NCBI GenBank assembly: GCA_021791195.1
Contig: JAJYXB010000022.1
Location: 144,245 to 208,244 of the forward strand
Direction: 5' to 3'
From: Actinomycetes bacterium
GTDB taxonomy: Bacteria > Actinomycetota > Thermoleophilia > BMS3ABIN01
DNA length: 64,000 nt
Part shown: positions 1 through 64,000 of the stretch, one piece after another
Numbering within the stretch: position 1 is the first letter of the stretch
Layout: every line of letters begins with the position of its first letter
Position numbers and translations under genes: made by a program
Notes under the pieces: generated by a model
What the model was told of the DNA's origin: nothing
What the model saw: only the letters and a program-made list of their open reading frames with translations
Databases searched by the model: none

Positions 1-479
1 AGGCGCTTGAACAGGAGGAACAGGAAAGGCGCCAGCAGATAGCATTGAACCAGGCAATGGACAAACCAGAAGAAATTCGGTCCGGAGACAAAAGGCGATG
101 CCAGATAAATGTTGAGCGATCTGTAATCGAGATGCCCCAGCATCAGCATATCCGTGTTGTAGTGCGGTGTGACCAGCAGCGCCAGGAAATAGAGCGGATA
201 GATACGCAGGGCGCGGTCAAGGTAAAATCTCGCCGCCAGGCGCGGAGTCAGCCGGCTTTCGGATAGCCTCCGCTGCAGCGAATGCATGATGCCGTTGCCG
301 CTGATAACGAAAAAGATCGACGCCAGGCCGTAACCGAGCCAGGCCAGGTCATAACGGGTCGCGAAACGACTGAAGTAATGCAGGGCGTAATGATCGATGA
401 CGATCAGCAGGATGGCTGCGCCCTTGACATAGCTTGCTGTACGCCGCGAATCGATCGTCCCACCCCCGAGATTGACCAA
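1..479 (-). CDS. Acyltransferase family 3-like integral membrane protein, N-terminal part (truncated by window edge)
   Basis: Open minus-strand frame missed by the ORF track: ...TIDSRRTASYVKGAAILLIVIDHYALHYFSRF...LGYGLASIFFVISGNGIMHSLQRR...RFYLDRALRIYPLYFLALL...; hydrophobic with FFVISG and R-x-x-RIYPLY motifs typical of acyltransferase-3 proteins. Start (TTG at 479) uncertain. Confidence 0.72.
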   Translation of the reverse strand, partial: MVNLGGGTIDSRRTASYVKGAAILLIVIDHYALHYFSRFATRYDLAWLGYGLASIFFVISGNGIMHSLQRRLSESRLTPRLAARFYLDRALRIYPLYFLALLVTPHYNTDMLMLGHLDYRSLNIYLASPFVSGPNFFWFVHCLVQCYLLAPFLFLLFKR

Positions 480-626
480 TAGCAGGATTTGATGTTATCC
501 CGGGACGTGATAAATATCAAGGTTGATTGACATATGCCTGACCGGCTCGACGCGATGAAGCAAGCGGACGCCGAGACACCGGCGAGCGTGAGGGCGATCA
601 TGGGGATCCAGAAATAGGGAAAAATC

Positions 627-3209
627 CTACAGGAACGACCCGCTCCGACGCCGGCCCTGCAGGTACTTGAGCACTTCAAACCAGGCGATGCTGACAAATC
701 CGGCGATAAAGCAGGCGGCCAGGTCGATCGGTTTGAGCTGTTCGAACAGGAAGAGGCCTTTCAGGAAAGGCACATACAGGACCAGGCCGAGAAAGACGGG
801 GACGCTTGCCAGCAGCAGCCACAGCGCGCGGTTCGGCACGCGGATGGTCTGGAAGATGGTCCTGGACCAGGACCTGTTGGTGAGGATCAGCCCCAGGTTG
901 GCGATGATCAGCGTGGTAAAGGTCATGGCGCGGATCGTGCCCTCGCCGTAGCCGCGGTAGTAAAAGAAGGCAAACAGGAACAGCACGATTACCAGCACGC
1001 TGACGCCCTGCAGGATGCTGATCGACAGTGCGCGCCAGCCGAAGAGCGGCTCATGCGGGTCGCGTGGCGGCCGGTCCATCACATTCGCCTCCTCGGGCTC
1101 GGCCTCGAATACCACCGAGCAGGCCGGGTCGATGATCAGCTCCAGGAAGACGATGTGCACCGGATAGAGGACCAGCGGCCAGCCGAGCAGCACCGGCACC
1201 AGCGTCAGGCCCACGATCGGCACGTGGATCGCGAAGATATAAGCCATCGCTTTCTTGATGTTGTCGAAAATGCGCCGGCCGAGCCTCACGGCCCGTACGA
1301 TCGACGAGAAATCGTCGTTCAGCAGCACCAGCGCCGCCGATTCGCGGGCGACGTCCGTGCCGCGCCCGCCCATGGCGATGCCGATGCCGGCCGCCTTGAG
1401 CGCCGGTGAATCGTTGACGCCGTCGCCGGTCATCGCCACCACTTCGCCCCCGGCGCTCATGGCTGTGACCAGCCGCAGCTTCTGCTCGGGGACGACGCGG
1501 GCGAATATGTTGACATTACGGACGCGCTGCGCCAGTTCCTGATCGCTCAGGCGGTCGAGCTCCTGCCCGGTCATCACCTGTTCGCAGTCATGCAGGCCGA
1601 TCCGGCGGGCGATGTTGATGGCTGTGCCGGAATAATCGCCTGTGATCATCACCACGCGCACGCCGGCGCGGTAGCACTCCGCGATCGCGGCCGGCACCTC
1701 GGGCCGCAGGGGATCGGAGAGCGCCAGCAAACCGATCAGTTCGAAATCGAAATCATGTTGCTGCACCGGCAGGGCCGCTTCGCGGAAGTAGGCCCGGGCA
1801 ACGCCCAGCACCCGCAGGCCGGATGCCGCCAGCAGGCCGATCTGCTCTCCCAGAGAGCGGCGGCTTTCCGCGTTCAGGTGGCAGAGATCTGCGATCGCTT
1901 CGGGTGCGCCCTTGGCGGCGATGATGTATTGCTCGCCGTCGGGCGACTGCCAGACGTGCGACAGCGCCAGCAGCTTCCCGGAGAGCGGATATGACTGCAC
2001 CAGCTCCCAGTTGTCATGTAGATGTTCTGTGGTGTTGAGTTCGCGTTCGCCCAGCTGCCGGATGGCTTTCTCCATCGGATCGAACGGATCGCGCTGGCTG
2101 GCGAGGATGCCGTACTCCACCAGTTCGTGGAATTCTTCCGGTAGTGGCCGGGCGTCCGCTGCTTCAAGATCCAGCGTCTCACCTCTGGCCCACAGCTGGC
2201 TGACTTCCATCTGATTGAGCGTCAGCGTCCCGGTTTTATCGACGCACAGCGTTGTCGCCGCCCCCAGTGTCTCGACGGCGGGCATCTGCCGCGTCAGGAC
2301 ATGATTGCGCGATATCCGCCAGGCGCCCAGTGCCAGAAAGACGGTGAGGACGACAGGGAATTCCTCTGGCAGGGTCGCCATCGCCAGGGTGATACCGGCC
2401 AGGAGGCCGCCGAGCCAGTCGCCGCGGGTGGCGCCGTAGATGATGGCGACAGCGGCGCAGAGCGAAAGTCCGATCACGGCCAGGTTGCGCACCAGGCGCC
2501 GCGTCTGCTGCTGCAGGTGCGTCGGCCGGGGCGTGATGGCTTCCAGCGCCTTGCCGATCCTGCCCATCTCGGTGGCGACGCCGGTCTTCTCCACCGTGGC
2601 CACGCCCCGGCCCTGGACCACCAGCGTGCCAGAGAAGATGAAAGGCTGGTCGTCGCCGCCCGGCCTGGCGCCTGATTCCTCGCCGGGCCCGGCGCCCGGC
2701 GCTGCACTGGCATCGGCGAGTTTGCGCACCGGGACCGACTCACCTGTCAGCAGTGACTCGTCGACGCTGAGGTTGACGCTGGAGAAAAGCCTGGCATCAG
2801 CAGGCACGCGGTCGCCCTCATCGACGACAAGGATATCGCCGCGGACTACTTCGCGGCCGGCGATGCGGCTGATCTTGCCACCGCGGATGACGCGCGCGCG
2901 GGGGCTGGAGAGATTGCGCAGCGCTTCCAGGGCGCGCTCAGTCTTGCGCTCCTGGTAGAAAGTGATGCTCATGATCACGAAGACAAACAAGAGCAGCAGC
3001 AGAGCCTCCTCGAGATTGCCGAGGAAGAGGTAGAGGGTGCCCGCGGCGATCAGAAGCAGGAACATCGGTTCCCGGACCACGTCGACGCCGATCCGCAGGA
3101 AACTGCGGCGCCCGGCGGAGGGCAGCTCGTTGTAGCCCCCGGTCCTGAGCCGCTGGCTCGCCTCTTCTGGCGAAAGGCCGCTGATGGATGTCAGGTCAGT
3201 CTGTGGCAA
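627..3209 (-). CDS. P-type cation-transporting ATPase (P2-type, HAD-IC)
   Basis: 860 aa; DKTGTLT phosphorylation motif, TGES, TGDGVNDSPALKAAGIGIAMG, N-terminal cation ATPase domain; TM4 motif LPEEFPVVLTVFLALG. Confidence 0.95.
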   Translation of the reverse strand: MPQTDLTSISGLSPEEASQRLRTGGYNELPSAGRRSFLRIGVDVVREPMFLLLIAAGTLYLFLGNLEEALLLLLFVFVIMSITFYQERKTERALEALRNLSSPRARVIRGGKISRIAGREVVRGDILVVDEGDRVPADARLFSSVNLSVDESLLTGESVPVRKLADASAAPGAGPGEESGARPGGDDQPFIFSGTLVVQGRGVATVEKTGVATEMGRIGKALEAITPRPTHLQQQTRRLVRNLAVIGLSLCAAVAIIYGATRGDWLGGLLAGITLAMATLPEEFPVVLTVFLALGAWRISRNHVLTRQMPAVETLGAATTLCVDKTGTLTLNQMEVSQLWARGETLDLEAADARPLPEEFHELVEYGILASQRDPFDPMEKAIRQLGERELNTTEHLHDNWELVQSYPLSGKLLALSHVWQSPDGEQYIIAAKGAPEAIADLCHLNAESRRSLGEQIGLLAASGLRVLGVARAYFREAALPVQQHDFDFELIGLLALSDPLRPEVPAAIAECYRAGVRVVMITGDYSGTAINIARRIGLHDCEQVMTGQELDRLSDQELAQRVRNVNIFARVVPEQKLRLVTAMSAGGEVVAMTGDGVNDSPALKAAGIGIAMGGRGTDVARESAALVLLNDDFSSIVRAVRLGRRIFDNIKKAMAYIFAIHVPIVGLTLVPVLLGWPLVLYPVHIVFLELIIDPACSVVFEAEPEEANVMDRPPRDPHEPLFGWRALSISILQGVSVLVIVLFLFAFFYYRGYGEGTIRAMTFTTLIIANLGLILTNRSWSRTIFQTIRVPNRALWLLLASVPVFLGLVLYVPFLKGLFLFEQLKPIDLAACFIAGFVSIAWFEVLKYLQGRRRSGSFL

Positions 3210-3370
3210 GCTGCTTCCGTTCCCTGTTGGCCCGCGCCGTGCTGAGTTGTATGGCGATGGCCACCGGCTGATTCTAACATGGCTGTTTTACTTAAAGCCC
3301 ACACGCCCTGTGGCCGAAAAACTGGATAGGCATTTTTTGGCAAAAAGCAGGCTGAAAGGAGGATGGTTCC

Positions 3371-3580
3371 ATGGTGAAGGTTGTGAAATATTCCAAAGAG
3401 CTTGCCCCCGACGAGCAGGCGGTATGCGCCGAGCAACTGGCAAACTGCGAAAAGACGGCAACGCTGCATGTATGTTTTGAGGATGGCAGCGGCGCCTATG
3501 TCTGCAAGCGGTGTTTTGCCCGTCGCGTCAATGAATGCACCTGGATCACGGATGACCTGAAGATGATGCTGGCTTCCTGA
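3371..3580 (+). CDS. Small conserved-looking hypothetical protein with Cys residues (69 aa)
   Basis: ATG preceded by strong RBS (AAAGGAGGatggttcc); MVKVVKYSKELAPDEQAVCAEQLANCEKTATLHVCFEDGSGAYVCKRCFARRVNE... Confidence 0.7.
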   Translation: MVKVVKYSKELAPDEQAVCAEQLANCEKTATLHVCFEDGSGAYVCKRCFARRVNECTWITDDLKMMLAS

Positions 3581-3634
3581 TACTTCGCGTTGCTGCGGCG
3601 GCTGAAAGCTGCCCGCATCCGGACACGGCATGAA

Positions 3635-3665
3635 AAAGGCCGCCTGTTTCCAGGCGGCCTTTCCG
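3635..3665. terminator. Rho-independent terminator hairpin
   Basis: Perfect 12-bp stem AAAGGCCGCCTG-TTTC-CAGGCGGCCTTT. Confidence 0.8.
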
Positions 3666-3900
3666 ATTGCCGGCTGAATCGCGTTACCAGCTGTGATCTT
3701 GACACAAAAACTGTCTTGGTGTTTCAGCACGAACTGTCTTTCATGTCCACGCTGAACCTGGCCTGAAATCGGGGAGCGGGCGGGCCTGTTTGCAGTTGTG
3801 CATCCGGGCAGATATAATTTCCAGCGGTTCCGGCCTGTCGGGAGGCACTAAATGCTGCCGGTAGGCTTTCTTTCTGGTAGGGTTCAATCTAGGATTATTT

Positions 3901-5706
3901 TTGATTTTTAGACGACGTCGCCGGACGACTAATCTAAGCAGCAGTCCCCGCATAAACAGAGGTTCAAGGGGTTCGCGCTACCGCAGGCCAAGCCGCTGGG
4001 CGCGAATCCTGAAATGGACCGTCCTTTTGATTTTCGCGATCATCCTGATTTCGGCGATCGCCGGTTTCCTTTTCGTCTATCACACGCTGGGGCAGATGAG
4101 TTCCAACAATCTCCCCGTGGTTGACGCGGCCAGGGGGCAGCTGGACATCCCCAATCCCGACCAGGCAGAGAACATCCTCGTCATGGGCACCGACGACAGC
4201 GCCACGCAGGGCAATTCCGACACGCTGATGCTCGTCCGGGTCGATCCCAACGCCGGCTTCGTCTCGATCCTGTCCATTCCCCGTGACCTGCAGGTGGATA
4301 TCCCGGGCTATGGAATCCAAAAAATCAATGCCGCTTACCCGATCGGCGGCGCTTCGCTGGCTATCCAGACGGTAAAGAAGCTTACCGGGGAGCCGATCCA
4401 CCACTTCGTATCGATTAACTTCACCGGTTTCGAGAAGGCTGTGGATGCTCTGGGAGGCGTCTATGTAGATGTGGACCAGCGTTACTATAATGACAACAGC
4501 AACGCCGCCTGGGGCCAGGCGTACGAGCCCATCAATCTGCAGCCCGGCTACCAGAAGCTGAACGGGCACGATGCCCTCGAGTTCGCCCGCTACCGGCACA
4601 CCGACAGCGACTTTGTGCGCATCGCGCGCCAGCAGACATTCATCACTGACGCCAAATCCCAGTTGATCAACTGGGGCAACATCACCAAGATACCGGCGCT
4701 GGCTGATATCTTCGGCTCGAACACGACCTCGGATATCGGCGCCGGCGACGCGCTGTCGCTGATCAAATTCGTCACGGGAATGCGGAAGGATCACATCTTC
4801 CAGCAGCAGTTTCCGATCAAGACACAGTCAGGCACCACGTATCTGCTTGTGGACAAAGTCCAGGAGAAAAAGGTGCTGAAGAACTTCGAATCGCCCGATC
4901 TGAGCGCGCCGCAGCCAACGGTGCCCGGCGCCGCTCCGCCGGCGCCGCCGGCGCTTTCGCAGCAGACCCTGCAGACGCAGGTTGAGATCCTCAACGGCGG
5001 CGCGCCTTCAGGGGCGGCGGCGCAGGTTGCCGGGCTGCTGAAACAGAAGGGCCTGACCAATGTCACGGTAGGCGGCGATGCCAACAACAATTATCAGGAC
5101 AATCAGATTTATTATCTGAATGACAGCAAGCCGGCGGCGGATGAGCTGGCCGACCTGTTCCAGCCGGCCAAGGAATCGCCGATGCCGACCGGCCTGTCGA
5201 CCAGCGCGCAGGTGCTGATCGTCGTGGGCTCGAACTTCGCCGGCAGCCTCACTCAAAGTCAGCCACGGCAGCAGCAGGCACAACCGCTGCAGTTCGAAAA
5301 CGTCCCGCAGACGACGCCCCGCTGGCAGCAGGCGGCTTCCCAGGCATCGTTCAGGCTGGAGCGGCCCACCAGCTTCCCCACGGATTTCAAGTATGACGAT
5401 TTCCGCATCTATCAGATAGACGCCGATGGCGGTCCCAAGCCGGCGCTCAAGGTTGTCTGTGATGATCAGAACGGCAACCCCTGGGGGATCATGGAAACCA
5501 CCTTCACCGATGCGCCGCTCCTGAATCAGCCCAGTGTCCAGAAGCAGATCAACGGCAAGAATTACATGTTCTTCTACAGTGGCGACAAGCTGAAGTACCT
5601 GGCCTGGCAGGACAACGGCGTACTTTACTGGATCTCCAATTCACTGATGGGCACGCTGGACGAAAACACGATGGTCCAGCTGGCGGTCTCTTTCCAGCAG
5701 GTCTGA
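3901..5706 (+). CDS. LytR-CpsA-Psr (LCP) family cell wall protein with LytR C-terminal domain
   Basis: 601 aa; N-terminal TM, ENILVMGTDDS...DTLMLVRVDP...VSILSIPRDLQVDIPGYG...INAAYPIGG...GHDALEFARYRHTDSDFVRIARQQ; VEILNG...AAQVAGLLKQKGLTNV LytR_C-like segment. Confidence 0.94.
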   Translation: MIFRRRRRTTNLSSSPRINRGSRGSRYRRPSRWARILKWTVLLIFAIILISAIAGFLFVYHTLGQMSSNNLPVVDAARGQLDIPNPDQAENILVMGTDDSATQGNSDTLMLVRVDPNAGFVSILSIPRDLQVDIPGYGIQKINAAYPIGGASLAIQTVKKLTGEPIHHFVSINFTGFEKAVDALGGVYVDVDQRYYNDNSNAAWGQAYEPINLQPGYQKLNGHDALEFARYRHTDSDFVRIARQQTFITDAKSQLINWGNITKIPALADIFGSNTTSDIGAGDALSLIKFVTGMRKDHIFQQQFPIKTQSGTTYLLVDKVQEKKVLKNFESPDLSAPQPTVPGAAPPAPPALSQQTLQTQVEILNGGAPSGAAAQVAGLLKQKGLTNVTVGGDANNNYQDNQIYYLNDSKPAADELADLFQPAKESPMPTGLSTSAQVLIVVGSNFAGSLTQSQPRQQQAQPLQFENVPQTTPRWQQAASQASFRLERPTSFPTDFKYDDFRIYQIDADGGPKPALKVVCDDQNGNPWGIMETTFTDAPLLNQPSVQKQINGKNYMFFYSGDKLKYLAWQDNGVLYWISNSLMGTLDENTMVQLAVSFQQV

Positions 5707-5892
5707 CCGGCACGCACTCCCTTCCCCGCCTGCTCCGGATGCAGTCAGCCGGGCAATCCCCAATCCTGTGCCAAGCCGCCGCGGGACCTGGTGGCGTCCC
5801 TGCCATTCCGGCTTTTGCGGACCGCAGGAAACAGCGGCGCGGGCGGAAATATATTTACGAACATTCATCCGCCCAAAAAGAGAGGATCTGAT

Positions 5893-6336
5893 ATGCCCCT
5901 GATCGAACCGCCCAAGCACGAGCGCCACAAGCCCGAGGACGTCAACAAAAAGCACAAGCAACAACTTGGTTTGCAGGACCGGCTGGCCCTGGTGATCACC
6001 ACCGCTATCGGCACCATGTACGCGGTTTATTTCTTTGCCGTCTTTATGGCAGGCTGGATGCTCTGGCAGAGTTTTTTTTACGGACGGCCTTTCGACCCCT
6101 ATCCGTTTGCCTTCCTGCTATTTTTAGGCAACATCGTCCAGCTGCTGCTGATGCCGTTGATCATGGTGGGGCAGAACATCCAGGGCCGTCACGCGGAGCT
6201 GAGGGCGGGCGAAGAATACCGCACCACGGTCACCAGCTACCATGACATCGAGCATGTTCTGAAGCATCTCAACGCGCAGGATGAGGAACTGCTCAAACAG
6301 ACGGGCCTGCTGGAGCAGTTGATCAAAAACAGGTAG
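5893..6336 (+). CDS. DUF1003-like small integral membrane protein
   Basis: Start at ATG 5893 with AGAGAGGA RBS: MPLIEPPKHERHKPEDVNKKHKQQLGLQDRLALVITTAIGTMYAVYF...FDPYPFAFLLFLGNIVQLLLMPLIMVGQNIQGRHAELRAGEEYRT. Confidence 0.82.
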   Translation: MPLIEPPKHERHKPEDVNKKHKQQLGLQDRLALVITTAIGTMYAVYFFAVFMAGWMLWQSFFYGRPFDPYPFAFLLFLGNIVQLLLMPLIMVGQNIQGRHAELRAGEEYRTTVTSYHDIEHVLKHLNAQDEELLKQTGLLEQLIKNR

Positions 6337-6376
6337 CTTTTTACCGGGCGCGGTCAGGCCGCGGCGTGGCCGCGGA

Positions 6377-6703
6377 TTATCCGAAGTTGTATGGCATTCC
6401 CCAGAGCTCGTTGAAATAGCCATTGAAGAGCACCTGCTGCGAACCCATCACGTTGGCCTGCGTGGTTTCGCTGGCGTCGGTCCAGCCACGCAGCTCAACC
6501 AGCTGGCCGGACAGATTCGCAAAAAACGGGTGCACTTCCTGCCCGGGAAGGAGTTTGCCCGCAGCCTCGGTGGTGCCATTGGTATTGTTGCCGCTTACGC
6601 TGTGGCCGGCGCCATCGAGCGTGATGCCGTCGCCGGCGATATGGTAACCGGTATCCCTGACGGGCCATAGCCTCGCCCGCCCGTCCGCCCGGCCGCGGAA
6701 CAC
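6377..6703 (-). pseudogene. Fragment resembling a NosD-type right-handed beta-helix secreted protein
   Basis: IAGDGITLDGAGHSVSGNNTNG resembles VTGADGIQIDSDHVVLDGNGHTLTGNNSG of the 37547-38710 protein; no signal peptide or RBS; short. Confidence 0.45.
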
Positions 6704-6801
6704 GCAACAGAAGTAAAATTATATGATTACTACGCGCAGGCTTTTCAATGCCCAAACAGCAGCTCTGCGGAAATGCATGCTAAATGTAGCTTTAATGTAG
6801 C

Positions 6802-7176
6802 TTATTCTTCGCCCTCGGCTTCTCCGGCCCAGATCTCGAGCATGTGTTCCTTCACGGCCTGCTTGCGCTTCCACATATCTTTCTTGAGCTTCATTTTTTC
6901 TTCCGCCATGTCAACCAGCTCTTCCGCTATTTCATCGAGCTTGTCGCCCCAGCGGGCGTCGATCCTGGCTTTCACCTTTTCCAGCAGCAGCTTCTTGACC
7001 GCTTTTTTTGCCAGGTGGCCATGGCCGCGGCCGGTCTCTCGCCCGTAGCCGGATTCCCCGCCGTGCGGCATGCCGCAGACCGGGCACTTGTGATGTCCTT
7101 TTCCTCCGCACCCCGGGCCGTACCCGTGATAGCCATGGCTAGACTCATGTTCCGTTGAATAAACCACGATCGACAC
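6802..7176 (-). CDS. His/Gly-rich putative metal-binding hypothetical protein
   Basis: STEHESSHGYHGYGPGCGGKGHHKCPVCGMPHGGESGYG...GHGHLAKKAVKKLLLEKVKARIDARWGDKLDEIAEELVDMAEEKMKLKKDMW; GGAGG RBS better placed for an internal GTG four codons in. Confidence 0.68.
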   Translation of the reverse strand: MSIVVYSTEHESSHGYHGYGPGCGGKGHHKCPVCGMPHGGESGYGRETGRGHGHLAKKAVKKLLLEKVKARIDARWGDKLDEIAEELVDMAEEKMKLKKDMWKRKQAVKEHMLEIWAGEAEGEE

Positions 7177-7182
7177 CTCCGT

Positions 7183-7737
7183 TTAGTCTATTTCTTTCAT
7201 GGAGGGATTCCCCCGGGTCTGGCGTCTGAAACCTGTCGGCGTTTTTTGACCCGCGCACCTGGAAAAACGCGGGTCGCGCCGGTCGATCAGGGGACCATAC
7301 AGGAATTTGGCCAGTTCCAGCAGCGGCAGGATGCCGGAGGCATGGAAGGTGCCCACAAGCGGCGCCTGCCCGAGCGCGAGCGCCGCCGCGCAGGGGAATG
7401 GCATCGCGGGCTCGTGCAGATGAAGCAGGTCGAATCTATCCTTTTCCAGGATGCGCCGCAGCCGGAGGACGGTCGCGGGGCTGACCATAACGTTCGCCAG
7501 CGAGCCGTTGCTCGGAACCACCACCGTGTGACCGATCGGGATGATATCGTCCGGAGGACGTTACTTCCTGCCCAGGCGGACGTGCAGCAGGCGGCTCATC
7601 GGGCCGGGCGGGTCGATGCCGACGACGGTTCGTGTCTCTATCCCGAGCTGGCGCAGCGCCCGCGCCTGCCACTCGGCATGCTCGATCACGCCGCCGCGGT
7701 ACGACCACGAATAAGGCACGATGATGCCGACCTTCAT
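7183..7737 (-). pseudogene. GT4 glycosyltransferase (PimA-like) pseudogene: in-frame TAA and C-terminal truncation
   Basis: Minus frame from ATG 7737: MKVGIIVPYSWSYRGGVIEHAEWQARALRQLGIETRTVVGIDPPGPMSRLLHVRLGRK* (TAA at 7561-7563), then same frame RPPDDIIPIGHTVVVPSNGSLANVMVSPATVLRLRRILEKDRFDLLHLHEPAMPFPCAAALALGQAPLVGTFHASG..., ending after ~180 codons. Confidence 0.78.
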
Positions 7738-7836
7738 GGGCAGCCTCTCCGCATGAGGCGGTGTTTTCCGTCACGCTCGGTTTTCAGGCGTTCATCCGGC
7801 GTTGCGACCTCCTCCAGCCTGGTCCCGGGGCGGGCA

Positions 7837-8490
7837 CTATTTCAACGCCTGCATCAGACCCTGCTCGCTGTCAACTGAAGTTAGCGCCAGCAGCTCGTCG
7901 CCGCCTTCCAGGCGGGTGCCGCCGCCGGGGATGATGAGTTCGCCGCCGCGCAGGACCGTGACGATGACAGTCCCGGGAGGCAGACTCAGTTCGCTCACCG
8001 GCTTGCCGCAGGCCGATGAATCGCCTGCGATTGTGATTTCTACCAGGGCTACTTCGCCGCCCCGCAGCTTCAGCAGCGTTATCAGATCACCCAGAGACAT
8101 CTCTTCCTCGATGATCTTGGTGATGATGTCGGTTGGCGAAACCGCAACATCCACGCCCCAATCCCTGGTGTAGAGCCAGGAGTTGCGCGGGTTATTGACT
8201 CTGGCTATCACCCGTGGCACGCCGAAGTGGGTTTTGGCCAGCTGAGCGATGACGAGGTTATCCTCATCGTCTCCGGTTGTGGCCACTACCAGATCGGAGT
8301 TGCGCACGCCCGCGTTTTCCAGCACCAGGGGATCGCAGCCATCGGCCCAGATAACTCTGATGCCCTCCATCACCAGGCGCGCCTGTTCTTCCTTGACTTC
8401 GACCGCAACGACCCGGTGCGCGCCGCTCTCCGCCAGCTGCTGGCCCAGGTATGCTCCGGTCCTGCCCAATCCCACGATGAGTACATTCAT
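7837..8490 (-). CDS. TrkA-family K+ uptake regulatory protein (TrkA-N/TrkA-C)
   Basis: Start at ATG 8490 with AGGAGGGG RBS: MNVLIVGLGRTGAYLGQQLAESGAHRVVAVEVKEEQARL...VVATTGDDEDNLVIAQLAKTHFGVPRVIARVNNPRN... Confidence 0.92.
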   Translation of the reverse strand: MNVLIVGLGRTGAYLGQQLAESGAHRVVAVEVKEEQARLVMEGIRVIWADGCDPLVLENAGVRNSDLVVATTGDDEDNLVIAQLAKTHFGVPRVIARVNNPRNSWLYTRDWGVDVAVSPTDIITKIIEEEMSLGDLITLLKLRGGEVALVEITIAGDSSACGKPVSELSLPPGTVIVTVLRGGELIIPGGGTRLEGGDELLALTSVDSEQGLMQALK

Positions 8491-8498
8491 TGCCCCTC

Positions 8499-9145
8499 CT
8501 AAAAGCCGGCCATTTTTTTGAACCGGCCCAGGAAATCGGACGCCACGCACGCATAGACCAGATCGCTGCTTTCAAACACTGTCGCGCCGGCAGGCACCAA
8601 GGCCAGGCCTTGCCTGACGATGCACGTGATCAGCGCCTGCCCTTCAACCTGGAGATCGCCGACGGCATGGCCGGCCAGTTGCGCCGGCGCCTCGAACTCC
8701 AGCAGCTGAGCCTCGCCGCTGCCGAAGCTCAGCTCGCTCTTGAGCTCGGCATACAGCAGGTGCTCGCGGATCTGGCCCGCTCCCCAGACCGTCGAGGAAA
8801 TGGTGGGAATGCCGAACCGCTTATAGATGTCGGCGCGCGCCGGGTCATAGATCCGGGTGATCACCCTGGGAACATGGAACACCCGTTTGGCGATCAGCGC
8901 CGAGATGATGTTGCTGTTGTCGCCGTTGGTCACGGATGCGAAGCCGTCGGCGTTCTCGATGCCCGCCTCGATCAGCGTGTCCCGGTCAAATCCGACACCA
9001 GCCACTGCCTTTCCCCCGAAGGACGGGTTTAAACGGCGGAAGGCCTTGGGCTCCTTGTCGATAATGGCGATCTCGTGCCCTTCGACGTACAGCGCGCTGG
9101 CCAGCTGTGAGCCGACCCTGCCGCAACCCAGAACAACGAATTTCA

Positions 9146-9149
<4 letters not shown>
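8499..9149 (-). CDS. TrkA-family K+ uptake regulatory protein (second, tandem)
   Basis: MKFVVLGCGRVGSQLASALYVEGHEIAIIDKEPKAFRRL...FASVTNGDNSNIISALIAKRVFHVPRVITRIYDPARADIY. Confidence 0.92.
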
Positions 9150-11944
<2,795 letters not shown>

Positions 11945-12055
11945 ACAAATGTCCCGGTGCGGTTGACCCGTCCAGTTGCCCTGCGGCTCGAAATTGCCAC
12001 GTCGTTTTCCCCGGCGGAAGAAACCGGCAAACGCGGACCCGCCGCCCAACAGGCA

Positions 12056-13402
12056 CTACTTCAGGGTCAACCTGACTATCCCGCCCTGGCCGTTGTAGCC
12101 GTAGGCGCTGAAGTAAAAGTCGTCTTCATCCTGGGCCGACTGCAGTTCCAGGCTACCGGACTGGTGATAGCTCAGGTAGCGGTAATCCCAGGTCGTCGTA
12201 TCTACCTCTATGAAATCATGGAAATTATTGTTGCCGGGGAGCGAATGGAATGGTCCGTAGATCGCGCCCAGGATGAGCTTTCCGGCCGGCCCCAGGCGCA
12301 TCGTAAAGGGCCAAAAACCAATTTTCAGTTTGTGGTGCGTTTCGCTGTAAGCACCGTTGAGCCATTTGCCGACCAGTATGCAGGTCGCATAACCGCCGGC
12401 GACGGAGGGGTCGGCTTCACTGCCTATCCCATAAAGAGTATCGCTGGCGCTGTCGTAGGCTATCGGCGCTGCGGCGGCGTATAGCGGGGGAGCGGACGCA
12501 AATATACCCGATGCCGTCCAGTTGACAAGATTGTCGCTCTGATAGTTCCGTAAGTAGTCGGTGAATATGTAATATGTGCCGCCATGTTTGAAAAGCCGGG
12601 CGTGCGGGGCGCCACCGGTTCCAAGGGCGAGCGCATGTTTGACGTATGTGGCAGGATTGGAGATAGTCGCCTTCGGTATCACCCAGACTCCTGTCTGCTC
12701 GGCGGCGATGATATTGCTCCCGTCGTCGAGAATACAGGTGAATTCATTGGCATCGGTCGTGCCGGGGATCTGATAATGACTGACGGTATCATTCGCGGTA
12801 TCGATCACCATCACGTCTGACATCAGGATGCCCGCATTGTTGCTCTGGCCGACGGCGTAGATTTTGTGGTCGGCCTGGTTATAAACCGACTGGAACGCTA
12901 CGTGCCCCTGTATCCCGGACGGCGTCAGATTGGTCAGCGCCATCGTTGCCAGGTTGAGCTTGTATTCGTAGGAGAGCGAACTGAAGGCGTTCTGCGAGCG
13001 GCAAGCGCCGAAATACAGGTAGCCGCCGATTATAGCCCTGACCGCCGGTTCCTGGAACAGCGCTCCCGGAATCGGATAAGGCAGCACCACCGTCTCCGTG
13101 ACACCGGGCGCCGCGTACGAGAAGATGCTGAAAGTTGCTACGCCATCCGGCACATGATACCGGTCGCCGCCAAGCCATTTGACGCCGTTCGAGCACACAG
13201 GGTGGTCTACCTCCAGGTCCACGGTCAGGATCCGCGCCTGGAAGTCGTCCAGTGTCGCCCAGCGGCCGAGCGGATCGGCCGGCGACTGAACGGACTGATC
13301 GCCGGCCGCCGCGAACGGCGTGAGCGTCGCCGACAGTATCGCGGCGGCCGTCAGATATCCCATGCGCCTGCCTCTCTTGTTTCTCCCGGCCGCCAGCTTC
13401 AT
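12056..13402 (-). CDS. Secreted hypothetical protein, beta-propeller-like, with N-terminal WxTLDDFQxRILTVD motif
   Basis: Signal peptide MKLAAGRNKRGRRMGYLTAAAILSATLTPFAAAGDQ; repeated WxxVP/IDTANDTVSHY...-type segments; motif shared with the 37.5-48.7 kb secreted proteins. Confidence 0.75.
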   Translation of the reverse strand: MKLAAGRNKRGRRMGYLTAAAILSATLTPFAAAGDQSVQSPADPLGRWATLDDFQARILTVDLEVDHPVCSNGVKWLGGDRYHVPDGVATFSIFSYAAPGVTETVVLPYPIPGALFQEPAVRAIIGGYLYFGACRSQNAFSSLSYEYKLNLATMALTNLTPSGIQGHVAFQSVYNQADHKIYAVGQSNNAGILMSDVMVIDTANDTVSHYQIPGTTDANEFTCILDDGSNIIAAEQTGVWVIPKATISNPATYVKHALALGTGGAPHARLFKHGGTYYIFTDYLRNYQSDNLVNWTASGIFASAPPLYAAAAPIAYDSASDTLYGIGSEADPSVAGGYATCILVGKWLNGAYSETHHKLKIGFWPFTMRLGPAGKLILGAIYGPFHSLPGNNNFHDFIEVDTTTWDYRYLSYHQSGSLELQSAQDEDDFYFSAYGYNGQGGIVRLTLK

Positions 13403-13772
13403 GATGGCTTGGCGGTTCTGTGCCAGTAAGTCTTCGGCCTTTTCAAGTCCTGGCTCCCGGTTCAGTTTCCCTTACAGATGCGCAAAACCTGGCCAAGCCG
13501 AAACCTTCCTCGTGTTTCCGTTTGAGAGCTTCCCGGACGGGTGATGGCATCCCGGCCCGTTCTCTGGAACGGCTATTTCAACGAGGTGCTGGACACGGCG
13601 CTGAAGCAGCAGCAGGCATGCGGCTGCATCCGTAGCGCAAGGCTTTCAGGCAGCTTCTAGGCGCCGGACGCCTGCGTCGAAAATTGCTAATCAGGGTATA
13701 GGGGAAGCCAATTGCGGCACTGAAGATAATCCCCGGAGAGGGGCGCCGAAGGCGACCGATCGGAGGCAGGGA

Positions 13773-14117
13773 ATGGACCTTCGCAAGGCGGACGAAAGTC
13801 CACAATTTGCGAAACCGGTTCTGGCCACAGGTACCACCATTTCTTTGTTTCTGGCCCTGGGGACGATCGTTTATCACCTGCTGGAACATTGGTCCTGGGT
13901 CGATAGCCTGTACTTCACGACTTATAGTCTGACCACGGTCGGTTATGGAGACCTGACGCCAACCACCACTGCCGCAAAACTTTTCACCGTGGGGTTTCTG
14001 CTTTGCGGTGTCGCGGCCGTGGTCACGTCACTGGGAGTCACCGGCAGTCGTTACCTCGAATTCAAAGAGAGGAGACTTGCATCACGCCTCGTCAACCATT
14101 CTCACGGGACGCCGTAA
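13773..14117 (+). CDS. Ion channel family (two-TM potassium channel)
   Basis: WVDSLYFTTYSLTTVGYGDLTPTTTAAKLFTVGFLLCGVAAVV, K+ selectivity filter TVGYGD. Confidence 0.92.
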   Translation: MDLRKADESPQFAKPVLATGTTISLFLALGTIVYHLLEHWSWVDSLYFTTYSLTTVGYGDLTPTTTAAKLFTVGFLLCGVAAVVTSLGVTGSRYLEFKERRLASRLVNHSHGTP

Positions 14118-14242
14118 AAGACGCCGGGCGGGTCCGATGATGGCCGCAATCCCTCTTAGGCTTCCGGTGGCTATTAAAGGGCTTCCCGAACTGCCGTTAA
14201 ACGGATTCGTGGCGCTCGAAGAAAATTGGCATATGAAGCAGA

Positions 14243-15223
14243 TTAACCTTTCTTTTCCCGGTAGCGCGCCACCGCGCCGCCGCCCATCCCTTTGGCCAGA
14301 TAGAGCGCCTCATCGACGTGGGCGCGCAGAAGACCTACTTCGGCGCCGTCTTCGGGGCAGGAAACAATCCCGATGGATACGCTTGTCATTTCCCGGCCAC
14401 CGGTACTCACGTGAATGGCTTTGACCTCGTTGATGATGCGCAGTGCAAGCGATTCGCCCTCACTTACAGATATCCCGGGCATCAGCAGGAAGAATTCATC
14501 ACCGCCGTATCTGAAAGCGATATCGGTTTCCCTTTTTTGGCCAGTCATCGCTTGCGCGAGATGTTTGAGGGCTCGATCGCCCATCTGATGGCCTTCTGTA
14601 TCGTTTAACTGCTTCATCCTGTCGATGTCTATCATCATCATCGAAAACGGCACTTGGTAACGGCTGAACATTTCCAGGTCCTCGTGAAGTCGGCGCCGGA
14701 AGTAGCGCATGTTGAAGAGCCCGGTCAGATCATCGGTTTCAGCAAGTCTATTTAGATCCTCGGAACGCCTTTCGACGTAGAATTCAAGGCCATATTTGAA
14801 TACCTGTTCGAAACCATCGTCGAGGCGGCTAAGCACGGCTATCAGATCCCGGTCCGAACCACGGAGGTCCTTGGCCAGGGCATCCACCAGCAGGCGTCGC
14901 AGCCGTGTATAGTCTTCAAACACTTTTACAATCGTTGCATTTTCTTTGCGAATGCCGGCTAGATGTTCGGTCAGTTCCCTAAATTCAGCGCTTACAAGAG
15001 CGGCCCCGGACGGGGTGGCAACATTCTCGGCCATGCGGGAGATAAACCGGGGTAAGGCAGTAGACAGGATTCGCGTGGGGAAGGCTTGCAGCGAGGGCAA
15101 GTCCACATCATCAATAACTGACTTGAGCCATTCCTTGACGACCTCCGACTCCCGGTTTTTCAGGGAGCGGCAGGCCTTGTTGGCGATCTGGGGAATCATT
15201 CTTGCTAACTGGCGCCTGTTCAT
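14243..15223 (-). CDS. GGDEF-domain diguanylate cyclase with N-terminal RsbRD_N-like sensory region
   Basis: AETDDLTGLFNMRYFRRRLHEDLE...MMIDIDRMKQLNDTEGHQMGDRALKHLA...DIAFRYGGDEFFLLMP...SVSIGIVSCPEDG. Confidence 0.93.
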   Translation of the reverse strand: MNRRQLARMIPQIANKACRSLKNRESEVVKEWLKSVIDDVDLPSLQAFPTRILSTALPRFISRMAENVATPSGAALVSAEFRELTEHLAGIRKENATIVKVFEDYTRLRRLLVDALAKDLRGSDRDLIAVLSRLDDGFEQVFKYGLEFYVERRSEDLNRLAETDDLTGLFNMRYFRRRLHEDLEMFSRYQVPFSMMMIDIDRMKQLNDTEGHQMGDRALKHLAQAMTGQKRETDIAFRYGGDEFFLLMPGISVSEGESLALRIINEVKAIHVSTGGREMTSVSIGIVSCPEDGAEVGLLRAHVDEALYLAKGMGGGAVARYREKKG

Positions 15224-15382
15224 GGAATCCCAATACCCTTTGTTCGAAATTCCGGTTACGTAAACCCGGTAATCTTAGGCGATTTACAATACTTATTCAA
15301 TAGAACCTTTCGTGTTCGGGAACGACTCGGTGTAATGCCATTGCTTCTGCATGCGCTGCCGGTATTATCCATTAAACATGAC

Positions 15383-15431
15383 TGGTGCCGAGGTAGGAAT
15401 CGAACCCACACGTGGGGCGAGCCTCAACGGA
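15383..15431 (-). pseudogene. tRNA-Leu 3'-end fragment (possible att-site duplication)
   Basis: tggtgccgaggtaggaatcgaacccacacgtggggcgagcctcaacggat aligns with the 3' portion of tRNA-Leu at 20119-20204 (tggtgccgaaggtgggaatcgaacccacacggggggtgagccccaccggat), same strand; no anticodon or 5' half. Confidence 0.75.
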
Positions 15432-15848
15432 TGGCATACTCGTCGTGGCACTTGGCCGAGATTTCGCCAGCCGTGCGGTTGGGGGCGCAATTCCCCTATG
15501 GCCCGATGACTTTTTCCGCCAAGTTCGTGCAATATGCGATTACTGCGCGGTAAGAAGATCAGCACAGCGCTTACACCGAGAAAAAATCCGGTTACCAGAC
15601 CGACTAGCAGCGTCTCCATCCTAACCGGCTCGCATGCGAATCCTTTCCGGTAAGCAATTGTGTGGCTGTGGTTTATATCTTGTTTATGTTCGTGCTGGTG
15701 CTCATGAAGGTGGTGCGAGTGCTCTTCGCCTGAATGCCCGTGATGAGCTTTTTTGTAATTCCTCCAGTTCTTTGTTTCTGTCAGCATCTGGTTCACCCGG
15801 GAAACCGCTGGTTTATTTACGGGACCGAAGGGCATCAATTCAGTTACG

Positions 15849-15965
15849 ATGATCAAATGGCTGAAAGCATTCTTCAGCTGGCTCGGTCCCGGTCTGATCA
15901 CAGGAGTATCCGACGATGAACCGGCGGGCATTGGCACCCTGGTCTTCATCCGGGGAAGCTCATGA
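15849..15965 (+). pseudogene. NRAMP-family metal transporter, N-terminal fragment
   Basis: MIKWLKAFFSWLGPGLITGVSDDEPAGIGTLVFIRGSS*; LGPGLITGxxDDxPxGIGT is the NRAMP TM1 signature; stops after 38 aa and overlaps the next start codon. Confidence 0.7.
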
Positions 15966-16867
15966 ATCTCCTGGCGCCGTTGACAGATTTTGCCAGTCAT
16001 ACCATCACGAGGATGAAGCGCCAGCCGCTACTGTCCGCGGTCATACGACTGGCCATTAAAGCCAAAGAAGACAACCTGTCGACGCATGCCACGGTGCTGG
16101 CCTATAACTTTTTCTTCGCGCTGCCCGCGGCGTTGCTTTTCCTGGTCGCGGCGCTCGCCTATCTGCCGGTCGACAATCTGAGCGCCAGGATAACAGGGCA
16201 GCTCTCCGGGGTCGTTCCGGCGGACGCCATCGATTTGGTGGGGCGCAGTCTCGATCAAGCGCTGGAGAGGGGAGTCGGGACTGTATCGCTGCTCATCGTC
16301 AGTTTTCTTGGCGCCGCTTACGGGATGACCAGCGGTTTCTCCTCACTGATCACGGCGCTGAACGTCATTTTCGGCCTTAATGAAACAAGGAGCTGGTGGC
16401 GGGTCAGATTGCGCGCGTTTATTTTGAGCAGTGTCGTGTCGCTCATGATGGTCGCGGCTTTCGCTCTCATGATTGTCGCACCATCGCTGGCCGACACCCT
16501 CGAGAACCACAGGGTTCTGGAGGGTCTGGCATTCGTGCTGCGTATGGTACGCTGGCCCGCGATTATCCTGCTGGTGCTCACGGGAATAGAGACAAGCTAC
16601 CGTTATGCGCCCTGCCGGGGGCCGCGTTTCCGATTCATCAGCCCTGGAACGCCGATTGCCGCGGGCATCTGGATAGTCTCAACCTACATGTTCGGCGTTT
16701 ATGTCAACAACTTCGGATCTTACGACAAGATCTACGGGACTCTTGGGGCCGTCATCGTTCTGATCACATGGATTTGGATAAGCTCGGTCGTGTTCCTTAT
16801 CGGTGCCGCCATCGACGCGCTCTGGCTGGAGTCGCGCGAAGGCACGCCTGGTATTGGCATGAGCTAG
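15962..16867 (+). CDS. YihY/BrkB family inner membrane protein
   Basis: LAIKAKEDNLSTHATVLAYNFFFALPAALLFLVAAL...GAAYGMTSGFSSLITALNVIFGLNETRSWWRVRLRAF...VYVNNFGSYDKIYGTLGAVIVLITWIWISSVVFLIGAAIDAL. Confidence 0.92.
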   Translation: MNLLAPLTDFASHTITRMKRQPLLSAVIRLAIKAKEDNLSTHATVLAYNFFFALPAALLFLVAALAYLPVDNLSARITGQLSGVVPADAIDLVGRSLDQALERGVGTVSLLIVSFLGAAYGMTSGFSSLITALNVIFGLNETRSWWRVRLRAFILSSVVSLMMVAAFALMIVAPSLADTLENHRVLEGLAFVLRMVRWPAIILLVLTGIETSYRYAPCRGPRFRFISPGTPIAAGIWIVSTYMFGVYVNNFGSYDKIYGTLGAVIVLITWIWISSVVFLIGAAIDALWLESREGTPGIGMS

Positions 16868-16912
16868 ACAGGCGAAGCCGGCCCCGGCGGCCGCTTTCGC
16901 CCCGATGTCCGG

Positions 16913-17149
16913 TCAGGCCGCTTTTTTCCTGTGCCAGCGCCCTTCCACGTCCTTCTCATAATCGTGTTTAACCGCCGCCCACGCGACACGGTGCGCGGCT
17001 TCTTCGCGCGTCTCGTCGCCGCGCCGCTCTTTGGGATCCTCGTACTGGTCCCAGGCGCTATTGAAAGCTTCGCGGTAGATATCCTGGGCATGCTCGGGTA
17101 TGTTGGACTTAACTGATTCCGGCAGTTCCCTGTTGCTTCCGTATGGCAT
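16913..17149 (-). CDS. ChaB family protein
   Basis: MPYGSNRELPESVKSNIPEHAQDIYREAFNSAWDQYEDPKERRGDETREEAAHRVAWAAVKHDYEK; RBS AGGGGTGATTGTG. Confidence 0.92.
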   Translation of the reverse strand: MPYGSNRELPESVKSNIPEHAQDIYREAFNSAWDQYEDPKERRGDETREEAAHRVAWAAVKHDYEKDVEGRWHRKKAA

Positions 17150-17235
17150 CACAATCACCCCTTGCCGACTAATTCGCAGAAGGCGCAATCACGCGGGCGG
17201 ATGCACTCCTGTACTTTCTCCGGTTGCTAATCTGG

Positions 17236-17652
17236 TCAATGGCGGTGAACCGTCCTTACGTGCCTGACGCCGGTCGGCATCATTAGCAGGTATACCAGCC
17301 TCGTGATGCCCCAGGCGATCAGCAGATAGACGATCATCGCAATCACCGATGTGATCTCGAAGACGCTGCCGCCAGAAGTTGGCTCTCCCACCAGCCCGAA
17401 GAAAGGCGATAGGAAAACATGCGAGACGCTGTAGATGAAGTTGGCAAAGGCGTTGTCCGGATTTGCCGCTATGAGTTTCAGGATCACTCTCAAGCCGATG
17501 AACACCTCGATGACAGCGAAGATCAGCCAGATTATCCCGTTGACCCGGATGATCTCGTTGCGCCGCTGGCCCACTTTGTCCTCTTCGACCTGTGTTTCGC
17601 CAGACGTGCCTACGTCGCGATATTCTTCATCTTCCATTGGTTCTGGACACAT
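17236..17652 (-). CDS. YggT-like membrane protein
   Basis: VNGIIWLIFAVIEVFIGLRVILKLIAANPDNAFANFIYSVSHVFLSPFFGLVGEPTSGGSVFEITSVIAMIVYLLIAWGITRLVYLL; start ATG 17652 with GGAGGTG RBS. Confidence 0.82.
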   Translation of the reverse strand: MCPEPMEDEEYRDVGTSGETQVEEDKVGQRRNEIIRVNGIIWLIFAVIEVFIGLRVILKLIAANPDNAFANFIYSVSHVFLSPFFGLVGEPTSGGSVFEITSVIAMIVYLLIAWGITRLVYLLMMPTGVRHVRTVHRH

Positions 17653-18115
17653 TGTGGTCACCTCCGCGAGCAAAATTCATCTGTTTTGTGAACGATTTGT
17701 GTTTTTAGAATTCCGCATTATTGGAAGATTAAACGCGGGTAGCTTCAGTGAGGTCCGAGGCGCGCATACAAGCTTCTTAGAAAAAATGGAATCTGATTGC
17801 CTTGGAGTTGCTCAAATCGAGTTTCAGGGCCGCCTCATACACGGCTTCCGCAGGCGCATTGATCCGCAGCTTCTGAAATTCTGAACAATCATATTGGGCC
17901 ATATATTCATCCACAGGTCAGTCCTTTCTGTTTTTGTCACCATCTGAGGATCATGGAGCCCCCCAGGGCATGCCGGAGCCGAAGGCGCCCAGACCTGGTT
18001 GGGCTTGACGGTAATGATGCTGAAGATTGGCGGCGCGCCGGCGTGGGGGAGAGGTGATCTGGTCCGTGAAACCCGGACCAGATCACACCTGCTCTATCAC
18101 GTGGAATAGACTCTT

Positions 18116-18550
18116 CTACTTCTTGCGGCCCTTAATTATGTCGACCATGGATTCGCGAGGATGGCAAAGGACCTCCTTCACCTCTTTACGAAACTCCTCA
18201 TGGGTCATTTGTGGCGCATGTGTCCCAATGATCATCTCAATATGCGGAAAGCTTTCTTTTAGTAGCGTGTAATACTTTGTCTTGAATGGGCATAACGCGT
18301 CAATGCAATAAGTAAAGTGAATGGCGTCAAGCCCGAACTCGGTCAGTGCCCTGATGCGCTGCAAAATTTTCTCTGGGGCTGCGAGCGTAGGACACCCAGC
18401 GCAGTTTATGATTCCGATAAGATCTAGCTCGTCGCCACAATATCGCTCAAATGCGCCTTTGCGCTTTCGAAGATCATGTAAGCAACTCACAGATGAACAG
18501 CCCAAGTCTTGGGTAGCATTTGAGCAGGTTATTATGCCAATACGAGCCAT
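18116..18550 (-). CDS. CGGC domain-containing (putative metal-binding) protein
   Basis: MARIGIITCSNATQDLGCSSVSCLHDLRKRKGAFERY...LDLIGIINCAGCPTLAAPEKILQRIRALTEFGLDAIHFTYCIDALCPFK. Confidence 0.88.
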   Translation of the reverse strand: MARIGIITCSNATQDLGCSSVSCLHDLRKRKGAFERYCGDELDLIGIINCAGCPTLAAPEKILQRIRALTEFGLDAIHFTYCIDALCPFKTKYYTLLKESFPHIEMIIGTHAPQMTHEEFRKEVKEVLCHPRESMVDIIKGRKK

Positions 18551-18777
18551 TTTTTTACTTCCTTAGGTTGTGTCCTTAAACTTCTGTAAATTCATCAGCC
18601 GCTAAAGGAAGAGCGGCCATCATTCTCCAAGATATTAGTTATCGAGTCCAATATCAAAGGAGAGACGCCTGGAATGCAGGAAGAGGCAGCGAGAAAGCTA
18701 GACGAAGCCCTTTTTGAATGCGTCAAGAACAAACGGACTCCGATTACGTTACGGGGATAGATATGAAACACTTTGCC

Positions 18778-19929
18778 TCAGAAGGGCGTGAATAGGCTGA
18801 AAGGATGGTCGCGCTCCTCTTCAACAACATTACTCTCCAAATCAAGTAGAATCTCTCCAATTTCTGCAACATTATGGTCTGGATCGCTTGCAAGTCTCCT
18901 GGCCAATTGAAGAGGCACAATCGCAGGACGGACGCGTGCCACGTCCAAAAGGGCAGAAGCGGCTGCTTCACGCTCATCCCTATCTGAACTTTGTCCCAGA
19001 TTATCCAATACGCTGATTGCTTCTGGACGAGTAAGGCTTAGTTGTTTGAGGGCGTTTATCGAAGCGGTGTATACATACCAATCTTCACTGCCAGGCTTAG
19101 CGAGACGGGATAACAGGTCAATAGGTACCGTTCCTGGCGAAGAGCATGAGAAATAAAACAGAATTAGAGCCGCTTGCATCCGAACGCTAAAATCATCATG
19201 GCGAGACAACCGGTCTAGTATCTCGATCTGGATTAACCCTGGGTCAATTTCTGCGGTCGCCTCTAGGAGATAGCACGCCACCGAGGTTTTATCCCAATCT
19301 GCATTCGATTCAATTACTTCCAGAAGCCGGTCGATTAGCTCGTGCTGCTTTGGCTTGTCCAGCTTAGGAAGAAGTTGGCGCATTTTTGGATACGCTTTGT
19401 GCGGTTCTCCCGGAATTATTCCTAAAAATAAGTCATCCCATTCATCCAAGAGATTTACGACTTTACTGCTACTGATCTTCATTTTTGTTTGTGGTCGGAA
19501 TCCCCAAGCGGCAGCTTGCGTAAGAAATGTTTCAATCGCAGGGCGAATATTATCGAGATCCATTTGTTCATATACGGGATCTAAGTTACTGGGCAACGAT
19601 ACCGTTTTCTCTTTAATAATGCAGACCCGATCTCGGAGATGTGGTGATGATCGAGTCCTGGCGATTTCATCAATAATGTTCTGTCGTGTCAGCAAGGTCC
19701 CATTTTGTAACTTATCATCGGGTGTACAAAGCGCCAGGAACATATCTGATCGGTTAAGGTATTCATTGATTTTCTCTTCAGGCGTCCAAGCGGCCACTAA
19801 CTTCGGCTCGTCTGAAACAATGATTGGCTTCCAGCCCTCCTCCTGTATTGCATTCCTGAATGCGTAGGCAACTGGTAATTTATATTGCTCTGAGCAACTG
19901 ATAAAAACTGCTGCACGACCAGATATCAA
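18778..19929 (-). CDS. TIR-like N-terminal domain fused to HEAT-like repeats; putative defence/signalling protein
   Basis: AAVFISCSEQYKLPVAYAFRNAIQEEGWKPIIVSDEP...EKINEYLNRSDMFLALCTPDD...LLTRQNIIDEIARTR...CIIKE followed by alpha-helical repeats (DDFSVRMQAALILFYFSC..., DRDEREAAASALLDVARVRP...). Confidence 0.72.
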   Translation of the reverse strand: MISGRAAVFISCSEQYKLPVAYAFRNAIQEEGWKPIIVSDEPKLVAAWTPEEKINEYLNRSDMFLALCTPDDKLQNGTLLTRQNIIDEIARTRSSPHLRDRVCIIKEKTVSLPSNLDPVYEQMDLDNIRPAIETFLTQAAAWGFRPQTKMKISSSKVVNLLDEWDDLFLGIIPGEPHKAYPKMRQLLPKLDKPKQHELIDRLLEVIESNADWDKTSVACYLLEATAEIDPGLIQIEILDRLSRHDDFSVRMQAALILFYFSCSSPGTVPIDLLSRLAKPGSEDWYVYTASINALKQLSLTRPEAISVLDNLGQSSDRDEREAAASALLDVARVRPAIVPLQLARRLASDPDHNVAEIGEILLDLESNVVEEERDHPFSLFTPF

Positions 19930-20118
19930 CGAATCTCATCCTTTCCCTAAATTGCAAATTATTTGGCGCTTAGTTACCAAGAGATCGGATCTCAATTATA
20001 TCAAGCTGGTTTTTCCTAGTTGACAGATGTTGGCAAATGGTTGGCAGACACACTTTAATGGACGACGCTCAAGGAAATAAAAGTTTGTGTGAATAGCACC
20101 TTTTGCAAGCAAATCTGG

Positions 20119-20204
20119 TGCCGAAGGTGGGAATCGAACCCACACGGGGGGTGAGCCCCACCGGATTTTGAGTCCGGCGCGTCTGCCAGTTCCGCCACTT
20201 CGGC
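20119..20204 (-). tRNA. tRNA-Leu (CAA)
   Basis: GCCGAAGTGGCGGAACTGGCAGACGCGCCGGACTCAAAATCCGGTGGGGCTCACCCCCCGTGTGGGTTCGATTCCCACCTTCGGCA + CCA (20116-20118); anticodon CAA, long variable arm. Confidence 0.96.
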
Positions 20205-20405
20205 CCGGTGATGGATCAGGCTATTAGGATATATAAAGAAGGGACGGCGCGCCAGGCTGAAAAAAGCCGGCGGGTTGCCAGGGGTTGCGAGGCCTGGAAA
20301 AAAATAATAGACAAAATTATTACTATGTTGTAAACTCAATCTTACCTGTTGGGAGGCAGTGGTCTCCGGCGGGTATTTTTATTTCCGAAAACGGGGATTG
20401 GGGTT

Positions 20406-20681
20406 ATGGAAGGCATTGTATGCCCGCACTGCCAGAAGGTTAGCTTCAGCTCTTCTCCAAGGGTATTTTCGCCGTGCCCGTACTGCAAGTTTCGCTTCGC
20501 CATGTCGGAGGAAGCGGGACAGAAGTTCCTCATCATCGACCGCAAGCTCGTGGAGATAGCACCCAACTATGCCGATGCGGTCACCGGCCGTGATGCGAGC
20601 TTCGAGGTGATCGTCGACCGGCGCGAGGTCCAGCGGCCCTTCGTTGGCACCGACCGTCGCAGGGTCACGACGCCATCCTGA
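20406..20681 (+). CDS. Zinc-ribbon hypothetical protein
   Basis: MEGIVCPHCQKVSFSSSPRVFSPCPYCKFRFAMSEEAGQKFLIIDRKLVE...; two CxxC pairs. Confidence 0.65.
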   Translation: MEGIVCPHCQKVSFSSSPRVFSPCPYCKFRFAMSEEAGQKFLIIDRKLVEIAPNYADAVTGRDASFEVIVDRREVQRPFVGTDRRRVTTPS

Positions 20682-20761
20682 GCATTCGGGGCTTTTGCCC
20701 CGCACTCGCTGCGACTACGCCGGCCTCTGGGTTCCAGGCGCCGATTTGCCTATAATGAAGC

Positions 20762-21208
20762 ATGCTGCAAGCCTCGTCATCGGTACTCATCAATGCTTCC
20801 CCGGAGCAGGTTTTTGAGTTGCTGCGCCGGCCGGAGGAGATGGCTTCCCGCATGGCCTCGGTGCGGGAGTTCAAGGTCATCTCCCGCGGAGTCGATTCGA
20901 TCCTGACCGAAACCGTGGCGGCCGCTGACGGCCGGGACACCGCCTTTATCCTCCAGCTCGACTTTCATCCTCCCGGCCGCGTCGATTTCCGCCAGCTGAA
21001 GGGCGAGTTGAGAAGCCTGCAGGGGGAGGACATCCTCGAACCGGGCCCGGACGGCGTCCGCGTCACCGAGACGATCCGTTTCGACATCGGGCTGCCGATT
21101 TTCGGCGACCTGCTGGGGAGGATGGGCATCCAGCAGAAGATCCAGCAGCAGATCGAGGAGCGGCTCGCAGTCCTGAAAGCAATGGCCGAGGGCCACAAGC
21201 CCGTTTGA
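20762..21208 (+). CDS. SRPBCC/polyketide cyclase-like family protein
   Basis: SSSVLINASPEQVFELLRRPEEMASRMASVREFKVIS...ETIRFDIGLPIFGDLLGRMGIQQKIQQQIEERLAVLK; TATAAT box 5 nt upstream of ATG. Confidence 0.8.
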   Translation: MLQASSSVLINASPEQVFELLRRPEEMASRMASVREFKVISRGVDSILTETVAAADGRDTAFILQLDFHPPGRVDFRQLKGELRSLQGEDILEPGPDGVRVTETIRFDIGLPIFGDLLGRMGIQQKIQQQIEERLAVLKAMAEGHKPV

Positions 21209-21333
21209 CCGCCGGTGTTAACCGCCGGCGGTTAACGGCCCGCCTGGTGAGGGAATAACCATCTTGCCCGTTCACACCTAGCCGGCCCTGATCATCTGAA
21301 CCGACCGATCGCGGCCGGTGGAACTTTTTTTGG

Positions 21334-23604
21334 ATGATCGACGAGCCCGCCAATAATATTTCCGCGGATTTAAAGCCCGGATCCGGCAACCGGTTCTGGA
21401 TCGACCTGCGCGAACCGGCGCAGGCGGCCGCGGCCGGGGGGGCGCTGGTGGGCGGCAAGGCGGCGAATCTTGCGCGCCTGAGCGGCCTGGGGCTGCCGAC
21501 GCCTTCCGCCAAGGTGCTCACCACAGCGGCCTGGAGCTTTTTTCTCAAGCGGTCGGGCATCCGCCGGCAGCTGCACGATATGTTGCTGTCTCTGCAGCGG
21601 GATCCCGACGGCGCCGAAAAGATCAGCCGGCAGGTGCGGCGGCTGATCGGCCGCACGGAGATGCCGCGGGAGCTGGAAGCGCAGCTGCACCATGCCTACC
21701 GCGATCTCTCCGGGGAAGGCGAGGCGCACCTGGCCATACGCAGTTCCGGAGTCAGCGAAGACAGCCCCGATGCATCATTTTCCGGCATGCTGTCAACGGT
21801 GCTGGGTGTCGACAGCTTCGCGGCCCTTGTCGCCGCGGTGAAAAAGTGCTGGAGTTCCGGGTTTAACGCCCGTAGCCTCCGGTATCTGACGCGGATGAGG
21901 CTGGATCCTGCCGGGGTGGCGGTGGCGGTTATCTTCCAGCGGATGGTCGAGGCCCGCAGCTCGGGAGTTTTATTCACCGTGGATCCCGCCACGGGCGATG
22001 TGAATGTCGCCGTGCTGGAGGCTGCCTTCGGTTACGGGCCCGGAGTGGTCTCCGGCAACATTACCCCGGATTTATACCGCATCGACAAAAAGACACTGAA
22101 GATCCTGCACCGTGATTCCCGGCCGCAGGAGTTCTATTATGCTGCCGATGGCAGCCGCCGGCTGGTGGCGCCGGAGCAGCGCGCGCGCCGCAAGCTCAGC
22201 GACGGCGACGTGCGGCAACTGGTGTCCTTCGGGCTGACGGCGGAGCGGGAGCTGGGCTCGCCCCAGGACCTGGAATGGTGCAAGAGCTCCAAGGGACTGG
22301 TGTTGCTGCAGACGCGGCCCGTCACCGGTCTGGAGCGGCTGTCGCTGAGGCAGAAAAAGTATGCCCGCCCGGAAGTGGTGATTGTGCGCGGCATCGGCGT
22401 CAGCCCCCGGGTCGGCTGGGGCGACGTGCTGCTGCTGAGCCCCGGGCGTGAGGATATCCGGCAGCCGGTGAACGGGCGCGTGGTCGTTTTACGGCGTTTG
22501 ACCCAGGATCTGGCGCCTCAGCTAAAAGAAGCCGCCGCGGTGCTGGCCGACGAGGGTGGGGCCACCAGCCACGGCGCCAATATCCTGCGCGAATTTCAGG
22601 TTCCCTGTGTGGTCGGTACCCGTTACGGCTCTTCGGTGCTGCATGATGGCGACGTGGTCACCGTCGATGGCTGGCGCGGGTTGGTGCTCGACGGCATCGG
22701 TCCGCGGGTGCGGGAAAGGGAGTTCGGCGCCGAGCGGCCGGTTTCCACCAGGACGAAGCTGATGACCACCATCAATGTGCCGGAGTCGGCCGAGAAAGCA
22801 GCGTCGATCGCCGATGGCGTCGTCTCTTTCCGCAATGATTACCTGCTGCTGCAGGGTGGCGTGCATCCGGCGCGGCTGCTGAAAAGCGGCAGGGGGGAGA
22901 CGCTCACCCGTTCGGTGCTGGCGGCGCTCCTGATCGTGGCCCGCGGCTTTGCCGGCAAGCCGGTCTGGTACAAGACGCTGGATGCGCCTACGGACGAGTT
23001 CCGGCGCCTGCGCGGCGGCGATGACGAGCCGCTGGAGCGCAATCCGCTGCTGGGCTGGCGGGGCATCCGCCGCGAGCTGGACGATCCCTCGCTGCTGCGC
23101 GCCGAATATGAGGCCGTCAGGCGGGCTGTGGCCGAAGGCTGCACCAACCTGGGCATCAAGGTGCCGTTTGTGCGCAGCGTCGCCGAGTATGAATGGGCGC
23201 GGCAGGTGGCGGTCGACGTCGGCCTGCGGCCGCATGAGGACGTCGCTTTCGGCGCTTCCATCGAGACCCCGGGTTCGGCCTTGATGATCGATCAGATGCT
23301 TGATGCCGGTGTGGACTTCATCAGCGTCGGTGTCAACGACCTGACGATGTGCTGCCTGGGTGTCGACCGCGAGAGCGAGCGGATGGCCGATTACTTCGAT
23401 CCGGCGCATCCCGCCGTGATCCGGCTGCTGGAAGAGATCGCCGGCCGGGCCCGCGGGCGCGCTTTCATCGCTGCCGCCGGCGACATCGCCCAGGCGCCGC
23501 GGCTGATGGATGAGCTGGTCCGGATGAAGTTCGACGCTATCGGCATCTCGATCCCGTATCTGGGAACGGTGCGCTCCCAGGTTGCCCGCCTGGAAGAGGG
23601 CTAG
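21334..23604 (+). CDS. PEP synthase-like (pyruvate, water dikinase) protein
   Basis: GGKAANLARLSGLGLPTPSAKVLT...LAIRSSGVSEDSPDASFSGMLSTVLGV...SSGVLFTVDPATG...VLADEGGATSHGANILREFQVPCVVGT...C-terminal PEP-utilizing barrel GASIETPGSALMIDQMLDAGVDFISVGVNDLTMCCLGVDR. Confidence 0.92.
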   Translation: MIDEPANNISADLKPGSGNRFWIDLREPAQAAAAGGALVGGKAANLARLSGLGLPTPSAKVLTTAAWSFFLKRSGIRRQLHDMLLSLQRDPDGAEKISRQVRRLIGRTEMPRELEAQLHHAYRDLSGEGEAHLAIRSSGVSEDSPDASFSGMLSTVLGVDSFAALVAAVKKCWSSGFNARSLRYLTRMRLDPAGVAVAVIFQRMVEARSSGVLFTVDPATGDVNVAVLEAAFGYGPGVVSGNITPDLYRIDKKTLKILHRDSRPQEFYYAADGSRRLVAPEQRARRKLSDGDVRQLVSFGLTAERELGSPQDLEWCKSSKGLVLLQTRPVTGLERLSLRQKKYARPEVVIVRGIGVSPRVGWGDVLLLSPGREDIRQPVNGRVVVLRRLTQDLAPQLKEAAAVLADEGGATSHGANILREFQVPCVVGTRYGSSVLHDGDVVTVDGWRGLVLDGIGPRVREREFGAERPVSTRTKLMTTINVPESAEKAASIADGVVSFRNDYLLLQGGVHPARLLKSGRGETLTRSVLAALLIVARGFAGKPVWYKTLDAPTDEFRRLRGGDDEPLERNPLLGWRGIRRELDDPSLLRAEYEAVRRAVAEGCTNLGIKVPFVRSVAEYEWARQVAVDVGLRPHEDVAFGASIETPGSALMIDQMLDAGVDFISVGVNDLTMCCLGVDRESERMADYFDPAHPAVIRLLEEIAGRARGRAFIAAAGDIAQAPRLMDELVRMKFDAIGISIPYLGTVRSQVARLEEG

Positions 23605-23606
23605 CG

Positions 23607-24236
23607 CTACAATTCACCCTCGTACGCCAGCAGTTCGTCGGCAGCGTCCTCAACGTGATCGGCGATGCTGCTGACGGTGATGATCAGGCGCCAGAAAAGC
23701 ACCGTGCTCCAGTTGTCAAGATGCAGCTTCGAGGCCTCCTGCTGCATCTTGAACTCGATGTCGTCCACGGTCTCTTCCAGGTCGCTGATGCGGGCCACCA
23801 GCTCGAAGCGCCGCTCCGGGGGCGCGCTCAGATGGGCGATGGCTTCGGCCGCGTCACCCATTGCCTCCTGTGACAGCGATGTCATCTTCACCAGATCGCT
23901 CTTGAGCTCCGCGGGCAGCAGCAGGTCCTGGATGATCAGCAGGAACCTGCCGGCCTGCTTGGCGGTATCGGCCACGTCGTCAGTCTGGTGCACCAGCCGC
24001 CGGTAGAGTTCGGTCTTGGAATGCGCCAGGGTCGAGCGCGACAGCTCGCGGGCGACGCTGCGCCTGAGCGAGTCGGCTTCCTTCTCCAGGTCCGAGGTCT
24101 GTTCCACCAGCCGCTCGAGCTGTTCGCGGTCGCCGCGCTGCCAGGCTTCTGATGCGCTCTTAAGCGCATGCACCGCCATCAGCACCTTTTGGCTGTGGGC
24201 GACCAGCAGGTCGTGGATCTTGTCTATCTCTGCCAT
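23607..24236 (-). CDS. DUF47/PhoU-like phosphate transport regulator
   Basis: MAEIDKIHDLLVAHSQKVLMAVHALKSASEAWQRGDREQLERLVEQTSDLEKEADSLRRSVARELSRS...LHLDNWSTVLFWRLIITVSSIADHVEDAADEL. Confidence 0.85.
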   Translation of the reverse strand: MAEIDKIHDLLVAHSQKVLMAVHALKSASEAWQRGDREQLERLVEQTSDLEKEADSLRRSVARELSRSTLAHSKTELYRRLVHQTDDVADTAKQAGRFLLIIQDLLLPAELKSDLVKMTSLSQEAMGDAAEAIAHLSAPPERRFELVARISDLEETVDDIEFKMQQEASKLHLDNWSTVLFWRLIITVSSIADHVEDAADELLAYEGEL

Positions 24237-24426
24237 AAAATCTTGATACCGCTCCGTTTTGCGGGTCCGCGCCACGGGTATATACATATTGAATAATACG
24301 GAGAGATGACCTTCGGGTTGAGCACCTCTCAAAGGCTCGGCAACGTCCGGGTCTTTTTTTTGCATATTGCCCCGCCGGACGGGCGGTAAAACCCGCAGGA
24401 GTAATAAATACGTCGCCGGGGAAGGA

Positions 24427-24465
24427 AAAAGCCCCGCACCGTCAGGTCCGGGGCTCTTCTGAAGA
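24427..24465 (-). terminator. Rho-independent terminator-like hairpin in the leader upstream of the DUF47 gene
   Basis: Minus strand AGCCCCG-gacctgacggtg-CGGGGCTTTTTCC. Confidence 0.6.
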
Positions 24466-24732
24466 AAATGGCGGCCGCGCCCCCCACATCCTGCTTCCGC
24501 GTGGCCCGTGCTATCGAAATGAACTGCCGCGCTTTCTGCTTTCGACAACAGCGCTGCCGCCTATTTATATAATCGGGCTCATTCCGGAATGGATTAATCC
24601 GGGATAATAATCCCGGCATGAGCAGCCCGTTTCCGGAGGCAAAAAACCGGTGGCACCTGCCGGTCAAGGGGCGGGCACGCTTCGGCGCCGTTTCCTTTAC
24701 AGCAATCAGGCGCATCTATAAACTCAGATATC

Positions 24733-26022
24733 ATGAAAATAACGCCGATACCGCCGGGAACAAAGGACGTGCTGCCAGCCGAAGCGGCGGAGCTCAGGCA
24801 TCTGCGGCAATCAATCCGGGACGTGTTTGACAGCTTTGGCTACGGTGAGGTGATCACGCCGACGCTGGAGACCGAGGCGGCGCTGGAGACTGCCGGAGAG
24901 AAGCGCTTTCGCAACTCCTTCCGCCTGTTTGACGAGCGCGGCGAGGTCCTCGTGCTGCGGCCGGAGATGACCACGCCGATCGCGCGCGTGGTCGCTACCA
25001 GGATGGCCGACCGCGAGCCTCCCATCCGCCTGTGCTATTTTGCCGGCGCCTTCAGTCCCATCAGTCCGCAGCGCGGCCGCCAGTCGGAATTCCGTCAGGC
25101 GGGCCTGGAGCTGATCGGCCTCGGTGAGCCGGCGGTGGACGCCGAGGTGCTGGCGGTGCTCTGCCGCGCGCTGGACGCCTGCGGCCTGGTGGATTATTCG
25201 GTGGGCCTGGGCGAGGCTTCCTTTTTCCGGGCCCTGCTTGAGAGCGCCGGCGTGAGCGGCGAGAGCCGCGACGAGATTTTTGCGGCGCTGGTCGAACGTG
25301 ACATGGTGCGGCTCAGCGCCGCCGTCGCCAGCCTCGACGCCGCCGCCGACGACAAGACGGCGATCATGGATGTGATCGCCCTGCGCGGCGGCAGCGAAGT
25401 GCTCCGGCGCGCCCAGGACCTGGTCCGCGGGCCAAGGATGGAGGCGGCGCTCAAGCGGCTGGCCCGCACCTACTATCTTGTCAGCCGTTACGGGCTGGCG
25501 GACCGCATTCTGTTCGACCTGGGCATGTTCAGGAATTTCGATTACTATACCGGTATCGTTTTTGAGGTATACAGCGGCGATCTGGGATTCCCCATCGGCG
25601 GCGGCGGCCGTTATGACGGCCTGCTGGCCCGCTTTGGCAGGCCGGCGCCCGCGGTGGGCTTTGCCATCGGTCTGGACCGGCTCCACATCGCCGTGACCGG
25701 CCAGGGAGGAGTCCGGGCGGCCGTCCGTCCGTCCGTGGCCCTGATCGGCGGGCTGGAACCGGAACTCGACCTGGCGAACCAGCTGCGCGACAGCGGCGTG
25801 GCCGTCTACGCGCTGCCCGCCGGCATCGATGAAGCGGCGGCGCTGGCCCTGGCCGCGGACGCCGGCAGCATGTGGCTGGCGGTTCCCGCCGGGGGGAGCG
25901 ACTTTCGCCTGATCCGCCTGCCGGCGCGGGCGCAGGCGGAGCCCGGGACGCCCGGCGGCGCCGGCGGCAGGCTCGGCCCGGTGCTGAAGCGTGAAGACCT
26001 GGTCAGGGAGCTGACCGCCTAG
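24733..26022 (+). CDS. hisZ: ATP phosphoribosyltransferase regulatory subunit HisZ
   Basis: Class II HisRS-like: IPPGTKDVLPAEAAELRHLRQSIRDVFDSFGYGEVITPTLE...LRPEMTTPIARVVATR...; followed directly by hisG short form. Confidence 0.95.
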   Translation: MKITPIPPGTKDVLPAEAAELRHLRQSIRDVFDSFGYGEVITPTLETEAALETAGEKRFRNSFRLFDERGEVLVLRPEMTTPIARVVATRMADREPPIRLCYFAGAFSPISPQRGRQSEFRQAGLELIGLGEPAVDAEVLAVLCRALDACGLVDYSVGLGEASFFRALLESAGVSGESRDEIFAALVERDMVRLSAAVASLDAAADDKTAIMDVIALRGGSEVLRRAQDLVRGPRMEAALKRLARTYYLVSRYGLADRILFDLGMFRNFDYYTGIVFEVYSGDLGFPIGGGGRYDGLLARFGRPAPAVGFAIGLDRLHIAVTGQGGVRAAVRPSVALIGGLEPELDLANQLRDSGVAVYALPAGIDEAAALALAADAGSMWLAVPAGGSDFRLIRLPARAQAEPGTPGGAGGRLGPVLKREDLVRELTA

Positions 26023-26685
26023 ATGGCGCAGTCGCCGCTCCATTTCCAAAACCTGAGACTGGCGGTGCCGCGCGGCAACCTGCTCGCGCCAACACTGGAC
26101 CTGCTGGAGCGCGTCGGTTTTGACGTGGGCGAAGTGCGCGCCAATGACCGCAAGCTCATCTTCGAGGTGGGGGAGGGCAGAACGATCGTCACGACGCGGC
26201 CCTCGGACGTGCCCACCTATGTGGAATACGGCGCCGCCGATGCCGGCTTCGTCGGCAAGGACGTGCTGCTGGAACACCGCCGCAACGTCTACGAGCTGCT
26301 GGACCTGGGCTACGGCGCCTGCCGCGTCGTCTATGCCACGCCGGAAGGCCGCGCGCCGGAGGAGGAAGAGCTGAGGCCTCTGGGAGTGATGCGGGTGGCC
26401 AGCAGATATCCCAATATCACCCGCAACTATTTTGAGCGGCTGGGGAAACAGGTGGAGGTGATCGAGCTGCACGGCTCCATCGAGCTGGCGCCGCAGGTCG
26501 ATCTGGCTGAAAGTATTGTTGACCTGACCTCTAGCGGCGAGACCCTGAGGCAGAACAGCCTCGTCGAGCGGGCGGAGATCGCCCGCTGCTCTGCGCGGCT
26601 GATCGCCAACCGGGTATCGCACAAACTGAAAGCCGGCCTGATCGATGAGCTTGTCAGGCGGTTGGAGGAGCTGACTGTCGAGTGA
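26023..26685 (+). CDS. hisG: ATP phosphoribosyltransferase (short form)
   Basis: LRLAVPRGNLLAPTLDLLERVGFD...VPTYVEYGAADAGFVGKDVLLEH...RVASRYPNITRNYFE...ELHGSIELAPQVDLAESIVDLTSSGETLRQN. Confidence 0.97.
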   Translation: MAQSPLHFQNLRLAVPRGNLLAPTLDLLERVGFDVGEVRANDRKLIFEVGEGRTIVTTRPSDVPTYVEYGAADAGFVGKDVLLEHRRNVYELLDLGYGACRVVYATPEGRAPEEEELRPLGVMRVASRYPNITRNYFERLGKQVEVIELHGSIELAPQVDLAESIVDLTSSGETLRQNSLVERAEIARCSARLIANRVSHKLKAGLIDELVRRLEELTVE

Positions 26686-28046
26686 CGCTGAAACGACTGG
26701 ATCTGACGACTGAAAACACCGCCATGCTGGTGCGGCAGCTGCGCGCTCAGGCTGGCGAGGATGAAGGGCTGCGCTACCGCGTCGAGGAGATCCTCGGCCG
26801 CGTGCGCGAAAACGGCGATCAGGCCCTGATCGAGTTCACGCGGAAATTCGACTGTGAGGATTTCCGCCTTGAGCAGCTGCGCGTGCCGGTGGAGGAGATC
26901 GAGGCTGCCAGGGAGGCGTCGTCCGAGCCGCTGATGGAGTCGCTGAAACTGGCGGCCGAAAACGTGCGCCTGTTCCACCAGCATGAGATGCGCGGCAGCT
27001 GGACCGCCACCATGCGCCAGAACCAGATGCTGGGGCAGCGGATGATCCCGGTGGACCGCGCCGGGCTTTACGTGCCCGGCGGCGCGGCCAGCTATCCCTC
27101 GACCGTGATCATGACCGCGGTGCCGGCGCAGGTGGCGGGGGTCCGCGAGATATTTATCTGCAGCCCTCCCGGCCGCGACGGCCGCGTCAGCCAGCCGGTG
27201 CTGGCGGCGGCGGCGCTGCTGGGCATCGACGAGGTCTACGCCGTCGGCGGCGCCCAGGCGGTGGCGGCGATGGCTTACGGCACCGCGAGCGTGCCGTCCG
27301 CGGATGTCATCTGCGGCCCCGGCAACGTCTATGTGACCGAGGCCAAGCGTCAGGTCTTCGGGCTCACCGGCCTCGATAGCCTGGCTGGCCCCAGCGAAGT
27401 GGTCATCATCGCCGACAACAGCGCCCAGCCGGATCTGATCGCCGCCGACCTGCTGGCGCAGGTGGAGCATGGCAGCGGCGCCGTGGCGGTGCTGGTGTGC
27501 TGGTCGCAGGAGCTGGCCGGCCGTGTCGAGGAAGCGGTGCCGAAGCTGGCGCGCGAGCTGGACATCGCCGAGGGCCGGGTTCAGCGCATTGCGCTGGTCC
27601 TGGTCGGCGGGGGACAGCTGGGGACGCGCATCGATGACGCCGGCGAGGAGAAACCGGTGACGCCGCTGGACGTCGCCGTAGGCTTCAGCAACGAGTTCGC
27701 GCCGGAGCATCTGCAGATCCACACCGAGCAGCCGGAGCAGGTGCTGCACGAGATCACCTGCGCCGGGGCGGTCTTCCTGGGCGAGGACGTCTGCACCGCC
27801 TACGGTGATTACATCATCGGCTCCAATCACGTGCTGCCGACGGCGGGCACCGCCCGGTTTGGATCGGCGCTGTCGGTGGAAAATTTCCTGCGAAAAGTGG
27901 CTGTGATATCCTTGACGCCGGAAACCATCACCCAGCTGACGCCGGCGCTGAGCGAGATCGCCACCGCCGAGGGGCTCAAGGCCCATGCGCGCGCGGCCCA
28001 GCTGCGGCTGGAGAGGTTCGGAAAGACGGAAGAGGAAGAAGAGTAG
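26682..28046 (+). CDS. hisD: Histidinol dehydrogenase
   Basis: VDRAGLYVPGGAASYPSTVIMTAVPAQVAGV...AVGGAQAVAAMAYGTASVPSADVICGPGNVYVTEAKRQVFG...LAGPSEVVIIAD...GSNHVLPTAGTARFGSALSVENFLRK. Confidence 0.97.
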   Translation: MTLKRLDLTTENTAMLVRQLRAQAGEDEGLRYRVEEILGRVRENGDQALIEFTRKFDCEDFRLEQLRVPVEEIEAAREASSEPLMESLKLAAENVRLFHQHEMRGSWTATMRQNQMLGQRMIPVDRAGLYVPGGAASYPSTVIMTAVPAQVAGVREIFICSPPGRDGRVSQPVLAAAALLGIDEVYAVGGAQAVAAMAYGTASVPSADVICGPGNVYVTEAKRQVFGLTGLDSLAGPSEVVIIADNSAQPDLIAADLLAQVEHGSGAVAVLVCWSQELAGRVEEAVPKLARELDIAEGRVQRIALVLVGGGQLGTRIDDAGEEKPVTPLDVAVGFSNEFAPEHLQIHTEQPEQVLHEITCAGAVFLGEDVCTAYGDYIIGSNHVLPTAGTARFGSALSVENFLRKVAVISLTPETITQLTPALSEIATAEGLKAHARAAQLRLERFGKTEEEEE

Positions 28047-28097
28047 CGGCCCGGTTCACTCGCCGGCACTCTTCATTCAATCAACGGAAAGGCGGCC

Positions 28098-28685
28098 ATG
28101 TCCAGACAGGCGACCATCGAACGCGCGACATCAGAGACCGAGATCGACGTCAACCTGACGATCGACGGCGTCGGCGACTCGAAGGTCAGCACCGGCGTGG
28201 GCTTCTTCGACCACATGCTGACGCTGTTTGCCAAGCACGGCCTGTTCGATCTCAAGATCAACGCCAAGGGCGACCTCGAGGTCGACGGCCATCACACGGT
28301 GGAGGATGTCGGCATCTGCCTCGGCCAGGCCTTCGACAAGGCGCTCGGCAACCGCGAGGGCATCGTCCGCTACGGCTTCGTCATCGTGCCGATGGACGAG
28401 GCGCTGGCGACGGTGAGCATCGACATCAGCGGCCGGCCGTTCCTGGCCTATAATCTTGATCTGTCAGCGTCGCAGGTGGGCGGCTTCGACACCGACCTGC
28501 CGCACGAATTCTTCCAGGCGTTTGTCAACAACGCCGGCATCACCCTGCACGTGCGGATGCAGGCCGGCACCAACCCGCACCACATCATCGAAGCCGTGTT
28601 CAAGGGGTTTGGCAAGGCGATGGATCAGGCGACACGCGTGGATCCCCGCATCACCGGCGTTCATTCCACCAAGGGCGTCATCTAG
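28098..28685 (+). CDS. hisB: Imidazoleglycerol-phosphate dehydratase
   Basis: ATIERATSETEIDVNLTIDGVGDSKVSTGVGFFDHMLTLFAKHGLFDLKINAKGDLEVDGHHTVEDVGICLGQAF. Confidence 0.97.
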   Translation: MSRQATIERATSETEIDVNLTIDGVGDSKVSTGVGFFDHMLTLFAKHGLFDLKINAKGDLEVDGHHTVEDVGICLGQAFDKALGNREGIVRYGFVIVPMDEALATVSIDISGRPFLAYNLDLSASQVGGFDTDLPHEFFQAFVNNAGITLHVRMQAGTNPHHIIEAVFKGFGKAMDQATRVDPRITGVHSTKGVI

Positions 28686-28743
28686 CGCCAGGCCCGCGGG
28701 CCATCTGGCAGAAAACCGATCCTCCGGAAGGACAGATTATTCC

Positions 28744-29355
28744 ATGGCGGATAAATCCACGAACGTGATCGTCGATTATGGCATGGGAAACCTGCGCAGC
28801 GTCGAGAAGGCGCTGGAACAGGCAGGCGCCAGCGTGATCGTAAGCAGCGAGCCGGAGGATGTCCGGCGGGCGGACGCGATCGTCCTGCCCGGCGTGGGCG
28901 CCTTCGGTGACGCCATGGCGCACCTTCAGAAACGCGGCCTCGCCGATGTCATCAGGGAAGAGGTCACCGCCGGCAAGCCGTTCCTCGGCATCTGTCTGGG
29001 GCTGGACCTGCTGTTTGAGGAAAGCGACGAGCACGGGCTGCATCAGGGGCTGGGGCTGCTGCCCGGCCGGGTGGAGCTGATTAGGACCAAACTGAAGATC
29101 CCGCACATCGGCTGGAACCGCATCGCCGTCCACAAGGAATCACGCCTGCTGGCCGGGGTGCCGAACGGCTCATATTTTTATTTTGTGCACTCTTATGTTG
29201 TGGCTCCCAGGGAAGATTCAGATATACTTTGTACTACGGAGTATGGTTGCGAGTTCGTCTCCGCCGTGGAGCGTGACAACGTCACCGCGTTTCAGTTTCA
29301 TCCCGAAAAAAGCAGCTCCCTGGGGCTGCAGATCCTGAGGAACTTCGTATCATGA
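28744..29355 (+). CDS. hisH: Imidazole glycerol phosphate synthase subunit HisH
   Basis: VIVDYGMGNLRSVEKALEQAGA...ADAIVLPGVGAFGDAM...PFLGICLGLDLLFEESDEHG...AFQFHPEKSSSLGLQILRNF. Confidence 0.97.
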   Translation: MADKSTNVIVDYGMGNLRSVEKALEQAGASVIVSSEPEDVRRADAIVLPGVGAFGDAMAHLQKRGLADVIREEVTAGKPFLGICLGLDLLFEESDEHGLHQGLGLLPGRVELIRTKLKIPHIGWNRIAVHKESRLLAGVPNGSYFYFVHSYVVAPREDSDILCTTEYGCEFVSAVERDNVTAFQFHPEKSSSLGLQILRNFVS

Positions 29356-30074
29356 TCCTTTATCCGGCTATCGACATCCAGGGCGGCGAATGCGTGCGTC
29401 TGAGGCGCGGCGATTTCAGCGACGTGACTGTTTTCAGCGCCGATCCCGTCGCCCGGGCGCAGGAATGGCAGCGGGAAGGGGCGCAGGCGCTGCACGTGGT
29501 CGATCTGGACGGCGCCCGCGAAGGCCGGCTGGTCAACCTGGCCCAGGTCGAGGAGATCGGCGAAACCTTGTCCATCCCGGTGGAGTACGGCGGCGGCATC
29601 CGCAATATCGCAGACCTGAAGATGCTGGTGCAGGGCTCGATCAGCCGGGTCGTCATCGGCACCGCCGCCGTCACCGATGAGGCATTTCTGCGCGAAGCGG
29701 TGCGGCTGCTGGGCGAGCGCCTGGTGGTCAGCATCGACGCCGACCGGGGGCTGGTGACGACGCATGGCTGGCAGGAGCGCAGCGCCGTCAGCGCCGTCAG
29801 GTTCGCCGGCTTCCTCAAGGGCGAGGGGGTCGCGCATGTGCTGTACACGGACATCGAGCGCGACGGCATGCTGATGGGCATGAACCTCGAATCCACCCGC
29901 GAGCTGGCCGAGGCGGTGGATATCGACATCATCGCCTCCGGCGGTATCTCCAGCCTCGAGGACCTCCGGCGGCTGAAGGCGCTGGGGCTGCCGAATATCT
30001 CCAGCGTTATCGTCGGGCGGGCGCTCTACGAGGGCCGCTTCACGGTGGCGCAGGCGCGGGAGATACTGGACTGA
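29352..30074 (+). CDS. hisA: HisA isomerase
   Basis: [58 protein letters not shown]...VEYGGGIRN. Confidence 0.97.
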
Positions 30075-30129
30075 GCCGCTGCCGGTCGCGGCCAGCGGAA
30101 AGAATCATCGACTGGATCAGGAATATTTC

Positions 30130-30921
30130 ATGCTGAGCAAACGCATCATCCCCTGCCTCGACGTGCGTAACGGCCGCGTGGTCAAGGGCATCCGCTTCGT
30201 GGACATCCGCGACGCCGGCGATCCCGTGGAGCTGGCGGCCGCCTATGACCGTGAAGGCGCCGACGAGCTGGTTTTCCTCGATATCACCGCTTCCCATGAG
30301 CGCCGTGAAACGGTGGTCGACCTGGCGCGCCGCTGCGCGGAGCAGCTGTTCATCCCCTTCACCATCGGCGGCGGCATGCGCGACGAGTCAGATATCCGCA
30401 AGGTGCTCAAAGCGGGTGCGGACAAGATCGCGATCAATTCCGCGGCGCTGGAGAACCCGGACGTCATCAACCGCTGCTCGAAGCGGTTCGGGGCGCAGTG
30501 CATCGTGGTAGCCATCGACGCCAAGCTGGTGGAGCTGGAGCCGCAAAAGAAATGGGAAGCTTATGTCCATGGCGGCCGCACGCCCACCGGGCGCGATGCC
30601 GTCGAGTGGGCCCGGGAGGCGGTGGAGCGCGGCGCCGGCGAGATCCTGCTGACGAGCATGGACGCCGACGGCACCAAGAATGGCTACGACATCGACCTGA
30701 CGCGGGCCGTCACCGAAGCGGTCAATGTGCCGGTGATAGCCTCGGGCGGCGCCGGCAACCTCGATCATCTGGTGGAGGTGGTCAAGGAGGCGGACGCCGA
30801 TGCGGTGCTGGCGGCCTCCATCTTCCATTACGGCACTTATTCGATCCGGGAGGCCAAGGAGCACATGGCTGCGGCCGGCATCTGCATGCGGCTGCTGTCC
30901 GGGCCGCAGGCGCTGGCCTGA
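30130..30921 (+). CDS. hisF: Imidazole glycerol phosphate synthase subunit HisF
   Basis: [59 protein letters not shown]...[13 protein letters not shown]. Confidence 0.97.
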
Positions 30922-31002
30922 AGCGAGCGCGCGGGCAAGCAGTTCCGGGGCAGGATCAGCTGAAAATGCAGCCAATAAAACCGGCAGCAGCCTGAAGGCG
31001 GT

Positions 31003-31152
31003 TTAAAAAAGTGATGACAGGCCGGCGACCGTGATCAGCGTCGCCAGCAGGGCGGCGCCATAGGTCGGAAGCGGCACCCGCCTGCCGGAGGCGGCGACTG
31101 CCCGGGCCACCTGCTCTGCCTTCATGGCCGGTTTCCTGATTTTTGCCATCAT
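31003..31152 (-). CDS. Possible small membrane protein (49 aa)
   Basis: MMAKIRKPAMKAEQVARAVAASGRRVPLPTYGAALLATLITVAGLSSLF; purine-rich gggaaagggaaa upstream; C-terminal TM segment. Confidence 0.4.
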   Translation of the reverse strand: MMAKIRKPAMKAEQVARAVAASGRRVPLPTYGAALLATLITVAGLSSLF

Positions 31153-31339
31153 TGAATTTCCCTTTCCCTCGCGACATCCAGCCCGGCGATTTCCGGGCCT
31201 CATTTTTTCCCGCTTCGATAGCTTTTAAAACGACTTGCTGCTAGACTTTAGAACAAGTTTCGTTCCTGCAATTATTTCTGTCTTCTCTTATGGCGCGGGG
31301 CGCTTTGGAGGACTTTCTTACCCACTGGAGGAAGAAGCA

Positions 31340-32593
31340 ATGGCAAAAAAAGACTATCTGTTCACTTCCGAGTCGGTGACGGAAGGGCACCCGGACAAGA
31401 TCGCCGACCAGATCTCCGACGCCGTTCTGGACGCCGTCCTGAAAGAGGATCCCTTCGGGCGCGTCGCCTGTGAGACGCTGGTGACGACCGGCCTGGTCGT
31501 GGTCGGCGGCGAGATCACCACCGAAACCTATGTCGACATCCCCAAGCTTGTGCGCGAGACGGTGCTTGACATCGGTTATAACCGTGCAAAATATGGTTTT
31601 GACGGCGATACCTGCGGCGTCATCGTCGCGCTCGACGAGCAGTCTCCCGATATCGCCCAGGGTGTCAACCAGGCTTTCGAGGTCCGCACCGACGCCGATG
31701 ATGAGGACCCGCTCGACCTGCAGGGCGCCGGCGATCAGGGGATGATGTTTGGCTATGCCTGCAACGAGACGCCCGAGCTGATGCCGATGCCGATCCTGCT
31801 GGCCCATCAGCTGAGCAAGCGGCTGTCGGAGGTGCGCAAGAGCGGTGTGCTGCCTTATCTGCGGCCGGATGGCAAGACGCAGGTGACGATCCGTTACGAG
31901 AACGACAAGCCGGCCGAGATCCTCACGGTGGTCATTTCCACGCAGCACAAGCCGAACATCGACATCGATTCGATGATCAAGCCCGATCTGATCGAGCATG
32001 TTGTCAATCCGATCCTGCCCGAGAACCTGTACGATCCTGACAGGATCGAGATTCTGGTCAATCCGACCGGGAAGTTCGTCGTCGGCGGTCCCATGGGCGA
32101 CTGCGGCCTCACCGGACGCAAGATCATCGTTGACACTTACGGCGGCGCGGCGCGGCACGGCGGCGGCGCTTTCTCCGGCAAGGATCCGACAAAGGTCGAC
32201 CGCTCTGCCGCCTATGCCTGCCGGCACGTAGCCAAGAACGTCGTGGCCGCGGGCCTGGCGGAAAAGTGCGAAGTGCAGGTGGCGTACGCCATCGGCGTCG
32301 CGCATCCGGTCTCGGTGATGGTGGAATGTTTCGGCACCGAGCAGATCGAGCTGGCAAGGATCAACGAACTGATCAAAAAGCATTTCGACCTGCGGCCAGC
32401 CGCCATCCTGCGCGACCTGGACCTGCGCCGGCCGATCTATCAGAAGACGGCGGCCTACGGGCATTTCGGCCGCCACGATCACGATTTCACCTGGGAACGC
32501 ACCGACAAGGCCGACGCGCTGCGTGCCGCTGCCGGCCTGCCGGCGGCGAAGGCGAAGACTGCTGACGATCAGGCGCTGCGCGTGGCGGAATAA
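31340..32593 (+). CDS. metK: S-adenosylmethionine synthetase
   Basis: [38 protein letters not shown]...[28 protein letters not shown]...[21 protein letters not shown]...[30 protein letters not shown]. Confidence 0.97.
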
Positions 32594-32618
32594 GCAGGCG
32601 CGGCACGATTACGGTTAT

Positions 32619-32649
32619 CAGGGCCGCCTGCATGGGCGGCTCTTTTTTT
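32619..32649 (+). terminator. Rho-independent terminator after metK
   Basis: agggccgcctgcatgggcggctcttttttt. Confidence 0.8.
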
Positions 32650-32686
32650 GGGCGGAGCTGTCTTCCAGGAGCGTTATAATATCTGT

Positions 32687-35065
32687 ATGTCCTCCTCTCC
32701 CGATGCTGTTGATTGCCTGAATGGAGCCGGCCTGGCGCCGGAGCCCGCCGCCACGGCGGTCGCGGCTGGCGCCGTTTTCGCTCTTCCGGTCGCGCGCGTG
32801 TTTATCCAGCTCAAGACCCGCTCGCTGGCGCGCGCTTTTGACTACCGCGTTCCCGAGCGTCTGCGGCAGCGCCTGGTCCCGGGTTCGGTCGTCCTGGTGC
32901 CGTTTGGCCGGCGGAAGGTGCTGGGCGTGGTGTCGGCCTTGGAGGAAACGTCGGAGCTGCCGGATTCGCGGCTGATGGACCTGGAAGAAGTCCTGGATTT
33001 CCCCCCGGTGCCGGAACCGCTGATCAGGCTCAGCCTCTGGCTTGCCGCGTATTACTACTGTCCGGCCGCGTCGGCGCTGGCGCTGGCGCTTCCCCCGGGC
33101 GGGCTGCCGCCGCTGGTCAGGGAGGCGGCTGCGGATGGCCGGGAACCGGTTTACCGCCTGAAGCGGCCGCCGGTCAGGCCCAGGCGCTTGCAGTTTGTCC
33201 GCCTGAGTCAGACAGAAGCCGCTGGCAGCGCTGCGGGCGGCGACGTTAAGCCGCGCGGCGAAGCTCAGGCGCGGGTGCTGGACGCGCTGTCCACCGCCGG
33301 AGAGCTGCCGCTGGCGGAGCTCAGGCGCCGGGCAGGCGTCAGCGGCTCGCCCATCAAGTCGCTGGCGGAAAGCGGCCTGGTGGAGGTGTTCACCCGCCAG
33401 GTGCGCCGCAGCTCCCTGCGCTACTACGCCGGCGCTGAAGCAGGAGCGGCAGCGGGCCAGGCGCCGGTATTGAATCCGGCGCAGGCAGAGGCGCTGGCTG
33501 CCGTGGTCGCGCGCCTGGACGCCGCGGATCCTGCCGGCCGCAGCCGCCCCATCCTGCTGGAAGGGGTCCCGGGCGCGGGCAAGACCGAGGTATATATCCG
33601 CGCCATCGAGGCGGCGGTGCGGCGCGGCGGCCGCGCAATCGTTCTCATCCCTGAGATCTCGCTCACGCACCAGGCGGTCAAACGCTTCCGGCGCCGGTTT
33701 GGCGAGCGGATCGCCGTTTATCACAGCGCCCTCAGCCCCGGTGAGCGCTACGACGAGTACATGCGCATCCGTGATGGAAGCGCCGACGTGGTTATCGGTC
33801 CGCGCTCGGCCCTGTTTGCGCCGCTGCCCGATCTGAAGATTATCGTGATCGACGAAGAGAACGACAGTTCATTCAAGCAGGAGAGCGACCCGCGTTATGA
33901 CGCCCGCCGCGTCGCCCTGGAGCGGGCGCGGCTGGAGGGGGCGGCGCTGGTCTATGGCAGCGCCACACCGAGCCTGGAAAGCCGTCACCTGGTTCGGGAC
34001 CGCTTCTGCCTGCCGGAGCGGGCTACGGGCGCTTCGATGCCGGCCGTCTCCATCGTTGACATGTGTCAGGAAAGCGACATGATTTTCAGCCAGGCGCTGC
34101 TGGAGGCGATCGACGCCGCCATGGCGGCGGATGAAAAAGCGATCCTGCTGCTGAACCGGCGCGGTTATGCCAGCTATCTGCAATGCGGTCAATGTGGACA
34201 CGTCTGGCAGTGCGGCAACTGCGAAGTCTCGCTCACGATCCACGCGCGTTCGCGGCGCCTGCTCTGTCATCACTGCGGCCACGAGGAGCCGTTGCCGGGC
34301 GTTTGCCCCGAATGCGGCGCCGCCGAGCTGCGCCGCTGGGGCATCGGCACGCAGCGGGTGGAGGAAGAGCTGAAGCGCCGCTTTCCGGAAGCCCCGGTTT
34401 TCCGTCTGGATGCCGACTCCGCCCAGGGTTATGGCGAAGGGCCGCGCATCCTAGAGGAGTTCGGCCGGCCCGGCAGGGCGATCCTGCTGGGTACGCAGAT
34501 GGTGGCCAAGGGGCATCACTTCCCGGAGGTTACGCTGGCGGCGGTGCTCAACGCGGATCTGACCCTGCAGTTCCCCGAGTTTCGCGCCGAGGAGCAGACT
34601 TTTGCGCTGCTGGTGCAGCTGGCGGGGCGCAGCGGCCGCGCCGGCAAGCCCGGGCGGGTGTTGATACAGACGTGGAATGCGGATATTGAATGTATTAAAA
34701 TGGCGGCGAATCTGGAGTTGGATGAGTTTTACGGACGGGAGCTCGACCGCCGCCGCCGGCTGGGTTATCCGCCGTTCGCCAGCCTGATCAATATCGTCTG
34801 CCTCTCGCATGAGGAAGACAAGCCGGGTCAGGCGGCGGAGTTCCTGAAAGGCAAGCTCCAGGCCGTGGCGGACGGGGAGCAGATCCTCGGCCCGGCAGGG
34901 CTTTTCCGGCTGCAGGGTTGGTACCGCAGCCACATTGTGGTAAAGACGGATGATCTGGCGCGTACGCTGGCGGCGTTCGGTCCCGTGATCGAGCACTACC
35001 GGGGGCCGTATGACACGCGTGCGGTCAGGATAACCGTCGACGTGGATCCGCAGCGGCTGTCATGA
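32687..35065 (+). CDS. priA: Primosomal protein N' (PriA helicase)
   Basis: ARVFIQLKTRSLARAFDYRVPERL...LLEGVPGAGKTEVYIRAIEAAVRRGGRAIVLIPEISLTHQ...GSATPSLES...CGQCGHVWQCGNCEVSLTIHARSRRLLCHHCG...GTQMVAKGHHFPEVTLAAVLNAD. Confidence 0.96.
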   Translation: MSSSPDAVDCLNGAGLAPEPAATAVAAGAVFALPVARVFIQLKTRSLARAFDYRVPERLRQRLVPGSVVLVPFGRRKVLGVVSALEETSELPDSRLMDLEEVLDFPPVPEPLIRLSLWLAAYYYCPAASALALALPPGGLPPLVREAAADGREPVYRLKRPPVRPRRLQFVRLSQTEAAGSAAGGDVKPRGEAQARVLDALSTAGELPLAELRRRAGVSGSPIKSLAESGLVEVFTRQVRRSSLRYYAGAEAGAAAGQAPVLNPAQAEALAAVVARLDAADPAGRSRPILLEGVPGAGKTEVYIRAIEAAVRRGGRAIVLIPEISLTHQAVKRFRRRFGERIAVYHSALSPGERYDEYMRIRDGSADVVIGPRSALFAPLPDLKIIVIDEENDSSFKQESDPRYDARRVALERARLEGAALVYGSATPSLESRHLVRDRFCLPERATGASMPAVSIVDMCQESDMIFSQALLEAIDAAMAADEKAILLLNRRGYASYLQCGQCGHVWQCGNCEVSLTIHARSRRLLCHHCGHEEPLPGVCPECGAAELRRWGIGTQRVEEELKRRFPEAPVFRLDADSAQGYGEGPRILEEFGRPGRAILLGTQMVAKGHHFPEVTLAAVLNADLTLQFPEFRAEEQTFALLVQLAGRSGRAGKPGRVLIQTWNADIECIKMAANLELDEFYGRELDRRRRLGYPPFASLINIVCLSHEEDKPGQAAEFLKGKLQAVADGEQILGPAGLFRLQGWYRSHIVVKTDDLARTLAAFGPVIEHYRGPYDTRAVRITVDVDPQRLS

Positions 35066-35125
35066 AGCAGGCCTCAGCCAATCGCGACGCCGGACGGCCG
35101 GGCGATGATAAAGGGGATGTAAGCT

Positions 35126-35653
35126 TTGGGAATCGATGAAAAGACAAAAGCTGCCGCCTGGCAGCAGATCCGGCAGTACGGCGACCCCGTGCTTATGGAG
35201 GAATCCCGGGCAGTCGAGCCCGGTGAAGAAGCGCGCCTGCTTTCGGGGCGCATGATCAAGATCATGTACGGCGCCGACGGCGTCGGGCTGGCGGCGCCGC
35301 AGATCGGCATCCTGCAGAGGCTGATCGTGTTCCGCTTCGGCAGCGAGGAACCGCAGGTGCTGCTCAACCCGGAGATCACCTGGCAGTCGGAAGACACCGC
35401 CACCGAGGCCGAGGGCTGCCTGAGCTTCGCCAGCCTGTGCGTCGACGTGGAGCGGGCGCTCGGCATCAGGGTGCGGGGACAGGATCTGGAGGGCAACCCG
35501 GCCGGGTTCGAGCTGGACGGGCTTCAGGCCCGCATCCTCCAGCACGAGATCGATCACCTGAGTGGCGTGATGATCCATAACCGCACCTCCCGCGAGCAGC
35601 GCAAGGATCTGATGGGCCGGCTGCGGCAGGTAAAACTCCCCGGCGAGCGGTAG
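35126..35653 (+). CDS. def: Peptide deformylase
   Basis: GVGLAAPQIGILQRLIVFR...EAEGCLSFASLCVDV...LQARILQHEIDHLSGVMIHNRTS (variant GCLS motif). Confidence 0.95.
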   Translation: MGIDEKTKAAAWQQIRQYGDPVLMEESRAVEPGEEARLLSGRMIKIMYGADGVGLAAPQIGILQRLIVFRFGSEEPQVLLNPEITWQSEDTATEAEGCLSFASLCVDVERALGIRVRGQDLEGNPAGFELDGLQARILQHEIDHLSGVMIHNRTSREQRKDLMGRLRQVKLPGER

Positions 35654-35659
35654 CGCTGC

Positions 35660-36601
35660 GTGAAAATAGCCTTCGCTGGCACACCCCGGTTCGGCGCCCA
35701 GGTGCTGGAAGCGCTCATCGCCTCCTCCCATGAAATCGTGGCAGTCTTCACGCAGCCGGACCGTCCCGCCGGCCGCGGCCTGGCGCCGCGGATGTCGCCG
35801 GTCAAGCAGCTGGCGCTGGCCGCGGGGCTGCGCGTGGAGCAGCCCGCCAGTATCAGCTCCCCCGCAAGTATCGCGCTGCTAAAGGAGCTTTGCCCCCGGT
35901 TCCTGACCATAGCTGCATTCGGGCAGATACTCAAACAGGACCTGCTGGACGTCGTCCCCTGCATCAACGTCCACGGCTCGCTGCTGCCAGAGTACCGCGG
36001 CGCCGCGCCGGTGGAGCGCGCGATCATGGACGGGAAGCGGCAAACTGGCGTATCGATCATGGACGTGGTGCGGGCGCTTGATTCCGGAAGTGTCTACCTG
36101 AGGAAAACCGTGCCAATCGAGGACGCCGATGACGCCGGCTCCATCTATGAGAAGCTGGCGCGGGCCGGGGGAGAGGCGCTGGTCGAGGTTCTGGACCGGG
36201 CTGAGGCCGGGCCGCTGGCAGGCGAACCGCAGGACGAGTCGCTGGTGACCTACGCGGAGAAGATCGGACCTGGCGACCGCCACCTCGACTGGTCGCAGCC
36301 GGCCCGGCGGGTGTTCAACCGGGTGCGGGCGCTCTCGCCCCACATCGGCGCTTACGCAAAAGCCGGCGAGGCGCAGCTGAAGATCTGGAGAGCGACGCCG
36401 CCGGTGGCGGCAGGCAAGCCGCTCAGCGGTGCTTCCCTCCAGCCCGGGAAGGTGTCGCTTCGCGGCGAGGAATTGTGGGTCCAGTGTGGAGAGGGTCAGC
36501 TGCGGCTGCTGGAACTGCAGCCGGCCGGCAAACGCCGCATGAGCGCCGCCGAGTTTTTGCGCGGCTACCGCAAGCTGGTCGAAGATACGGTGTTCGGGTA
36601 A
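35660..36601 (+). CDS. fmt: Methionyl-tRNA formyltransferase
   Basis: MKIAFAGTPRFGAQVLEALIASSHEIVAVFTQPDRPAGRG...CINVHGSLLPEYRGAAPVERAIMDGKRQTGVSIMDV. Confidence 0.97.
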   Translation: MKIAFAGTPRFGAQVLEALIASSHEIVAVFTQPDRPAGRGLAPRMSPVKQLALAAGLRVEQPASISSPASIALLKELCPRFLTIAAFGQILKQDLLDVVPCINVHGSLLPEYRGAAPVERAIMDGKRQTGVSIMDVVRALDSGSVYLRKTVPIEDADDAGSIYEKLARAGGEALVEVLDRAEAGPLAGEPQDESLVTYAEKIGPGDRHLDWSQPARRVFNRVRALSPHIGAYAKAGEAQLKIWRATPPVAAGKPLSGASLQPGKVSLRGEELWVQCGEGQLRLLELQPAGKRRMSAAEFLRGYRKLVEDTVFG

Positions 36602-36752
36602 CACAACATTCCGGGACCCGCCTTCCTGCTTGATGCGGCCTTGCCTCCCGCGGGAAGCGCCGATGCCAGTTTGCTATAATGTCACCGGTTGGAAGCGGAT
36701 GACCGCGGATTGGCGGATGCGCCGGTTTGCCGCCAGATTGCCGTAGTTTCGG

Positions 36753-36826
36753 CGGGGCGTGGCGCAGCTTGGTAGCGCGCTTGCTTTGGGAGCAAGAGGC
36801 CGGCGGTTCAAATCCGCCCGCCCCGA
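36753..36826 (+). tRNA. tRNA-Pro (TGG)
   Basis: CGGGGCGTGGCGCAGCTTGGTAGCGCGCTTGCTTTGGGAGCAAGAGGCCGGCGGTTCAAATCCGCCCGCCCCGA + CCA. Confidence 0.96.
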
Positions 36827-36955
36827 CCAGATTCAGGATCGTTGGTCTGGAAACTGCCGGCTTTCTGGCCGTGGTATTGCTGATCAGTGGTAAATCCGAT
36901 CGAAGCTCGTATTTCAGCCGGTTGGAACGCCGCCGAAGCCTGTGTCAGCATGCGT

Positions 36956-37028
36956 GCGGGTGTAGCTCAGTTGGTAGAGCATCGGCCTTCCAAGCCGATT
37001 GTCGCGGGTTCGATCCCCGTCGCCCGCT
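36956..37028 (+). tRNA. tRNA-Gly (TCC)
   Basis: GCGGGTGTAGCTCAGTTGGTAGAGCATCGGCCTTCCAAGCCGATTGTCGCGGGTTCGATCCCCGTCGCCCGCT + CCA. Confidence 0.96.
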
Positions 37029-37108
37029 CCAGCAGTATGGTTGAGGTTGAGCCGAGCCCTGCTCGTTTCAAGTCATCGCAACCAGGTAATCCTGAACGTG
37101 ATCTTATG

Positions 37109-37181
37109 GTGGATGTAGCTCAGCTGGTAGAGCTCCGGATTGTGGATCCGGCGGCCGTGGGTTCAAGTCCCATCATCCACC
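37109..37181 (+). tRNA. tRNA-His (GTG)
   Basis: GTGGATGTAGCTCAGCTGGTAGAGCTCCGGATTGTGGATCCGGCGGCCGTGGGTTCAAGTCCCATCATCCACC + CCA. Confidence 0.96.
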
Positions 37182-37238
37182 CCAAACTTTTTCCGGCAGC
37201 AGCCTTCGGCGATCCCGGAATGGAATCTCACCACATCT

Positions 37239-37312
<74 letters not shown>

Positions 37313-37546
37313 CCAAAAGAAAATCTGCTGCTCGGTAATTCCACCGCGCCTCATCCGGCGCATCGCAGCAACATCACAAACAAGATTCATTCGCCTTCCT
37401 TCGGACATCGGGATGTCATCTTTTACGCTTGACAAACGATAACGTTTAGCATAGCCTCTACCCGCTTTTTATTAACAAAAATTTTTTGGTTACAGCGCTC
37501 CGGTGAAGAAAACAGGGGATAAACAACGGGATGGAGGCTAGGGGAG

Positions 37547-38710
37547 ATGGAGAACCAATGGAAGGGTAGACGCGGCAGGATCGTTCGGAAATGCTTTGTT
37601 TTTCCTGCAATAGCGGCTTTAATCCCGGTTTTCATGTTCGCGCTGATGAGTCCGGCGGCCGCCGGCGCTGTCACTTCCGCTACCACTTATCACATCAATG
37701 CCAGCGGCGGTGGCGACTGCTCCCTGATCGGAACCTGGGATGCCGCCACCGGGACATGCTCGCTGTCCACCGATGTCACGGTCACGGGCGCTGATGGCAT
37801 TCAGATCGACAGCGACCATGTGGTGCTGGACGGCAACGGCCACACACTGACCGGCAACAACAGCGGCATCACCAATGGCGTATCCTTCAACAGCAGAACC
37901 GGCGTCACGGTCAGGAACCTGACGGTGACGAAATTCTATGCCGGTATCCGTCTGTTCAGCAGCACCGGCAACGTCCTCACCGGGAATACGGCGTCGAACT
38001 GTATCTACGGGATCGACCTGGTTTCTTCCAGCGGCAATACGCTGTCAGACAACAAGGCGACCTCGAACAATAGCGGCATCTGGCTGTCGGGGAGCTCAAA
38101 TAACAGTCTGAGCGGCAATCTTGCCGGCTCCAATGCGCTCGGTGTCCACATCGGCCAGAAGTCCAATAGTAACACTGTCCGCCAGAACAACTTCCTGAGC
38201 AATACCGCCCAGATAACGGTCGACAGCTCCTGTACCGCCAATGTATTCAGCGCGGCTCCCGCCGGCGGCAACTACTGGAGCGACTGGTCTACGCCGGACG
38301 CCAACCATGACGGTTTCGTTGACAGCCCTTACCTTTTTTCCGGCGGTCGGGACGATCTGCCGCTGGCGGCGCCCGTGGGCGGTGGGCGGCCGGATCTGCA
38401 TCTGAATAATCCCGGCCCGTTCTGGGCCTCAATTGATGACTACAATGCCAGACAGCTTTCGGTAACCTGGAGTGTTGGCAACACCGGCAGCCGCGACGCC
38501 TTCCAGGCACAGCTCACCGACAGTGTCAACACCAACGGCGTCACCCTGGTCACCGCCATGCCGCAGGTGCTTGGCAGCGGCAGGATCGCTGCCGGCGGCT
38601 CCGGCTCAGTCACACTGAAATACAGCGTGCCCCAAGGGGTGAGCGCGTGGCATTCGTCCCTGACTGCCAGCGCTGAGGACGCCGTCGGCGTCAAATATGT
38701 CTATCCGTAG
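37547..38710 (+). CDS. Secreted NosD-like right-handed beta-helix protein with C-terminal WxSxDDY domain
   Basis: Signal-like N-terminus; DGIQIDSDHVVLDGNGHTLTGNNSG...GVTVRNLTVTKFYAGIRLFSSTGNVLTGNTASNCIYGIDLVSSSGNTLSDNKATSNNSGIWLSGSSNNSLSGN; C-terminus FWASIDDYNARQLSVTWSV...LKYSVPQGVSAW...YP. Confidence 0.85.
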   Translation: MENQWKGRRGRIVRKCFVFPAIAALIPVFMFALMSPAAAGAVTSATTYHINASGGGDCSLIGTWDAATGTCSLSTDVTVTGADGIQIDSDHVVLDGNGHTLTGNNSGITNGVSFNSRTGVTVRNLTVTKFYAGIRLFSSTGNVLTGNTASNCIYGIDLVSSSGNTLSDNKATSNNSGIWLSGSSNNSLSGNLAGSNALGVHIGQKSNSNTVRQNNFLSNTAQITVDSSCTANVFSAAPAGGNYWSDWSTPDANHDGFVDSPYLFSGGRDDLPLAAPVGGGRPDLHLNNPGPFWASIDDYNARQLSVTWSVGNTGSRDAFQAQLTDSVNTNGVTLVTAMPQVLGSGRIAAGGSGSVTLKYSVPQGVSAWHSSLTASAEDAVGVKYVYP

Positions 38711-38858
38711 ATCCTGTAATTTCATTTGCTTAACTGCTTCGACTGCTCTATAGTGTAAGCAGCCCATAGTTCATGGGTTTACTTGGTGTGAAGTGCTTCG
38801 ACTGGTTTCGTATGTGGCAAGTTCGAGTACTCATTCCACGGGCATGGTGAGAGGAGGA

Positions 38859-39068
38859 ATGAACTTGCCAGAAGGAACAGTCAAATGGTTCTCTGATCAG
38901 AAAGGCTTCGGCTTTATCGAGCGTGAGAACGGGAGCGATCTGTTTGTGCACTTTTCTGAGATCAAAGGCGATGGTTTTAAGACCCTCGCTGAGGGCCAGA
39001 AGGTGACTTTCGAAGCTGCGGAAGGTCCCAAGGGACCCCAGGCCACGAACGTGACTCCAATAGCTTAG
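38859..39068 (+). CDS. Cold shock protein (CspA family)
   Basis: [81 protein letters not shown]; Rho-independent terminator just downstream. Confidence 0.97.
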
Positions 39069-39089
39069 TTATCCATCGAGGTATCTAAC

Positions 39090-39121
39090 AAAAGGGCCCT
39101 TCTGCAGGGGGGTCCTTTTTT
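39090..39121 (+). terminator. Rho-independent terminator after csp
   Basis: aaaagggcccttctgcaggggggtccttttttt. Confidence 0.75.
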
Positions 39122-39152
39122 TGTGCCGCCTTTCAAGGAAGTAGAGATTGAC

Positions 39153-40256
39153 ATGTTGCAGGAACTGAAGATCGGCGATCTGACCGCCAGGCTGCCGATC
39201 GTCCAGGGCGGAATGGGAGTGGGGATCTCACTGGCCGGCCTGGCCGCCGCCGTTGCTGACGAGGGCGCCATCGGCGTCATCGCCGCTGCCGGCATCGGCA
39301 TGCCGGAGCCGGATTTCTTCTCCAATTATCTGGAAGCCAACATCCGTGCCCTGGAAAAAGAAATCGGCAAGGCGCGCGGCCTGACCGACGGCATCCTCGG
39401 CGTCAACATCATGGTGGCGCTTTCGGATTACGACAATATGGTGAACGTCGCGGTTGACCAAAAAATCGACATCATCTTTTCCGGCGGTGGGCTGCCGCTC
39501 GATTTGCCCCAGCTGATCCGTGGCAGGTACCGTCCCAAGCTGGTGCCGATCGTTTCCTCGGCGCGGGCGGCGCGGTTGATCTGCAAACGCTGGTCGGCAC
39601 GCCATCATTGTCTGCCTGATGCTTTTGTGGTAGAAGGTCCCCTGGCCGGCGGTCATCTGGGATTCAAGGAGGAGCAGCTGGGCGATCCGGCATTCACTCT
39701 GGACCGGCTCGTGCCGCAGGTGATAGAGACCGTCAGGCCGTTTGCTGAAGGCAGCGGCAAAGAGATCCCCGTCATCGCCGCCGGCGGCATCTACACCGGC
39801 CGCGACATCTCCCGCTTCCTGGGCATGGGCGCTGCCGGCGTGCAGCTGGGTACGCGCTTTGTCACCACTCGGGAATGCAACGCCTCGGCTGAGTTCAAGC
39901 AGGCATACATCAACGCCAGCGCCGATGACATCGTCATCATCAAGAGCCCTGTAGGCATGCCGGGCCGGGCGATCCGCAACCGCTTCCTGGATGAAGTCGG
40001 CCAGGGAAAGAAGAAGCCCTATCGCTGCCCCTATCATTGCATCAAGACCTGCGATCACAAGAACAGTCCTTATTGCATCTTCTTTGCTCTGGTCAATGCC
40101 AAGCGCGGACAGCTAAAACATGGATTCGCTTTCGCCGGCGCCAACGCCTACCGGGCTGAAGGAATCGTCACCGTGCGGGAACTGATCGAGACTCTGGTGG
40201 CGGAAGTTGAGGAAGCCGAAGCCCAGGAGGGAACAAAAGTGGAGGAAAAAAGCTGA
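39153..40256 (+). CDS. Nitronate monooxygenase/FabK-like flavoprotein
   Basis: LPIVQGGMGVGISLAGLAAAVADEGAIGVIAAAGIG...ILGVNIMVALSDYDNMVNVAVDQKIDIIFSGGGLPLDL...FVVEGPLAGGHLGF...IPVIAAGGIYTGRDISRFLGMGAAGVQLGTRFVTT. Confidence 0.92.
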   Translation: MLQELKIGDLTARLPIVQGGMGVGISLAGLAAAVADEGAIGVIAAAGIGMPEPDFFSNYLEANIRALEKEIGKARGLTDGILGVNIMVALSDYDNMVNVAVDQKIDIIFSGGGLPLDLPQLIRGRYRPKLVPIVSSARAARLICKRWSARHHCLPDAFVVEGPLAGGHLGFKEEQLGDPAFTLDRLVPQVIETVRPFAEGSGKEIPVIAAGGIYTGRDISRFLGMGAAGVQLGTRFVTTRECNASAEFKQAYINASADDIVIIKSPVGMPGRAIRNRFLDEVGQGKKKPYRCPYHCIKTCDHKNSPYCIFFALVNAKRGQLKHGFAFAGANAYRAEGIVTVRELIETLVAEVEEAEAQEGTKVEEKS

Positions 40257-40280
40257 CATAAGCATGTCTGCAAGTACGCA

Positions 40281-40309
40281 TTGACATAATTCACCAGCAG
40301 AGGTAAATT
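40281..40309 (+). promoter_or_regulatory. Sigma-70-like promoter for candidate ncRNA
   Basis: TTGACA - 17 nt - TAAATT. Confidence 0.6.
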
Positions 40310-40315
40310 AATGCG

Positions 40316-40434
40316 CCTCCAATTGTTGGCTTCCTTTCGGGCGGAAAGGCGATTGGAGTGAGGCTGGGCAATAAACAGGATTCATGGTAGGACAATTCAG
40401 GACGACTGGTCGTCAAGGAAAGTCCTACTTTTTT
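40316..40434 (+). ncRNA. Candidate structured ncRNA with own promoter and intrinsic terminator
   Basis: CTCCAAT...ATTGGAG and CCTTTC-GGGCG-GAAAGG nested stems; 3' terminator GTAGGAC-aattcag-GACGACTGGTCGTC-aaggaaa-GTCCTAC-TTTTTT; no ORF. Confidence 0.5.
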
Positions 40435-40472
40435 GCTCAAAAAATCGGACCGGCCGGCGGGCGGTCCGAGCA

Positions 40473-40510
40473 AAAAACAGGCCGAAGGAGGTGAAGCTCC
40501 TTCGGCCCAA
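40473..40510 (-). terminator. Strong minus-strand Rho-independent terminator
   Basis: Minus strand GGCCGAAGGAG-cttcac-CTCCTTCGGCC-TGTTTTTT, followed by a second hairpin CGGACCG...CGGTCCG-ATTTTTT. Confidence 0.65.
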
Positions 40511-40881
40511 GCCAGGTAAATAGCACCGGATGAGGATGCATTTTGCATGGCTATTTCTATTCTAGGCTAATTGGGAAGCAAGTGACAAAGTATGTGAGAG
40601 CCGAGCGGAACTGGTCCAGAAGCGGGCAGGCGTGCGGCCATAAAGAAAACTTGACAAATAATATCAACATTTCAAACTAAATAATATGATACGGATTAAC
40701 CATCAATATCAATATTCTGCATCATGTTAATGGTTCAATAACGAGTAGAATATCAACCATGTCCAATTAAAACTTTTACGGTTAGTTATTTTATATTTAG
40801 TATTGCGAGCTCCGGCGCTCAGACAGAAAGTAGCAGGCACAACGAAAAATAAAGCGGTTAAGCTTTTGCCAAGGGTAAGGG

Positions 40882-41697
40882 ATGGGGACGCAGGTGAGGT
40901 TAAACAATCACGCACTTCTGCGCGTGGAGCTATGTGCGCTGATTTTTTTGCTCCCGGTCATGTTGTTCGGGGGTCAGCTGGCGGCTGACGCGCGGGCGGG
41001 GACTGGAGCCGGCATGCCGGCCCCGGGCGGGAGCGCTCTTTTCACGGCTGGTGGCAGCCTGGCGGTTTCCTACCTTGGACCGCTGAATCAGATCACTGTC
41101 TCCAACCCGGTGGTGACCGCCAACGCGGTTGCCGGCGCCTATGCCTTCCAGGGGGCAACGCTTCAACTCGCGGGCGTGAACCAGGATTATCCATGGGACG
41201 CCACCTTTTACTTCTTTGGCTGCTCGCTCTCCCCGGCTGGGGCGGTCAGCTGCCCCACTAGCGGACTTCCGGTCGCCCGCTATACCGCGACAGTCTCGGT
41301 GTCGGACACGAACGGCGGTATCGCCGATGCCACCGGCAATTTCGATGTCACGTGTAATGGCACGGAACCGCCGCTCGGTCTTTCGCAGACGAACGCTTAC
41401 TGGCAGACATTATCCGATTACCAAAACCGGATTCTCTCGGTTGATTTCTTCATATCGAATCCGTCGATCAACGCAGCCCATGATGTCACTGTTGTCGGCG
41501 CCCCGAGTACCAATGCGGTCATGCTTACCAATCCGCTGCCGCAGCCGGCCAGCATCCCTGCCGGCGCAGACTTCAACTTTACCCTTCGATACATAGTGCC
41601 TGCGGGCATCGCGTCATTCAATACGACCATCTACGCGACCGCGCAGGATATGTGTGGCGCCCGGTTCAGTTATCCGGCGCCGTTTCCAGGCAGTTGA
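40882..41697 (+). CDS. Secreted Ig-like protein with C-terminal WxTLSDYQxRxLSV domain
   Basis: N-terminal signal (LRVELCALIFLLPVMLFGGQLAADARA); SNPVVTANAVAG...SCPTSGLPVARYTATVSVSDTNGGIADATGNF; YWQTLSDYQNRILSVDFFISNPS...LRYIVPAGIASFNTTIYATAQD...YP. Confidence 0.83.
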   Translation: MGTQVRLNNHALLRVELCALIFLLPVMLFGGQLAADARAGTGAGMPAPGGSALFTAGGSLAVSYLGPLNQITVSNPVVTANAVAGAYAFQGATLQLAGVNQDYPWDATFYFFGCSLSPAGAVSCPTSGLPVARYTATVSVSDTNGGIADATGNFDVTCNGTEPPLGLSQTNAYWQTLSDYQNRILSVDFFISNPSINAAHDVTVVGAPSTNAVMLTNPLPQPASIPAGADFNFTLRYIVPAGIASFNTTIYATAQDMCGARFSYPAPFPGS

Positions 41698-41800
41698 CCA
41701 AAACAAAGTCGGCAAGTGGTGATCCGCGATCAAGGAGGTGAATCCGAGGGCACCGGATGGGGGTCAATTTAATCAAGCAAGCACTGAGGAGCGAAGGATA

Positions 41801-44800
41801 ATGAGGAAAATCGGTTTTTTGAGTGTGGTTATCATCCTGCTGATAGCCGCCCTTGCAGTCAATTACGCCAGCGCGGCGACACCGCTGTACGTTTCGCCGG
41901 CCGGCAGTGATACTTCCAACAACTGTCAGTCAGGCGCCACCCCTTGTGCGACCATCCAGTACGCGATTGGCCAGGCGACGGCAGGCGACACGATCGATGT
42001 GGCAGCGGGGACGTATAACGAGAACGTCACCGTTAACAAATCGCTGACGCTGACGGGCGCCGGCGCCTCCAGCACTACGATCGCCGGCGGTAGGACGGGG
42101 ACAACCCCTGTCACGGTGGCGGCCGACGGGGTCACTATTCAGGGCGTCACCGTGACCAATCCCAACGGCGCCGTCGGAATTTACTCCGCTGATCACAGCA
42201 ACTTGACCATCACCAACAACAGCATCACCGGTGTCGGCACCTCTCTCCCGAGCTGTCCGGTCGCCCCCAGCAGTTGCACCGATTCCGGTATCGAGGTGAT
42301 ATCATCGGCGGCCGCTGTTGACAGCGTCAATATCACCAACAACCAGATCAGCGCGATCTCTGGCGCAGATTACACCAGCGCCGCTGGCGTCGCCATCGGC
42401 TGGTCGGGCGGCAGTCAGAGCATCACAAAACTGGTTATTCAGGGAAACACGATAACCAACGTCAAGAGCTCCATTTTGGCCTGGCATCAAGGCCACGGCG
42501 CCTACGGCGTGCTCATCAACCATGGCACCGCCAGCCAGACTGTGGCGCCTCAGATCAAGGACAACCACATCAACAACCTGGAGGGTCTCTGGGCGCACGG
42601 CATAGGCCTGGAAGGGGACACCCCCAACGCGGTCGTGACGGGAAACACTATCGATCATCTGACTGATCATAAATCGCCTGCCGATCCCGATGCCGCCGGC
42701 GTTGAGGTGGAGACCAATCCTTCCGCCAGTACTTTGACAATCAGTGGCAACAGCTTCACCAACATGTGGTGGGGCGTGCGCAATGCCACTGCTCTACCGG
42801 TTAACGCGGCGGGCAATTACTGGGGAGATAACGATCCCAGCAATAACGTGGGCAGCCCCGGTGGCGGCCTCATCGATTATTCGCCCTGGTGGGAGGCGAA
42901 CTATGTAGGAGATCCGCACACGTCTCTCTGGCTCTGGGGCACCAACGACTCCATCCAGGATGCGGTTAACGCGGCGGCCGCCGGCGACACTATCAATGTG
43001 GCGGCGGGCACGTACACTGAGCAGATCGCGGCCGTCGGCAAGGACAACCTGACGATCAATGGTGCTGGCGTAGGTAGCACCACCATCCAGTCGCCGGCGA
43101 CGCTGGCCACGCAGTTTAAGGTCGGCAGCGTCGACCGAAAGCCGGTCGTTTTTGTGACCGGCTCTACGGGAGACGTCATCCAGAACCTGACCGTCGATGG
43201 CCTGGGTCTGGGCGGCTCCAATGTCAGCTTCTCGGGCATCGCCTTCCACAATGCAGGCGGCACCGTCCAGAACACCTCCATCGTCAACGTCGCGCCCACA
43301 CCGCTGGATGGTAACGGCAACGGCGTCGGGCTCTACGTCTACAACGATGACGGGACTGCGCGCACGGTGAACGTGAGCAACAATACCATCAACGCCTACG
43401 GGAAGAACGGTATGGCGCTCAGCGGCAACGGCCTGACCGCGAATGTGACCGGCAATACCGTGACTGGCGCCGGGCCTACCAGCGTCATCGCCCAGAACGG
43501 CATCCAGATGAGCTACGGTGCCTCCGGCACCGTCGCGAACAATACCGTGTCCGGCAACTTCGATACGGACATTACTTACGCTGCCACCAACAACGATCCC
43601 GCATCCGATCCGGATGCCGACGGGGCGGCCGGCGTACTGCTCTACAACGCCAACAATGCCACGGTGTCGAATAACACCATCACCGGCAACCAGTTCGGCG
43701 TCTGGAGCGTTGCCTCAGCCAGCCTGTCAATCCAGAATAACGCCATTACCGGCGCCGCCCATAACGGCAACGGCTTCCCGACCGGTATCGCCATCTGGAC
43801 AAACGACCAGTGGGGTTCGTACTTTAGTGTTCCTGCTGGCGGAGTTGCGACCGCGGGTTCCATCAACGGAAATACGCTGTCTACCCTCGATTACGGTCTG
43901 CTCGTCCGGCAGTACGATGCGGGCGGCGCGACGTCAAGCGTCGTGGCGCATTCCAATAGCATCGCCGCCGGTTCGCTAGACGGCGCGTTCAGTAACTCCG
44001 CCTTCGACGCCCGAGGCAACTGGTGGGGCGACGCCAGCGGGCCATCCGGCGTTGGCACCGGCACCGGTGTCCCGGTTAGTGCGAATGTGAATTACACGCC
44101 CTGGCTCGGCTCGGCCGATCTCACCGCACCGGCGGTCGCCTACGTCGCGCCCACCGGCACGATCAACGTCGGCAATCCGACGGTGACGGCAACCGCGGTC
44201 GCGGGCGCGTCGTCCAGCCTGAGCGCGAAGATGCAGCTGGCCGGCCCTAATCCGGGCAATAGCTGGGGAGCTTACAACACGTATATCATCAGCTGTACGG
44301 TTGACAACAGCGGCAATATCAGCTGCCCCACCTCCGGACTCGCTTCTCCGCTGGTCCCCGGCAACTATACGGCGACGGTGACGGTCGCGGATGGCAATAG
44401 CAAGATGGCCGATTCGACCGGCAACTTCACCATCGTCGACAACACGCCTCCGGTGACCACGGACAACGCTCCGGCCACCTGGCAGAACCATGATGTGACG
44501 GTGACGCTCAGCTGCACCGATGACATCACCGGTTGCGCCTCGACCACCTATGCGGTGGACGGCGGCACTCCCCAGACCGGCAATTCGGTTACGATCAGCG
44601 CTGAAGGCAGCCATACGATCACGTACCACTCGGTCGACAACGCCGGCAACGTCGAAAGCGACAAGACGGCCACGGTGAAGATCGACAAGACCAATCCGAC
44701 GATCAGTGCCAGCGCCACAACAACCAACGGCACATACACCGCCGGTACCTGGACCAACCAGTCCGTGACGGTGCACTTCACGTGCTCCGATTCCGGCTCC

Positions 44801-45547
44801 GGTATCGCCAGCTGTCCGGCTGATGTCGTCTACAGCAGCGACGGTGTCACCGCCACCACCAGCGGCACGGCCACCGACAAAGCTGGCAACAGCGCCAGCG
44901 CCAGCTTCGGCTCGGTCAACATCGACAAGACCGCGCCGGTCGTGGCGATCACCTCGCCGACGCCTCTGTACGTACCTGCCATTACCGGCATGGTGAGCGA
45001 CGCGGCTACTTCCAGCGGTTCGCTGGTGGCCACCATGAGCATCGATGGCGCCGCGGCGACGTCGTGTTCGATCTCGGCGGGCGGCAACATCGACTGCCCG
45101 ATCGGTCCGGGTGTAAGCAACGGCAGCCGCAGCGTCACCATCTCGGTGACTGACGGCGCCGGCAATACGGGCACGACGGCTCCGAGCACGATCGACTACG
45201 AAGCTCATGGCCAGCCCAGCCTGGGCGTCTCGGTGACGCGCGTCTACTGGGCCAGCTACAGCGACTACACCGCTGACCGCCTGAGTGTGGACTACAAGCT
45301 GACTAACGGCTCGACCGGCATCACCGCGGTCAATGTGCAGATCGTCGGCACCCACAGCACGAATGGTGTCATGCTGTCGACGGGCACGCCGGTCGTCGTG
45401 GGCGACATCCTGGCAGGAGCCGGTCAGAGCTTCACGCTCCAGTACCTGGTCCCGTCGGGCACGTCCCAGTTCGTGACCAGCCTGTACGCGACCGCTCAGG
45501 ATCCGACCGGCACGAGTTACAGCTACCCGGGTCCGTATACACCATAA
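41801..45547 (+). CDS. Large secreted protein: parallel beta-helix repeats, Ig-like domains, C-terminal YWASYSDYxxxRLSV domain
   Basis: MRKIGFLSVVIILLIAALAVNYASAATPLYVSPAGSDTSNNCQSGATPCATIQYAIGQATAGDTIDVAAGTYNENVTVNKSLTLTGAG...; RBS gaaggata at 41793. Confidence 0.9.
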   Translation: MRKIGFLSVVIILLIAALAVNYASAATPLYVSPAGSDTSNNCQSGATPCATIQYAIGQATAGDTIDVAAGTYNENVTVNKSLTLTGAGASSTTIAGGRTGTTPVTVAADGVTIQGVTVTNPNGAVGIYSADHSNLTITNNSITGVGTSLPSCPVAPSSCTDSGIEVISSAAAVDSVNITNNQISAISGADYTSAAGVAIGWSGGSQSITKLVIQGNTITNVKSSILAWHQGHGAYGVLINHGTASQTVAPQIKDNHINNLEGLWAHGIGLEGDTPNAVVTGNTIDHLTDHKSPADPDAAGVEVETNPSASTLTISGNSFTNMWWGVRNATALPVNAAGNYWGDNDPSNNVGSPGGGLIDYSPWWEANYVGDPHTSLWLWGTNDSIQDAVNAAAAGDTINVAAGTYTEQIAAVGKDNLTINGAGVGSTTIQSPATLATQFKVGSVDRKPVVFVTGSTGDVIQNLTVDGLGLGGSNVSFSGIAFHNAGGTVQNTSIVNVAPTPLDGNGNGVGLYVYNDDGTARTVNVSNNTINAYGKNGMALSGNGLTANVTGNTVTGAGPTSVIAQNGIQMSYGASGTVANNTVSGNFDTDITYAATNNDPASDPDADGAAGVLLYNANNATVSNNTITGNQFGVWSVASASLSIQNNAITGAAHNGNGFPTGIAIWTNDQWGSYFSVPAGGVATAGSINGNTLSTLDYGLLVRQYDAGGATSSVVAHSNSIAAGSLDGAFSNSAFDARGNWWGDASGPSGVGTGTGVPVSANVNYTPWLGSADLTAPAVAYVAPTGTINVGNPTVTATAVAGASSSLSAKMQLAGPNPGNSWGAYNTYIISCTVDNSGNISCPTSGLASPLVPGNYTATVTVADGNSKMADSTGNFTIVDNTPPVTTDNAPATWQNHDVTVTLSCTDDITGCASTTYAVDGGTPQTGNSVTISAEGSHTITYHSVDNAGNVESDKTATVKIDKTNPTISASATTTNGTYTAGTWTNQSVTVHFTCSDSGSGIASCPADVVYSSDGVTATTSGTATDKAGNSASASFGSVNIDKTAPVVAITSPTPLYVPAITGMVSDAATSSGSLVATMSIDGAAATSCSISAGGNIDCPIGPGVSNGSRSVTISVTDGAGNTGTTAPSTIDYEAHGQPSLGVSVTRVYWASYSDYTADRLSVDYKLTNGSTGITAVNVQIVGTHSTNGVMLSTGTPVVVGDILAGAGQSFTLQYLVPSGTSQFVTSLYATAQDPTGTSYSYPGPYTP

Positions 45548-45587
45548 GCAGGTCGAGTCAGCAAAGCTGATTCAGGATCACGGCAAG

Positions 45588-45618
45588 TGGGGCGGGTCCA
45601 CAAGGATCCGCCCCACAC
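45588..45618 (+). terminator. Terminator-like hairpin after the large beta-helix gene
   Basis: gtggggcgggtcc-acaa-ggatccgccccac; 13-bp stem but no T-run. Confidence 0.45.
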
Positions 45619-45685
45619 TCCACCCGCAAGGAGGAGATTGCCTGAGAAATCCGACGGTTGGCTTTGAGACAATACATGTTAGTTA

Positions 45686-45713
45686 TTGACAAATTCTTTA
45701 ATTTGACTATCGT
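45686..45713 (+). promoter_or_regulatory. Putative promoter upstream of the 42-aa peptide gene
   Basis: TTGACA - 16 nt - TATCGT; start codon 30 nt downstream with AAAGGAGG RBS. Confidence 0.5.
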
Positions 45714-45743
45714 TATGGAACGAACTGAATAAAGGAGGAGCTC

Positions 45744-45872
45744 ATGAATGATGAAAAGAGTCAGCCTGAGCCGTATGTCAAGCCGGAGCTGGTGAAGCAC
45801 GAGAACCTGAAGGACATCACTTTAGCGTGCGCGCGGTGGCAGTGCAGCATCAAGGTTCCGGTTTCTCCCTGA
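45744..45872 (+). CDS. Putative RiPP precursor peptide (lasso-like leader), 42 aa; not in ORF track
   Basis: MNDEKSQPEPYVKPELVKHENLKDITLACARWQCSIKVPVSP; consensus RBS AAAGGAGGagctcATG; leader fits Y-x2-P-x-L-x9-T spacing. Confidence 0.7.
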   Translation: MNDEKSQPEPYVKPELVKHENLKDITLACARWQCSIKVPVSP

Positions 45873-45911
45873 GCCACCGGCATCGGAGTTAGTGATCATA
45901 GGCTGCAAGGC

Positions 45912-48734
45912 TTGGGGACGGGTTTGAGGGAAGGTTTACAAAAAAAGGGAGTTTTTCTCATTGTTTTGGCTGCGTTGGCTCTTCTGGCGCTGCCGGTGTT
46001 GGCGGCTGCTGTTTCGGACTGGACCACCAGCGTCGTGGTCTCCAACCCGTCCGATCAGGTCAATCCCGTCGTCAGTGGCAGTACGGTCGCCTGGCAGGAT
46101 TACCGCAACCAGAGCAGCGGCTGCCCGACCGCGGACAACTGTCTTCCCGCTGACATCTTCGCGCGCACCATGCCGGCCGGCGCGGAGCAGAAGCTGACCA
46201 GCACCCCCAACGGCCTGGATCCCGCCATCGACGGCAGCCTGGTGGTGTGGCACAACTGGAGCACCGGCAAGATCGTCATGGACGACCTCTCGACCGGCAA
46301 CCAGCAGAACGCCAGTACCGCGACCGGCACCATCCAGCAGGTCACGCCCGCTGTCAGCGGCAACAGGATTGTCTGGGTCGATTATCGCAACAGCGCCTAT
46401 TATGGCGATATCTACATGCGCGACCTGTCGCAGCCGGCCGACCAGCCGGTCAGCGTCGCCTCGACCAGCACCTCGATCCCGAATGCGAAGAAGGACAAGC
46501 GCAATCCGGCCATCGACGGCAACATCGTCGTCTGGGAAGACTGGCGCAACGCCTACGAGGATTCCGGCGGCTGGTGGCATAATCCCGATATCTATATGAA
46601 AAACCTGTCCACCGGCGTGGAGCAGCCGGTGTGCACCAACACCTCGGACCAGTACAGCCCCGCCGTTTCCGGCAACCGGATAGTCTGGCAGGATTATCGC
46701 AACGGCAAGTGGGATATCTACATGCTGGACCTCTCCACCGGCGCCGAGACGAATCTCACCAGCGGCAATCCGGACAACGCCACTTCGCCCAGCATCAGCG
46801 GGAATTTCGTCGCCTGGAAAGACAAGACCGCGGCCGGGGCCGAGAACATCGAGGTAAAGAATCTTTTGACCGGCGCAGTGACGCCGCTTACCAGCGGTAC
46901 GGCGTCGCACAAGCTGCCCTCAGCCAGCGGGTCGAATTTTGTGTGGATGGACAGCAGCGCCGGCAACTGGGACATCGCTATCGCCAACGATACGGTCCCG
47001 CCGGTCGTGTCGGCTGTTTCGCCGGCAGGTCCGCTTACCACCACGGCGGCGACGGTGTCAGCGGCATTGACCGATGGCGGCTCCGGCGTCGACGCCAGCA
47101 GCGTCGCGGTAACGCTGGACGGCGCCGCGCTGCCGGGATGCAGCGTCAGCACATCCTCGGTCAGCTGCCCCGTCTCGGGCCTGAGCCAGGGTCCGCATAG
47201 TATTGGCGTAACGGTTAAGGACCTGGTGGGCAACAGCGGCTCGGGCTTGTCGACTTTCACGGTTGACAGCCTGGCGCCGGTCATCAGCGCCGCCAGCCCG
47301 TCGGGGCTGCTGGCCAGCTTTAGCGGCATCAGCGCCGGCTACAGCGACAGCGGTTCGGGCATCGATCCCGCTTCGGCGCAGGTGACACTTGACGGCGCGG
47401 TCATTTCCGGCTGCAATGCGACCGCCAGCTCGGTTTCATGCCAGCCGGCCGGCGTGGCCGACGGTCATCACAACTACTCCATCAGTGTCATGGATATGTA
47501 CGGGAATGCCGCCGCGGGTTCGGGTTCGTTCGATCTGGACACCACGCCACCGGTGATCGACCCGGTTTCCGCTACGGTGACGCCCGGCAGCGGCAATGCC
47601 GTCATCGACGCAGGCCTGAGCGACCCGGCGCCCGGGAGCGGGATCGACACCGGCGCCGTGAGCGTCGAGCTTGACGGCGCCGCCATGGGCGGCTGCACCA
47701 TCACCAGCAGTCACGTGTCCTGCGCCGCCACCGGCCTTGCTTATGGTCCGCATGCGGTGTCTGTAAGCGCCGCTGACGTCGCCGGCAACAGCGCCGTGGC
47801 AACCGCGTCGTTCACCGTCAATGATACGGTGGCTCCCGTGGTCACGCCCGCCAGCCCGATAGGTACCGTGTCCGGCCCCACTACCACGATCACCGCCGCT
47901 TACGACGACGCAGCACCCAGCAGCGGCATCAACCAGGCCTCAGTTGCGGTCCAGCTGGACGGCAGCGCGCTGGCAGGCTGCTCCGTGTCCGCCAGCCAGG
48001 TCAGCTGCCTGACCGGGAATCTGATGGACGGCGCTCACAGCGTCCGGATCCTGGCGAGCGACAATGCCGGCAATAGAGGTGAGTCCGACTGGAGCTTTAG
48101 CGTTAAACCCGGCGCGCCGGCGCTTTCAAACCTGACGCCGCCGGCGGGAGCCACGATCAACAATGTCACGCCGCTGATATCCGCGGGTTATTTTGACGGC
48201 GGCGGCATCGATCAGGCCTCGGTCAGGATCTACGTCGACTCGGTCGATGTGACGCCGCAGGCGGCCGTGGCTGCCACTTCAGTCTCCTACCAGCCGTCGA
48301 AGAGCGCGCTGCTTCGGGACGGGAAGCACGTAGCGCGGGTGGTAGTCGCCGACATGCAGGGGAACGTCACCGATCAGAGCTGGGAGTTCACCGTGACCTC
48401 GCCGAGCATCAGCCTGACACTCGGCAACGTTTACTGGGCGAGCCTGAGCAATTACCAGGCCGGCATGCTGACGGTGAACTACAGGATAGACAATACCGGA
48501 ACATCCTTCTGCAACGCCGGGCAGGTCACGGTCGCCTACGCCTCGAATGCGGTCAGGGCATATGGCCCGCTGCCGGTGAGCCTGGGCAATCTCGCGCCTG
48601 CCGCGTCAGTCAGCTACGATTTCCTCTACCTGGTTCCGCCAGACGTCGGCCAGTTCGTCACCATGAGTTATTCCAACTGCCAGGATGATGGCGCCAATCT
48701 CTTCTGGTTCCCGGGGGCGCCGCCGACCTCCTGA
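45912..48734 (+). CDS. Large secreted protein: TolB-like beta-propeller repeats, Ig-like domains, C-terminal YWASLSNYQxxxLTV domain
   Basis: NPVVSGSTVAWQDYRN...IYMRDLSQP...NPAIDGNIVVWEDWRN...DIYMKNLSTG...SPAVSGNRIVWQDYRNGKWDIYMLDLSTG; tandem SPAGPL...VTLDGA...SCPVSGL Ig-like units. Confidence 0.88.
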   Translation: MGTGLREGLQKKGVFLIVLAALALLALPVLAAAVSDWTTSVVVSNPSDQVNPVVSGSTVAWQDYRNQSSGCPTADNCLPADIFARTMPAGAEQKLTSTPNGLDPAIDGSLVVWHNWSTGKIVMDDLSTGNQQNASTATGTIQQVTPAVSGNRIVWVDYRNSAYYGDIYMRDLSQPADQPVSVASTSTSIPNAKKDKRNPAIDGNIVVWEDWRNAYEDSGGWWHNPDIYMKNLSTGVEQPVCTNTSDQYSPAVSGNRIVWQDYRNGKWDIYMLDLSTGAETNLTSGNPDNATSPSISGNFVAWKDKTAAGAENIEVKNLLTGAVTPLTSGTASHKLPSASGSNFVWMDSSAGNWDIAIANDTVPPVVSAVSPAGPLTTTAATVSAALTDGGSGVDASSVAVTLDGAALPGCSVSTSSVSCPVSGLSQGPHSIGVTVKDLVGNSGSGLSTFTVDSLAPVISAASPSGLLASFSGISAGYSDSGSGIDPASAQVTLDGAVISGCNATASSVSCQPAGVADGHHNYSISVMDMYGNAAAGSGSFDLDTTPPVIDPVSATVTPGSGNAVIDAGLSDPAPGSGIDTGAVSVELDGAAMGGCTITSSHVSCAATGLAYGPHAVSVSAADVAGNSAVATASFTVNDTVAPVVTPASPIGTVSGPTTTITAAYDDAAPSSGINQASVAVQLDGSALAGCSVSASQVSCLTGNLMDGAHSVRILASDNAGNRGESDWSFSVKPGAPALSNLTPPAGATINNVTPLISAGYFDGGGIDQASVRIYVDSVDVTPQAAVAATSVSYQPSKSALLRDGKHVARVVVADMQGNVTDQSWEFTVTSPSISLTLGNVYWASLSNYQAGMLTVNYRIDNTGTSFCNAGQVTVAYASNAVRAYGPLPVSLGNLAPAASVSYDFLYLVPPDVGQFVTMSYSNCQDDGANLFWFPGAPPTS

Positions 48735-48767
48735 GCGGGCGTGAGCTTAAGACGAGTCCCGGCCGGC

Positions 48768-49301
48768 TCAGTGGGAGGCGAGGAAGAAAGAGCGCATGGC
48801 GTAAAGCAGCTGGAACAGGAATCTGGCCAGCGCTCCCAGGCCGGAGAGGCCGGGAATGGGGGAGGCTCCTTGCGGGCTGCTGGTGACGGTGAAAGCGAGG
48901 CACTGGGCATAGGGCGAAGCCTCCTCGTACAGCAGCTGGTGCGGTCCCGGCGCAAATCCCTTGGGCACGCTCACCAGCGCCACGAATGTGCCATCGGCGC
49001 CGACACTCGCCGAGACCCCCTGCGCGTTCGGCGTCTCCCGCCAGTTGAACACTACATCCGAACCGGGACCGACCGTCCGGGGATCGTGCGGCTTCCCCTG
49101 GATGAAGAAGGAGCTTCCCGCCGGGCCGCTGGCGGGCAGTACCTGGAAATTGATGGGGTTGGGGGCGGAGCCCTGGCAGGGGTCGCTGGCCTGCGGCCCG
49201 TTATCGTCGCCAGCCTGGGCGAACGCATGCGCCAGCGGCAGGGCCACAAGCATGGCCACAAGCGCAATGGAAAGCATGAGGATGTGCCGTCTGGTTTTCA
49301 T
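48768..49301 (-). CDS. Secreted hypothetical protein with Ig-like (IPT-type) domain
   Basis: MKTRRHILMLSIALVAMLVALPLAHAFAQAGDDNG...INFQVLPASGPAGSSFFIQGKPHDPRTVGPGSDVVFNWRETPNAQGVSASVGADGTFVALVSVPKGFAPGPHQLLYEE; C-terminal hydrophobic segment. Confidence 0.78.
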   Translation of the reverse strand: MKTRRHILMLSIALVAMLVALPLAHAFAQAGDDNGPQASDPCQGSAPNPINFQVLPASGPAGSSFFIQGKPHDPRTVGPGSDVVFNWRETPNAQGVSASVGADGTFVALVSVPKGFAPGPHQLLYEEASPYAQCLAFTVTSSPQGASPIPGLSGLGALARFLFQLLYAMRSFFLASH

Positions 49302-49497
49302 CCGGTTGCGCAGACCATAAGGCTGCGCTGGCGATCGGTGGACAGATGCCACAATACTGCAATACTTATATCAAAACAGGGGCGGATAAAAAAAATCATC
49401 CGCCGCCTGTTTCCCGCCGGTCCCGAGCTGATATAAACTGCGGGCGACGGTCGAATGTCCTTCGGGACAGCCTGGGCCATGCATGGTATGCATGCCT

Positions 49498-49580
49498 GCG
49501 GGCGTGGCGGAATGGTAGACGCGCCAGCCTTAGGAGCTGGTAGGGTCATCCCTGTGGAGGTTCAAGTCCTCTCGCCCGCA
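49498..49580 (+). tRNA. tRNA-Leu (TAG)
   Basis: GCGGGCGTGGCGGAATGGTAGACGCGCCAGCCTTAGGAGCTGGTAGGGTCATCCCTGTGGAGGTTCAAGTCCTCTCGCCCGCA + CCA. Confidence 0.96.
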
Positions 49581-49589
49581 CCACCTCTT

Positions 49590-49686
49590 GGGGACGTTGC
49601 TTTCCTAACGTTCCTAAATTAGAGAACAAGTTGGTCATCCGGGATCAGCCATCTGAATTTAGGAACGTTAGGAAAGCAACGTCCCC
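49590..49686. repeat. REP/MITE-like palindromic element, copy 1
   Basis: Perfect 31-nt inverted repeat GGGGACGTTGCTTTCCTAACGTTCCTAAATT / AATTTAGGAACGTTAGGAAAGCAACGTCCCC separated by 35 nt. Confidence 0.92.
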
Positions 49687-49766
49687 CATTTGGTTTTTGC
49701 GGCAATGTTGTCTAACATCTGTATTTGATCTCTTTTCCCTGAAAACCAACCGACTATCGGAGTCCC

Positions 49767-51119
49767 ATGGCGGAAATCATCAGCAAGGCAAGGAAACTGG
49801 AAGGCGACAAGGTAGAGCTTGAGGTCGAGGTCCCGGCTGACGAGGTCAGGGCACAGGTCGACCATACGCTCAAGCACATGGCCAGCGACGTTCGCATCCC
49901 CGGCTTCCGCAAGGGCAAGATTCCCAAGGCCGTGCTGGTGTCGCGTTTCGGCAAGGAGATGATTTTCTCCCAGACGCTCAAGGATGCGCTGCCGGGCTGG
50001 TATGACCGGGCGCTGACGCAGGCGGGCGTCAAGCCGATCGATTCCCCGGAGCTGGACTTCGACGAACTCGGCGGCCAGGACGAGCCATACAGCTTCAAGG
50101 CGACCGTGCCGGTGGCGCCGCGCCCGCAGCTGGGCAAATACACCGGCATCGAGGTGGAGAAGGAAGTCGTCGAGGTCAAGGATGAAGAGGTCGAGGAGCC
50201 AATCGACCGGCTGCGCAAACGCGCCGGCAAGATCGAGAAGGTCGAGGGGCGGCCCGCGGCCAGCGGCGATTTCGTCGTCATCGATTTCGAGGGTTTTGTC
50301 GACGACGAGCCGCTGGAAGGCGGTTCGAGCAAGGATTACATGCTGGAACTGGGTACCGGCGCTTTCATCCCCGGTTTCGAGGATCAGATTGCAGGAATGA
50401 AAGAGGGCCAGTCGAAAAAGCTTAAGCTGACTTTCCCGGAGGATTATCAGCCCCAGGAGCTCGCGGGCAAGGACGCGGTCTTTGATGTGACCGTCAAGGA
50501 GATCAAGCAGCGGGTGCTGCCCGAGCTGACCGATGAGCTGGTGGCGGACAACAGCGAGTTCGAGACCGTCGAGGAGCTGCGCAAGGACATCCGGTCACGC
50601 ATGGAGCAGGCCCGGGAAGCCGGCGCCGAAAACCTTTTCCGCGAGGCGGCGCTGAAGAAAGCTGTCGAAACGGTAGAGGTCGAGATTCCGCCGGCGATGA
50701 TCGAGAGCCGGGTTGAGGATCTGAAGCGGGAATTCACGGCGGCGCTGCAGGGCAGTGGCGTGACCCTGGAGCAGTACTCCGAGCAGGCGGGCGTGACGCT
50801 CGAGCAGATCGAGGACAACTTCCGCCAGCAGGCCGGGAACCTGGTCAAGGAAGATCTGATGCTGGAAGCGATCGCGGAGAACGAGTCGCTTACAGTCGGC
50901 GACGACGAAGTCGAGGAAGAGATCAGGAAGCAGGCGGAGCGCCGCGGCATCGATGCCGACAAACTCGTCGAGCAGACGCGCAAGGCCGGCCGCGAGGAGT
51001 TCGTCCGGGAAAACCTGCTGAAGCGCAAGGCGCTGGATTTCATCGTCGAGAAGGCGGTGCCGGTGCTCAGGAAGCAGGCGGTTACGGAGGAAGGAAAACC
51101 GGAGATTATTACGCCGTAG
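49767..51119 (+). CDS. tig: Trigger factor
   Basis: VELEVEVPADEVRAQVDHTLKHMASDVRIPGFRKGKIPKAVLVSRFG...GDFVVIDFEGFVDDEPLEGGSSKDYMLELGTGAFIPGFEDQIAGMKEGQ. Confidence 0.96.
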   Translation: MAEIISKARKLEGDKVELEVEVPADEVRAQVDHTLKHMASDVRIPGFRKGKIPKAVLVSRFGKEMIFSQTLKDALPGWYDRALTQAGVKPIDSPELDFDELGGQDEPYSFKATVPVAPRPQLGKYTGIEVEKEVVEVKDEEVEEPIDRLRKRAGKIEKVEGRPAASGDFVVIDFEGFVDDEPLEGGSSKDYMLELGTGAFIPGFEDQIAGMKEGQSKKLKLTFPEDYQPQELAGKDAVFDVTVKEIKQRVLPELTDELVADNSEFETVEELRKDIRSRMEQAREAGAENLFREAALKKAVETVEVEIPPAMIESRVEDLKREFTAALQGSGVTLEQYSEQAGVTLEQIEDNFRQQAGNLVKEDLMLEAIAENESLTVGDDEVEEEIRKQAERRGIDADKLVEQTRKAGREEFVRENLLKRKALDFIVEKAVPVLRKQAVTEEGKPEIITP

Positions 51120-51238
51120 GTCCGCGCGCCTGATGGCGCTGCGGTTTTGTCAATAAACGAAACCAGGAAGACTCAATGACTTTTGATCCGAAGCCCGGAT
51201 TTACTGACTGGCAATCAAATACAGGAGCGCGAAACCAA

Positions 51239-51838
51239 ATGCCATTAATCCCGATGGTCATCGAGCAAACCAGCCGCGGCGAACGGGCTTTTGACATCTA
51301 TTCCCGGCTGCTCAACGAGCGTATCATCTTCCTCGGCAGCGGCGTCTCGGAAGAGGTGGCCAACGTCGTGGTGGCCCAGCTGCTGCATCTGGAATCCGAC
51401 GATCCCGACAAGGACATCAACCTTTATATCAACTCACCGGGCGGCTCAGTCTATGCCGGTCTGGCAATCTATGATACAATGCAGTTTATCAAGCCGGACG
51501 TGGTAACTACCTGCGTGGGGATTGCTATGAGCATGGGCGCACTGATTCTCGCGGGAGGCGCAAAGGGCAAGCGTTTCGCGCTTCCCAATGCCAAGATTCT
51601 CATCCATCAGCTCTCCGGCGGCTTCCAGGGTCCCGCGGCTGACATCGAGATCCATGCCAAGGAAGCGCTGTCACTGCGCAGGCGCCTCGATGAGATCCTG
51701 TCCAGCCATACCGGCCAACCCCTCGAAAAAGTATCTGCAGACACCGACCGCGATTATTTCATGACCTCCGAAGAAGCAAAGGAATACGGCATCATCGACG
51801 AGGTCCTCTCACATCGCGCGGCACTCAAGGGAGAATAA
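51239..51838 (+). CDS. clpP: ATP-dependent Clp protease proteolytic subunit
   Basis: [36 protein letters not shown]...[61 protein letters not shown]. Confidence 0.97.
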
Positions 51839-51841
51839 CTC

Positions 51842-53096
51842 ATGGCGCGTCCCACCGACGGTAACGAACAACTTCTGTGCAGCTTCTGCGGCAAGTCGCA
51901 GCGGCAGGTCAAGAAACTGATCGCCGGTCCCGGCGTATATATCTGCGACGAATGCATCGACCTCTGCAACGAGATCATCGACGAGGAGCTTTCGGCTCCC
52001 GCGAATCTGGATCTTGACAACCTGCCCAAGCCGAAGGAGATCTACGAGGCGCTGGACGAATACGTCGTCGGGCAGGACGAGGCCAAGCGGACGCTGTCGG
52101 TGGCCGTCTACAACCATTACAAGCGCATCCAGATGTTCTCCGGCGAGGACAGCAACGAAGTCGAGCTGCAGAAGTCGAACATCATGCTGCTGGGCCCGAC
52201 CGGCTGCGGCAAGACGCTGCTGGCGCAGACGCTGGCGCGCTTCCTCAATGTGCCCTTCGCCATCGCGGACGCCACGGCGCTGACTGAGGCCGGCTACGTG
52301 GGCGAGGACGTGGAGAACATCCTGCTGAAGCTGATCCAGGCCGCCGACTATGACGTGAAGAAGGCTGAGACCGGCATCATCTACATCGACGAGGTCGACA
52401 AGATCGCCCGCCGCGCCGACAATCCCTCGATCACCCGGGACGTCTCCGGCGAGGGCGTGCAGCAGGCGCTGCTGAAGATCCTGGAGGGCACGGTCGCCAG
52501 CGTGCCGCCACAGGGCGGCCGCAAGCATCCGCACCAGGAGTTCCTCAGCATCGACACCACCAACATCCTGTTCATCTGCGGCGGCGCTTTCGCGCATCTG
52601 GACAAGATCATCGAGCGCCGCGTGGGCCACAAGGGCATGGGCTTCGGCGCCGACGTCAAGAGCAAGGCGGAGAAGGACGTCGGCAGCACCTTTGCTCAGG
52701 TGATGCCGGAGGATCTGCTCGAGTACGGTCTTATCCCCGAGTTCATCGGCCGCCTGCCGGTGGTCACCGCGATCCACAATTTGAACCGCGACGATCTGGT
52801 CCGGATCCTCACCGTGCCGAAGAACGCGCTGGTGAAACAGTTTGAGCGTTTCTTCAGATTTGATAATATAGAACTCGTCTTCGCGCCGGATTCGCTGGAG
52901 GCCATCGCCGAAAAGGCGCTGAAACTGGAAACCGGCGCCCGGGGACTGCGCTCGATCATCGAGCAATCCCTGCTAAATGTGATGTTTGAGCTTCCGTCGC
53001 GCGGCGACGTTCGCAAATGCGTTGTTACCAAGGAAACCATCGAGCGCGAAATCGATCCGACACTGGTGACGGAAGCAGAAAGAATATTGCCGCAAC

Positions 53097-53116
<20 letters not shown>
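51842..53116 (+). CDS. clpX: ATP-dependent Clp protease ATP-binding subunit ClpX
   Basis: [39 protein letters not shown] zinc finger; [40 protein letters not shown]. Confidence 0.98.
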
Positions 53117-55478
<2,362 letters not shown>

Positions 55479-55604
55479 TTCCTTTTCGGGCGATGGGCAG
55501 AAATTATCCTGCCGTAAGGGCGTCTGGCCAGGGACGGTCCTGGCTTTCCGTTTCAGGCGTTCTTATACGGAACGTCCCCTATGATAGAATCGGGCGAATC
55601 CAGC

Positions 55605-58268
55605 ATGCGCCCTGAAATCCATGAACAACTGAAGACGAACACGCGCTACGCGCCGGCCGAGATCGAATCCAGGTGGATGGATCGCTGGCTCGAAGCACAT
55701 CTTTTCACCCCGGACATCGACTCCACCAGGGAATCTTTCTGCATCGCGCTGCCGCCGCCGAACGTCACCGGCTCGCTGCATATGGGACATGCGCTCAACT
55801 CATCGATGCAGGATCTGCTTATCCGCCTCAATCACATGCGTGGCAGGAACACGCTCTGGATCTGCGGCACCGACCACGCCGGCATCGCCACCCAGAACCA
55901 GGTGGAGAAGCAGCTGGCCGGCGAGGGACTCACCCGGCAGCAGGCCGGCCGGGAGGAGTTTGAGAAGCGCGTCTGGAAATGGCGCGAGCAGTATGGCTCC
56001 ACCATCATCAACCAGCTGAAACGGATGGGCTGCTCGCTGGACTACGAAGGCGAGCGCTTCACGCTCGACGAAGGCTACGTCGAAGCCGTCTACCGTGTCT
56101 TCACCTCCCTGTACGAGAAGGGCTTCATCTACCGCGACGAGTACATGGTCAACTGGTGCACCCGCTGTCACACGGCGCTCTCCGACCTGGAGGTCGAGCA
56201 CCAGGAATGCGAGGACAAGCTTTATTATCTGCGCTATCCGCTGAAGGACAGCGCCGACTGGCTGGTGATCGCCACCGCGCGTCCGGAGACGATGCTGGGC
56301 GACACCGCCGTGGCGGTCAATCCTGACGACGAGCGCTACCGCGAGCTTATTGGCCGGCAGGTGATCCTGCCGCTGACTGGCCGCGAGATTCCGGTGATCG
56401 GCGACGATTACGTCGACACCGGCTTCGGCACCGGCGCGCTGAAGATCACGCCGGCCCATGATCCCAACGACTTCGAGATCGGCAAGAAGCACGACCTGGA
56501 GGAGATCAACATCCTCACCTCCGACGGGCGCATCAACCAGGCCGGCGGCGAATTTGCCGGGCTGACGCTGGGGGAAGCGCGCGAGCAGGTGATGATCCGC
56601 ATGGAGCAGGAAGGGCTTGTGGAGAAGGTCGAGCCTTATTCGCACGCCGTCGGCACCTGCTACCGCTGCGGCACCACCATCGAACCGTACATCTCGCTGC
56701 AATGGTTCATGCGCATGGACGAGCTGGCGGCGCCGGCGATCCGCGCGGTGGAGAACGGCGAGGTCAGCTTCGTGCCCGAACGCTGGGCGGGCGTGTATCT
56801 GGAGTGGATGCGCTCGCTCAGGCCCTGGTGCATTTCGCGTCAGCTCTGGTGGGGGCACCGGCTGCCGGTGTGGCACTGCGACGAGTGCGGCGAGATCATC
56901 GTCCGCGAAACTCCGCCTTCCACCTGCCGCTGCGGCTCTTCCGAACTGAGGCAGGAGGAGGACGTGCTCGACACCTGGTTCAGCTCGGCGCTGTGGCCCT
57001 TCGCCACCCTGGGCTGGCCGCAGGCTACCGAACGGCTCGAGACCTTTTATCCCACCAGTGTGCTGGTCACCGCCCGGGACATCATCTTCCTCTGGGTCTC
57101 GCGGATGATCATGATGGGGCTGGAGTTCGCCGAGGGCATCCCCTTCAGCGACGTCATCATCAACCCCACGATCATGGCCCGCGACGGCCGGCGGATGAGC
57201 AAGTCGCTGGGGACCGGCGTCGATCCGCTGGTGCTGATCGACACCTACGGCGCCGATCCGACCCGCTTCGGGCTGCTCAACATGGCTTCCGCCCAGGACG
57301 TGCGTTTTTCCGAGGAGCGGATCGAGATGAGCCGCAACTTCTGCAACAAGATCTTCAACGCGGCCCGTTTTGTGCTGCTGGGCGTCGCCGACGTCAAGCC
57401 CAGGCGCGCCACGGCGCATCTGGCCGACCGCTGGATCGACAGCCGCATGCAGGCCACGGCGGCGGAGCTTAACGAGCTGCTGGACCGCTATGACTTCTCG
57501 GAGGCGACGCGGCTGCTTTACCGGTTTGTCTGGAACGAGTTTTGCGACTGGTACGTGGAGATCGTCAAGCCGCGCCTTTACAGCGACGACGAGGCGCTCA
57601 AGGAGGAGGCCTCCGGGCATCTGCTCTATCTGCTGGACAACGTGCTGAGGATGCTGCATCCATTCATGCCCTTTCTCACCGAGGAACTGGCGTCGATGCT
57701 GCCCGGCGAGCGCGGCTTCCTCATCGAGGCCGAATTTCCCCGGGGAGACGCCGCGCTGCGCGACCTGAGCGCCGAAGCGGGCATGGAGCAGCTGATGGGG
57801 ACCGTGGTTTCACTCCGGACGCTGCGCAACGAACTGCGCGTGCCGCCGTCCAAAACGGCACAGGCGGCGCTGGTGGCAGAGGACGGGGCGATACGGCAGG
57901 TGGTAGAGGATAACTCCGGTTTGATAGAATCACTTGCAAATACGCAACTGCTCGGCACGGCCGCGTCCGAGGAAGGACTGAGCGGAGTCGGCGGCCAGAC
58001 GGCTGTGGCGCTGGTGCCGGGCGGCAAGATGCTGGTGCCGCTTCAGGAACTGATCGACATCGATCAGGAACGCAGCCGGCTCGAGGGCGTCATCGCCAGG
58101 AAAGAGCAGGAAGTAGAGCGGGCGGCGCAAAAGCTGGGCAACAGCAATTTCGTGGCCAAGGCGCCGGCTGAGGTCGTCCGGCAGGAACGGGAAAAGCTGC
58201 GGCAGCACGAGACGCAGCTGGCCGAGCTCAGGCAGCAGCACGAACGCTTTTTCGGGGGAGAGCAGTAG
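55605..58268 (+). CDS. valS: Valyl-tRNA synthetase
   Basis: ALPPPNVTGSLHMGHALN; RMSKSLGTGVDPL; CRCGSSELRQEEDVLDTWFSSALWPFATLGWP; C-terminal coiled-coil. Track start (55581) lies in a TATGAT/TAGAAT box, so ATG 55605 preferred. Confidence 0.95.
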   Translation: MRPEIHEQLKTNTRYAPAEIESRWMDRWLEAHLFTPDIDSTRESFCIALPPPNVTGSLHMGHALNSSMQDLLIRLNHMRGRNTLWICGTDHAGIATQNQVEKQLAGEGLTRQQAGREEFEKRVWKWREQYGSTIINQLKRMGCSLDYEGERFTLDEGYVEAVYRVFTSLYEKGFIYRDEYMVNWCTRCHTALSDLEVEHQECEDKLYYLRYPLKDSADWLVIATARPETMLGDTAVAVNPDDERYRELIGRQVILPLTGREIPVIGDDYVDTGFGTGALKITPAHDPNDFEIGKKHDLEEINILTSDGRINQAGGEFAGLTLGEAREQVMIRMEQEGLVEKVEPYSHAVGTCYRCGTTIEPYISLQWFMRMDELAAPAIRAVENGEVSFVPERWAGVYLEWMRSLRPWCISRQLWWGHRLPVWHCDECGEIIVRETPPSTCRCGSSELRQEEDVLDTWFSSALWPFATLGWPQATERLETFYPTSVLVTARDIIFLWVSRMIMMGLEFAEGIPFSDVIINPTIMARDGRRMSKSLGTGVDPLVLIDTYGADPTRFGLLNMASAQDVRFSEERIEMSRNFCNKIFNAARFVLLGVADVKPRRATAHLADRWIDSRMQATAAELNELLDRYDFSEATRLLYRFVWNEFCDWYVEIVKPRLYSDDEALKEEASGHLLYLLDNVLRMLHPFMPFLTEELASMLPGERGFLIEAEFPRGDAALRDLSAEAGMEQLMGTVVSLRTLRNELRVPPSKTAQAALVAEDGAIRQVVEDNSGLIESLANTQLLGTAASEEGLSGVGGQTAVALVPGGKMLVPLQELIDIDQERSRLEGVIARKEQEVERAAQKLGNSNFVAKAPAEVVRQEREKLRQHETQLAELRQQHERFFGGEQ

Positions 58269-58355
58269 CGCCGAAACTACGGCGTGGCCGCGGGTCAGGA
58301 TTGCGGCGGGCGCCGCATATAAGATTTCATCCATTACAACCAAAGCGCGGGTTTC

Positions 58356-59636
58356 ATGGCAATCAGTGAGATGGAAGAATATTTGATCGAGCTGGACCGG
58401 CTGGGCATGAAGCCGGGGCTGGTGCGGGTCAAGAAGCTGCTGGCCGCGCTGGGCAACCCCGAGAAGCGTCTCAAGACCATCCATGTCGTAGGCACCAACG
58501 GCAAGTCTTCCACGGCCCGCATGATCGCCGCCATTCTGGGAAGCCAGGGGCTGAAGGCCGGCGCCTACCTCTCGCCGCACCTGGTCTCATTCACCGAGCG
58601 GTTCCTGATCGACGGCAAGGAGATCACGCCGGCGCGCTTCGAGAAGCTTATGCTCGAGGTCAGGGCAAAGGCGGAAGAAGTCAACAAGCGTTCACGCAGC
58701 AGCGGGCCGCTTACCCAGTTCGAAGTGCTGACGGCGGCCGCCTATCTGTATTTCCATCAGCAGAAAGTGAACGTGGCCGTCATCGAGGCCGGGCTGGGCG
58801 GACGTTACGACGCCACCAACGTCATCGAATCCAAGGTGCAGGTGCTCACCAACGTGGAACTGGAGCACACCGATCTGCTGGGCAAGACAGTGGCCGCCAT
58901 CGTCAAGGAGAAAACCGCCGTCATCCCGCCCAAGGGGAAAGTGGTGCTGGGGGCGATGTCGGAGGAAGCGCTGAGCGAGGCGCTCAAGGCCTGCCGCCGC
59001 CTGAACGTCAAGCCGATGGTGTTCGACGAGGATTTCTCGCTGCTAAGGGGGAAAGGGGAGCGGTTCGATGTCTGGACGCCGAAAGGCCAGTACCTGGACC
59101 TGTCGCTGACGCTGCTGGGCCAGCACCAGCGCACCAACTGTTCCGTGGCCGTCGCCGCCGCCGAGCTGTTCATGCGCAAGGCGCTGGATGAGAAGAAGCT
59201 GCGGCGGGCGCTGCCCCGGATATCGATTCCCGCCCGGATGGAGATCATCTCCGAAAAGCCGCTGGTGATCCTTGACGGCGCGCACAATCCCAGCGGCATC
59301 GCGCAGCTGCTCTCTTCGCTGGAAAGCATCTCCGCCGGCCGGCGGGTGATCGGCGTCGTCTCGATTCTGAAGGACAAGGATGCGGCCGCGATGCTGGAAC
59401 AGGTGCTCGATTTTTGTGATATCTTATTCATCACTGAGAACTCCAATCCCCGCTGTTCGCCAGCGCAGGAGCTTGCCAAACTGCCGGTGGTGACGTCAAG
59501 TTCGGTCCAGACGTTTGTTGCCAGGGAAAGTCAGTCGGCGCTCGAAAGCGCCTTCAAACTGGCTTCCATCCGCGATGTGATCCTGGTTACGGGTTCCCTG
59601 TACCTGCTGGCCGACATCAAAAAGCGGAAGGCATAA
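58356..59636 (+). CDS. folC: Folylpolyglutamate synthase/dihydrofolate synthase
   Basis: IHVVGTNGKSSTARMIAAILGSQGLKAGAYLSPHLVSFTERFLIDGKEI...VIEAGLGGRYDATNVI...ILDGAHNPSGIAQL. Confidence 0.94.
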   Translation: MAISEMEEYLIELDRLGMKPGLVRVKKLLAALGNPEKRLKTIHVVGTNGKSSTARMIAAILGSQGLKAGAYLSPHLVSFTERFLIDGKEITPARFEKLMLEVRAKAEEVNKRSRSSGPLTQFEVLTAAAYLYFHQQKVNVAVIEAGLGGRYDATNVIESKVQVLTNVELEHTDLLGKTVAAIVKEKTAVIPPKGKVVLGAMSEEALSEALKACRRLNVKPMVFDEDFSLLRGKGERFDVWTPKGQYLDLSLTLLGQHQRTNCSVAVAAAELFMRKALDEKKLRRALPRISIPARMEIISEKPLVILDGAHNPSGIAQLLSSLESISAGRRVIGVVSILKDKDAAAMLEQVLDFCDILFITENSNPRCSPAQELAKLPVVTSSSVQTFVARESQSALESAFKLASIRDVILVTGSLYLLADIKKRKA

Positions 59637-59660
59637 CGCCAAAATTTTAGGAGTCGTCAA

Positions 59661-60188
59661 TTGCACTGGATAATCTTGCAGGCCAGCTCCTCAGCTGATG
59701 GGGCCCAGAGTTTTTTCGATTCTCCCTGGTGGAATTTCGCCACACTGATGACCAAGGCCGTTCTGGTGGCGCTCTGGCTGGCGCTGGGAGTGTGGACTTA
59801 CAAGGACGCCAGACGGCGGATGACGGACTCACTGATGATCGCCATCTCCGTCGCCACCGCGCTGGTCTTCCCGTACGTGGGCGCGCTGTTTTACATGATT
59901 CTGCGCCCTCCCGAGTACCTCGAGGACGTCATCGAGCGCGACCTGGAGATCAGGGCGAAGGAGCAGGAACTTGTTGACGCCGTCGATCTCTGTCCGGCCT
60001 GCCGTCAGCCGGTGAGGGGCGATTTCCTCATCTGTCCCAAATGCCGCCGCCGGCTGAAGACCGCCTGCCACAAGTGCGGCAAGCCGCTGGAGTCCGGCTG
60101 GAAGATCTGTCCTTACTGCGAGGCAGAGATGCGCTCGCCGGCGACTGCCTCGGCGCCTCTGGCCGCCGAAGACGAGCTGTTCGCGTAA
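59661..60188 (+). CDS. Membrane protein with double zinc ribbon
   Basis: TM segments then LCPACRQPVRGDFLICPKCRRRLKTACHKCGKPLESGWKICPYCEAEM. Confidence 0.83.
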   Translation: MHWIILQASSSADGAQSFFDSPWWNFATLMTKAVLVALWLALGVWTYKDARRRMTDSLMIAISVATALVFPYVGALFYMILRPPEYLEDVIERDLEIRAKEQELVDAVDLCPACRQPVRGDFLICPKCRRRLKTACHKCGKPLESGWKICPYCEAEMRSPATASAPLAAEDELFA

Positions 60189-60211
60189 ACGGGAGCATCC
60201 ACTCGTAAAAC

Positions 60212-60305
60212 CCGGGACACCTTGCAATTTTTTTGTGGTTTTTATTATGCATTTGCTGTTAGGTGAAAAATTGCAAGATTTCCCCGGCTATCAAGATGTC
60301 CCTGG
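60212..60305. repeat. Imperfect nested palindrome upstream of ndk
   Basis: CCGGGACAC-CTTGCAATTTTT ... AAAAATTGCAAG ... GATGTCCCTGG; perfect 12-bp inner arms. Confidence 0.6.
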
Positions 60306-60353
60306 TTTTGTCCTGGCTCACGTTGAAAATGATCACTGAAGAACGAGGAGGAG

Positions 60354-60770
60354 ATGTTGGAGCGCACGTTTGTACTGATCAAGCCCGGCGCGGTCGCCCG
60401 CGGCCTGGTGGGCGCGGTCCTGGCCCGTTTCGAAACGCGCGGTTTTCGCATCCGGGCGATGAAATATCTGCAGGTCACCCGCGAACTGGCGGAACAGCAT
60501 TACGAGGAGCACCGCGAAAAAGACTTCTTCGGCGAGCTGGTCAGCTCGATCACATCCGGTCCGGTGGCGGCCTTCGTGCTGGAGGGGCCGGAGGCCATCG
60601 CCGTGGTGCGCAAGATGATGGGCAGCACCAACCCGATGGCGGCCGAGCCCGGCACCATCCGTGGCGACTTCGGTCTGGAGATCGTCGCCAACGTCGTGCA
60701 CGGCTCCGACAGCCCCGCCAGCGCCGAGCGCGAGATCAAGCTGTATTTCAGCGAAAGCGAGATAATCTAG
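60354..60770 (+). CDS. ndk: Nucleoside diphosphate kinase
   Basis: [82 protein letters not shown]...[25 protein letters not shown]. Confidence 0.97.
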
Positions 60771-60857
60771 GGACGTTGCTTTCCTAAAGTTCCTAATTTC
60801 ATTTCAAAAAATATCGCTGGCGATGGAGAAGCAGGAACGTTAGGAAAGCAACGTCTC
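60770..60857. repeat. REP/MITE-like palindromic element, copy 2
   Basis: GGGACGTTGCTTTCCTAAAGTTCCTAATTTC ... AGGAACGTTAGGAAAGCAACGTCTC; near-identical arms to 49590-49686. Confidence 0.9.
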
Positions 60858-60872
60858 TTCACAGGCGGTAAG

Positions 60873-61490
60873 ATGTATCTGGCATCGAAATCTCCCCGGC
60901 GCAAGGCGCTGCTTGATTCGATCGGCATCGATTACGAGGTCGTCGTTCCTGAGTATGAGGAGGAGGACAGCGGCGTCGAGTTGCCGGCGGAGCTGGTTGA
61001 GCGCCACAGCCGCGGCAAGGCGTGGTCGGTAGTGTCCCGCCTGCGACCGCTGCCAGAGGGCCGGCCCATCCTCGGAGTCGACACGATGGTCGTCATGGGC
61101 GGCCGCGCCGTCGGCAAGGCTGGTGACGCCGAAGAAGCGCTGGCGTTCCTGCGCCTGCTCTCCGGGCGCACACATCTGGTCTATAGCGGCGTGACGCTGC
61201 TATGGCGCGGTTCCGGGGACCCGGAAGCGCCGCTCGAGGAGCAGACCGAGCATGCTGTCACCGAGGTCCACTTTGCCCCGATCCCCGGGGAAGAGCTGGA
61301 ACTGTACGTCGCCAGCGGCGAGTGGCGCGGCAAGGCAGGCGCTTACGCCATCCAGGAGCGGGCGGCGGCCTTCGTCGAATCCATCCGCGGCGACTATACC
61401 AATATCGTCGGACTGCCCTTGCCGCTGCTGGTGCGGATGCTGCGCCAGGCAGGCTGCTGGCCGCCGGCGGGGTGGCTACAGCCGGCGTGA
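60873..61490 (+). CDS. maf: Maf-like nucleotide pyrophosphatase
   Basis: MYLASKSPRRKALLDSIGIDYEVVVPEYEEEDSG...ILGVDTMVVMGGRAVGKAGDAEEALAFLRLLSGRTHLVYSGV...GKAGAYAIQERAAAFVESIRGDYTNIVGLPL. Confidence 0.95.
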   Translation: MYLASKSPRRKALLDSIGIDYEVVVPEYEEEDSGVELPAELVERHSRGKAWSVVSRLRPLPEGRPILGVDTMVVMGGRAVGKAGDAEEALAFLRLLSGRTHLVYSGVTLLWRGSGDPEAPLEEQTEHAVTEVHFAPIPGEELELYVASGEWRGKAGAYAIQERAAAFVESIRGDYTNIVGLPLPLLVRMLRQAGCWPPAGWLQPA

Positions 61491-61716
61491 TTCCGTTTCC
61501 ACATCCATTTGTTATATAATGTCGTCCTTCAAGGGAGCCGCGGCCGCCTCACAAAGCCTGGCCGGGGCGCAAGTTCATAAAGTCCGCAATCCGGGTATCA
61601 GGGGGTGCAGTCTGCGACGCTGGTGTGCGCGTTGGGTCTTTCACCCCCTCTCTGTTACCATGATAAGCTGAACGGGCACTGGCATCCGCAAGCCTCGCCC
61701 TGAAAGGAGATTAGCG

Positions 61717-62763
<1,047 letters not shown>

Positions 62764-62784
62764 ATTTCGTCCTAAGGTTTTAAA

Positions 62785-63654
62785 TTGGCCCGCAAGACCG
62801 TAGCCCAACGTCAAGCGGTGCTGGCAGTACTGCTGCTGGTATCTGTGGGCATGCTCACCCTTTATTTCCGCGAGCCGGTGAGCGGCCTGTTGCATTCCAC
62901 CCAGCGCGGTGGCCTGCGGGTGATCTCACCCCTGGAATCAGGCACCTCGCGCGTCCTCGATCCCTTCAAAGGCGCTTACCAGTGGGTCACGGGCGTCTTC
63001 TCCGCTCAAAGCGAGAACGCGACGCTGCGGCGGGAGGTCGACGACCTGCGCTCCCAGCTCGTGTCCGAAAAAGAGACCGAGGCCGAGAACCAGCGGCTGC
63101 GACAGATGCTCGGTTTTATCAACCAACCTTCATTTCCCAAGAATTACAAGCAGGTGACGGCGCGGGTGATCGGCCGCTCCGGCTCGGTCTGGAACGCCAC
63201 CGTCACTATCAACCGCGGCTCCAGCGATGGCATCATCATGGGGCAGACGGTGGTTAGCGGCCAGGGGCTGGTGGGACAGGTCTCCGCGGTCACCACCAAT
63301 GCCGCCCAGGTGCTGCTCATTACTGACAATACTTCCCACGTGGAGTCGATCGTGCAGAACGGCGGCGCCCAGGGTACGGTGATCGGCAGCATCAACGGCC
63401 AGCTGGAGATGGACTTCGTCGACAAGAACCAGAAGGTATCCAAGCATGACGTTGTGGTGACTTCGGGCACGGGCAAGCTGTTTGTCAAAGGCGTGCCCAT
63501 AGGCGTGGTTGATCAGGTCGGCGACCAGGAGAGCGAGTATTTCAAGAGCATCTCGGTGACTCCGTTCACGGATTTCAGCCGGCTTGAGGAAGTGATGGTG
63601 CTGATCGCGCCTCCGGGCACCGACCAGGCTCCGCCATCTACCGGGGGGAATTAG
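62785..63654 (+). CDS. mreC: Rod shape-determining protein MreC
   Basis: Single N-terminal TM, coiled coil ENATLRREVDDLRSQLVSEKETEAENQRLRQMLGF...VTARVIGRSGSVWNATVTINRGSSDGIIMGQTVVSGQGLVGQVSAVTTNAAQVLLITD. Confidence 0.94.
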   Translation: MARKTVAQRQAVLAVLLLVSVGMLTLYFREPVSGLLHSTQRGGLRVISPLESGTSRVLDPFKGAYQWVTGVFSAQSENATLRREVDDLRSQLVSEKETEAENQRLRQMLGFINQPSFPKNYKQVTARVIGRSGSVWNATVTINRGSSDGIIMGQTVVSGQGLVGQVSAVTTNAAQVLLITDNTSHVESIVQNGGAQGTVIGSINGQLEMDFVDKNQKVSKHDVVVTSGTGKLFVKGVPIGVVDQVGDQESEYFKSISVTPFTDFSRLEEVMVLIAPPGTDQAPPSTGGN

Positions 63655-63655
63655 G

Positions 63656-64000
63656 ATGCTGGCCCCACGGAGCATGAAACGCAGCACCCGGGTGCTGGAT
63701 CAGGGCAAATCGGACTCCGCGCCGACGCCGGAAAGTCCGGTCTCGGTGCTGAAGGTCTTTGGACTCATCCTGGCGGCCGTGATCGTACAGACGACGATCG
63801 CCCCATATCTGACCGTGCTCGGCGCCAAGCCTGACGCGGCGCTGGTGGTGGTGGTCAGCCTGGCTCTGCTGCGCGGACCTGTCTGGGGAGCCGTCACCGG
63901 GTTCGCGATGGGGCTGCTGATCGACGTCGCCCTGGTGCAGACGATGGGTATCTCGTCATTCATTTTCACCCTGGCGGGCTATTTTAGCGGCCGCCTGTCC
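63656..64000 (+). CDS. mreD: Rod shape-determining protein MreD (truncated by window edge)
   Basis: Open frame MLAPRSMKRSTRVLDQGKSDSAPTPESPVSVLKVFGLILAAVIVQTTIAPYLTVLGAKPDAALVVVVSLALLRGPVWGAVTGFAMGLLIDVALVQTMGISSFIFTLAGYFSGRLS; directly follows mreC. Confidence 0.85.
   Translation, partial: MLAPRSMKRSTRVLDQGKSDSAPTPESPVSVLKVFGLILAAVIVQTTIAPYLTVLGAKPDAALVVVVSLALLRGPVWGAVTGFAMGLLIDVALVQTMGISSFIFTLAGYFSGRLS

Follow-up and report, generated by a model that had tools for sequence, protein, structure and literature searches.

The window (the whole 64,000-nucleotide stretch of DNA that was analyzed) contains, on its plus strand, a gene for a 42-amino-acid RiPP-like precursor peptide, located between genes for two secreted proteins with a shared C-terminal domain (CTD). 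A sequence-only reading of this DNA had predicted the open reading frame (ORF) at positions 45744 to 45872, together with a ribosome-binding site and a TTGACA/TATCGT promoter. The sequence and coordinates of the peptide ORF were reproduced exactly from the window sequence, and both expression signals were recovered, the promoter being the sole TTGACA-16-TATCGT match in the 64-kb window (0.14 expected). Likewise, Y11, P14, L16 and T26 agreed exactly with the lasso-type leader pattern that had been proposed, with E at the usual Gly position. Pfam and NCBIfam searches gave no match to the peptide. The following features were annotated:

37547 to 38710, plus strand: fourth CTD protein, NosD-like beta-helix (CTD at 38390 to 38707)
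40882 to 41697, plus strand: third CTD protein of the cluster (CTD at 41368 to 41694)
41738 to 45547, plus strand: upstream secreted beta-helix/Ig-like protein with the shared CTD, from sequence
45215 to 45544, plus strand: CTD of the upstream protein, Ig-like sandwich, from sequence and predicted structure (pLDDT 97)
~45587 to 45616, plus strand: strong hairpin between the upstream gene and the peptide gene (RNA fold z-score, -5.4), a possible terminator, although without a T-run
45686 to 45713, plus strand: sigma-70-like promoter TTGACA-16-TATCGT, by sequence match
45731 to 45738, plus strand: ribosome-binding site AAAGGAGG, 5 nt before ATG 45744
45744 to 45872, plus strand: 42-aa RiPP-like precursor peptide MNDEKSQPEPYVKPELVKHENLKDITLACARWQCSIKVPVSP; reading frame conserved in 19/19 family genomes
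45774 to 45821, plus strand: leader recognition stretch YVKPELVKHENLKDIT, Y11 to T26; Y, P, N and T invariant; register equal to that of the linear polyphosphorylated peptide (LPP) motif YxxPxVLxHQxIxFET
45825 to 45869, plus strand: predicted core ACARWQCSIKVPVSP, assuming cleavage after T-x as by a lasso B2 peptidase, on the rule that lasso leaders have Thr in the penultimate position
45837 to 45848, plus strand: WQCS, core motif common to nearly all members; CS spacing fixed in 93/95 loosely captured ORFs
45912 to 48734, plus strand: downstream secreted beta-propeller protein, also with a CTD (48402 to 48731)

Since the strong hairpin is placed between the upstream gene and the promoter, the window copy of the peptide gene is probably transcribed on its own, apart from the upstream gene. 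Given its divergent core residues (LACAR...SIKVPVSP), this copy could be drifting.

The peptide belongs to a conserved multicopy family

A search of the peptide's own genome (2.15 Mb, 27 contigs) revealed 5 close copies at E ~1e-9 or better, distributed over four contigs, and at least one divergent copy of a second kind (L184, G000:C19:194752-194883). By class-wide profile search, several copies were detected in each of the 19 genomes of the family and in none of the 280 genomes sampled from the rest of the class, and a broader profile yielded the same distribution (0/230 other genomes). Among 98 relatives, matches were confined to members of the same family. When a name-bearing collection was queried with the alignment, these relatives proved to be Thermoleophilia/Actinobacteria metagenome-assembled genomes, such as SURF_19, BMS3Abin01, Kmv30 and DeMMO3_11. 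Because of the 5 own-genome copies and the presence of copies in 19/19 family genomes, conservation is far beyond chance, which is the opposite of the lack of conservation in relatives that the sequence-only reading had named as speaking against a real peptide. Literature searches turned up no report of this peptide family in Thermoleophilia. Many contigs terminate at most a few dozen bases from a precursor gene (G009:C42, G014:C46, G002:C10, G008:C34, G002:C27 and others), as if near-identical repeats around the precursors had broken the assemblies.

In an alignment of 18 copies, Y11, P14, L16, N21, L22, T26, C29, W32, C34, S35, V38 and P39 were invariant. A more sensitive search uncovered the second kind (type 2), in which the leader has the classical lasso Gly (YxxPxLxxxGNIxxIT) and the WxCS core is followed by an acidic, His-rich or Gly-rich tail. 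Residues common to both kinds are Y, P, N, T, C and S, and the family-wide invariants are a YxxPx[L]...N...T leader and a WxCS core, followed by a variable tail. The two-Cys core emphasized in the sequence-only reading was thus not borne out as a family feature: C29 is missing from type-2 peptides, for which reason it was dropped as a universal modified residue, whereas WxCS is universal. When ORFs were captured by their leader only, 93 of the 95 had CS at the same spacing; one exception was a chance ORF, and the other was a member with WQCS and a shorter spacer. One leader-only copy without a WxCS core (L194, G001:C12:41163-41234) ends in TREDGQMVL.

After removal of residues fixed by the capture pattern, pN/pS was 0.38 to 0.69; earlier values of 0.20 to 0.32 were biased low, as the regular expression itself fixed residues. 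Being below 1, these values suggest constraint on the coding sequence, although weaker than first estimated.

Precursor genes usually follow genes for secreted CTD proteins

Of 65 informative copies, 54 were located directly behind, and on the same strand as, a gene for a secreted CTD protein, whose stop codon lay 37 to 229 nt (median, 82 nt) upstream of the Tyr codon; the longest of these gaps, 229 nt, is that of the window copy. The secreted protein 40 nt downstream of the peptide gene, to which the sequence-only reading had pointed as a partner, was consequently abandoned as the usual one in favor of the upstream CTD protein. The bodies of the partner proteins vary (beta-helix, beta-propeller, rhodanese and glycosidase-like), and what they share is the CTD of ~105 residues. 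The 19 family genomes encode 11 to 39 CTDs each (17 in the own genome), and outside the family the domain is essentially absent from the class, with one marginal match in 41; CTD and precursors have an equal phylogenetic range. AlphaFold2 predicted the CTD to be an Ig-like sandwich (pLDDT 97); adaptin (including gamma-adaptin ear) and COPI appendage domains are among the nearest solved folds, at weak E-values.

Most copies that lack an upstream CTD gene seem to form a single group of orthologues (start GGVGMK), which in the own genome and in G010 has heme-synthesis-like genes as neighbors. At two loci (L202:472-1410 and L203:487-1431), the precursor is flanked by a Tat-signal-like gene and a gene encoding a CTD protein whose CxxCH may be of the heme type, a hint of surface redox proteins.

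Candidate maturation enzymes are encoded in trans

As the sequence-only reading had stated, no RRE or Asn-synthetase gene lies in the window, nor does a B2 gene, and the own-genome matches are all on other contigs. That reading had also held that a genome devoid of any RRE would speak against its proposal; a single PqqD-like lasso-type RRE above cut-off was found in the own genome (G000:C17:42344-42541). RREs of the family matched best to the lasso PqqD model NF033536 (64 bits) and to the lasso RREs TbiB1, PbaB1, TfuB1 and LppB in the PDB. In published structures, N33 and D70 of LppB position the leader around Tyr and Pro, and the Trp-selective PbaB1 uses Gln79. Asn and Asp are aligned at the N33 and D70 positions in the family RREs, a pattern that fits the invariant leader Tyr.

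A B2 leader peptidase gene (G000:C17:42624-42998) adjoins the RRE gene; its product scored 36.9 with NF033537 (cut-off, 33), and Cys and His are invariant in nine copies examined in relatives. The RRE gene is preceded by a gene for an HprK-like kinase, K1 (C17:41121-42278), and a PF14907 nucleotidyltransferase (C17:58490-59245) is encoded on the same contig, ~16 kb from the RRE. This arrangement recurs across the family; however, B2 was not found in G005, and PF14907 was not found in every family genome. A SipW-like peptidase of the LPP type was not detected in the own genome.

A second HprK-like kinase, K2, was found in 15 genomes, and in 14 of them its gene is 0.8 to 2.2 kb downstream of a precursor; both K1 and K2 have an intact GxxGxGKS...GDD. 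The proximity of K2 provides a connection between the peptides and RiPP-type kinases that does not depend on the leader motif. In the own genome, RRE and B2 are not adjacent to precursors, and their pairing with the peptides is based on the leader match, co-occurrence and K2 linkage. The sequence-only reading had suggested an orphan precursor acting with distant enzymes. The second half of this description holds, since RRE, B2 and two HprK-like kinases are found on other contigs and conserved in the family, with K2 linked to precursors; the first half does not, as the peptide is one of many copies.

In the loci examined, a lipoprotein gene separates the precursor from K2. At L037:9564-10121, L034:8399-8980 and relatives, the C terminus of the lipoprotein, W..(GG)IxIxVPxxP, is similar to the VxVPPPP tail of type-1 peptides.

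Comparison with known systems

Among known systems, the Thermoleophilia peptide most resembles LPP, reported from Bacillota in a 2026 study, in which an RRE, an HprK-like kinase, a SipW-like peptidase and an NTP transferase accompany the precursors (PMC13381572). LPP precursors (YxxPxVLxHQxIxFETxxS), whose leader was experimentally validated, are phosphorylated on Ser3 and cleaved after Thr (PMC13381572). The leader register is the same in both, with Y, P, H, I/L and T at identical spacing, and both systems have a discrete Tyr-type RRE, an HprK-like kinase (intact Walker A, DD), a PF14907-type NTP transferase, a variable core and no cyclase. In contrast to LPP, the own genome encodes a B2 transglutaminase-fold peptidase instead of the SipW-like SpI, and Cys29 (in type-1 members) takes the place of the phospho-acceptor Ser3. 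Because these two defining features of LPP fail, we set the peptide apart as a variant rather than a member. Further differences are the invariant WxCS, the many dispersed precursors paired with CTD proteins, the location of the enzymes in trans, and the presence in every genome of one actinobacterial family, whereas LPP is patchy.

Phosphorylated lasso peptides (paeninodin and Bsf; PMC10368454) likewise have a YxxPxL leader with a penultimate Thr (Ile in Bsf), B1, B2, an HprK-like kinase and a nucleotidyltransferase, but the family studied here differs from them in its core, in the absence of an associated cyclase and in having no Asp/Glu acceptor at core positions 7 to 9. The SynChlorMet cassette/HprK_rel_A system (TIGR04249, TIGR04352) shares an HprK-like protein with a PqqD-like partner; scores here were far under the cut-offs (35 of 125 and 65 of 200 bits), and unlike in SynChlorMet, no paired ScmE/ScmF arrangement is present at the RRE of the own genome.

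Proposed maturation and role

With conservation, gene pairing, and the presence and linkage of the enzymes observed, we consider it probable (roughly 0.8) that the peptide is the precursor of a linear, kinase-modified, probably phosphorylated RiPP that is matured in trans and linked to surface proteins. RRE binding, cleavage, phosphorylation, export and the role of the peptide are inferred steps. The only lasso-type RRE protein of the genome (G000:C17) would bind the leader (YxxPxL...T) and present it both to an HprK-like kinase and to B2, the cysteine leader peptidase. B2 would cut just after T26-L27, releasing a linear core with the fixed WxCS, and no lasso ring would be formed. The kinase would most likely phosphorylate the invariant Ser35, as this is the only hydroxyl residue fixed in the cores, and less likely an invariant Cys; the PF14907 nucleotidyltransferase may then elaborate the phosphate. 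Several scattered precursor genes would share this one machinery in trans. The linear product would be exported and, in view of the usual position of each precursor gene immediately after one for a secreted CTD protein, its most likely site of action is extracellular, together with the CTD proteins. Family knowledge and linkage underlie the first part of this route, and one line of evidence, the gene pairing, the last.

Such a system would extend the cyclase-less, kinase-modified branch of lasso-type RiPPs, so far found in Bacillota, to an actinobacterial lineage, in which it is kept in every genome, has many dispersed copies and is wired to secreted proteins. The pairing with CTD genes offers a concrete, testable partner for such peptides. 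The family also illustrates that 40-residue ORFs missed by gene callers can belong to a large conserved system.

It is possible, although rather doubtful, that the peptide is part of a surface-display system, in which the modified product is the ligand or anchor holding diverse secreted CTD proteins on the cell and one shared RRE-kinase-peptidase set matures the peptides from all of the many CTD-protein loci that encode them. The peptide would perhaps be phospho-linked to a cell-surface glycan via the nucleotidyltransferase and glycosyltransferases; if true, a RiPP would here function as a device for protein sorting.

Alternative explanations

Alternatively, the CTD proteins might use a co-opted leader-like peptide as a small ligand, chaperone or assembly factor, to which the RRE binds but which stays unmodified. 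Although the tight pairing with CTD genes (54/65), the equal phylogenetic range and the nearness of the CTD to gamma-adaptin ear domains (weak E-values), which bind short peptides, would agree with such a role, it appears improbable, because K2, with intact catalytic motifs, is fixed beside a precursor (14/15 genomes), and the penultimate Thr that goes with B2 cleavage has been retained in the leader.

The lasso features that are present are the YxxPxL leader with penultimate Thr and, encoded in trans, a discrete RRE (B1) and a B2 peptidase. As judged from sequence, the peptide is nevertheless not a lasso peptide, because no lasso cyclase accompanies it and its core contains no Asp/Glu acceptor. 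In members with regular spacing, core positions 7 to 9 are Cys-Ser-nonacidic; the prediction of the sequence-only reading that a classical lasso ring is not expected was extended in this way to all regularly spaced true members. No macrolactam cyclase is encoded with the cluster, and AsnB homologues, encoded elsewhere only, reach about half of the lasso-cyclase cut-off (256 versus 525 bits with NF033535). Cyclization in trans by such an Asn-synthetase homologue is more improbable still: in a family-conserved homologue (L169:7577-9538), Ser replaces the glutaminase Cys (VSGIAG), but the two full-length AsnB homologues are encoded on a different contig, surrounded by radical-SAM-like and glycan-type genes, match best to TIGR03108/TIGR01536, and would find no canonical acceptor in any regular member. 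Genes for a normal AsnB and for possible B12-type radical SAM proteins are close to that of the Ser-for-Cys homologue (L169:7577-9538, L170:5723-7618).

A radical-SAM RiPP with a Cys/Trp cross-link in C29-W32-C34 is very unlikely, for even though PqqD adjoins a radical SAM/SPASM gene, an HprK-like gene and a SipW-like peptidase gene in some relatives (L108, L111), with a precursor also present on some contigs of this sort (L104/L105, L107), the single PqqD of the own genome is not beside a radical SAM gene of that type, the one 7 kb away is among glycosyltransferases and was not seen there in several relatives, and C29 is not conserved in type-2 peptides. Radical SAM pairs matching TIGR04251 near one precursor locus (L112, L113) were rejected as candidates, as they are near hemA/hemC-like genes and fit heme-synthesis radical SAMs. 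Second loci in relatives (L107 to L111) combine a CTD protein with varying sets of HprK-like, PqqD, radical SAM/SPASM and SipW-like peptidase genes.
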